Shown piece after piece: positions 1 to 32,896 of a stretch of 32,896 nt of DNA. This stretch comes from a virus. Positions within the stretch are counted from its first letter, which is position 1; each line of letters starts with the position of its first letter. Position numbers and translations under genes: made by a program. The stretch covers positions 1-32,896 of IMG/VR virus record IMGVR_UViG_3300025128_000184; one strand, written 5' to 3'. The notes below the pieces were generated by a model, which saw only the letters and a list, made by a program, of their open reading frames with translations, had not been told where the DNA came from and made no database searches.

Positions 1-921
1 CCCTCTACTAATGCTTGGCGATTGTATTTTGTCCATTAGACTCTTACTACCCTCGTTACGACCTTGAGAACGAAGAATTTCTTTGATTTGGTCCTTATAT
101 AGCAGAAACATAGCCACGTCTGCAACATTGGCATGACTTGCCCAAATTTCTTTTGCCATATCTTTAGTAGCAAATCTATAAACCTCTTCTTTCTGTTTTT
201 TTGTAACTTTACCTCCCATGAATCTTTCCATATCTTTTAAGTGAGTTTGCAATCCTTTTCTTGCTTCACCTATTTTAGCTTCCTGCGCAGCTTTTGTTTC
301 TGTCATATTTTTTGACAGTTGTAGTTTTTGTGACTCAATTGCTTTTTTAATAGTTCTTTTTATCTCTCTACCTTTTATAGTAATTAAACCATTTCTAAGC
401 ATTTTATCTACCGTATCGTCTATTTCTGATTGTGATAACCCGTCAGCTTTTAGTTCTTCTATAACTAATTCTTTATTTGAATACGACAAATAATTTTCTA
501 ACGTATCTATTTCTGGACTAGTAACCTCTTCTGGTTTTGAATCTTCTTTTTTACCAAAAGCTTTTAAGGTTTGTCTTATCTCTTCTTTTGAAGCTCCTTC
601 TATTCCTAGTTCCTTAGCTATCTTATCCCAATCTAAATTTTCTTCAGGCTGTGATTCATTTGTAGATTCCCACTCGTATTCTTCTTGTGGTTCTTCTTCT
701 TTTAACTCTTCTTCTTTCTTTTCCCATTTCCATCCATCTTCATCTGTTACAGGTTCACCTTCATCATCTACTTCTGTTTCTAATTTTTCTTCTGTAGATG
801 TTCCAGCTACTTCACTGTCACCAGCAAATGCTAATGGATTAAAATCGTTTGAATTGTTTTCTTCTTTAGCAGTAGATTCTGATATTGCCTCGTCTACTAA
901 GCTTGATTTTTCTTCTGACAT
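1..921 (-). CDS. Acidic scaffold-like protein (3' end cut by window)
   Basis: Open frame of 307 codons running off the left edge with no stop, starting at an ATG at 921. The N-terminal 120 or so residues are very rich in Glu, Asp and Ser; the rest is a charged helical region (EIKRTIKKAIESQKLQLSKN and following) ending in a Gly/Ser/Arg-rich tail. It is the gene immediately downstream of the portal, where tailed phages usually carry the capsid scaffold or a head-assembly chaperone just before the major capsid gene. The composition fits a scaffolding protein, but no conserved domain is recognisable, so this is a position-and-composition call. It has its own Bacteroidota-type -7 box upstream (951-958). 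Confidence 0.6.
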   Translation of the reverse strand, partial: MSEEKSSLVDEAISESTAKEENNSNDFNPLAFAGDSEVAGTSTEEKLETEVDDEGEPVTDEDGWKWEKKEEELKEEEPQEEYEWESTNESQPEENLDWDKIAKELGIEGASKEEIRQTLKAFGKKEDSKPEEVTSPEIDTLENYLSYSNKELVIEELKADGLSQSEIDDTVDKMLRNGLITIKGREIKRTIKKAIESQKLQLSKNMTETKAAQEAKIGEARKGLQTHLKDMERFMGGKVTKKQKEEVYRFATKDMAKEIWASHANVADVAMFLLYKDQIKEILRSQGRNEGSKSLMDKIQSPSISRG

Positions 922-950
922 ATTATTTATTTTTATTGTTCCCTATTTTG

Positions 951-958
951 CAAATATA
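951..958 (-). promoter_or_regulatory. Bacteroidota -7 box for the scaffold/head genes
   Basis: Read on the minus strand this is TATATTTG, an exact match to the Bacteroidota -7 consensus TAnnTTTG, lying 29 nt upstream of the ATG at 921. A -33 TTTG at the usual spacing is not seen, so the call rests on the -7 element and its position in the short gap after the portal gene. Confidence 0.5.
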
Positions 959-962
959 CGAA

Positions 963-3251
963 TTATTTTGTTATCTTTTCTTTTGCTCTAACTTTATCCT
1001 CCATTGACGAAGCTTCTTCTCTAGAAAAAGAGCTTTTATCTTTTGGTGAACCTCCCTCTTTATTTAACTCATAGTCTGCTAATTTTTTTGCAAACTCAGC
1101 TTCTTCGGAGGCGTCGTGTATGTCTCTTTTGTCTTCTGACTGTATTTTAGCAACTTGTAGTCTTGATTCCGCTTGTATTTCTGCAACTTGTATTTTAGCT
1201 TCATTATCCATTTGTTTAAGTTGAGCTTCTTCTTCAAATTTAGCTTTTTCAGCTTCTTGTTGCATTTGCATTTGTTGCATAGCTTGTTGTTGTTGTTCGG
1301 CTGCTTGTTGTTTCATTTGTTCCATACCTTGTTCAAGTACTTTTTCTGCTTCTGTCATGGTATCAGCTTTTAATACTTTAAGTATATTTAATAAATCTAT
1401 ATTTCCTGATTGTAAAGCAGATTGAGCTAGTCCTTGTACCACTTGCTTCATAGCGTCATCTTTACCACTATCTCCAACATATACACCAAAATCTTGCAAA
1501 GCAACATCAGGCATTACATTTAGAAACTTATAAGCTCCGTCTCCTAATATCATAGCTGCTTTTTTACCTCCAGCCCAAGCTATCTTCATTATATTACAAA
1601 GTCTTTCTAATACTCTTTGTTTTACTTCGTTATGTGAATAAAACCAAGATTCTGTAATTGTTGAAGATTGAACTACACTTCTTTGTACATTTCCTACATA
1701 TTCATATTGGTCTACCGCTCCTTCTCTTTGTCTTGTTACTCCAGATATTTGACCAGCCATATCTTCTAACATAATCTTAAGATTAATTAACTGTTGTACA
1801 GATTGTGATAATGTAAAGTCAACTTGTTGAAATTGATTAAAACTACTCATTTGCCCTCCTTCATCTTTTGAGTTAATTGGTATAATACCATCAGTTTTTA
1901 AATGATACAATACAGTCTGCATATCCATTCCTACATTTGTTGGTATTTGTGACGTATCATATACTACAGCTTTACCTCCAGAACGAGCCATAGCTAGTTC
2001 AATTTGATATATTACAATATTATACAACATTTGTGTATTGTGTAATAAGTCAACCATAGATGTAACTTTTCCTGTTGTATTACCATATATACACCCAACA
2101 TAAGACAATGGAGTTTTTCCAGGATTATCTACAGACCTAACTTGATTGTCTCTTCTTTTACATTTTAATAATATTTTACCACCAATTTTAGTAGCTTCCC
2201 AAATATCATCCACCCATTTTATTTCTATTTCTTCTCCTTTTCTCTTTTTATATGTATCTTTTACCATTTTTCTAAACGGTCTGTCTGGGTCATATTTGTT
2301 TGGCGATACTTTAAATTTTATAGCTCTTAAAGATTTCCATTCTGCAGACACTATACGTATACGATTTTCTTTACCTCTTGAACTATCTATCCATGTAAAC
2401 TGACTGTTATAGTCGTCTAAATCTTGACCGTACAAATATCTCATTTGGTCTAAAATTAATAAATCGTCTTTTGTTAAGTATTCTTTATATTCATCAGCTA
2501 TTTCATTTACCGACATCCATCTTTCTTCTCCAACCCACGAAGCGTCATCTAAATAATCAGAATGTACACTTGCGTCATATATTATAGACCTTGGGTCTAC
2601 CCTACGCGCGTGCGGGTCTCCATCTATTATATCTATTTTATAAAACTCTTTTCCTGTCACTAATAAATCTCTAAAACCTTCCTTAAAAGAATCTTTTAAG
2701 TTATGTCTATTCATTACATACTCTAAACCATCTTGAGCAGTTTCCTCTACCATTTCTCTGTAGTTATATTTCATATATCTATCAATATCATCTGGTACAG
2801 GCATACCTTGTCCTTCGTCAGTTATAGGAGCTCCGTATTGTTTTTCAAAATCTTTATGTATATTATCTAACAAAGTTTTCATTTGTATAGATATCTTGTG
2901 GTCTAATTTTCTTATAACAGCTTCTTTATTAATAGTAGACACCTTCATATCTACTGGTCTTTTTAAATCTTCACCTACCAATAAGTCAATTTTTGGAGTA
3001 ATAATAGGATAATTAACTAATCTTGCAGGATATGTTAATCCATATTGTTCTGTAATATATATATAGTCATCTTGATTTATTTGTCCATTATATATTCCGT
3101 AATTCGCTATGTCTCTTGTTCTACTATCTTCATAAGGACTTTCTCCATAAGTCATATATCCAACGATTGATTTAAGTACCTGTTCGCACCATTCTTCGTT
3201 TTTTTCTTTTTCAGATACCATCATTGATGGAAAGTGAGTATAATTTGCCAT
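963..3251 (-). CDS. Portal protein, P22-like
   Basis: 762 aa. The portal forms the dodecameric ring at the capsid vertex through which DNA is packaged and where the tail attaches. The N-terminal and middle part have the look of P22-type podovirus portals (fixed-vertex motif region around YPARLVNYPIITPKIDLLVG, later LAMARSGGKAVVYDTSQIP and MLEDMAGQISGVTRQREGA), and the length fits that family (about 700-760 aa). The last 115 or so residues form a long Gln/Glu/Lys coiled coil (roughly residues 646-735), comparable to the C-terminal barrel/helical tail of P22-like portals. It directly follows the terminase gene with one base between them (TerL stop at 3253), the standard packaging-module order. 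Confidence 0.88.
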   Translation of the reverse strand: MANYTHFPSMMVSEKEKNEEWCEQVLKSIVGYMTYGESPYEDSRTRDIANYGIYNGQINQDDYIYITEQYGLTYPARLVNYPIITPKIDLLVGEDLKRPVDMKVSTINKEAVIRKLDHKISIQMKTLLDNIHKDFEKQYGAPITDEGQGMPVPDDIDRYMKYNYREMVEETAQDGLEYVMNRHNLKDSFKEGFRDLLVTGKEFYKIDIIDGDPHARRVDPRSIIYDASVHSDYLDDASWVGEERWMSVNEIADEYKEYLTKDDLLILDQMRYLYGQDLDDYNSQFTWIDSSRGKENRIRIVSAEWKSLRAIKFKVSPNKYDPDRPFRKMVKDTYKKRKGEEIEIKWVDDIWEATKIGGKILLKCKRRDNQVRSVDNPGKTPLSYVGCIYGNTTGKVTSMVDLLHNTQMLYNIVIYQIELAMARSGGKAVVYDTSQIPTNVGMDMQTVLYHLKTDGIIPINSKDEGGQMSSFNQFQQVDFTLSQSVQQLINLKIMLEDMAGQISGVTRQREGAVDQYEYVGNVQRSVVQSSTITESWFYSHNEVKQRVLERLCNIMKIAWAGGKKAAMILGDGAYKFLNVMPDVALQDFGVYVGDSGKDDAMKQVVQGLAQSALQSGNIDLLNILKVLKADTMTEAEKVLEQGMEQMKQQAAEQQQQAMQQMQMQQEAEKAKFEEEAQLKQMDNEAKIQVAEIQAESRLQVAKIQSEDKRDIHDASEEAEFAKKLADYELNKEGGSPKDKSSFSREEASSMEDKVRAKEKITK

Positions 3252-3252
3252 T

Positions 3253-5073
3253 TTAATTTATTTTTATTGGTGTGCCATTTATGCCACGTTTATAATATTT
3301 CAGTCCTATATCTAATACATCTTGTTTTTCTTGTACTCTCATTCTATAATTATCTATATTATGAATTAAACAAATACCAAAAGCCATAGCTCGGTCAGTA
3401 TTTCTTAAACCATAATTAGCTAATTCATCTATTAAATCCATAAACCATATATCTCTTACATGCTCCCTAATATAGTCATCAATAAGGTCTTCTAATAAAG
3501 CTTTTACTTGCTTATTCATGTGAACTCCATATTGGTTTCTAGTTTTAGAGCCTGGATTATGAGCAGATTCTGGTTTTTCTTTTAAATATTTTAGAGCGTT
3601 CATACGTTTAAAGTAATCTAAAATACCTATCTTTGTATATTCTACCAACATCTTTGAATTGTAGTATACAGCTAATTTTAAGCAACCGTCCCAAAAATCT
3701 TCTTTTTTCTTAGGTCTATCAGTATATTCTGCTACAACATAATCACTCGCTATATCTGTATTTGCAAATCTACGATAAATTATCGCACTTCCCAAGGATT
3801 CTGACGCTCCTGCTTCGTCTTGGTCATAAGAATCCACTCCTCCTATGTCAATTCCATTATATTCTGGCATTGGATGTGATAAAATTTTATATGGTCCAGC
3901 AGGATGTGGTTTCCAAGAAACTTTTAAATCATGCTCTTCGCCCAACACCCAATCTAAGTATCCACGCTGTATTTGATTCTTATAATCTTTACTTGATAAT
4001 ATTCTACTTCTTTGAGCGTTTAGCAAAGCAATATCAAATCTACTTTCTTTAGTATTTAAGAACGCTTCTTCTATAGTTAAAGGATAATTTTGTATATGTA
4101 AGTTATACGCTTCGTTATCTCCTGATTTTCTTATTGTTTCTCTTTCTGTAGTTAATTCTTCTTTCGCTCCTTCAACGTCTTCCACTCCTGTGTTAATATC
4201 AAAGAATCCATAGTAAGCTTTTGACGCAGGTATAAACATAGGTATAAGATTATAGGCGTCATTACTGTAATACATATCCATAAAATCTTTAGAAGCTTTT
4301 GATATATCACCTCCAGTACCTCCAATTATAGGAACTCCAAATTGTACATTACCATCCATAAAACAAGCTTTAGATGACATGTATGCGTTTTTTAAATGCT
4401 TAAACTCTCCCGCTTCTTCAAATATCATTAATGATAGACGTTCTCCTTTGAACACCTCTGGGTTATCCATAGTTCTACATATAATTGTAGATTGGTAACC
4501 ACCAATTTCCCACTTACCGTCTTTGTTTTTTTGTTTGTAACCTGAACGTAATATACCATCTGTATCTTTTAATACTGAATGTTTGAAGTTAGGATGAATA
4601 CCATTCAATCCTTTTTTAGTTTTATCAAAAAATGCATCAGCTGTAGCTTGTAGTCCAGCCGCTACACCTATATCGTTATATGGAAAAAACGTATATTCAT
4701 GAGCTACCATACCAGAGTTCATATAAGAAAATCCTTTATCTCTGGCTTTAATTACTATCATACCCTTTTCTTCTTCTTTACAGGTTTCATAAAGGTTAAA
4801 ATACTCTCTATCCATTTCTCTATACCAAGGATGTATTAAAGATTTTCTTCCTCCCTTTTCTCCACTATTACCTAATATATAGTAGAAATTTAAATAGAAA
4901 TAATATTTCCCAGATATTTTAGGCATACCTTTTGGTTTAAATCCATTTATACATCTTTCTTGTTGTTCGCTCCACCACTCTTGATAAGCTACAGAACTTT
5001 CGTCTAAGTCTGGAAATCCTTTATTAGGAATCGGTCTATATTTTTGTGGGTCAAACTTTATCTTACTACCCAT
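3253..5073 (-). CDS. terL: Terminase large subunit (packaging ATPase-nuclease)
   Basis: 606 aa. It pumps DNA into the prohead and cuts concatemers. The ATPase part shows a Walker A-like KARDKGFSY at about 109-117 (the degenerate form common in terminases) and a Walker B LSLMIFEEAGE at about 213-223 with the catalytic Glu pair. The C-terminal RNase H-like nuclease has the expected acidic triad: D409 in NGIDIGG, E478 in MLVEYTKIG and D560 in NTDRAMAFG. Length is typical. The start overlaps the end of the preceding 97-aa gene by 8 nt, and the portal follows at once, so the three are translated from one message. Confidence 0.93.
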   Translation of the reverse strand: MGSKIKFDPQKYRPIPNKGFPDLDESSVAYQEWWSEQQERCINGFKPKGMPKISGKYYFYLNFYYILGNSGEKGGRKSLIHPWYREMDREYFNLYETCKEEEKGMIVIKARDKGFSYMNSGMVAHEYTFFPYNDIGVAAGLQATADAFFDKTKKGLNGIHPNFKHSVLKDTDGILRSGYKQKNKDGKWEIGGYQSTIICRTMDNPEVFKGERLSLMIFEEAGEFKHLKNAYMSSKACFMDGNVQFGVPIIGGTGGDISKASKDFMDMYYSNDAYNLIPMFIPASKAYYGFFDINTGVEDVEGAKEELTTERETIRKSGDNEAYNLHIQNYPLTIEEAFLNTKESRFDIALLNAQRSRILSSKDYKNQIQRGYLDWVLGEEHDLKVSWKPHPAGPYKILSHPMPEYNGIDIGGVDSYDQDEAGASESLGSAIIYRRFANTDIASDYVVAEYTDRPKKKEDFWDGCLKLAVYYNSKMLVEYTKIGILDYFKRMNALKYLKEKPESAHNPGSKTRNQYGVHMNKQVKALLEDLIDDYIREHVRDIWFMDLIDELANYGLRNTDRAMAFGICLIHNIDNYRMRVQEKQDVLDIGLKYYKRGINGTPIKIN

Positions 5074-5359
5074 ACCTTAATCTTTTAGGTTTATCAAATC
5101 CAAAAATATTTTTATTCTTTATTTTACTTTGTTCTTTTTGTTCAAACCAATCCCTTAAATCAAATTGATAATTATCTTTAGTATACTTATTGTATTCTTC
5201 TGCTCGTTTCCAATTATTTTTTTTATAATGTAAACTATATCTTGACTTTAAATAATTGATAATTCTTTTATTAGATTTAGCTCCTTTAACTCCTTTTTTA
5301 TTTACTTTAATTTCAGAGCTTTTTTCAAATAATGGTTTTCTTACACTTTTTTTTATCAT
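5066..5359 (-). CDS. Uncharacterised basic protein upstream of terL
   Basis: 97 aa, rich in Lys and Arg with many aromatic residues and no recognised domain. It overlaps the terL start by 8 nt and its own ATG touches the stop of the 176-aa gene upstream, so it is tightly coupled to the packaging genes. A DNA-contacting or terminase-associated role is possible from charge and position only. Confidence 0.7.
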   Translation of the reverse strand: MIKKSVRKPLFEKSSEIKVNKKGVKGAKSNKRIINYLKSRYSLHYKKNNWKRAEEYNKYTKDNYQFDLRDWFEQKEQSKIKNKNIFGFDKPKRLRYG

Positions 5360-5889
5360 TACATTTCTTTTATCTTTTTACGATTCTCTAAGAACGAAAG
5401 ACCTTTGTCTCCCGCTATCTTTTGTCTTTCACCTCTTCTTTCTATAGCGTCAAGTAATGATTGTCTCGTTTTCAATATTTTCTCTACACCTATCATTAAT
5501 TTTTGTAACATCTCTGCATTCTCTTCATTTAGAAATGTATTATCAATTAAATTAGTAAATTCATTAATTTTCTTATTAAAAGCGATTAACTGTTCGTCTA
5601 ATGGGTCAAACTGAAGTTCTTTGTACTTTTCTATAGCAGACCTCATTTCAGATTTTTTATAACCACTCCACGTATAATTATCATACAAATCTTTTGAGAC
5701 AGCTTTTATTCTTTCTTTTTCAGTGTAGTGTCTATAAGGACTTTCATAATCATATACCATAGCAATCCATTTCATCGCTGTTTGCCCTAGCTTTTCTGTA
5801 TTTAATACTAAATTAAATTCTGGAACTAAAACTATTCCATTATCTTCTTTTAGTATATCTCCCTTTTTATTTATTTGTAACAAATACAT
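5359..5889 (-). CDS. Uncharacterised protein, small-terminase candidate by position
   Basis: 176 aa. The first half carries WIAMVYDYESPYRHYTEKERI, followed by KAVSKDLYDNYTW; the second half is predicted all-helical and ends in a basic stretch (RRGERQKIAGDKG). Phage proteins with a SPYRHxxEKER-type segment occur near terminase genes, but I cannot name the family with certainty. Its place two genes upstream of terL and its helical build are compatible with a small terminase or head-assembly role. It is coupled to its neighbours: the stop overlaps the next ATG by one base (TAATG), and only one base separates it from the gene before. Confidence 0.72.
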   Translation of the reverse strand: MYLLQINKKGDILKEDNGIVLVPEFNLVLNTEKLGQTAMKWIAMVYDYESPYRHYTEKERIKAVSKDLYDNYTWSGYKKSEMRSAIEKYKELQFDPLDEQLIAFNKKINEFTNLIDNTFLNEENAEMLQKLMIGVEKILKTRQSLLDAIERRGERQKIAGDKGLSFLENRKKIKEM

Positions 5890-5890
5890 A

Positions 5891-6154
5891 TTAAAATCCT
5901 ATATGAATCAATTTAAATGTATTTTTAAACTGAACTCTACTAGACCTTTTTTTATATAATCTGTCTAAATCATAATCTGGATTCTGACAAATACTTACTG
6001 TATTGTCTAAATAAACAAAATTATTTTCTTCAATTTTTTCAATAATAGATTCTTCTTCTTTTAATAATTCTCCCATGTGTTTATATGTTTTTTCTAAATA
6101 AAAAAAATCTCCTTCCTTTACTATTTTACCATTTTTAGTGTTAGCTAATTTCAT
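5891..6154 (-). CDS. Uncharacterised small protein, first gene of packaging operon
   Basis: 87 aa, Lys/Glu/Asn-rich, no recognised domain or membrane segment. It is the first gene after the terminator at 6203-6240 and lies directly behind a TATATTTG box, so it probably opens the packaging transcription unit (this gene, the 176-aa gene, the 97-aa gene, terL, portal). Confidence 0.65.
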   Translation of the reverse strand: MKLANTKNGKIVKEGDFFYLEKTYKHMGELLKEEESIIEKIEENNFVYLDNTVSICQNPDYDLDRLYKKRSSRVQFKNTFKLIHIGF

Positions 6155-6158
6155 ATTA

Positions 6159-6166
6159 CAAATATA
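6159..6166 (-). promoter_or_regulatory. Bacteroidota -7 box for the packaging operon
   Basis: Minus-strand TATATTTG, exact TAnnTTTG, ends only 4 nt before the ATG at 6154. With the normal -7 spacing the transcript would begin at or just before the start codon, giving an almost leaderless mRNA. A TTG lies about 24 nt further upstream, slightly wider than usual for a -33 element. Confidence 0.45.
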
Positions 6167-6202
6167 GTAAATTTATTAGTATCTTTTTAGCAACGGTATA
6201 AA

Positions 6203-6240
6203 AACAAAAAACCCTCTTATAAAAAGAAAGGCTTTTTGTT
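6203..6240 (-). terminator. Intrinsic terminator after the murein hydrolase gene
   Basis: Read on the minus strand: AACAAAAAGCC, a 16-nt loop, then GGTTTTTTGTT followed by more T. The 11-bp stem has one G-T pair and the right arm supplies the U-tract. It sits between the stop of the 807-aa gene (6316) and the next promoter/start (6166/6154), separating two late transcription units. The A-rich left arm could let it work weakly in the other direction too. Confidence 0.75.
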
Positions 6241-6315
6241 ATGAAAGATGGAAATAAAGAAGTTGCAAAATTATAAAATTTTTTTTAATTACTTCTATTT
6301 GTATCCTATTTTATT

Positions 6316-8739
6316 TTAATACATGTCTTCTGGACCCAACGGTGTTTTTGTATATGGTATAGATATGTTGTCTTGATACATATATGGTGGATTGGTTGTT
6401 GGGGTATTTATTTGTGGTAAATTAGAAGGATTAATTACCTCACCCATGTCTGGTAAAATAGGATAATTTTCCTGTATCTTGCCGTAAATATTTTGTATCG
6501 CTGGCATTGTTTTGTCAAATATATCTTGATATGGATTTCCTGTTTGTACAAAACCATCCATTGGTGTCATTCCTTGTGTCGGTAAATCCGTTACTGGCTG
6601 TCTATTTTCAGTCATTGGTTGAACTGGAACTGTAGGTTGAGGATTATCTAAACCTAGTAAATTAGGATTTTCTGTCATATATTGGTCATAAGACATTGTT
6701 GGATTTAATCTACTATAATTCTCCATGTTACTAATTCTTTCGGCAAATTGATATCCTGGTTTTTCTGTTTCTGATTTTAAATATTCCTGATATTTTTGAT
6801 ATGAAGGTAAAATAGTTGCTTTCGCTGGTAATTGAGCGGGTTCAGTTGATATTTCTTTGATGTTTTCAAATTCTATAGGCTCTGTGAATGGATGAAAGAA
6901 TCTTTCTTCTTCTTTACTATAATGACTAGGATTCATATTAATCATAAGTGTTCCTGAAACCTCGTCTGGCGTTGACATGTTTTGAAATTGCTGTAAGTGA
7001 ATATTATAATGCGTTTGATTTGTTTTATTTAATTTTGATGATATATCTTCTCCTTCTTCGTTAAATGATACATGAAAATGGTCTTTTTCATCAAAAACTT
7101 TTACTTCAAAATCTTTTATAAATTGAGATGCTTGTTTATTTTTTCCACTTTTTCCGTCTCTTAACCAGTCTGAAAAATCTCCAACAAAATCAGCTGCAGC
7201 TCCGTCCATATGTCTACTAGTTAAATTGTGAAACTCATCTCTACTTATTTCTCCATTTATAAATCTATTTTCTTGCTCTGTTAACCAATTAACGATTTCT
7301 TGTTCTGCTTCCTCGCTTTTCCATCCATATTGTTTAGTACTATCAGAAACTATCTTTTGCAATTCTTTAGAATAGTGATGCATTGTACTTTTCTTATATT
7401 TTCTCATGGTTTCCCATTGAGTTTGTGGAGTTCTTCTACCACTTGTCATATAAATTTCTCCTTCATATCCATAATATCTAGCCATAGATAATGACAAATA
7501 AACATCTTTATTTACTTGAGTGTGTCTTAAGTCTATATTTGACATTCTTGGAAAAGAACCTTTTTGTTGAGATAAATACCGTTCAGAATAAGGAATGTAC
7601 TCTTCATCACCGTCAACTACTCCCCCGTTATCGTAAGTTTTTTTTTTAAACATACCCCCTTTTCTGTATGTAGTTAATTTTTCTTCTCCTAAATAAGGGT
7701 CACCAGTTGGTTGGTTTTGTTCTGTCATCACTGGACCCGAAGGGTCCGATTTTGTTTCAGTGGTCGTGGGACTCCCTAAAAACTCATTGCTGAGTTTCTT
7801 ATATTCATTTTCATAACTATCATCTCCACCTAAAAGTATTTTAGTAACATAATCACCTGTTTCTGTATTTAACCCCTCCATCCAATCTAAAGAATTATAA
7901 ATATCAACTCCTTTTGCTTTTTGTTTGTTTAGATAATTTACTAAACCTGTAGGCCCCATATTGTAAGCGGCTAAAGCTTTTGCTTGTTTTACTTTATCTG
8001 TACCTTTATTCCAACTTCTTGACATTAGGTCGTTCATAAGATTTTCTTGAAACTGTTGAGCTAATTTTGGATTAGTAACCAAGTCACCATATTTTGTACC
8101 TTCAGGTACGTATCCTTTTTTTAGACCGTCTTTAAATGCGTCAGGCATAATTTGAGCCATACTTGTAGCTCCTGCTGGACTTACAGCATCTGATTTAAAT
8201 CTAGACTCTTGAAATAATTGTCTTAATAATATTTCTTCAAAAGACCTAGGGTCTTCAGGCATTGTACCACCATTATCCATAGACATAACTCTAGGGTTAA
8301 TAAGTTCGTGAGCATATTGTGATGTATCACTACCATAAGGAGTAAGTCCTTTATAACCTGGACCACTACCCCCTCCCGTTTGAGATGTTGTACCCCCTGG
8401 TAATCCTCCGTCTAATAATCCACCACCACCTATCATAGTAGCTGTATATGGATTAAAAGCTCCATACCCTGGGTCAAAACCCCCACTAGTGTGTGCTTGC
8501 ATAAGTTCATGACCCGTAGGGTCGGAAACATTAAATTGTGGTTTACCCATATAAGGGTTATCTGTACTACCAAGATTTATTTGCTTTATTGGAGGATTGG
8601 TACCTTTAATATGATTGTATACACGTCCCGTTACTCTTCTACCACCTGCAGCATATCTTTTTAATTTTGAACTAGCAATTACAGCTGGCACATGCTTAAA
8701 ATTACCTATCATATCCATCATATCTCTATAACTTCCCAT
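6316..8739 (-). CDS. Bifunctional virion murein hydrolase: lytic transglycosylase plus M15-like peptidase
   Basis: 807 aa from the ATG at 8739; a longer frame from a GTG at 8775 is possible but would overlap the upstream gene by 50 nt and lacks the A-rich leader seen before the ATG. Residues about 165-310 form an SLT/goose-lysozyme-like domain with catalytic Glu178 in FQESRF, GATSMAQIMP and AAYNMGP. Residues about 410-575 resemble a peptidase M15 domain: SRHMDGAAADF gives H510 and D517 (H-x6-D), and DHFHV gives H554 and H556 (HxH), the zinc set. The N-terminus is Gly-rich and the C-terminal 230 residues are Pro/Thr/Gln-rich. The phage would use it to open peptidoglycan, both glycan and peptide bonds, during DNA entry. 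No signal peptide, so probably carried in the virion. Confidence 0.82.
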   Translation of the reverse strand: MGSYRDMMDMIGNFKHVPAVIASSKLKRYAAGGRRVTGRVYNHIKGTNPPIKQINLGSTDNPYMGKPQFNVSDPTGHELMQAHTSGGFDPGYGAFNPYTATMIGGGGLLDGGLPGGTTSQTGGGSGPGYKGLTPYGSDTSQYAHELINPRVMSMDNGGTMPEDPRSFEEILLRQLFQESRFKSDAVSPAGATSMAQIMPDAFKDGLKKGYVPEGTKYGDLVTNPKLAQQFQENLMNDLMSRSWNKGTDKVKQAKALAAYNMGPTGLVNYLNKQKAKGVDIYNSLDWMEGLNTETGDYVTKILLGGDDSYENEYKKLSNEFLGSPTTTETKSDPSGPVMTEQNQPTGDPYLGEEKLTTYRKGGMFKKKTYDNGGVVDGDEEYIPYSERYLSQQKGSFPRMSNIDLRHTQVNKDVYLSLSMARYYGYEGEIYMTSGRRTPQTQWETMRKYKKSTMHHYSKELQKIVSDSTKQYGWKSEEAEQEIVNWLTEQENRFINGEISRDEFHNLTSRHMDGAAADFVGDFSDWLRDGKSGKNKQASQFIKDFEVKVFDEKDHFHVSFNEEGEDISSKLNKTNQTHYNIHLQQFQNMSTPDEVSGTLMINMNPSHYSKEEERFFHPFTEPIEFENIKEISTEPAQLPAKATILPSYQKYQEYLKSETEKPGYQFAERISNMENYSRLNPTMSYDQYMTENPNLLGLDNPQPTVPVQPMTENRQPVTDLPTQGMTPMDGFVQTGNPYQDIFDKTMPAIQNIYGKIQENYPILPDMGEVINPSNLPQINTPTTNPPYMYQDNISIPYTKTPLGPEDMY

Positions 8740-8929
8740 AATTTTTTGAGTTTTTATCGTTATACTTACCACCACCCATATAGTTCATGGTGTTCTTTAT
8801 ACTTTTTTGTTTTGTCTCTTGTTGTAACCTACCTCTCTCCATTTTAGCTATTTCAGCTTTTTCTTGAAGTTCTGAGTTTCTTCTCATCCACTCTAGTCTC
8901 TCTTGTAAATCTTCTGGTATATTTGACAT
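8726..8929 (-). CDS. Small coiled-coil protein upstream of murein hydrolase
   Basis: 67 aa. The first 45 residues are a highly charged helix (MSNIPEDLQERLEWMRRNSE and following); the tail contains NYMGGGKYNDK, one of the Y/M-x2-GG elements recurring in this cluster. It overlaps the hydrolase ATG by 14 nt. Its start follows the TAATTATG junction also used by the next gene upstream. Function unknown; a minor virion component is plausible from position. Confidence 0.68.
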   Translation of the reverse strand: MSNIPEDLQERLEWMRRNSELQEKAEIAKMERGRLQQETKQKSIKNTMNYMGGGKYNDKNSKNYGKL

Positions 8930-8931
8930 AA

Positions 8932-9171
8932 TTAATTGTGTTGTGAAAACCTACCTCCAGAGTTATAACCTTTGGATTTAGATTTCTTTTTTCCTTTTGA
9001 GTAAGAACCTATAGGTCTATACAATTCTGTTATTCCTTGTAATAAATGAGGTTTTCCTTCATCTGTATTATACCACCAACCTGTTTCAGTTATTTTATAT
9101 TTATTAGCCGCGTCTATTTTTTTTTGTCTTTTTTGTGCGGACGTTAACTTTTTTTTCTTTTTATCAGCCAT
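8932..9171 (-). CDS. Small basic protein with C-terminal GGRFSQHN
   Basis: 79 aa, with a Lys-rich N-terminus (MADKKKKKLTSAQKRQKKID), a central aromatic part (TGWWYNTDEGKPHLLQGI) and a Lys/Ser/Gly tail ending YNSGGRFSQHN. The ending closely resembles that of the next gene upstream (YGHGGRLPQHD). No known family. The high positive charge suggests nucleic-acid contact, perhaps a packaged or head-internal protein, by inference only. Confidence 0.66.
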   Translation of the reverse strand: MADKKKKKLTSAQKRQKKIDAANKYKITETGWWYNTDEGKPHLLQGITELYRPIGSYSKGKKKSKSKGYNSGGRFSQHN

Positions 9172-9173
9172 AA

Positions 9174-9344
9174 TTAATCGTGTTGTGGAAGTCTTCCTCC
9201 GTGACCATACTTCATTTTCATACCACCCATAGCCTTGTTTTTATTACCCATCATTTTAAAATCAATACCTGAAAGTTTTCCGTCTTTATTTTTATCAAGT
9301 TTTACCTGACCACCTTTTAAATACCTTTTTTTCTTTTTATACAT
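9174..9344 (-). CDS. 56-aa protein with EF-hand-like calcium loop
   Basis: Starts MYKKKKRYLKGGQVKLD and ends GGRLPQHD. The segment DKNKDGKLSGID matches an EF-hand/dockerin loop: Asp or Asn at positions 1, 3 and 5, Gly at 6, a hydrophobic residue at 8 and Asp at 12. After it come FKMMGNKNKAMGGMKMKYG. Very short phage proteins with one such loop exist; whether it binds calcium is not shown. It is the first gene of the leftward late block, 27 nt downstream of a TATCTTTG box, and its stop is followed by the TAATTATG junction leading into the 79-aa gene. Confidence 0.68.
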   Translation of the reverse strand: MYKKKKRYLKGGQVKLDKNKDGKLSGIDFKMMGNKNKAMGGMKMKYGHGGRLPQHD

Positions 9345-9546
9345 AACTTAAGAGTTTAAATTTATAATGTACAAAGATACAAATTTTTTTTTATTTTTTT
9401 TTAAAAATTTTATTTTGTTGAGAGAGAGTCATACGTTATGGGTAACCTCCCCCTTTACTTTCAAAACTTTGGATGGGGGTAGGGCTTTCGTCACTTCGTT
9501 CCTCATTTCAATTACAGATAACTATTAACCAATTAAATATATTATT
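9345..9546. other. Divergent intergenic region between late-left and early-right genes
   Basis: About 200 bp without a convincing gene. It holds the leftward promoter box (9372-9379), long A/T homopolymer runs (about 9380-9416), an imperfect inverted repeat CCTCCCCC (9446-9453) and GGGGGTAGG (9475-9483, one bulged T), and the first copy of the early leader repeat. The GC-rich arms stand out in otherwise AT-rich DNA and could be a transcription-control hairpin for the rightward message. Confidence 0.5.
9372..9379 (-). promoter_or_regulatory. Bacteroidota -7 box for the leftward late operon
   Basis: Minus-strand TATCTTTG, exact TAnnTTTG, 27 nt before the ATG at 9344. Upstream on the same strand is an A-run instead of a clear -33 TTTG. 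It would drive the three small genes and the murein hydrolase as far as the terminator at 6203-6240. Confidence 0.55.
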
Positions 9547-9549
9547 ATG
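9485..9549 (+). promoter_or_regulatory. Early leader repeat, copy A
   Basis: First copy of a leader found before several small genes. It contains GTCACTTCGTTCCTC, then 13 nt, then ATAACTATTAAC (9518-9529), then 17 nt of A/T ending in ATATTATTATG. Copies B and C share the same parts in the same order. The spacing suggests a promoter with an unusual -7 (TATTAAC) or a 5' UTR element; no TAnnTTTG box is present here. Confidence 0.55.
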
Positions 9550-9693
9550 TCCAACTTACTAGCATTCGCAGCATGTCTTCTATGTGTATTAGCAGAAGCA
9601 GCATTCTTTGGTATTTCAGCTTACATCTTGTATCTTATATTCATCAAGAAAGACACAAAGACCTTAGATACTATTAAGAAATTGAGAGGATAA
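9547..9693 (+). CDS. 48-aa single-pass membrane protein, early cassette A
   Basis: MSNLLAFAACLLCVLAEAAF begins a continuous hydrophobic helix through ISAYILYLIFI, followed by a Lys-rich cytoplasmic tail (KKDTKTLDTIKKLRG). The build is that of a tiny inner-membrane protein, as many phages express early to modify the host. The frame is supported by a repeated leader before the ATG and by a terminator that uses its last two codons and stop. No homologue is recognised. Confidence 0.62.
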   Translation: MSNLLAFAACLLCVLAEAAFFGISAYILYLIFIKKDTKTLDTIKKLRG

Positions 9694-9705
9694 CCTCTCT
9701 TTTTT
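9684..9705 (+). terminator. Intrinsic terminator with the stop codon in its loop (cassette A)
   Basis: GAGAGG (9684-9689), loop ATAA (9690-9693), CCTCTC (9694-9699), then a T run to 9705. The TAA stop of the 48-aa gene is in the loop. Confidence 0.85.
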
Positions 9706-10063
9706 GCATAATATGTGTGTATTGATGTCAGTGTTAGCTAATCTAATAACCCTTAAAACAGTGTAATTACATAGTATTTTACTATGATAAATAAGTTAAT
9801 TGTTTGATTATCAGTTAGTTATTGATATTATATCAGTAATAACTATAAATATATAACTATCATATTTATTTAAGTGATTAAACTAATTACTAATTATGCT
9901 ACGAAGTTATACAAAATATTTGATATTGTCAAGTGTTGCACAACATTTATTTTCAACGATATACTATCAGTATGTATTTATGTGATTAACAAATAATTAC
10001 GATAGTCACTGCGTTCCTTCGGTATTCTATTACTAATAACTATTAACTATAAAATATACTATT
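9694..10063. other. 370-bp AT-rich non-coding stretch with short inverted and direct repeats
   Basis: No gene with good support. Hairpins visible: CATAGTA-TTT-TACTATG (9770-9786); AGTTATT...AATAACT from 9817 with inner GATA/TATC; TGTT-GCAC-AACA near 9935; ATACT-ATC-AGTAT near 9961. An 8-mer GTGATTAA followed closely by TTAC recurs at 9874 and 9982, with GTGATTAA again at 10857. The stretch ends in leader repeat B. It could be a regulatory region, an untranslated RNA or part of a replication origin; no canonical DnaA box was found. Confidence 0.45.
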
Positions 10064-10066
10064 ATG
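9997..10066 (+). promoter_or_regulatory. Early leader repeat, copy B
   Basis: Contains ACGATAGTCACTGCGTTCCT and TTCGG (ending 10022), exactly 13 nt, ATAACTATTAAC (10036-10047), then 16 nt to the ATG at 10064. TTCGG to TATTAA is 18 nt, the same as in copy C. Confidence 0.6.
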
Positions 10067-10183
10067 AAAAATCTATCGCTCAACATTCTTGTAATCTTAT
10101 TACTTCCAATAACCGTTCCATTCATACTATTAACTAACTATGATAACGTATGGGGAGAAGCAATAAAACAAATAAAGGGATAA
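10064..10183 (+). CDS. 39-aa membrane protein, early cassette B
   Basis: MKNLSLNILVILLLPITVPF plus ILL forms one transmembrane helix, followed by TNYDNVWGEAIKQIKG. It could instead be a signal-anchored peptide. Same arrangement as the 48-aa gene: repeated leader directly upstream and a terminator overlapping the stop codon. Not recognised as any known family; the matching architecture is the main reason for calling it a gene. Confidence 0.6.
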   Translation: MKNLSLNILVILLLPITVPFILLTNYDNVWGEAIKQIKG

Positions 10184-10194
10184 TCTCCTTTTTT
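10174..10194 (+). terminator. Intrinsic terminator with the stop codon in its loop (cassette B)
   Basis: AAAGG-GA, loop TAA (10181-10183, the stop codon), TC, bulged T, CCTTT, then T to 10194. Weaker stem than in cassette A but the same design. Confidence 0.7.
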
Positions 10195-10197
10195 ACC

Positions 10198-10397
10198 TAC
10201 GAATAGTCGTGCCTCCTTTCGGTTCACATACTTCGTATGCTCATTTTAATTTTATATAGGTAATAATAACTGTTAGAGTATACACGAAAGTGCTTCGCAT
10301 GCTAACTTACCTTTACCACAGGACATATTTATCTAAACTTACGAGCACACACACAACCTAACTTAGGTGCTTCAAGTAAAGAAAATGTCCTTTTTTT
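10198..10397 (+). ncRNA. Candidate structured non-coding RNA cassette with its own terminator
   Basis: The unit starts with a partial leader repeat (TACGAATAGTCGTGCCTCCT, then TTTCGG) and ends in an intrinsic terminator, but no convincing reading frame lies between. Visible structure: CATAC-TTC-GTATG (about 10226-10238); a nested arm AGGTAA (10258-10263) with TTACCT (10307-10312) enclosing GTTA/TAAC and a CAC-GAAA-GTG tetraloop hairpin; and a terminal hairpin AGGACAT (10320-10326) with ATGTCCT (10385-10391) around CCTAA-C-TTAGG, followed by seven T. The only ATG frame (10299-10361, 20 codons) has no leader. A small RNA is the simplest reading. Confidence 0.45.
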
Positions 10398-10400
10398 GCT

Positions 10401-10465
10401 TACGAAACGACTGCGTCTTTCGGTGTTATATTACATATAACTATTAATCAATATATATTATTATG
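10401..10465 (+). promoter_or_regulatory. Early leader repeat, copy C
   Basis: TACGAAACGACTGCGTC, then TTTCGG (10418-10423), 13 nt, ATAACTATTAAT (10437-10448), 14 nt, ATG at 10463. Directly follows the T-tract of the preceding terminator. Confidence 0.6.
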
Positions 10466-10534
10466 AAATATTACCAATCAGTTCAAAACTTTATCGTTAA
10501 AGTATACAATACATTGTATGTATATTATAACTAA
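10463..10534 (+). CDS. Possible 23-aa Tyr-rich leader peptide
   Basis: MKYYQSVQNFIVKVYNTLYV followed by YYN and a stop; six Tyr in 23 residues. It begins exactly where leader repeat C places an ATG, and ends 22 nt before the ATG of the 74-aa membrane protein. It may be a leader peptide or only the translated part of a 5' UTR. The leader spacing is the evidence; there is no homology. Confidence 0.4.
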   Translation: MKYYQSVQNFIVKVYNTLYVYYN

Positions 10535-10556
10535 TTATTAACCTAAATTAAATATC

Positions 10557-10781
10557 ATGTCAATACTTGGAATCGCATTCTTCACCGCTATAGGTTATTT
10601 TATTATAGTCTATAAATTATTAGGTAGAAAGAAATTAGTTAAAACACAGTTACTGTGGGATATACTATTTACTATCGGTCTACCTATACTATTCATCGGT
10701 ACATTCAGTGGACTAGCAACAGCTGTATTAGCTGGAGTTATGTTCTCTGTATTCACATCATTACTACCAAAGGAGAGCTAG
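10557..10781 (+). CDS. 74-aa two-helix membrane protein, early cassette C
   Basis: Two hydrophobic segments: residues about 2-21 (SILGIAFFTAIGYFIIVYKL) and about 35-66 (WDILFTIGLPILFIGTFSGL and following), separated by a basic loop GRKKLVKTQ. The size and shape suit a small inner-membrane protein; a holin-like or superinfection-exclusion role is conceivable, but the true holin candidate is elsewhere (27824-28216). It follows the 23-aa leader frame and its stop codon lies inside a terminator loop, like the other cassettes. Confidence 0.68.
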   Translation: MSILGIAFFTAIGYFIIVYKLLGRKKLVKTQLLWDILFTIGLPILFIGTFSGLATAVLAGVMFSVFTSLLPKES

Positions 10782-10792
10782 ACTCTCTTTTT
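10769..10792 (+). terminator. Intrinsic terminator with the stop codon in its loop (cassette C)
   Basis: AAAGGAGAG (10769-10777), loop CTAGA, CTCTCTTTT (10783-10791), one G-T pair. The TAG stop (10779-10781) is in the loop. The T-tract is short beyond the stem. Confidence 0.7.
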
Positions 10793-10901
10793 AGAACTCA
10801 CTTTGTTCGTTCAATTTATATTATCTATAGATATATGTGTGGCTAATAATACCAGAGTGATTAAGTAACTACGACTAAAACTCAAGCACAATATCCTTAT
10901 A

Positions 10902-10984
10902 ATATTATGGTTAATAATATATAGGTCGGAGCAATATAATTGTAAATCACAAACCGTTCAGGTAGTTGATAATTATATTGTTCC
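10902..10984 (+). ncRNA. Candidate structured RNA: 14-bp hairpin before the 109-aa gene
   Basis: The 247-bp gap 10782-11028 has no gene. It contains ATATTAT-GGTTA-ATAATAT (10902-10920), then GGAGCAATATAATT (10928-10941) pairing over 14 bp (one G-T) with AATTATATTGTTCC (10971-10984). The 29-nt loop can fold further (ATCA...TTGAT and ACC-GTTCA-GGT). The element is followed by a weak T/C tract and, 44 nt later, the ATG at 11029. It may be a 5' UTR control structure or a small RNA. Another partial leader (ACTCACTTTGTTCGTTC, from 10797) begins the gap. Confidence 0.5.
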
Positions 10985-11028
10985 TTCCTTTTACAACAAA
11001 ATAAATGTATAACTTAAATTAAATAATT

Positions 11029-11358
11029 ATGAAACTAATTAGTATTCTGATAACAGCCGCGTTATTTATTAACGTAAATCACTATCAATCAAGACCTTAC
11101 ACTGACTGTATACCTGAAGCATGGTATGATGACTTCAGCGACTTTGAGTATGAAAACAAAATAGATACAGTATTAATAGATACTGCATCTTCAGACACAA
11201 CATTAATAGACACTACTCGCAATCCTTATCACGATATAGATTGGGCAGCAGAGTTCGCTAAATTAGATGATAAATTAGATAGCATGGATATGAATATCAA
11301 CGAATTAATTATCTATGAAATTGAAAACTATAATGACACAATAAATAAAAATAAATAA
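11029..11358 (+). CDS. Small secreted or membrane-anchored acidic protein
   Basis: 109 aa. MKLISILITAALFINV looks like a Sec signal peptide or anchor, followed by a strongly acidic mature part with a small internal repeat (DTVLIDT, DTTLIDT) and two Asp-rich helices (LDDKLDSMDMNINELI). If exported it would act in the periplasm or at the envelope. No family recognised. It is followed 3 nt later by the 64-aa gene, with one shared terminator after both. Confidence 0.65.
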   Translation: MKLISILITAALFINVNHYQSRPYTDCIPEAWYDDFSDFEYENKIDTVLIDTASSDTTLIDTTRNPYHDIDWAAEFAKLDDKLDSMDMNINELIIYEIENYNDTINKNK

Positions 11359-11360
11359 TT

Positions 11361-11555
11361 ATGAGCATAGATATAAGTATAAAGAAAATAGATACATATA
11401 ATAAAATATTAGATGTTATAAACAGTAGTTCTACAAAACATCATCAAGACGTAGCATATATAATGATAGAAAGATTCGGGAATTTATTCTTTGACGAATC
11501 ACTTACAGAAATATTATTAGAAACAGCTAATAAAACATTTGGATATACAGATTAA
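11361..11555 (+). CDS. Uncharacterised 64-aa protein
   Basis: Helical, no membrane segment and no recognised domain (MSIDISIKKIDTYNKILDVI and following). Two-gene unit with the 109-aa gene, closed by the strong terminator at 11558-11583. Confidence 0.62.
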   Translation: MSIDISIKKIDTYNKILDVINSSSTKHHQDVAYIMIERFGNLFFDESLTEILLETANKTFGYTD

Positions 11556-11557
11556 CT

Positions 11558-11583
11558 AAGAACCCTTCGGGGTTCTTTTTTTG
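11558..11583 (+). terminator. Strong intrinsic terminator with UUCG loop
   Basis: AAGAACCC (11558-11565), TTCG, GGGTTCTT (11570-11577), then T to 11583: perfect 8-bp stem with a stabilising UUCG tetraloop. Confidence 0.9.
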
Positions 11584-11617
11584 TTATATATAAGTATTAA
11601 TTTAAAAATATAAAAAA

Positions 11618-12004
11618 ATGGCAAAAGCTAAAACAGCAAAGAAAGCTACTAAAGTAGCAAAGACAGTAGAAGCAGAAACTACTAAAAACAAAGGACAATT
11701 AGTTCCTAACATCAAAATTACACCTCACACATTTAAGAACGGGACAACTATTCTTAATATCAGTTGTAAATTACCAGACTTCATTGACTTCTTACAAAAC
11801 AATAAAGTTGTAGGTAAAGACGGCAGCTCTTGGGTTAACATGAAGGGTTTACCATCTAGTTCTGGTGGATACACTGTTATACTAAATGACTACTTCCATG
11901 ACGCACAACAACTTGCAGATGAAGTATTTGGTGCAGATGAACTTGACGTACAAGTTGAAGACTTTGAGTTAGAAAGTAGAAAACAAGAGAACAAAGTATC
12001 ATAA
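11618..12004 (+). CDS. Uncharacterised early protein with basic N-terminus and acidic C-terminus
   Basis: 128 aa. Ala/Lys-rich N-terminal tail (MAKAKTAKKATKVAKTVEAE), a compact middle with beta-like segments (NGTTILNISCKLPDFIDFLQ; SSWVNMKGLPSSSGGYTVIL) and an acidic end (ADELDVQVEDFELESRKQ). The charge layout recalls DNA-binding accessory proteins but no fold is identified. It is a single-gene unit: terminator before, structured terminator after, so it is probably strongly and separately expressed. Confidence 0.7.
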   Translation: MAKAKTAKKATKVAKTVEAETTKNKGQLVPNIKITPHTFKNGTTILNISCKLPDFIDFLQNNKVVGKDGSSWVNMKGLPSSSGGYTVILNDYFHDAQQLADEVFGADELDVQVEDFELESRKQENKVS

Positions 12005-12011
12005 TAATTAT

Positions 12012-12093
12012 AAAAGAGAGTATTATCGTTTAACGAGCGTTACGTAGAAAATAGGATAAAGTCAACGCGCCTATCGGTTAACGCTCTCTTTTT
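12012..12093 (+). terminator. Terminator-like stem with a 63-nt insert
   Basis: AAAAGAGAG (12012-12020) pairs perfectly with CTCTCTTTT (12084-12092), followed by T. The 63 nt between the arms are more GC-rich than their surroundings and contain TTTAACG and GTTAACG segments, so the insert probably folds by itself. A normal terminator loop is far shorter, so this could be a 3' UTR structure or a processed RNA. Confidence 0.55.
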
Positions 12094-12098
12094 GCTTT

Positions 12099-12142
12099 AC
12101 AAGTCTTTCAGACTTGTGTTTTTATTGCATATAACTTTTAAC
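12099..12142 (+). promoter_or_regulatory. Leader hairpin plus ATAACTTTTAAC element (copy E of the leader)
   Basis: ACAAGTCT-TTC-AGACTTGT (12099-12117) then GTTTTTATT: a perfect 8-bp stem with a T-tract, able to terminate or pause. It is followed by ATAACTTTTAAC (12131-12142), 17 nt before the ATG at 12160, the same spacing as in copies A-C. Confidence 0.5.
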
Positions 12143-12159
12143 CCCTTAAATTTATATTT

Positions 12160-12525
12160 ATGAAAAACCAATTAGAACTAACTGATGATTACATCAAAAA
12201 ATTGAAAACACTATTACGAATGAAAAAGATTACTTCTTATGATGTAGCTCACGCTTCATTTAGAAAAGCAAATCAACACTGTATTATTAGCTCTACAGAC
12301 AAAAGAACATTAACTATCACATTTATAAACGGTGATGTTAAGAAATTTCCTACAATTATATCCTTATTAAATGAAATTAAAATAATTAATAAATGGTATA
12401 AGTCTGCTAGAAGAAAGTATATCAAAAGATATTATAAAGTAATAGGAAAATGGAATAACAGGCATAACAATAAAGCTCCTAAACAAGAGCAATTTAACGC
12501 CTTAATTGAAAAATATAATATATGA
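12160..12525 (+). CDS. Uncharacterised basic protein
   Basis: 121 aa, rich in Lys, Arg and aromatic residues, especially WYKSARRKYIKRYYKVIGKW. No domain recognised; nucleic-acid binding is likely only from charge. First gene of the long overlapping early operon, preceded by the ATAACTTTTAAC leader. Confidence 0.68.
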   Translation: MKNQLELTDDYIKKLKTLLRMKKITSYDVAHASFRKANQHCIISSTDKRTLTITFINGDVKKFPTIISLLNEIKIINKWYKSARRKYIKRYYKVIGKWNNRHNNKAPKQEQFNALIEKYNI

Positions 12526-12698
12526 TTATTACCGAAGAATTAAAACTTAAAGCAAACATAAGAACAAGGTGTGCTAGAATCATAGCCACCTTGAACTCTC
12601 CTTATGAACAACAAACAGTTAATCAACTTATTAAAGAAACTGAAAAATTAGTAAAATATTGTATGTATAACCAAATAAATAACGAAAATGGAAAATAA
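12522..12698 (+). CDS. Uncharacterised 58-aa protein
   Basis: MIITEELKLKANIRTRCARI starts a short helical protein ending NNENGK. Overlaps the previous gene by ATGA (4 nt) and the next one by 11 nt, the tight packing typical of this operon and the main reason to accept it. No family. Confidence 0.58.
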   Translation: MIITEELKLKANIRTRCARIIATLNSPYEQQTVNQLIKETEKLVKYCMYNQINNENGK

Positions 12699-13080
12699 AA
12701 CATCAGAAAACATAATAAAATACAAAGACGAATTAACAGCTGAAACATTACAAGGTATTATTGACAACTTGCAAGCTCAAGTAGGCGAATTAACTACAGA
12801 AATTTTTAATAAAGAAAAAACATTACGAGACATCAACAAACCAACTATAACACAAAAACAATTAGATACAATAAATGAAGCAATATCTAATTATACAGAC
12901 AATGTGGAGTTTTCTGAACAAGACTTTGATGTAGAACTTTGTATGGAATACGATAATAGAATTGAAATAAGTAGCTTATGTTTTAATTCTTCTGGAGATA
13001 TGTTTGATGATATAATGAGATATGTAGAAAAAGAATTTAGAGTTATACAAGAAGAAGAAACCTCTACTGATGAATCTTAA
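12688..13080 (+). CDS. Uncharacterised acidic coiled-coil protein
   Basis: 130 aa. The first 55 residues form a likely coiled coil (LQGIIDNLQAQVGELTTEIF); the rest is acidic, with FDVELCMEYDNRIEISSLCF. Overlaps both neighbours by 11 nt. No recognised function. Confidence 0.65.
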   Translation: MENKTSENIIKYKDELTAETLQGIIDNLQAQVGELTTEIFNKEKTLRDINKPTITQKQLDTINEAISNYTDNVEFSEQDFDVELCMEYDNRIEISSLCFNSSGDMFDDIMRYVEKEFRVIQEEETSTDES

Positions 13081-13255
13081 TTACGAAGACTGGAGTAAGT
13101 CTACATATCAACATTGTGACGACCCTACAGAACACGATGAAGAAGAGACAGACTTCACAGAAGATGATGTAGAATTAACCATGTGTTTAGATTACCTAGA
13201 CGAACACAATATGATGGAAGACTTTTTAATATGGGTAAATAAAAATTACAAATAA
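13070..13255 (+). CDS. Uncharacterised acidic 61-aa protein
   Basis: Strongly acidic (EHDEEETDFTEDDVELTMCL), net negative, no basic region. Acidic mini-proteins of this sort sometimes mimic DNA or bind host factors, but nothing here proves it. Start overlaps the preceding gene by 11 nt; the DUF932 gene follows one base after its stop. Confidence 0.58.
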   Translation: MNLNYEDWSKSTYQHCDDPTEHDEEETDFTEDDVELTMCLDYLDEHNMMEDFLIWVNKNYK

Positions 13256-13256
13256 T

Positions 13257-14132
13257 ATGAAAACAACGGAACAAATTCTTAATGAAAACGGACTTAACTG
13301 GAATGTAACTAAAGAAAAACTAATGTATGCTGGTGAGTGTACTCCTAGCGCTAACAATGGATTACATGACACTGATTACTACGGTATAGTTCGTGAAGAT
13401 ACAGGTGAAGTATTTACTACTGTTAAAAAAGGATATACTCCTACGCAAAACTCTAAAATTATAGACACTATGCAATCAATCGCAGGTAATAATGATTTAA
13501 TAATTACTAAAGCTTTAGCGATAAATGGTGGTAGAAAAATATTAGTACAAATGCAAAAACCTGACAATACAGTATATATAGGTGGTCAAGAGACTAAACA
13601 ATATGTATATGCTATCAACTCTCATGATGGGACATCAGCTTTAAAGTTTGGGTTTATGAATCAAGTAGTATATTGTTCAAATCAATTTGCTTGGATGAGT
13701 AACAATGGACTTAAAGGATATGTTCATAAACAATCTATCCAAGATAAAGTAACTAATTTACCAGAGATTCTTAACTTTGATGGACAAGAAGAAAGAATAG
13801 CTCAATTACACGAGATGAGTATGACGCCTATAGGACATAAAGAAATCACTGGATTACTAGATTATTTAACTGGTATAGACTCTACAGTCCCTAATTGGGC
13901 AGGAGATATAAGTACAAGAAAGAATAATATTAGAGGAGATTTATATATGTCTGTTACTAAAGAGACTAATAGAGTAGGAATGAATAAATGGGGGCTCTTT
14001 AACGGAGTAACTATGTATACATCTCATAGTAAATCTATACCTAATAGAGAAAATGGCAGAGAAGAATCTGTTTATACTGGCTCAGGTCAGAAAATGAATG
14101 ATAATGCATTTAGTTGGTTATCAAATAATTAA
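13257..14132 (+). CDS. DUF932 family protein (phage/plasmid-like)
   Basis: 291 aa. Shows the features of the DUF932 / phage-plasmid-like family: an N-terminal GECTPSANNGLHDTDYYGIV segment, GEVFTTVKKGYTPTQNSKII, GGRKILVQMQKP and YVYAINSHDGTSALKFGF. Members are common on phages and plasmids among early genes; the biochemical role is not established. Length is in the usual range. Tight to the gene before (1 nt) and 2 nt before the next. Confidence 0.82.
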   Translation: MKTTEQILNENGLNWNVTKEKLMYAGECTPSANNGLHDTDYYGIVREDTGEVFTTVKKGYTPTQNSKIIDTMQSIAGNNDLIITKALAINGGRKILVQMQKPDNTVYIGGQETKQYVYAINSHDGTSALKFGFMNQVVYCSNQFAWMSNNGLKGYVHKQSIQDKVTNLPEILNFDGQEERIAQLHEMSMTPIGHKEITGLLDYLTGIDSTVPNWAGDISTRKNNIRGDLYMSVTKETNRVGMNKWGLFNGVTMYTSHSKSIPNRENGREESVYTGSGQKMNDNAFSWLSNN

Positions 14133-14134
14133 TT

Positions 14135-14299
14135 ATGAAATGGTATTTAAAAATAATAATAACAAATACTAAATCTAAATACATGATAAGAACATATGGA
14201 TATAGTATAATAGTATATAAAAAACTATTTCCGTATGTTTTTATTAAACATCGTGTATTTGAAGATTTAGATAAAGCAATTGAATATATTAATCAATAA
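14135..14299 (+). CDS. Uncharacterised 54-aa basic protein
   Basis: MKWYLKIIITNTKSKYMIRT then YGYSIIVYKKLFPYVFIK and a helical end (FEDLDKAIEYINQ). Predicted as a small alternating beta/helix protein, resembling a short curved-sheet domain; no family recognised. Begins 2 nt after the DUF932 stop with an AATTATG start typical of this genome. Confidence 0.58.
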   Translation: MKWYLKIIITNTKSKYMIRTYGYSIIVYKKLFPYVFIKHRVFEDLDKAIEYINQ

Positions 14300-14306
14300 T
14301 AATACA

Positions 14307-14382
14307 GAGAGCTCATACCAAAGCAGTATTGGAAACATGAGCGCGCAAACATGGAACAATATACTCAGGTCACTGAGCTCTC
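14307..14382 (+). promoter_or_regulatory. Long imperfect hairpin between genes
   Basis: GAGAGCTCA (14307-14315) pairs perfectly with TGAGCTCTC (14374-14382). Inside, ACC...AGTATTG can pair with CAATATACT...GGT. It lies in the 106-nt gap before the ATG at 14406, an unusually long gap in an operon where most genes overlap. Candidate translational control or RNA-processing element. Confidence 0.45.
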
Positions 14383-14405
14383 CTTATTATTCTAAAAACA
14401 AAATT

Positions 14406-14798
14406 ATGGGAAGATACTATGATGGCGACATTGAAGGTAAATTTTGGTTTGCCGTTCAATCAAGCACCGCTCCAGCAAGGTTTGGAGGTAATGAATATGA
14501 GCCAAGCTATATTAACTATTATTTCGGAGAAGACCAATTAGAAGAAGTAAAAGAAGAGTTAGATAGAATACACAAAAACATGATGGGAAATATAGAAAAA
14601 TTAGATGATTTCTTTGCACAAACTAATGGATATAATACACTAATGATTATAGATTGGTACAAGAAAATGTATAAAGAAACAATTAACGAAGAAGAAGTTA
14701 AAGATATGTTAGTTGAATACGCTGACTATCAATTAGGTAATCAGATAGCTGAGTGTATAAAAGAAAATGGACAATGTAATATAAATTGTGAATTATGA
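14406..14798 (+). CDS. Conserved phage protein of the MGRYYDGDIEGKFWF type
   Basis: 130 aa from the ATG at 14406, which gives the N-terminus MGRYYDGDIEGKFWFAVQSS that I recall as the usual beginning of this uncharacterised phage/bacterial family; it has the A-rich leader CAAAATTATG. Upstream in-frame starts (TTG at 14280, ATG at 14337) would run through the hairpin region and are less likely. The second half is helical and acidic. Function unknown. Overlaps the next gene by ATGA. Confidence 0.68.
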   Translation: MGRYYDGDIEGKFWFAVQSSTAPARFGGNEYEPSYINYYFGEDQLEEVKEELDRIHKNMMGNIEKLDDFFAQTNGYNTLMIIDWYKKMYKETINEEEVKDMLVEYADYQLGNQIAECIKENGQCNINCEL

Positions 14799-15034
14799 CA
14801 AAATTAGTAGAAACACCAAAAAATCAACATGAAGCTGTCTTATGGCATCTTAATGAATACAGCACCATTACATCATGGGAAGCAATTAAAGAATATGGAG
14901 CTACAAGATTATCAGCTATCATATATAATTTGAGAGATGATGGATATATTATCACTACAAATATGAAAACTACTAAAAATAGATTTGGTAGAAATGTAAA
15001 TTATTCAGAATATAAATGGGAACATATAATATGA
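14795..15034 (+). CDS. Helix-turn-helix protein (HTH_39-like)
   Basis: 79 aa. NQHEAVLWHLNEYSTITSWE followed by AIKEYGATRLSAIIYNLRDD is the characteristic pattern of short phage winged-helix proteins (Pfam HTH_39 type): helix, ITS-x-EAI-x-EYG turn, recognition helix RLSAIIYNLR, then the GY-x-I wing. Probably a DNA-binding regulator of phage genes. Overlaps genes on both sides by 4 nt. Confidence 0.82.
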   Translation: MTKLVETPKNQHEAVLWHLNEYSTITSWEAIKEYGATRLSAIIYNLRDDGYIITTNMKTTKNRFGRNVNYSEYKWEHII

Positions 15035-15282
15035 CAGCAAAAGAAGTTAGAACTTATTTAACAGAAACATATGGTGAATGTAAGCATGATGAATATGCTA
15101 TGGCAGGCGCTATAAATCAAACACTACAGGACATGGACTATGACAATGGTTGGGACTTGTTTCATCTATTAGTAGAAAACACACCTATACCACATTTACA
15201 TACACATAGTTATGGATTTCATACACAAAATGGTAGAGGTATCATAGAAAGAATACAAGCTTATTATTATGAGTTCTCCTAA
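15031..15282 (+). CDS. Uncharacterised 83-aa protein
   Basis: Start chosen at the ATG at 15031, which overlaps the upstream stop as ATGA; an ATG 15 nt earlier (15016) is also in frame. Contains MTAKEVRTYLTETYGECKHD and a His-rich segment (PIPHLHTHSYGFHT). No family recognised. The His cluster could bind metal, but this is speculation. Confidence 0.6.
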   Translation: MTAKEVRTYLTETYGECKHDEYAMAGAINQTLQDMDYDNGWDLFHLLVENTPIPHLHTHSYGFHTQNGRGIIERIQAYYYEFS

Positions 15283-15571
15283 AGAAATAATACATAATGA
15301 ATATTGTGCAGGTAAATGCCCTAAGTGTGATAGTGACAACATTGAATACTTTGGTTCTGAGATGTATGATGAGCAATTAGTTTATAACTCACATTGTGAA
15401 GATTGTAACTTAGATTTTCATGAGTATTATGATGTAAAATATGACAGTTCTTATGGTATAGAATATATAGAAGAATCTGAAGAAGAAACACAATTATCAT
15501 GTTGTGGAGATGAAATGACAGGAATATTAGAAGACATCCAAATTTGTCCAACCTGTAAAGAACATCAATAA
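15269..15571 (+). CDS. Zinc-ribbon protein
   Basis: 100 aa with two Cys pairs near the N-terminus (C15 within AGKCPKCDSDN; HCEDCNLDFHEYY) and another set near the C-terminus (CCGDEMTG; CPTCKEHQ). Layout CPxC-x(n)-CxxC is a zinc ribbon, followed by an acidic linker and a second knuckle. Such small phage proteins often contact nucleic acid or RNA polymerase; the specific role is unknown. Overlaps the gene before by 14 nt. Confidence 0.68.
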   Translation: MSSPKEIIHNEYCAGKCPKCDSDNIEYFGSEMYDEQLVYNSHCEDCNLDFHEYYDVKYDSSYGIEYIEESEEETQLSCCGDEMTGILEDIQICPTCKEHQ

Positions 15572-15594
15572 TATTAATATTAAAAAAAATAATT

Positions 15595-15957
15595 ATGGGA
15601 TTAGACCAGTATGCAAAAAGAAGAGCTCCAATACAAAAAGGAAAAGAAATAGCTTATTGGAGAAAGCACAATAGACTTCAGGGTTGGATGGAAGAACTTT
15701 GGAGAGAAAAAACAGGTAAAGAAGGAGTATTTAACTGTGAAGAAGTTATATTAGAGTTAATAGATATAACGAATTTAGAGAAAGCTATTCTCAATAAAGA
15801 ACTACCTCAGTCAGAAGGATTTTTCTTTGGAAATGACTCTTATAGTTGGGACGAAGAAGATATTCAAGAACAGATAAAAGATGATTTAAAATTCATAAAA
15901 GAAGCTAAGCAAGCAATTATGGAAGGAGATGAAGTTGTATATAGTTCTTGGTGGTAA
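15595..15957 (+). CDS. Conserved phage protein of the MGLDQYA...IAYWRKHNRLQGWME type
   Basis: 120 aa. MGLDQYAKRR and IAYWRKHNRLQGWMEELW are hallmarks of a family very widespread in phages; it is uncharacterised (sometimes mislabelled as an enzyme in databases). The C-terminal half is helical and acidic (ENxQSEGFFFGNDSYSWDEED-like region) and ends VVYSSWW. Start is clear: AATAATTATG after a 23-nt gap. Confidence 0.7.
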   Translation: MGLDQYAKRRAPIQKGKEIAYWRKHNRLQGWMEELWREKTGKEGVFNCEEVILELIDITNLEKAILNKELPQSEGFFFGNDSYSWDEEDIQEQIKDDLKFIKEAKQAIMEGDEVVYSSWW

Positions 15958-16178
15958 TGAAAGAATTTAATTTAAACAGATTAATGATGTCTTGTTGTGT
16001 AAATATAGATGACGAGTATTATGAAGAACTTTATGACTATTTAATAGAAATAGATGTAGATTTAAATACATTAAACATTGATGACTTGGTAGTTAATGGT
16101 GTTCAATTTCTTGATAAAGAAGATTGTGAAGATTACTACATACTAAAAGAAACCGACAGTGGATGTTGGGTAATATAA
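15957..16178 (+). CDS. Uncharacterised acidic 73-aa protein
   Basis: Start at ATG 15957, overlapping the preceding TAA by one base (TAATG); an upstream TTG would add three residues and is unlikely. Acidic (VNIDDEYYEELYDYLIEIDV), with a DKEDCEDYYI segment and a Cys near each end. No family. Last gene before a strong terminator. Confidence 0.6.
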   Translation: MKEFNLNRLMMSCCVNIDDEYYEELYDYLIEIDVDLNTLNIDDLVVNGVQFLDKEDCEDYYILKETDSGCWVI

Positions 16179-16184
16179 TTATTT

Positions 16185-16205
16185 GGGGGTCTTTGACCCC
16201 CTTTT
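16185..16205 (+). terminator. Strong intrinsic terminator before the helicase gene
   Basis: GGGGGTC (16185-16191), TTT, GACCCCC (16195-16201), TTTT. Perfect 7-bp GC-rich stem. It closes the first early operon. Confidence 0.9.
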
Positions 16206-16243
16206 AATTTTTTATAGTATATTTAACCTCTCAAAATTAAAAT

Positions 16244-17530
16244 ATGGAAGACAGAGAAATAGAACACATGTTGTTAGGTAAAATTATGCTTAATGATAAA
16301 ATATTAGAAAAATATTCTGATACACTACACATTGATTTGTTCCAATATCCTATAAGCAGAAAAATATTTTCTACTATGATAGAATTAAAAAACGAAGGCA
16401 AAAGTGTAGACTTAGTTACATTAAATACTGGGCTAGAAAATGAAACAGATTCTTTTTCTCCAGTATTAGCGGAATGTACGTCTAAAGGACACTCTTTAGC
16501 TAATGTAAGTTCTTGTATACAAACTTTAGAGAGTATATATCAGAAAAACAAACTAATGACAATATCTCAAAACATTAGTAACTCTGTTAAAAACAGACAC
16601 AAATTACATAAAATTATAAGTTCTGTACAAAATGAATTAGCTGAAATTAATACATCTAAAGTTATTGAATTAGATGATTTGTCGTTACAATTAAAAAACA
16701 CATTATCAGATATAAATAATAGAATGTCAACAGACGGCTTGTTAGGTATAGCGACAGGTTTTGATAAAATAGATAAATTTACAGGGGGTTGGCAGGAAAC
16801 CGACTTAGTTATTATCGGAGGAGCTTCTTCTATGGGTAAAACTAGTTTTGCTCTTGCCATATTATTAAATGCTTGTAAGTATTCTAACACTCCGTCTGTG
16901 ATATTTTCTTATGAAATGAGTAGTAATCAATTGTTAAAACGATTAATATCTATGGAATCTTCTGTAGAAAATAATTATATAACAAACGGAACACTTGGTA
17001 AAGATGAATATCTTAAAGTAAATCAAGCTATTGGTAAAATAGAAAAACTACCTATTAATATAGATGAATGTAATATTACTAATTTAAATTATTTGGTAAA
17101 TAGAATTAAAAGTTATGTAAAGAAAAGAAGTATAAAACTAGTATTAGTAGATTACTTACAATTAGTTACTTACACAACTAAAAATTCTACAAGAGAACAA
17201 GAGGTTAGTAAAGTAGCTAGAACATTAAAAAATCTAGCAAAAGAACTTAGTATAACTATTATAGCTTTATCACAATTAAATCGTGGTGTTGGTATGCGTG
17301 CAATGGGTAAACCAACTTTATCAGATTTACGTGAATCTGGAGAAATAGAACAAGCTTCCGATATAGTTATATTAATACATAGGCCTGAATATTATGGTAT
17401 AAAACATGATGATTTAGGTAATGACACTAAAGGTGTAGCTAATATTATATTTGCTAAAGGTAGAAATATTGGCGTAGGAGAAATACCTTTAAAATTTATT
17501 AGTAAATTAACTAAATTTGAAAACGCATGA
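16244..17530 (+). CDS. dnaB: Replicative DNA helicase, DnaB family
   Basis: 428 aa, close to the usual 430-470. The DnaB N-terminal helical domain occupies about 1-100 (EIEHMLLGKIMLND; VDLVTLNTGL). The RecA-like motor has Walker A GGASSMGKTS at 192-201, Walker B LVLVDYLQL at about 299-307, ALSQLNRGVG at 341-350, DLRESGEIEQASD at 361-373 and the Arg-finger region AKGRNIG near 405. It unwinds DNA at the phage fork as a hexamer; no primase domain is fused and no phage primase or polymerase is in the window, so host enzymes or genes outside the window must supply them. Overlaps the next gene by ATGA. Confidence 0.94.
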   Translation: MEDREIEHMLLGKIMLNDKILEKYSDTLHIDLFQYPISRKIFSTMIELKNEGKSVDLVTLNTGLENETDSFSPVLAECTSKGHSLANVSSCIQTLESIYQKNKLMTISQNISNSVKNRHKLHKIISSVQNELAEINTSKVIELDDLSLQLKNTLSDINNRMSTDGLLGIATGFDKIDKFTGGWQETDLVIIGGASSMGKTSFALAILLNACKYSNTPSVIFSYEMSSNQLLKRLISMESSVENNYITNGTLGKDEYLKVNQAIGKIEKLPINIDECNITNLNYLVNRIKSYVKKRSIKLVLVDYLQLVTYTTKNSTREQEVSKVARTLKNLAKELSITIIALSQLNRGVGMRAMGKPTLSDLRESGEIEQASDIVILIHRPEYYGIKHDDLGNDTKGVANIIFAKGRNIGVGEIPLKFISKLTKFENA

Positions 17531-17679
17531 CGTTACCAGCAAAAATTATAATTACAACAACGATTTTTATATTCATGATATATATATCTATACAAATATT
17601 AGGGTATATATGTCTAGCTGTTATATCATATTACGGGATAAAACATTTTATTAACAAAGTTTTGTCATTAAAAAAATAA
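17527..17679 (+). CDS. 50-aa membrane protein behind dnaB
   Basis: MTLPAKIIITTTIFIFMIYI begins two closely spaced hydrophobic stretches, then ICLAVISYYGIKHF and a Lys-rich end. ATGA overlap with the helicase gene supports it. Function unknown. Confidence 0.58.
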   Translation: MTLPAKIIITTTIFIFMIYISIQILGYICLAVISYYGIKHFINKVLSLKK

Positions 17680-17716
17680 TGTTTATTTTTGTCAATCACT
17701 TAAATAAATAAGTGAT
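17661..17716 (+). promoter_or_regulatory. Consensus Bacteroidota promoter with a palindromic operator
   Basis: TTTG (17661-17664), 19 nt, TATTTTTG (17684-17691): exact match to TTTG-N19-TAnnTTTG. Directly downstream is the inverted repeat ATCACTT-N8-AAGTGAT (17695-17716), which covers the expected transcription start. This arrangement suggests a repressor or autoregulatory site controlling the recombination operon that begins at 17722. The promoter overlaps the 3' end of the 50-aa membrane-protein gene. Confidence 0.72.
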
Positions 17717-17721
17717 GTAAT

Positions 17722-17976
17722 ATGGGAGAAAAAAAATCACGTTTATCACAAATCATTGATGAAATTTCACATGACTTAAGTGTGGATAAAAGTACAGTAC
17801 GTAGTGTGCTTACTTTATTATTCAAGGAAATAGCAATAACACTTATCTTAAAAGGTAAGCCAGTGTTGATTAGAAGATTTGTTAAATTCGTTATAGCTTT
17901 ACGAGGAATTAACAAAATAAGAAAAGATATAAATAATGTAAATAAAGAAGAAAATGAACTTAAGAGAACTGACTAA
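17722..17976 (+). CDS. HU/IHF-like DNA-binding protein
   Basis: 84 aa. The pattern LSQIIDEISHDLSVDKSTVR, then VLTLLFKEIAITLILKGKPV and RRFVKFVIALRG, follows the HU/IHF fold: two N-terminal helices, a long helix, then the first strand (compare GEKVELRGFGTF in HU). The DNA-wrapping beta arm seems shortened or divergent. It probably bends or compacts DNA in replication and recombination. First gene of the operon with the promoter/operator at 17661-17716; its end overlaps the Rad52 gene by 23 nt. Confidence 0.65.
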   Translation: MGEKKSRLSQIIDEISHDLSVDKSTVRSVLTLLFKEIAITLILKGKPVLIRRFVKFVIALRGINKIRKDINNVNKEENELKRTD

Positions 17977-18415
17977 AGAACTACCATATAAATGGAGAGT
18001 TCAATCAGCTAGGTATGGTAAAGCTGCTTGTGTAGCTTACATAGACGCTAGAGACGCTCAAGACTTATTAGATGAGGTTGTAGGACCTAGTAAATGGTCT
18101 ACAGAATACTACGAATCATGTGGATTATTGATGTGTCGTGTTGGTATACACACAGAACATGGTTGGGTATGGAAATCAGATACTGGTTCCGAATCTAATG
18201 TAGAAAAACAAAAGGGACATGCATCAGACGCATTTAAACGTGCGTGTGTATCGTGGGGTATAGGTAGATTTTTATATAGACTACCAATACAAACCCTTAA
18301 AACTAAGGAATATAAAGGTAAAGAATATCCTTATGCACCAGAAAAAGATAAGATTATCTTTGATGGCGAAACTTTAACAAAATATATAAACTGGAAAATT
18401 AAAAACAATAAATAA
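17954..18415 (+). CDS. Rad52/22-type single-strand annealing protein
   Basis: 153 aa. The N-terminal Rad52 core is recognisable: LPYKWRVQSARYGKAACVAY, DAQDLLDEVVGPSKWSTEYY, GWVWKSDTGSESNVEKQKGH and ASDAFKRACVSWGIGRFLYR, where the ASDAFKRA-x-xxxGIGRFLY element is diagnostic of the family. It anneals complementary single strands during phage recombination and repair. It is followed by an SSB-like gene (stop/start overlap TAATG) and, further on, a RusA resolvase and an exonuclease, forming a recombination set. Confidence 0.9.
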   Translation: MNLRELTKELPYKWRVQSARYGKAACVAYIDARDAQDLLDEVVGPSKWSTEYYESCGLLMCRVGIHTEHGWVWKSDTGSESNVEKQKGHASDAFKRACVSWGIGRFLYRLPIQTLKTKEYKGKEYPYAPEKDKIIFDGETLTKYINWKIKNNK

Positions 18416-18993
18416 TGAAAGTATTACCATTTGACTTAAACACAACATCTTCTAAACCAGAAGGTAAACAAGAGTATTTAAAACCTGGGGCTCACCACTG
18501 TAAAGTTGTAAGTATAACAACATCTGATTTAATAGACAACTACAAAGGCTCACCATTTATTACATTTAATGTAACAAGTAATAACAAAAACGGTAGAGTA
18601 CAAATGTGGGCAGTTAAACAAACTGACAAACCTTCAACACAAGATTGGAAGAAAAAACAAATGAAAGACTTCTTAGTCAACGCAGGTGTGTCTGATTTCT
18701 CTGACGATTCTAAAGCTATGAATGATGTTATAGGTAAAGACTTAATGATAACATTTATATCAGAAGAGTATGTTACGGTTAACAGAGAAACAGGAGAACC
18801 AGTAATTAGAGAAGCTGTTAAATATAGATGGAGTAATAAAGCGGGAGCAAACTGTGCTTATAGTCCAGATATGAATAAAAAACTATCAAATGAAGATAGA
18901 GACAAATACAAAGTAATGATGAAAGATTATCAAGGAACATCAGCTTCTGTAGAAAACGCTGACGGTATGACAGACGAAGATATGCCGTTCTAA
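18415..18993 (+). CDS. Single-stranded DNA-binding protein with SSB-type acidic tip
   Basis: 192 aa. The middle is a beta-rich, OB-fold-compatible domain (GAHHCKVVSITTSDLIDNYK, FITFNVTSNNKNGRVQMWAV, DLMITFISEEYVTVN). It ends TDEDMPF, almost the same as the conserved C-terminal tip of bacterial SSB (DDDIPF), which recruits partner enzymes. I infer that it coats ssDNA and recruits host or phage recombination and replication proteins. Immediately behind the Rad52-type gene. Confidence 0.8.
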   Translation: MKVLPFDLNTTSSKPEGKQEYLKPGAHHCKVVSITTSDLIDNYKGSPFITFNVTSNNKNGRVQMWAVKQTDKPSTQDWKKKQMKDFLVNAGVSDFSDDSKAMNDVIGKDLMITFISEEYVTVNRETGEPVIREAVKYRWSNKAGANCAYSPDMNKKLSNEDRDKYKVMMKDYQGTSASVENADGMTDEDMPF

Positions 18994-19001
18994 AACAAAT
19001 A

Positions 19002-19373
19002 ATGATGGTAAATGAAATTTTCATAGCGGGGAATGTCCCTTCTAGTAAGAATGGTAAAAGATGGACTGGGAAATATCTTATACATTCTAAGACTACAATG
19101 AATTATATCAAAGAATCTAAAGAAGATTACGTAAGTAATAGGAAAAAGTTTCTGGATATGATTGAGGGTAAACAACCTCCCTATAAGATTTCATTTACTT
19201 TTCATAGAAGTACAAGAAGAAAATTTGATTATATAAATCCAGCACAAACTGTACAGGATTTAATGGTAAAATACCAATGGATAGAAGATGATAATTGTGA
19301 ATTTATCAGACCATTTTTTGACGAATATACATACGACAAAGAAAATCCAGGTGTAACAATTAAAATATTATGA
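19002..19373 (+). CDS. rusA: RusA-type Holliday junction resolvase
   Basis: 123 aa, the usual size. IAGNVPSSKNGKR is the RusA N-terminal signature, and the catalytic acidic set is visible as D76 (RRKFDYINP), D86 (TVQDLM) and D96/D97 (WIEDDN). It cuts four-way junctions formed by the annealase/exonuclease system or branched DNA before packaging. Two ATG codons lie together at the start (MMVNEIF); 8 nt after the SSB stop. Confidence 0.87.
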   Translation: MMVNEIFIAGNVPSSKNGKRWTGKYLIHSKTTMNYIKESKEDYVSNRKKFLDMIEGKQPPYKISFTFHRSTRRKFDYINPAQTVQDLMVKYQWIEDDNCEFIRPFFDEYTYDKENPGVTIKIL

Positions 19374-19810
19374 ATGTATCAAGTATAAACGATTTTGTAG
19401 AAAAATATTGTGAACTACATGAAATAACACAAAATAAATTATTTTCATCAAGTAGACATAGGCCTTTAGTAGAAAAAAGAATGATATTAGCTTACTTTTT
19501 ACGTAAAGGTACAAACATGAGTTGGAATGCAATAGGTAAATTAATGAACAAAAACCATGCTTCTATGATACACTATGTGAATAAAATAGAAACATTAATC
19601 ACAATATATCCATATTTAAAAAGAATGTTTGATTCAACTAACGAATTATATTCTCAGTTTGAACACACTTTTAAAGAGCATAGTAATATATATAAAGAAC
19701 TATTAATAGAAAATCAAAAATTAAAAGATAGAATTAATAGAAATATAGATATGATAAATACAATAATAGAAGAAGATAAAAAAGGTTATTTAATACAAAT
19801 TGAACAATAA
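19370..19810 (+). CDS. Stand-alone DnaA domain IV-like DNA-binding protein
   Basis: 146 aa. Residues about 10-75 match the origin-binding domain IV of DnaA: ITQNKLFSSSRHRPLVEKRM, ILAYFLRKGTNMSWNAIGKL, MNKNHASMIHYVNKIETL (compare RDHTTVLHACRKIEQL in E. coli DnaA). The AAA+ ATPase domain is absent. The C-terminal half is a coiled coil (YSQFEHTFKEHSNIYKELLI), possibly for dimerisation. It may recognise DnaA-type boxes to start phage replication with DnaB, or compete with host DnaA. Overlaps rusA by ATGA. Confidence 0.82.
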   Translation: MNVSSINDFVEKYCELHEITQNKLFSSSRHRPLVEKRMILAYFLRKGTNMSWNAIGKLMNKNHASMIHYVNKIETLITIYPYLKRMFDSTNELYSQFEHTFKEHSNIYKELLIENQKLKDRINRNIDMINTIIEEDKKGYLIQIEQ

Positions 19811-20115
19811 TGACAAAAACAAAAAAAACAAAAACAAAAATTAAAATACAGGGTAAAAATTATATGGTTCATCCTGAAGTAGAAGACTCTATTAAATTCT
19901 TAAGCGAAATAATTAGAGCTCATGAAGTAGCTTTATTAACTTGGGTTCATAAAATATGGAACAAGCAAGCTTTTGACGATAAAGACATAAAAGACTTTGA
20001 AAAAAGTATGTATGAATACACTATGAGAATACCAAACGCTAACGACATATTAGCAAATATGATGAACATAGACAAACAAAAACAAGATATAGAAGAAGAG
20101 TTGAAAGATGAGTAA
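19810..20115 (+). CDS. Uncharacterised 101-aa protein
   Basis: A Lys/Thr-rich start (MTKTKKTKTKIKIQGKNYMV) and then helices (SIKFLSEIIRAHEVALLTWV; DFEKSMYEYTMRIPNANDIL) with an acidic end. No family. Start overlaps the previous stop (TAATG), end overlaps the exonuclease gene by 8 nt, so it belongs to the recombination/replication operon. Confidence 0.62.
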   Translation: MTKTKKTKTKIKIQGKNYMVHPEVEDSIKFLSEIIRAHEVALLTWVHKIWNKQAFDDKDIKDFEKSMYEYTMRIPNANDILANMMNIDKQKQDIEEELKDE

Positions 20116-20893
20116 TTTAACACACAGTAATTATTATCAAGACAGAGAATATATATCTAACTCTATGTTAAATCATATATCTATATCTCCAGAATATTTT
20201 AAACACATGTATGATAATCAACAAATAGCTACACCAGCTATGAAATTAGGTTCAGCTATACATATGGATATATTACAACCTGGAGAGTTTCTTAAACATT
20301 ATGCAATATCTCCTAAATTTGACAAAAGAACCAAAAAAGGTAAAGAGGATTTTGCAGAATTTACTAAAAATAATATGTTTAAGAATATTATTTCTGAATC
20401 TGACTATGAGTTAATAACGGAAATATCTTTAAAGGTAATGAATGACACCGCGGTTCATCAACTCTTGAAACATGGTGAAGCAGAAAAAATTGTAACATGG
20501 CACAATAAACATCATGATGTAAAGTGTAAGGGTATGTTAGACTATCATAGAGATGATATGATAATAGACCTTAAAACAACTAAAGATTGTTCTTATAGTG
20601 GATTTATGAAATCTATGATTCAATATAAGTATCATAAACAAGCTGCCTTTTATATGGACGCTGTAAAAGCTACACGATTTATAATTGTAGCTATTGAAAA
20701 AACAGCTCCATTCGCTATCAATATATTTGAGTTAGGTGACGATATGATAGATGAGGGTAGAGACATGTATAACCAAGAATTGGAAATCTATAAGTATTGT
20801 ATGGATAATGATTATTGGCCTGGTTCAGGTTATGACCCATTAGATAAAGATGCTGAAAGGACAATTCACATATTAACCAATAATTATGAGTAA
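20108..20893 (+). CDS. PD-(D/E)XK exonuclease, RecE/exodeoxyribonuclease VIII-like
   Basis: 261 aa. MSNLTHSNYYQDREYISNSM and LGSAIHMDILQPGEF are the N-terminal signatures of the RecE-C / DUF3799 group (S-x-S-L.. and G-x-A-x-H). The catalytic core is GMLDYHRDDMIIDLKTTKDC: D in LDY, then D-x-K in IDLKT, followed by QYKYHKQAAFYMDAV, the conserved Q-x3-Y-QAAFY helix. It probably resects double-strand ends to give the ssDNA used by the Rad52-type annealase and SSB encoded upstream. Confidence 0.9.
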   Translation: MSNLTHSNYYQDREYISNSMLNHISISPEYFKHMYDNQQIATPAMKLGSAIHMDILQPGEFLKHYAISPKFDKRTKKGKEDFAEFTKNNMFKNIISESDYELITEISLKVMNDTAVHQLLKHGEAEKIVTWHNKHHDVKCKGMLDYHRDDMIIDLKTTKDCSYSGFMKSMIQYKYHKQAAFYMDAVKATRFIIVAIEKTAPFAINIFELGDDMIDEGRDMYNQELEIYKYCMDNDYWPGSGYDPLDKDAERTIHILTNNYE

Positions 20894-21296
20894 GAAGTCG
20901 GTATTATTTGAAGGGGGGGTAGAAAAAATATCTACCCTCTCTGACGGCTCATTAAGGATACATATAGGTACTCCTGAGCTGTCAAACGAAACTATGGTAA
21001 ATCTATTCAATTTAAATAGAAAAACAGGGTATGTATTATTATCACCATACCCTATAAATCAAGACCAAAAAGACGCTGTAGAAAAAGCTGCAGAAAATAT
21101 AGAACACGAATCTACAGAATTTGGAAACAAAACACCAAGTCAAAGATTACGTGCAGTATTATATGTGTACTGGGAAAAAACACAACCAAAACAAATTAAT
21201 CCTGATACAGGCAATATAGAGTTGGTTGAATTTGATTTATTTTATAAAAGAGAGTTAAATAAAATTGTTGAACATTATAAAACTAAACTAGACTAA
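20886..21296 (+). CDS. Conserved phage protein near recombination genes (function unknown)
   Basis: 136 aa. Beta-rich N-terminal half (LFEGGVEKISTLSDGSLRIH, TGYVLLSPYPI), then a conserved-looking KTPSQRLRAVLYVYWEKTQP and a C-terminal LFYKRELNKIVEHYKTKLD. The same SQRLRAVLYVLWE and FY-x(5)-I-x-HYK pattern is, from memory, common in phages beside replication genes, with no assigned function. Overlaps the exonuclease by 8 nt. Confidence 0.7.
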   Translation: MSKKSVLFEGGVEKISTLSDGSLRIHIGTPELSNETMVNLFNLNRKTGYVLLSPYPINQDQKDAVEKAAENIEHESTEFGNKTPSQRLRAVLYVYWEKTQPKQINPDTGNIELVEFDLFYKRELNKIVEHYKTKLD

Positions 21297-21427
21297 TGGC
21301 GGTAAAATCATTTGTATTTAAAAAAGTAAAACAGAAAAAAAGACCTGGCGTTCACGCTAAGTCTAAAACTTCTAAGTTAAAACAAAGTATTAATTATAAA
21401 AAGAAATATCGTGGACAAGGAAGATAA
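21296..21427 (+). CDS. 43-aa highly basic conserved phage protein
   Basis: MAVKSFVFKKVKQKKRPGVH, then AKSKTSKLKQSINYKKKYRG and QGR. KKRPGVHAK and KYRGQGR are strongly conserved in tiny proteins that I recall from many phages and some bacteria; no function is known. Nearly a third of the residues are Lys. Start/stop overlap with the gene before (TAATG) supports translation. It probably binds nucleic acid. Confidence 0.7.
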   Translation: MAVKSFVFKKVKQKKRPGVHAKSKTSKLKQSINYKKKYRGQGR

Positions 21428-21710
21428 ACATAATAAATATTATTATGAATTAGATAGAAATTTACCATATGTAGATTCTACAAACAATTTAGATAATGAT
21501 AAACAAGACAAAAGAATACCTGACTATTACAAAGGCAAAGAAGGTTACGAAGCTAGAAAGGTTTGTGATAACTTTGATTTATCTTACCATTGTGGCACAG
21601 CAGTAACTTATATTCTGCGAGCTTATAGAAAACATGATACACCAGTAGACTGTATTAAAAAAGCTATAGCTCATCTAGAATTTGAATTAGAAAAATTAAA
21701 AAATAAATAA
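21411..21710 (+). CDS. DUF3310 family protein
   Basis: 99 aa. YYKGKEGYEARKVCDNFDLS, then YHCGTAVTYILRAYRKHDTP and IKKAIAHLEFELEKL match the DUF3310 phage family (G-x-A-x-KYILRAGRK-like core followed by the DLxKAIxYL helix). Members are small phage proteins of unknown activity, often near nucleotide or DNA metabolism genes. No internal Met exists, so the likely start is GTG at 21411, overlapping the 43-aa gene by 17 nt. Confidence 0.8.
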   Translation: MDKEDKHNKYYYELDRNLPYVDSTNNLDNDKQDKRIPDYYKGKEGYEARKVCDNFDLSYHCGTAVTYILRAYRKHDTPVDCIKKAIAHLEFELEKLKNK

Positions 21711-21711
21711 T

Positions 21712-21876
21712 ATGGAAATAACATTATCAATATTTACATACGCGATAGGATTTGTTTCAGGAATGTATGTGTTATCACAACTAGAAAGTGGGATAAAATC
21801 TAGAATAAGAAACAATGAAACATTAAAGAACTTAAAGAAATACGATAAAAAAAATGATAATTCACAAAGTAAATAG
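21712..21876 (+). CDS. 54-aa single-pass membrane protein
   Basis: MEITLSIFTYAIGFVSGMYV is a hydrophobic N-terminal helix, followed by a charged Lys/Asn-rich tail (SRIRNNETLKNLKKYDKKND). Begins 1 nt after the DUF3310 stop and overlaps the radical SAM gene by 23 nt. Function unknown. Confidence 0.6.
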   Translation: MEITLSIFTYAIGFVSGMYVLSQLESGIKSRIRNNETLKNLKKYDKKNDNSQSK

Positions 21877-22711
21877 AAAAACATTTACTATAAGACCCTC
21901 TGGGAGGAGTACAGATTTTATTTCTCCTAGTTTTGGACACGGTTGTTTATACAACTGCTCTTATTGTTATATGAAACGCAATAAACCTTACGGCCTTAGT
22001 ATAGCAAAAAACACAGAAGATATACTTACTAGCATAAATAATCATGTAACTTTTGACGATACAATTAAACCAAATCAAACACACCCAGAATACATAACGT
22101 ATGATATAAGTTGTAATGAAGACTTTGCTTTACACGCTAAACATCATGAGTGGGAGAAAATATTTACATTTTTTAAAGACCATCCTAAAGCTATGGGTAG
22201 TTTTGCTACTAAGTATGTAAATCCTGAATTAATTAAATTTGACCCTAAAGGTAAAATACGTATACGATTTAGTTTAATACCACAACATAAGGCAGATATA
22301 CACGAACCACACACATCTAAAATTATAGACAGAATAAAAGCAATTGACGCTTTTATAGATTCTGGTTACGATGTTCATGTAAACTTTAGTCCTGTAATAG
22401 TATATGACGGATGGTTAAATGATTATAGGTTTTTGTTTAATATGTTAAATGATTATGTAGATTATAAAAACCAAGTCTTAGCAGAAGTTATATTTCTTAC
22501 ACATAATTTTAAAAGACATAAGTTTAATTTAACTAGTAATCCTGAATCAGAAAAAGACTTGTGGGTTCCGCATATACAAGAAGATAAAATATCACAATAT
22601 GGTGGTGTTAACACAAGATATAATCATAAGCTAAAACGTGAGTATATAAATCAATTTATAGATTTACACAATAGTATTATACCTTGGAACACAATAAGAT
22701 ATATATTTTAA
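21854..22711 (+). CDS. Radical SAM protein of the spore photoproduct lyase (SPL) type
   Basis: 285 aa. GHGCLYNCSYCYMKR gives a CxxxCxxC [4Fe-4S]/SAM site (C31, C35, C38), preceded by SPSFG as in SPL-family proteins. C87 in YDISCNEDFALH lies where SPL has its hydrogen-donor Cys (SCTSD motif), though the alignment is by eye. Later segments SFATKYVNPELIKF, KIRIRFSLIP and VHVNFSPVIVYDGW fit the partial TIM barrel. It may repair UV thymine lesions or carry out another radical reaction on DNA; spores are not relevant in this host group. Located just before a DNA methylase. Confidence 0.8.
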   Translation: MIIHKVNRKTFTIRPSGRSTDFISPSFGHGCLYNCSYCYMKRNKPYGLSIAKNTEDILTSINNHVTFDDTIKPNQTHPEYITYDISCNEDFALHAKHHEWEKIFTFFKDHPKAMGSFATKYVNPELIKFDPKGKIRIRFSLIPQHKADIHEPHTSKIIDRIKAIDAFIDSGYDVHVNFSPVIVYDGWLNDYRFLFNMLNDYVDYKNQVLAEVIFLTHNFKRHKFNLTSNPESEKDLWVPHIQEDKISQYGGVNTRYNHKLKREYINQFIDLHNSIIPWNTIRYIF

Positions 22712-22725
22712 TAAAATAAATAAAT

Positions 22726-23544
22726 ATGATTAGTTATATAGGAGGTAAAAGCCGAATGGCTAAATGGATATCAGAATATATCCCAAAAGATATAGAATCC
22801 TACACAGAAGTGTTTGGAGGAGCTTTCTGGGTATATATTAAAAGTGATGTACATACATTACCAAAATTAAAAAAAGTCGTTTATAATGACGTAAATAGGT
22901 TTATGGTTAATTTGTTCCAATGTTGTACAGAGCCATATTTCTTTAATAAACATATGGAAGAATCTGAAATCAAATCACAAAATGAAAAACTATTTTATGA
23001 ATATCAAGAAGAAATAAAAAATACTTGTGATATAGGTTTTAATGACTATTCATTTGACATGGCTATGAAATACGCTTACATAGCTACACAGGTATTTAGT
23101 GGTAGTAAAATTATGGAGTCTAAATATATAGACCTTAAAGGTAAATATAATTCAAAATTTGATGCGTTTAGAAAAAGATTGATGAATCCTGATGTTATAC
23201 AAAAATTGCACAAAATTACTAACTGTGAAAATTTAGATTATACAGAATGTATTTCTAAATATGATGGAGTAGAAAGTTTCTTTTATGTAGACCCACCATA
23301 TTGGAAAACTGAAAATTATTATTCTAATCATGACTTTGATTCATTAGACCATGATACATTAGCTAAATGGTTACAGAATATAAGAGGTAGGTTTGCACTA
23401 TCTTATTATTATTTTGAAGAACTAGAACATATGTATCCTAGAAAAGATTTCCGATGGGTGAGTAAAGAGTTTACAAAAGCTGCTGGAGCACAAAAAGGAA
23501 AGAAACAGAATAAAGGAGAAGAACTATTAATAATGAATTACTAA
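22726..23544 (+). CDS. DNA adenine methyltransferase, Dam/D12 class
   Basis: 272 aa. N-terminal SAM site MISYIGGKSRMAKWISEYIP (the F-x-G-x-K-type motif of D12 enzymes), TEVFGGAFWVYI, VVYNDVNRFMVNLFQ (the NDxN motif) and the catalytic motif FFYVDPPYWKTENYY (DPPY, N6-adenine). Length normal. It probably methylates adenines in phage DNA, for protection against host restriction or replication timing. Target sequence cannot be read from the protein. No cognate endonuclease gene is seen. Confidence 0.9.
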   Translation: MISYIGGKSRMAKWISEYIPKDIESYTEVFGGAFWVYIKSDVHTLPKLKKVVYNDVNRFMVNLFQCCTEPYFFNKHMEESEIKSQNEKLFYEYQEEIKNTCDIGFNDYSFDMAMKYAYIATQVFSGSKIMESKYIDLKGKYNSKFDAFRKRLMNPDVIQKLHKITNCENLDYTECISKYDGVESFFYVDPPYWKTENYYSNHDFDSLDHDTLAKWLQNIRGRFALSYYYFEELEHMYPRKDFRWVSKEFTKAAGAQKGKKQNKGEELLIMNY

Positions 23545-23873
23545 TGGACAATATAGAACCTGGTGAAATAGTTTATTGTGATATTACTTATGAATATGAA
23601 AAACCATATCGTAATAGAACTAAAACAGAAACTATAGAAATTATAAATGTTGTATTTGGTAGGGAGTATGTAGACACATACCCCCTGCTAAAATATAAAG
23701 TTTATAATAGAGACATAAGAAAAATTAATCCTAAAAAACCTCCTCAATGTGATGTACGTGTCATAGACTTAAAGGTACACGCTAGAGTAGGATTTAAACA
23801 TAAAAATAGAGGTTATGTAGAAGTAGCTAGAAATACACAAATAAGAAATAAAATAACTGGAGCTTATGAATAA
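23544..23873 (+). CDS. Uncharacterised 109-aa protein
   Basis: Mostly beta and basic: EPGEIVYCDITYEYEKPYRN, KTETIEIINVVFGREYVDTY, KPPQCDVRVIDLKVHARVGF. No family recognised. Start overlaps the methylase stop by one base, so it belongs to the same operon and may assist the methylase or the SAM enzyme. Confidence 0.62.
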   Translation: MDNIEPGEIVYCDITYEYEKPYRNRTKTETIEIINVVFGREYVDTYPLLKYKVYNRDIRKINPKKPPQCDVRVIDLKVHARVGFKHKNRGYVEVARNTQIRNKITGAYE

Positions 23874-24060
23874 TTTTAAAAATATTAAAAAAATATTAAA
23901 AACACAAATAGAAAAAAATACACACGTATTTTGGACTTTTGATGAGGACAAAATGGAATTTACACAAATATATAAAAACTATAATAATGGTTTAACTATA
24001 TATACTCCATCACAATTGTTTAACCATATTATAGATTATGCAAAAACAAGACAAGATTAG
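23866..24060 (+). CDS. Uncharacterised 64-aa protein
   Basis: MNNFKNIKKILKTQIEKNTH then FWTFDEDKMEFTQIYKNYNN; basic helix followed by a short beta/helix part. Overlaps the gene before by 8 nt and the next by 23 nt. No family. Confidence 0.58.
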   Translation: MNNFKNIKKILKTQIEKNTHVFWTFDEDKMEFTQIYKNYNNGLTIYTPSQLFNHIIDYAKTRQD

Positions 24061-24142
24061 ATACTATAAAAAATATATAAAGTATTTAGAAAAGTGTATA
24101 AAAAGAATTAATAACTATATTAAAAAATTAGAAAGAGATTAA
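24038..24142 (+). CDS. 34-aa Lys-rich peptide at operon end
   Basis: MQKQDKIRYYKKYIKYLEKC then IKRINNYIKKLERD; one amphipathic basic helix. Its TAA (24140-24142) overlaps the convergent stop of the metallophosphoesterase gene (24139). Accepted because it overlaps its upstream neighbour in the usual way; weak on its own. Confidence 0.42.
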   Translation: MQKQDKIRYYKKYIKYLEKCIKRINNYIKKLERD

Positions 24143-25422
24143 TTGATTTCTACATTATAATTTAATATACCTTGCAATCCATTTTTTCTATGATATAAAA
24201 AAGCTTGAGCTTTTTTGATATTACCTATATACCCCTTACTATCGTGCCAATAATCTGTTGCAGACATTGAAGATAGATTACGAACTGTTATACCTTGCAG
24301 TTCTTCAATAGCTTGTAGTTTTGTAGATTTGTTAGTATGTAGATGACCTCTATGTACCTCAACATAGTCTACATCACTCCAAGCGTTTTTATATCTTTGT
24401 GAAATTATACCTGGTAAATCGTTAGTTTTAGGTCCGTCACCATGGTCTGATATTACCATGTTCTTACCATATACTAACATTTTCATTAAACTATCACCGT
24501 TATCTACTTTTACGTCATTATGGTTTTCAAAATATAATTCTAGGGTGTCTCCTAAATGCATCATAGATTCTCTGTCGTGATTACCTGGTATTACCATAAC
24601 ATGAACAGGAGCTATTTCAGATAAATAATTAATTACTTTAATCAATAGTTTTCTGCCTGCTCTATACATATCTATATGATAATTAGTATTAAATTGTGGT
24701 GTACCTCTTGTTGTAGCTGGTATAGGCCAATCTCCATCTGCATTTAAAAAATCATGACCAGCTATAAATAATATTTTATCTATATAATATCCTTGAGCCC
24801 TGTATAATAAATGTTCAACAGCGTCTACTAGTCTTTGTTCTGCAATCTTTAAATCATACTTATCTCCTTTTATACCTATTTTACCTAGGTGTAAATCAAA
24901 CGCTGATATCTCTAATAAATATTTATCTCTTTTATCTTGTCTGTCCCTTTCTTTTTTTGCTACCAAAGGTGATAAGTTTGATAAATCTTCTTTTATTTTT
25001 TCTTTGATTAACTTTACATTTAATTCTTCTTTGATAGGTTTCAGGAAAGCTTTACTTCTATACATAGTAACTGTAATAGGATTACGGTCATTATCAAATC
25101 CTGTAACCTCATATGTCCCTATATCATATTTCTCTACATACCATTTATCTAAATCTACTTTACATTGAGTGAGTAAATCTTCTAAGGTTTTAACTCTTGT
25201 GCAGTTTTCTGCTATTGCTACCGCTTCTCCTTTAGATTCTTGGAAATTATAAACTTCTTTTTCTTTAGGCATGTTGTCAGGATTCTTTTCTCTCATCCTT
25301 CTCGCTATAGCTCTAATCTGTTCATAATTAGTTCCGAATTTTTTTGCTGTATCAGCATATTTACTACGCTGTAATTGTGGATTTTCTTTTAAATACTTAA
25401 TTATTTTATCATTCAAACTCAT
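24139..25422 (-). CDS. Calcineurin-like metallophosphoesterase with N-terminal HTH
   Basis: 427 aa. Residues 1-45 look like a helix-turn-helix (YADTAKKFGTNYEQIRAIAR). The catalytic domain (about 165-400) has the metal motifs D176-x-H178 (FDLHLGK), GHDFLNADGD (222-231) leading to TTRGTPQFNT, GNHD (280-283), SDHGDG with H327, and GHLH (359-362). The D-F-x-N...TTxGTPQ signature is typical of phage members. It probably hydrolyses phosphodiesters in nucleic acids or nucleotides. Minus strand, convergent with the early operon, with an unrelated 90-bp gap upstream. Exact substrate unknown. Confidence 0.85.
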   Translation of the reverse strand: MSLNDKIIKYLKENPQLQRSKYADTAKKFGTNYEQIRAIARRMREKNPDNMPKEKEVYNFQESKGEAVAIAENCTRVKTLEDLLTQCKVDLDKWYVEKYDIGTYEVTGFDNDRNPITVTMYRSKAFLKPIKEELNVKLIKEKIKEDLSNLSPLVAKKERDRQDKRDKYLLEISAFDLHLGKIGIKGDKYDLKIAEQRLVDAVEHLLYRAQGYYIDKILFIAGHDFLNADGDWPIPATTRGTPQFNTNYHIDMYRAGRKLLIKVINYLSEIAPVHVMVIPGNHDRESMMHLGDTLELYFENHNDVKVDNGDSLMKMLVYGKNMVISDHGDGPKTNDLPGIISQRYKNAWSDVDYVEVHRGHLHTNKSTKLQAIEELQGITVRNLSSMSATDYWHDSKGYIGNIKKAQAFLYHRKNGLQGILNYNVEIN

Positions 25423-25512
25423 AGTTTTATAATGTTATTTTATATGTCTATAAAATTATTTTATAATTGTTTGAATATGAAGGTCTTAGAAAAAAAGTTA
25501 TTAACACACTTA

Positions 25513-26091
25513 TTAACTATGTATAGCGTAAGTAACATCTATTGTTGATGCACTTGCTGACATGTAGAAATATACTGTTTTTTCTACATTTGCAAACATT
25601 GAAGAGGGTGGTTCAAAACTATTAGTTACTACTCTAGCGCCCCCACCTGTTAATACGCTTGAGAGTACACTAGCCAGACTTACAGTTTCTAGAGTTGACA
25701 TTGTATCTCCCATTAGTCTAATTGTTGTTCCTCCTGTTACGTCTGTTATTACTCCTGAACCTACTGTAAATGTTAATTTATCTGGACTGTCAAAACTCCA
25801 ATGTAAATCAAAAGCAGGTGAAGATTCTTTATTGCAAACTGTTAAGTTTAATAATGATTGTCCTGGTTTTAATGTAAGGATGTGTGTGACTTCACCACCC
25901 CTAGGTTTTGCAAAATTCAATTTTGGTGAATTAGAAGACACCAAGACATTTGACCTTTTGTTGTCAACGTCTTGCTGCTTCTTTCTTAAGTCTTTATTTA
26001 TTGATTTGTTTGGGTAGTCCTGTCTATTCGTAGATAAACTATCTCTTCTTGATAACTTTTTATACCTATCCTTGTCTTTAATTAAAGGCAT
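25513..26091 (-). CDS. Beta-rich probable virion protein
   Basis: 192 aa. A basic N-terminal 50 residues (RYKKLSRRDSLSTNRQDYPN) and then a beta-sandwich-like region (VTHILTLKPGQSLLNLTVCN, DKLTFTVGSGVITDVTGGTT, EKTVYFYMSASASTIDVTYA). The LKPGQ turn resembles LKPGV and LEPGH in the next two proteins, suggesting related folds. Likely a decoration, fibre or head-tail protein. Follows the 142-aa gene with a 6-nt gap. Confidence 0.65.
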   Translation of the reverse strand: MPLIKDKDRYKKLSRRDSLSTNRQDYPNKSINKDLRKKQQDVDNKRSNVLVSSNSPKLNFAKPRGGEVTHILTLKPGQSLLNLTVCNKESSPAFDLHWSFDSPDKLTFTVGSGVITDVTGGTTIRLMGDTMSTLETVSLASVLSSVLTGGGARVVTNSFEPPSSMFANVEKTVYFYMSASASTIDVTYAIHS

Positions 26092-26097
26092 AGTCTA

Positions 26098-26526
26098 TTA
26101 GTCATCAGAAGCTATTCCTGTATCAGGACCATCACAAATTAAGTATTGTACTTTTTGTGCTGCTGTAGTAGCTGCTAAATCTAAATTAGCAGAACCATCA
26201 GCCGCTCCGTCTATATGAATTGGAGAAAACATACATACACCTGGCTTCAAATCAGCTATAACATCACCATCTGGTTTTACAGCTACTGGATAATCTGTAT
26301 CTACATTTTTTATAAATACAAATATCATATCTTTATTATGACTTGCTAAGTTAATAGTAGTATCTGAAGTTCCGTTAGTTAATATTTCACCTGTAGATAT
26401 TAAAGCTGAATCTACCGTAGTAGCTCCTGTAGTAAAAGATGGTGAAAATGAAAGTACTTGATTTCCATCTGAATCTGTTAATGTTAAAGTTCCTGATACT
26501 GTTACTGATAATGTTTGTGTTGCCAT
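26098..26526 (-). CDS. Beta-sandwich virion protein, paralogue 2
   Basis: 142 aa, Thr/Ser/Asp-rich, Lys-poor: TQTLSVTVSGTLTLTDSDGN, then MIFVFIKNVDTDYPVAVKPD and DVIADLKPGVCMFSPIHIDG. The I-x-VKN-x-D-(x)n-ADLxPG pattern is shared with the 129-aa gene upstream, so the two are tandem duplicates. This type of small jelly-roll protein is found among phage head-decoration or baseplate/fibre proteins. Confidence 0.68.
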   Translation of the reverse strand: MATQTLSVTVSGTLTLTDSDGNQVLSFSPSFTTGATTVDSALISTGEILTNGTSDTTINLASHNKDMIFVFIKNVDTDYPVAVKPDGDVIADLKPGVCMFSPIHIDGAADGSANLDLAATTAAQKVQYLICDGPDTGIASDD

Positions 26527-26541
26527 TTTTTTATATTTTTA

Positions 26542-26931
26542 TTAAGCGTTAGCGTCTATTTCAATTGCAGCGTATTCTATTGTAACCGTTGCTGTATCTG
26601 CTCTTGCTGTTGTTGTACCTGTACCCTTTATCACTGTCATTAAAAAATGACCTGGTTCTAATATACCTATTAAATCAGCAGCAGAAGAAGCTCCATCATA
26701 TATTTTAACAAAGTTAGTATCATCTAAATTTTTAACATATATCATTCTACCGTGCCCTGGAGCAGCCATTACAGTTGAATCACCATCATGAGCTACATCT
26801 ATTCTTCCTGTAGCTATTTGGTCTACACCTGTTATATTTAGTGTGTAACTACCACTTTGAGTTTGACTATATCCAGTTCCCGAGGAAGCTGTCATACTTA
26901 AAGAACAGCTAAGAGTATAATTTTTTGCCAT
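26542..26931 (-). CDS. Beta-sandwich virion protein, paralogue 1
   Basis: 129 aa: YTLSCSLSMTASSGTGYSQT, RMIYVKNLDDTNFVKIYDGA, then ADLIGILEPGHFLMTVIKGT. Same layout as the 142-aa protein downstream. First gene after a Bacteroidota -7 box, so this trio of beta-rich proteins is probably expressed as one late unit, which fits structural proteins needed in quantity. Confidence 0.68.
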   Translation of the reverse strand: MAKNYTLSCSLSMTASSGTGYSQTQSGSYTLNITGVDQIATGRIDVAHDGDSTVMAAPGHGRMIYVKNLDDTNFVKIYDGASSAADLIGILEPGHFLMTVIKGTGTTTARADTATVTIEYAAIEIDANA

Positions 26932-26948
26932 CGTTTTTTAATTTTTTA

Positions 26949-26956
26949 CAAAGTTA
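26949..26956 (-). promoter_or_regulatory. Bacteroidota -7 box for the beta-protein unit
   Basis: Minus-strand TAACTTTG, exact TAnnTTTG, 17 nt before the ATG at 26931. It overlaps the stop codon of the preceding 85-aa gene. No clear -33 TTTG. Confidence 0.5.
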
Positions 26957-27211
26957 AGAATTTTTTTTATTATATATACTATCTTTAATTTTTTTTATAT
27001 CAGCACATTTTTCGTATTCTTCAGTTTCTATGAAGTGATTTATTATATCATCATATATATCTTCTTCTATTTCATCTTTTTCACTATAAGGTTCAAATGG
27101 TAATGCACAACCATTATAGTCTAATAAATCTTCTATAGATAATTTTCCCATAAGTAAATAATATGCATTTTTATATACATCTTTAAATATTATGTTTTTA
27201 TCTGAAGACAT
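26954..27211 (-). CDS. Uncharacterised acidic 85-aa protein
   Basis: AYYLLMGKLSIEDLLDYNGC, then EDIYDDIINHFIETEEYEKC and a Lys-rich end. All-helical, acidic. The DDIIxxFIExEEYEKCA pattern looks conserved but I cannot name it. Its ATG overlaps the stop of the endolysin candidate by one base (TAATG), so it is co-translated with the lysis genes. Confidence 0.62.
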   Translation of the reverse strand: MSSDKNIIFKDVYKNAYYLLMGKLSIEDLLDYNGCALPFEPYSEKDEIEEDIYDDIINHFIETEEYEKCADIKKIKDSIYNKKNS

Positions 27212-27822
27212 TACATTAAGTCCTTGCTTTCTAATAAAGTGTAAGAAAATGAATTACCCCATACTTCTCTAGCTGTTTGACATATATTGAGAAACGCATG
27301 CCAGTCATCATTAGAAGCAATTACTTGACATCCTGCTGACCATTTGTTAACATACGTAGATGTTTTACCTTCTAGAGCTGTAGCTCTATGTATATTTATA
27401 CCGAACACACCTGTGTCACAAGTAGACTCATCAAATTCATATTTATCATTTCTGTTATTATCTCTATATACTGTTACAGGTTTCTTTTGTCCTAGAGCTA
27501 AATATTTACCACTATGTAATCTAAGTTTGTGTGAACCTCTATATTGTCCTGGTTTTAATACCGCGCAACCTATTTTATCTATCCAAGGGTTTTCCATCCA
27601 ATCATCACCTGGGTCTGTAGTACATTCATATTCATGATATTTCCACTCACCGTTTTCATCTTTATAAGATATAGTCATTATATCATCAAACTTATTTGTA
27701 ACCTTTCCATTAGTATCAGAGTTTCTAATACCAATAATATTTACATCATAATTGTCGTTAGTAAAGTATTTATATCCTTTTTCTAACATAGCCTTCTGAA
27801 TTGACTCTCTGTAGTATTTCAT
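27211..27822 (-). CDS. Endolysin candidate with L,D-transpeptidase-like active site
   Basis: 203 aa from the ATG at 27822; the longer frame from a TTG at 27870 would run into the holin gene and is rejected. The active-site pattern GVFGINIHRAT...YVNKWSAGCQVIASN matches the YkuD-like H-x(n)-S-x-GC arrangement, with catalytic Cys in SAGC. GNSFSYTLL near the end is typical of the phage members. It sits one base behind a three-TM holin gene, the usual lysis-cassette order, so I infer peptidoglycan cleavage for lysis. No signal peptide. Activity (transpeptidase or carboxy/endopeptidase) is not established. Confidence 0.72.
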   Translation of the reverse strand: MKYYRESIQKAMLEKGYKYFTNDNYDVNIIGIRNSDTNGKVTNKFDDIMTISYKDENGEWKYHEYECTTDPGDDWMENPWIDKIGCAVLKPGQYRGSHKLRLHSGKYLALGQKKPVTVYRDNNRNDKYEFDESTCDTGVFGINIHRATALEGKTSTYVNKWSAGCQVIASNDDWHAFLNICQTAREVWGNSFSYTLLESKDLM

Positions 27823-27823
27823 T

Positions 27824-28216
27824 TTACTTTTTTGTTTTTTCAAGTGAACGACCTCCAAAATAAGCTCCAATCACTGTAATTAATACTAATTGCAATAAAT
27901 CTGTCCATTTTGCTTCAACTACAAAGTTAATAATTCCCGCGTCTATAAAGATTAATAATACTGTTGATATTACTAAAAATATTAACACTAATGGTCTAAC
28001 ATTTTTACTTAACCAAGAATCAGATTTCATATCCGCTTCCCATCTTGTAGATATTTCTTTTTCTAAACTAGTTTGATACGAAGCAATTAATTCTTTTATC
28101 TTTTGTTCTGCCTCTAACTTTTCTTCTTTTGAAGTATGTAAGTTGTCTATGACTCCACCTACACCCTCTACTAAATCTTTAGCTCCACCGCTAAATATTG
28201 TTCCTAATATACTCAT
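27824..28216 (-). CDS. Holin-like protein (holin of 3 TMs type)
   Basis: 130 aa. N-terminal IFSGGAKDLVEGVGGVIDNL and a charged helix (KLEAEQKIKELIASYQTSLE), then WLSKNVRPLVLIFLVISTVL with two or three hydrophobic segments (to about residue 120) and a basic end. This is the layout of the Pfam holin-of-3TMs family found in phages and gene transfer agents. It would form inner-membrane lesions that release or activate the endolysin encoded next to it. Confidence 0.8.
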   Translation of the reverse strand: MSILGTIFSGGAKDLVEGVGGVIDNLHTSKEEKLEAEQKIKELIASYQTSLEKEISTRWEADMKSDSWLSKNVRPLVLIFLVISTVLLIFIDAGIINFVVEAKWTDLLQLVLITVIGAYFGGRSLEKTKK

Positions 28217-28233
28217 AATTTTATTTTTTGTTA

Positions 28234-28986
28234 TTAATAGTTCTGTTGATTATTATTTTCTGTATTATCAGTTATTGAACTTATTGGCAAAGGTAAATTT
28301 GGTCCAGGTATGTTTCCTGACGGGTCAGCTGGGTCTGGACTTAAACCTTCACAACCACTTTGTAAACATTCTGCTTTAGTTAAATATTGTCCAGTTGAAC
28401 CCTGTATTTGTATACATTGATATCCAAATTTAGGATGGTCTCCTATCATAGCACAGTCCCAACTAGTTTTTACTGATGTATTTGGAAATGAACCACTACA
28501 ACATGGTCCTTTATATATTTGGTATCCTCCAGCTTGATTAAAACCAGGAAATCCTACATGATGCTGAATTTGTGATACCTGAGAAAAATACCCTCTATAT
28601 ACTACACACATTTTATCTACAGCTTTAACAAAACCCCAATTACACATCGCACCTCCCGTAGCGGTTGCGTCTAATACTATCTCTTGTCCATTTGTCAATT
28701 GTGTTTGCCCAACACTAGCACAAACTAAATCATAAAAAGCTTGATTTTGACCTACTGATGTAGCAGGATAACTAGCATTCATAGGATGTCCCATAATCCA
28801 AAAACTTCTAGGCCATGTAGCGTTATCTCCACATGTCCAATCTGTTTGATTCCAGGTCATATATGTTGGGGGAGACATTTGTGTATTTATCCCTGCAACC
28901 GCGCATATACACCATTGGTGATAAGGTGGTAAAGGAGCTACCATTGTTTTTGTTAATTCATGACTATCTAATTCATTTACTGCCAT
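28234..28986 (-). CDS. Cys/Trp-rich protein, probable surface or tail component
   Basis: 250 aa, about 14 Cys and many Trp/Gly/Pro, no signal peptide. Residues about 177-213 (WDCAMIGDHPKFGYQCIQIQ then GSTGQYLTKAECLQSGC) match a short Cys repeat, GxCxxxx...G-x-Y-x-T-x-x-EC-x-x-x-C, common in flavobacterial and marine phage proteins. The C-terminus is Pro/Asn-rich. The lack of export signal and the place among lysis/virion genes suggest a virion protein, perhaps a receptor-binding part, but this is inference. Confidence 0.6.
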   Translation of the reverse strand: MAVNELDSHELTKTMVAPLPPYHQWCICAVAGINTQMSPPTYMTWNQTDWTCGDNATWPRSFWIMGHPMNASYPATSVGQNQAFYDLVCASVGQTQLTNGQEIVLDATATGGAMCNWGFVKAVDKMCVVYRGYFSQVSQIQHHVGFPGFNQAGGYQIYKGPCCSGSFPNTSVKTSWDCAMIGDHPKFGYQCIQIQGSTGQYLTKAECLQSGCEGLSPDPADPSGNIPGPNLPLPISSITDNTENNNQQNY

Positions 28987-28991
28987 AACTT

Positions 28992-29156
28992 TTATTTTTT
29001 ATATGGAAACATTTTATTTAACTTTTCTTTTCTTTTATTACACCCACAATCAGAATCTACACTTATAATTTTAACAAGTTTTTCTACACCACTTTTTGTA
29101 ATTATCTTTTGTAATGTATCTCCTAATCCTTTTGATTTATTATCTTTTTCCTCCAT
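28992..29156 (-). CDS. 54-aa conserved small phage protein (GCNKRKEKLNKMFPY)
   Basis: MEEKDNKSKGLGDTLQKIIT, then KSGVEKLVKIISVDSDCGCN and KRKEKLNKMFPYKK. KGLGDTxxKI...CGCxxRKExLNKxFPY is a conserved pattern that I recall in small phage proteins; function unknown. The CGC pair may bind metal. Overlaps the thermonuclease gene by 17 nt and ends 5 nt before the 250-aa gene. Confidence 0.65.
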   Translation of the reverse strand: MEEKDNKSKGLGDTLQKIITKSGVEKLVKIISVDSDCGCNKRKEKLNKMFPYKK

Positions 29157-29508
29157 GATATTCTACTGCGTGTCCTTCGTTAATTAATAATTCGTTCAAA
29201 TTTACTAAGGTTAATTTCTCTTGTCCGTCTACCATGTCTAACTGAATCTCTCCTAAACATCTACCAAACTTACCAACTCCATGAGAGTTTAAGGTTATAT
29301 TTTTACATCCTTCTAGTAACTGCTTAACCCTATCTTTAGCAGCTAATCCTTTAGCTTTTTCTTCTAAATCTTTAGTTCTAGATTCTGGAGTGTTAATACC
29401 TAAAAATCTAATTCTTTTTTTTACTTTGATGTCAAATCCTAAATCTATCTCTGCATCAATAGTGTCTCCATCTACAACCCTTAGTAGACTTATTTTATAA
29501 TTATACAT
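29140..29508 (-). CDS. Thermonuclease (staphylococcal nuclease family)
   Basis: 122 aa, just the SNase core. RVVDGDTIDAEIDLGF carries the calcium-binding Asp pair, RIRFLGINTPESR the first catalytic Arg and the Glu, and GVGKFGRCLGEIQL the second Arg. A conserved E...AK..AKDRVKQLL helix lies between. No signal peptide, so it should act in the cytoplasm or be packaged; probably degrades DNA or RNA. Its ATG overlaps the stop of the 344-aa gene (TAATG). Confidence 0.88.
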   Translation of the reverse strand: MYNYKISLLRVVDGDTIDAEIDLGFDIKVKKRIRFLGINTPESRTKDLEEKAKGLAAKDRVKQLLEGCKNITLNSHGVGKFGRCLGEIQLDMVDGQEKLTLVNLNELLINEGHAVEYHGGKR

Positions 29509-30542
29509 TATCTTATTATATAGTTAATACCTAATTTAAAATTGTACCATTCTCTATTCCAATACTTATTGTATTTTCCTTCTACAAACACACCTAGTTG
29601 TTTGTTTAGTTTTTTACCAAATATAGTTCCTCCTGAATAATCATACCATTGCCCTCCTATAAAATTATGATAAGCGTATTCGTTACCATTGTCATAATGA
29701 TACGGCATTAAATTACCCCAAGAATGTAGCCAAAAATCTTTTTTATAATAATAATAGTCAAATCCCACTACTAAAGAATAATTCCAAATTCTATCTAATT
29801 CATTTCTTTTTCTTTCTGTGTAATCTGACAATACTTTTGGTATTACTATTTGTTCCCATACATCAGAAGATACAGCTACCAAATTTCCATCTGCGTTATA
29901 ATACATTTGATGATATACATCTACATTATATCCTTCCTGTAACGCTAAGTAAGTGTAGTGTATATTACCATTATCTAATTTCCATTCTTCTAATGGGTCA
30001 TATCCATAAGGTTCAGCTATTCTTTGTACAGCTCCTATATTAAACGATAGTTTGTTGTTATAGTTATATCTATACCTTTGAGAACCTTCAAAGTAATCTA
30101 CATCAGCAAATCCATCTTTTAGATACTCTACCTTAGCGTTCCAATTATTTCCCACATATCTAATAAAATGATGTTGGTCTAAATATTCTACACCCTCTTG
30201 TCTTTTGTAATTAGCTTCAAACAAAAACTCTAATCCTTTTATTTTTCCTATTGTTGCCGCGTCACTATAATTAGATTCGGTACCATCATAAAAAGTATTA
30301 GCTTTATTTTCATATCCAAATCTAGCTATTTTTCTAACACCTAAAGTTATATTGTAATCATAAGGAGTTTGTATCGTAGTAGTTGTCAATCCATCTGTCA
30401 CAGAGAAAACATCTACATCTGATATAGACGTTCCTCCATTTATAGCTCCGTAAAAAGTAGAAAATTTAAAATATTTTTTTATATCAATTTCTTGTGATAT
30501 GGAAAATAGAGGTAATAAAAGTAATATTATTATTTTTTTCAT
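29508..30542 (-). CDS. Putative outer-membrane beta-barrel protein with Sec signal peptide
   Basis: 344 aa. The signal peptide is clear (MKKIIILLLLPLFSISQ, cleavage after ISQ). The mature part is rich in Tyr, Trp, Asn and alternating strands (YNITLGVRKIARFGYENKAN; EFLFEANYKRQEG; YSLVVGFDYYYYKKDFWLHS; LGVFVEGKYNKYWNREWYNF) and ends KLGINYIIR, a typical barrel C-terminus. It should insert into the host outer membrane. It is coupled to the 780-aa secreted protein (4-nt overlap), so the two may act together. Not recognised as PorP/SprF or any named porin. Confidence 0.68.
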   Translation of the reverse strand: MKKIIILLLLPLFSISQEIDIKKYFKFSTFYGAINGGTSISDVDVFSVTDGLTTTTIQTPYDYNITLGVRKIARFGYENKANTFYDGTESNYSDAATIGKIKGLEFLFEANYKRQEGVEYLDQHHFIRYVGNNWNAKVEYLKDGFADVDYFEGSQRYRYNYNNKLSFNIGAVQRIAEPYGYDPLEEWKLDNGNIHYTYLALQEGYNVDVYHQMYYNADGNLVAVSSDVWEQIVIPKVLSDYTERKRNELDRIWNYSLVVGFDYYYYKKDFWLHSWGNLMPYHYDNGNEYAYHNFIGGQWYDYSGGTIFGKKLNKQLGVFVEGKYNKYWNREWYNFKLGINYIIR

Positions 30543-32881
30543 CTTACAATTTTCTTTTCTACTGTTCCGTCATCATATATAAAAAACAGCATTTTATTTT
30601 TTTCTATTTTAGCTGGCCTACCCAATATATCTGTAATCATTAATAAGTTTGCTATACGTTTTGGTAAAGGTCCTACCCATGTTCCCTCACAATAATCATA
30701 AGTTAATTGACATATGTTATCCCAATCGTTTTCACAACAATATTCGTCTACATCAATTACCCAAGCGTAGCACGGGTCATTTAACCAATATGGTACACCT
30801 GGTCCTGTTATACATCCAGCGTCATAGAAACATGAGTCTTCTATATTGACATTAGCTAATTCATTATACGAGTACGCATCTTGGTCCATACATCCTTCAA
30901 CCACAGATATACACGAGCCATTATCAGTATTAGCTGTTGAATCATAATTAAAGGCAGCACTATCCATACAACCGTAAATATAAGGAATACAGCTAAAGTC
31001 TTCGGTATTAGCTTGTGGGTTAAAATTAAGCATACTAGGGTCAGTACAACCGTAAATATAAGGAGTGCAACTATTATTGTCTGCATTGGCTAAAGGATTA
31101 AAGTTAAACATTGTAGAGTCCATACACCCATAAACAAAAGGCTCGCAACTTCCATTATCTATATTAGCTATAGGATTGTAATTAAACATTGTAACATCCA
31201 TACACCCATAAACTATATCTACACAAGAACTATCATCAACATTTGCGCTAGGAGAATAATTAAAAGCTGTACTGTCTGTGCATCCATAAATTGGTAATAC
31301 ACAAGAACCGTCATCAGTGTTAGCTGTAGAATCGTAATTTAACGATACAGGATTCATACACCCCTCAATAATAGGAACACATGTAGAATCGTCTACATTT
31401 GCATTAGGATTGTAATTAAAAGCTAAAGGATTAGTACATCCATACACTATAGTTATACAAGAACCTGGTATTTCTACATTAGCTGAAGGATTATAATTTA
31501 ACGATGTACTATCCATACATCCTAATACTATTAAAGTTTGACATGTGCCATCATCATAATCTGCTGTAGAATCATATTCTATATATAAAGGATTCATGCA
31601 TCCAGGATTATAATAACAACTTCCATCGTCAGTATTAACAGAATCTATATAATTAACAGCTGTAGAATCTATACATCCATATGTTTTTTCTTCACACGTA
31701 TTACCGCAATTTGTTATTATTTGATATGGTAATAAAGGTTGTATAAATGGTGGTTGTATACTAATTAAAGTATCTCCTTCTGGGTTTATGAATGTAAATC
31801 CACACTCTATTGTAGTTAAACTAGCTTGCGATGATATATGAAATCTAAATGTTATTGGGTCTGGAGCTGTTAGTCCTACATAATAAATATCCTCAAAACC
31901 TCCTGTATGTGTAAATTCATATAATGTATCTGGATGTATTAGTTTTAAATGTGACCCAACCCACCCATTGCCCATTAAATCGTGCAATACAAGGGTATAA
32001 ACACAAGTGTCTATTAACTCCATAGTGTTAGCTGTACTATCATAATTATACATAGACGTATCAATACATCCAAATATTTTTAATGTTTGACAACTTCCAT
32101 CATCTATATCTGCAAAAGGATTCCATTCTACATAGTCATCATCTGTACACCCTAATATAGGTGGGCATGAATCAGAAACAAAAACATGTGCTGAGTCATT
32201 ACCGAAAGCTGGGTCTGTACCATATACTAATGTATCATTACACTGTTTAACAAAATAAGAACCATCTTGTCCTTGCCATAACCCTCCGTTTAAACCATCT
32301 CCGTATGAATCATATATAGTAAATGTTAAATCTCCTTTAGGTATTTGAACTGGGATAACTACTGTAGCGTAATCAGGCTGTGAGTTGTAGTTTCCTCCTG
32401 AAGCATAAATTATCCCATTTGTGTCTTTTATATCCCAAGATGTCTCACTTTGGTATTGGTCTAAGTTTATAATAACTTTAGCTGGAACTAATTGAACTGG
32501 TGGAGGTTGAGGCATACATTGCGGAACCACTCTATTATGTATTAATCCTGAGTTAAATGTACTTACAGGATAATTTATTATTGTATCTCCACATATACTA
32601 ACATAATATTCTCCATTAGTTATACCATCACCATAACTATCAAACATAACAAAAGATATATTAGTTATACTATCTGGAATATACACGGTATCAATATTCA
32701 TTATATTAGACGAATCATAGTATCCATAAGGAACATGATGTAATGTATCTCCCTGATAAACAGAATCATATAATACCCATTTAGTTTCACTAGGATACGA
32801 ATCTGTTTGTATATTTATAATAACTTCTTTTTGAGCAAAAGTTATTATAGGTAATAGTAATATTAGTAATATTTTTTTCAT
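30539..32881 (-). CDS. Large secreted repeat protein with type IX secretion C-terminal domain
   Basis: 780 aa. Signal peptide MKKILLILLLPIITFAQ, a Bacteroidota-type Sec signal. Residues about 20-330 contain three related beta domains marked by FVMFDSYGDGI (about 78-88), FTIYDSYGDGL (187-197) and LVLHDLMGNGW (297-307). Residues 244-684 hold 13 copies of a repeat GC-(T/M/I)-(D/N)...NY.P.AN.DDGSC. Residues about 704-732 form a CYAW...CCENDWDNIC cluster. The end, LLMITDILGRPAKIE followed by LFFIYDDGTVEKKIVR, is a type IX secretion sorting domain. All parts are known from secreted flavobacterial proteins; it would be exported and shown on the host surface. Confidence 0.85.
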   Translation of the reverse strand: MKKILLILLLPIITFAQKEVIINIQTDSYPSETKWVLYDSVYQGDTLHHVPYGYYDSSNIMNIDTVYIPDSITNISFVMFDSYGDGITNGEYYVSICGDTIINYPVSTFNSGLIHNRVVPQCMPQPPPVQLVPAKVIINLDQYQSETSWDIKDTNGIIYASGGNYNSQPDYATVVIPVQIPKGDLTFTIYDSYGDGLNGGLWQGQDGSYFVKQCNDTLVYGTDPAFGNDSAHVFVSDSCPPILGCTDDDYVEWNPFADIDDGSCQTLKIFGCIDTSMYNYDSTANTMELIDTCVYTLVLHDLMGNGWVGSHLKLIHPDTLYEFTHTGGFEDIYYVGLTAPDPITFRFHISSQASLTTIECGFTFINPEGDTLISIQPPFIQPLLPYQIITNCGNTCEEKTYGCIDSTAVNYIDSVNTDDGSCYYNPGCMNPLYIEYDSTADYDDGTCQTLIVLGCMDSTSLNYNPSANVEIPGSCITIVYGCTNPLAFNYNPNANVDDSTCVPIIEGCMNPVSLNYDSTANTDDGSCVLPIYGCTDSTAFNYSPSANVDDSSCVDIVYGCMDVTMFNYNPIANIDNGSCEPFVYGCMDSTMFNFNPLANADNNSCTPYIYGCTDPSMLNFNPQANTEDFSCIPYIYGCMDSAAFNYDSTANTDNGSCISVVEGCMDQDAYSYNELANVNIEDSCFYDAGCITGPGVPYWLNDPCYAWVIDVDEYCCENDWDNICQLTYDYCEGTWVGPLPKRIANLLMITDILGRPAKIEKNKMLFFIYDDGTVEKKIVR
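30830..32152 (-). repeat. 13 tandem Cys repeats inside the secreted protein
   Basis: Residues 244-684 of the 780-aa protein: units of about 21 residues beginning GC(T/M/I)(D/N) and ending DDGSC or a variant, separated by 3-6-residue linkers. Copies 3-13 (residues about 402-684) are nearly contiguous; copies 1 and 2 are separated from them by a beta domain. Two Cys per unit and the Asp-rich end suggest disulphide-stabilised, metal-binding modules. Sequence drift between copies argues for old duplications. Confidence 0.88.
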
Positions 32882-32896
32882 TAGTCGTGTTGTGGT
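32881..32896 (-). CDS. Last codons of an upstream gene ending PQHD
   Basis: The right edge encodes ...PQHD then TAA on the minus strand, with the stop overlapping the ATG of the 780-aa gene (TAATG). Only four residues are visible. They match the ending of the 56-aa gene at 9174-9344 (PQHD) and nearly that at 8932-9171 (SQHN). Confidence 0.5.

Follow-up and report, generated by a model that had tools for sequence, protein, structure and literature searches.

The window, by which we mean the whole stretch of DNA that was analysed, comprises 32,896 bases of one virus (IMG/VR record IMGVR_UViG_3300025128_000184). Its ORFs are mechanical, uncurated calls, and spurious short ORFs count in the denominators given below. 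On the minus strand we found genes for a portal (963-3251), for a large terminase (3253-5073, assigned by a PHROG match), which serves as the marker of the phage clade described here, and for an 819-aa protein with a transglycosylase (6316-8775). The portal gene is followed by a gene for an acidic protein that is truncated by the left edge of the window (1-921, minus strand); its homologues are also encoded after a portal gene, and most of them end in FDPKAFM[SGNR]E.

Upstream of the transglycosylase-bearing ORF lie two small, abutting minus-strand ORFs whose products share a C-terminal ending. The ORF at 9174-9344 encodes a small basic protein of 56 aa with an EF-hand-like loop and the C-terminal end KYGHGGRLPQHD, in which the tail GGRLPQHD is encoded at 9177-9200. 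The ORF at 8932-9171 encodes a lysine-rich protein of 79 aa with the end YNSGGRFSQHN (tail GGRFSQHN at 8935-8958); a single relative of this protein was found, and it was a singleton when proteins were clustered by their bodies. The 56-aa protein and its relatives (L003-L082) carry the motif KGGQVKLDxNKDGK(I/L)xxxDFKM, a single EF-hand-like or dockerin-like loop, to which Pfam EF-hand models give sub-threshold matches only. Small-protein relatives of it occur in many marine phages (138 found, 80 of 138 kept).

A third tagged gene reaches into the window with its 3' end only (32881-32896, minus strand; PQHD and stop), the remainder being cut off by the right edge. The related copy of the junction sequence that had been noted there (32879-32894) indeed reads PQHD followed by a stop. 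We followed the gene beyond the edge in a relative (L171; it belongs to a 55.5-kb record identical to the right end of the window at 2999 of 3000 bases), where it is complete at 7504-7662 and encodes 52 aa ending in GGKIKLRPQHD. In the body clustering this protein belongs to a different family from the 56-aa and 79-aa proteins and groups with the third tagged protein of two other loci (L004/L091), which matches phrog_25774. Its stop overlaps the ATG of ORF 30539-32881 (minus strand). The 780-aa product of that ORF begins much like a signal peptide and contains numerous GCMDSTAFNYNPxANVDDGSC-type cysteine repeats, and searches of PHROG and NCBIfam gave no match to it. A type IX secretion sorting domain, suspected on this protein, was dropped since NCBIfam gave no match. 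Elsewhere in the window a spore photoproduct lyase-family radical SAM protein (21854-22711, plus strand) adjoins a Dam-like adenine methyltransferase (22726-23544, plus strand), both scoring under the NCBIfam cut-offs.

The initial annotation had pointed to a repeated sequence at the two neighbouring minus-strand junctions, and the repeat is present exactly there, at 8927-8945 (tail codons, stop and ATG of ORF 8726-8929) and at 9169-9187 (tail codons, stop and ATG of ORF 8932-9171). Both copies read CACAACAC[A/G]ATTAATTATG, 19 bases with one difference. Judged from the DNA of the window by itself the repeat is weakly above chance: the core CACAACACRA, allowing at most one mismatch, occurs seven times against 2.9 +/- 1.7 expected, a number reached in 2 of 100 shuffles. 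The stop-start part, TAATTATG, is an ordinary junction in the window, with 12 copies, five of them at plus-strand ORF starts. It is because relatives carry the ending widely, and not from the statistics of the window DNA, that we regard the ending as beyond chance. The ending (P/S)QH(D/N) described earlier is thus real, but it was drawn too short, as the unit that is shared is the peptide GG[R/K]...[P/S]QH[D/N].

A C-terminal peptide on small basic proteins

A search of relatives for proteins with PQHD-type C-termini, which had been suggested as a check, recovered eight clusters and further singletons. In these relatives variable linkers lead into a tag of Q, then H or L (rarely Y, K, F or N) and finally D (rarely N, S, A, G or V). 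When the tagged ORFs were clustered by their bodies, with the last 10 residues removed, the small basic proteins fell into eight clusters of 22, 17, 13, 13, 10, 7, 3 and 2 members plus singletons; four clusters of antisense ORFs, two of terminase ends and two of portal ends, together with spurious singletons, matched the loose expression as well and were excluded from this number. The proteins had been called unrelated-looking, and their bodies do fall into separate clusters that have no detectable similarity to each other, except that two of the eight families (GLYANI and GLYYNI) may be distant relatives. Among the tagged families are DUF6321, DUF5872, the DACYH domain (part of phrog_727) and the EF-hand-like protein. 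No defence families were found among seven tagged proteins. In the DACYH alignment the body is nearly invariant, the linker varies by up to 18 residues and lacks the GG in two rows, and all 10 of the 10 rows keep the terminal QHD unchanged. DUF6321 proteins of untagged phages end at the W-x-C that closes the core or at most 6 residues beyond it, whereas those of tagged phages continue for 10-21 extra residues after W-x-C and end in Q-x-[D/S/N/A].

In an AlphaFold2 model of the DUF6321 protein the blocks of the core reach pLDDT values of about 73-85, and most of residues 94-112 lie below 50; the DUF5872 model has a pLDDT below 50 at its four C-terminal residues. Because of these low values the tails look flexible and are predicted to be disordered. 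Fold comparison of both models with solved structures gave no usable match. A larger protein of the clade, with a variable body, ends in [YF]TxGG[RK][FI], which resembles the GG portion of the tag but lacks Q-x-D (L104 7100-8098 and L105 672-1514; also in L117, L127, L141, L146, L155 and L163).

Two readings of the shared ending had been offered, a C-terminal tag or a mobile element for translational coupling to the following gene, with the expectation that relatives in which one of peptide and nucleotides stays while the other changes would decide between them. In 86 rows, pre-filtered to basic ORFs with G-containing tails, it is the peptide that stays. QLD-stop is written in 11 different DNA spellings in 35 rows and QHD-stop in six spellings in 37 rows; TAA, TAG and TGA are all found as the stop codon, and the downstream bases range from an overlapping start to no start in the 12 bases examined. 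The first two genes of the cluster in one locus (L004), which are neighbours, both encode GGRLPQHD with four synonymous codon differences. Among 37 rows with QHD tails, 31 spell the histidine CAC, whereas long ORFs (>250 aa) use this codon 35% of the time, an excess that perhaps reflects shared ancestry or a constraint on the nucleotides around the stop. Since the peptide is constant while codons, stops and downstream bases vary, the ending is a peptide tag and not a DNA or translation element. The coupling element is contradicted by these data, and the shared ending is well supported as a C-terminal peptide tag conserved across relatives.

The tag is largely confined to one kind of protein within the tagged genomes. 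In ten records of the tagged clade with 797 ORFs, the ending Q[HLYKFN][DNSAGV] was found on 37 of 98 small basic ORFs but on only 2 of 699 other ORFs (Fisher test, p ~1e-34, with ORFs that are not independent). The tag is absent from the other 61 small basic ORFs, of which some are neighbours of tagged ones in the same cluster. Within the last six positions of 790 ORFs the strongest residue pairing is that of Q at -3 with D at -1, seen 33 times against 6.4 expected. The terminal residue is not always D, as N, S, A, G and V occur and QHR and QHK were seen once each; an EF-like protein in G030 ends in QHR. Co-variation of residue -2 inside genomes was not found at a convincing level (35 of 81 pairs alike against 29.4 in shuffles, p = 0.06). 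Tagged genes may lie far apart in a single genome, near 13, 54 and 63 kb in one record (G036) and at 14-18 and 36 kb in another (G008), so that they do not stem from one duplicated stretch.

The C-terminal tip of SSB is acidic, ends in PF and is a docking tip. The scan for residue pairings also ranked a PF ending, mostly on SSB-like proteins, and this may be taken as a fair positive control. Endings of the type [D/E]-x-PF or similar recur on proteins of 190-195 aa in several of the ten records. In the window a 192-aa protein (18415-18993, plus strand) ends in TDEDMPF, which resembles the acidic SSB tip.

Distribution among phage lineages

In the loci that we examined tagging is all-or-none per phage. 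We ran profiles of six families, with the last 18 residues removed, on the ORFs of each locus, omitted ORFs longer than 350 aa and counted identical family-and-tail profiles once. Two or more of the six families were present in 135 distinct loci, which are not independent of each other; 37 of these loci were fully tagged, 96 untagged and two mixed, and each mixed case came from an isolated Q at -3 (RRRLQHG, VTQYR). Other tails of this kind were sought in untagged marine phages; the candidate, a DACYH ending ARGCG...RRKxT, was rejected, as two such proteins occurred together in 0 of 238 loci.

The tag state goes along with the terminase. We compared 100 records. A terminase match was obtained for 16 of the 28 tagged and for 54 of the 72 untagged ones, which left 12 and 18, respectively, without; 'untagged' refers to the sequenced stretch examined, and the 30 records that gave no match may be fragments. 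All 16 tagged records with a match have a terminase 68-89% identical to that of the window, whereas every one of the 54 untagged records with a match shows at most 33% identity. Viewed from the terminase, 39 of the 80 closest loci of the clade contain a tagged ORF, defined here by a terminal QH(x) or [PRK]Qx[ND], and none was seen in 41, many of which are short fragments; several long loci among the 41 lack these genes altogether. Untagged members of the profiled families were not found in these 80 loci.

On a tree of the DUF6321 domain, built after removal of the tails, the 18 tagged rows among 80 lie scattered and ask for seven changes of state, at least five of which are forced by well-supported branches; the alignment behind the tree has few columns, and many forks are open. 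In all 27 rows of known terminase type (27 of the 80) the tag state agrees with that type. Among independent pairs the agreement is 4 of 4, which with four pairs only amounts to p = 0.125. From the terminase match and the scatter on the domain tree we conclude that the tag follows the phage and not the protein.

In a phage collection 203 records matched the terminase of the window, all below 60% identity; the best 40 of the 203 lie at 26-33% and belong to gut crAss-like and related phages and to phages of Cellulophaga and Flavobacterium. No relatives at 60% identity or more were found in cultured phages, and none in bacterial genome contigs. Upstream of position 9344 there is a TAnnTTTG motif, which we take to be a Bacteroidota promoter element. 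The terminase relatives and this motif together suggest a Bacteroidota host, and the tagged clade probably consists of marine phages infecting Bacteroidota.

Possible functions and known systems

As the likeliest function, though no more than an even bet with a probability of about 0.5, we propose that the ending, Q-[H/L]-D on a flexible linker often with GG[R/K], is a C-terminal capsid-cargo signal. One clade of marine phages attaches this tag to a changing set of small basic proteins, whose free C-terminus would dock on one clade-specific partner such as a scaffold, the capsid interior or the portal. Docking would load the tagged proteins into the procapsid during assembly, and the basic bodies would remain with the DNA in the particle and might possibly be injected at infection, as are the internal proteins of T4. 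Judged from its charge and gene order, the acidic protein encoded at 1-921 is a candidate scaffold and a candidate partner of the tag.

The virion location of relatives in cyanophages bears on this proposal. In phage S-SCSM1 the third gene before terL encodes a protein of 517 aa, SSCSM1_29, that is annotated as 'virion protein' and unites DACYH (210-250) and DUF6321 (437-517) in one chain; the paper on this phage reports 45 virion proteins by mass spectrometry (PMC9602691). S-CREM2 gp137 contains DUF6321 at 407-490, and in the published virion proteome of this phage it is listed with 4 unique peptides, 4.1% coverage of the whole protein (PMC10665884). Both proteins are without the tag, so that location in the virion does not generally require it. 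The two domains are fused in cyanophages and separate with a shared tail here, as would be expected if the tail co-localises them.

Only a little less probable, in our view, is that Q-x-D acts as a modular virion address. By this reading of the sequences, a domain captured from other phages, such as DUF6321, would gain a tail and become capsid cargo, and from the tail one could compute which proteins of the clade are packaged and perhaps injected.

An alternative that we regard as rather unlikely, yet as one to be weighed seriously, is that the tag docks its proteins on a common partner in the infected cell, for example a replication, transcription or host take-over complex, and that no packaging is involved. 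The varied spellings, the linkers and the all-or-none pattern speak for a shared docking end and fit this equally well, and SSB-like proteins of the same genomes have a conserved D/E-x-PF C-terminus that is such a docking tip. Many loci, however, place the tagged genes beside the terminase and other structural genes, and the cyanophage relatives are annotated or detected in virions. It is improbable that the ending is a signal for stability or processing, either recognised by a protease or protecting against one, through which cleavage or retention of these proteins would be coordinated. Signals of that sort typically sit as short C-terminal endings on unstructured tails, and the tag is of this kind, but its limitation to small basic proteins of one clade would be unexpected for a general host signal. 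We give very little credit to the view that the tails have no present function and were copied with the gene ends by recombination as inherited baggage; the common spelling of QHD tails in excess of codon usage and the many tagged genes that adjoin each other would suit it, while linkers that vary in front of an invariant end, many synonymous spellings and tagged genes at scattered genome positions argue against it. A mobile element at the nucleotide level, acting by translational coupling to the following gene, can practically be dismissed, as the likeness of the two window junctions over 19 bases with one difference, and of two similar junctions in L099, is outweighed by codons, stops and downstream bases that vary under a constant peptide and by TAATTATG being a common junction in the window.

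If the tail is indeed a loading signal for capsids, the packaged or injected proteins of an uncultured marine clade could be listed from sequence alone. Without a cultured virus one can usually not tell which small proteins a phage carries into a cell. Such a signal would also indicate where domains of unknown function such as DUF6321 and DUF5872 act in this clade, and it would offer a new, testable C-terminal peptide by which capsids are loaded with protein. Among the literature matches listed, in a search limited to open-licence papers, we found no description of the motif; for DUF6321 together with DUF5872 the matches listed among these papers comprised a single one, which deals with an algal virus.

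How does the tag compare with known systems? The capsid targeting sequence (CTS) of T4 is a short terminal peptide on IPI, IPII, IPIII and Alt, the bodies of which are diverse, often basic and variable between phages (PMC3012670, PMC9026906). The likeness lies in one short terminal peptide common to otherwise diverse, often basic proteins: diverse small basic proteins share the tag here, and a place in the head would be predicted for them from the cyanophage relatives. The sequence of T4, however, is N-terminal, about 10 residues long and removed by the prohead protease gp21, whereas the tag belongs to another phage clade, has another sequence and is C-terminal in every tagged family. A T4-type capsid targeting sequence is thus ruled out by the wrong protein end, and that the tag works alike is what we infer.

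The SSB tip is likewise a conserved free C-terminus, and that of SSB is used for docking. It differs in that the PF end sits mostly on one family of 190-195 aa whereas Q-x-D is found on many families; the tagged proteins end in Q-x-D in place of acidic residues and PF, which occur on other proteins. For crAss001, cargo proteins stored in capsid and tail have been described (PMC10172136), and its terminase group is distantly related to that of the clade, the terminase being the one Crassvirales core protein that was compared (best 40 of 203 matches at 26-33%, all below 60%). That cargo is large, however (gp45, gp46 and RNA polymerase parts), and the passages on it mention no shared terminal peptide.

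Encapsulins, finally, take up different cargo by short C-terminal cargo-loading peptides that dock inside an HK97-fold shell (PMC8346489). Those are cellular compartments, in operons with a shell gene, enzyme cargo and no packaging genes, whereas here we deal with a phage that has a terminase and a portal, with small basic tagged proteins, with another peptide sequence and with a docking step that we only propose. Nevertheless, the tag agrees with the encapsulin peptides in being a short C-terminal peptide that is carried behind a flexible linker by different proteins.
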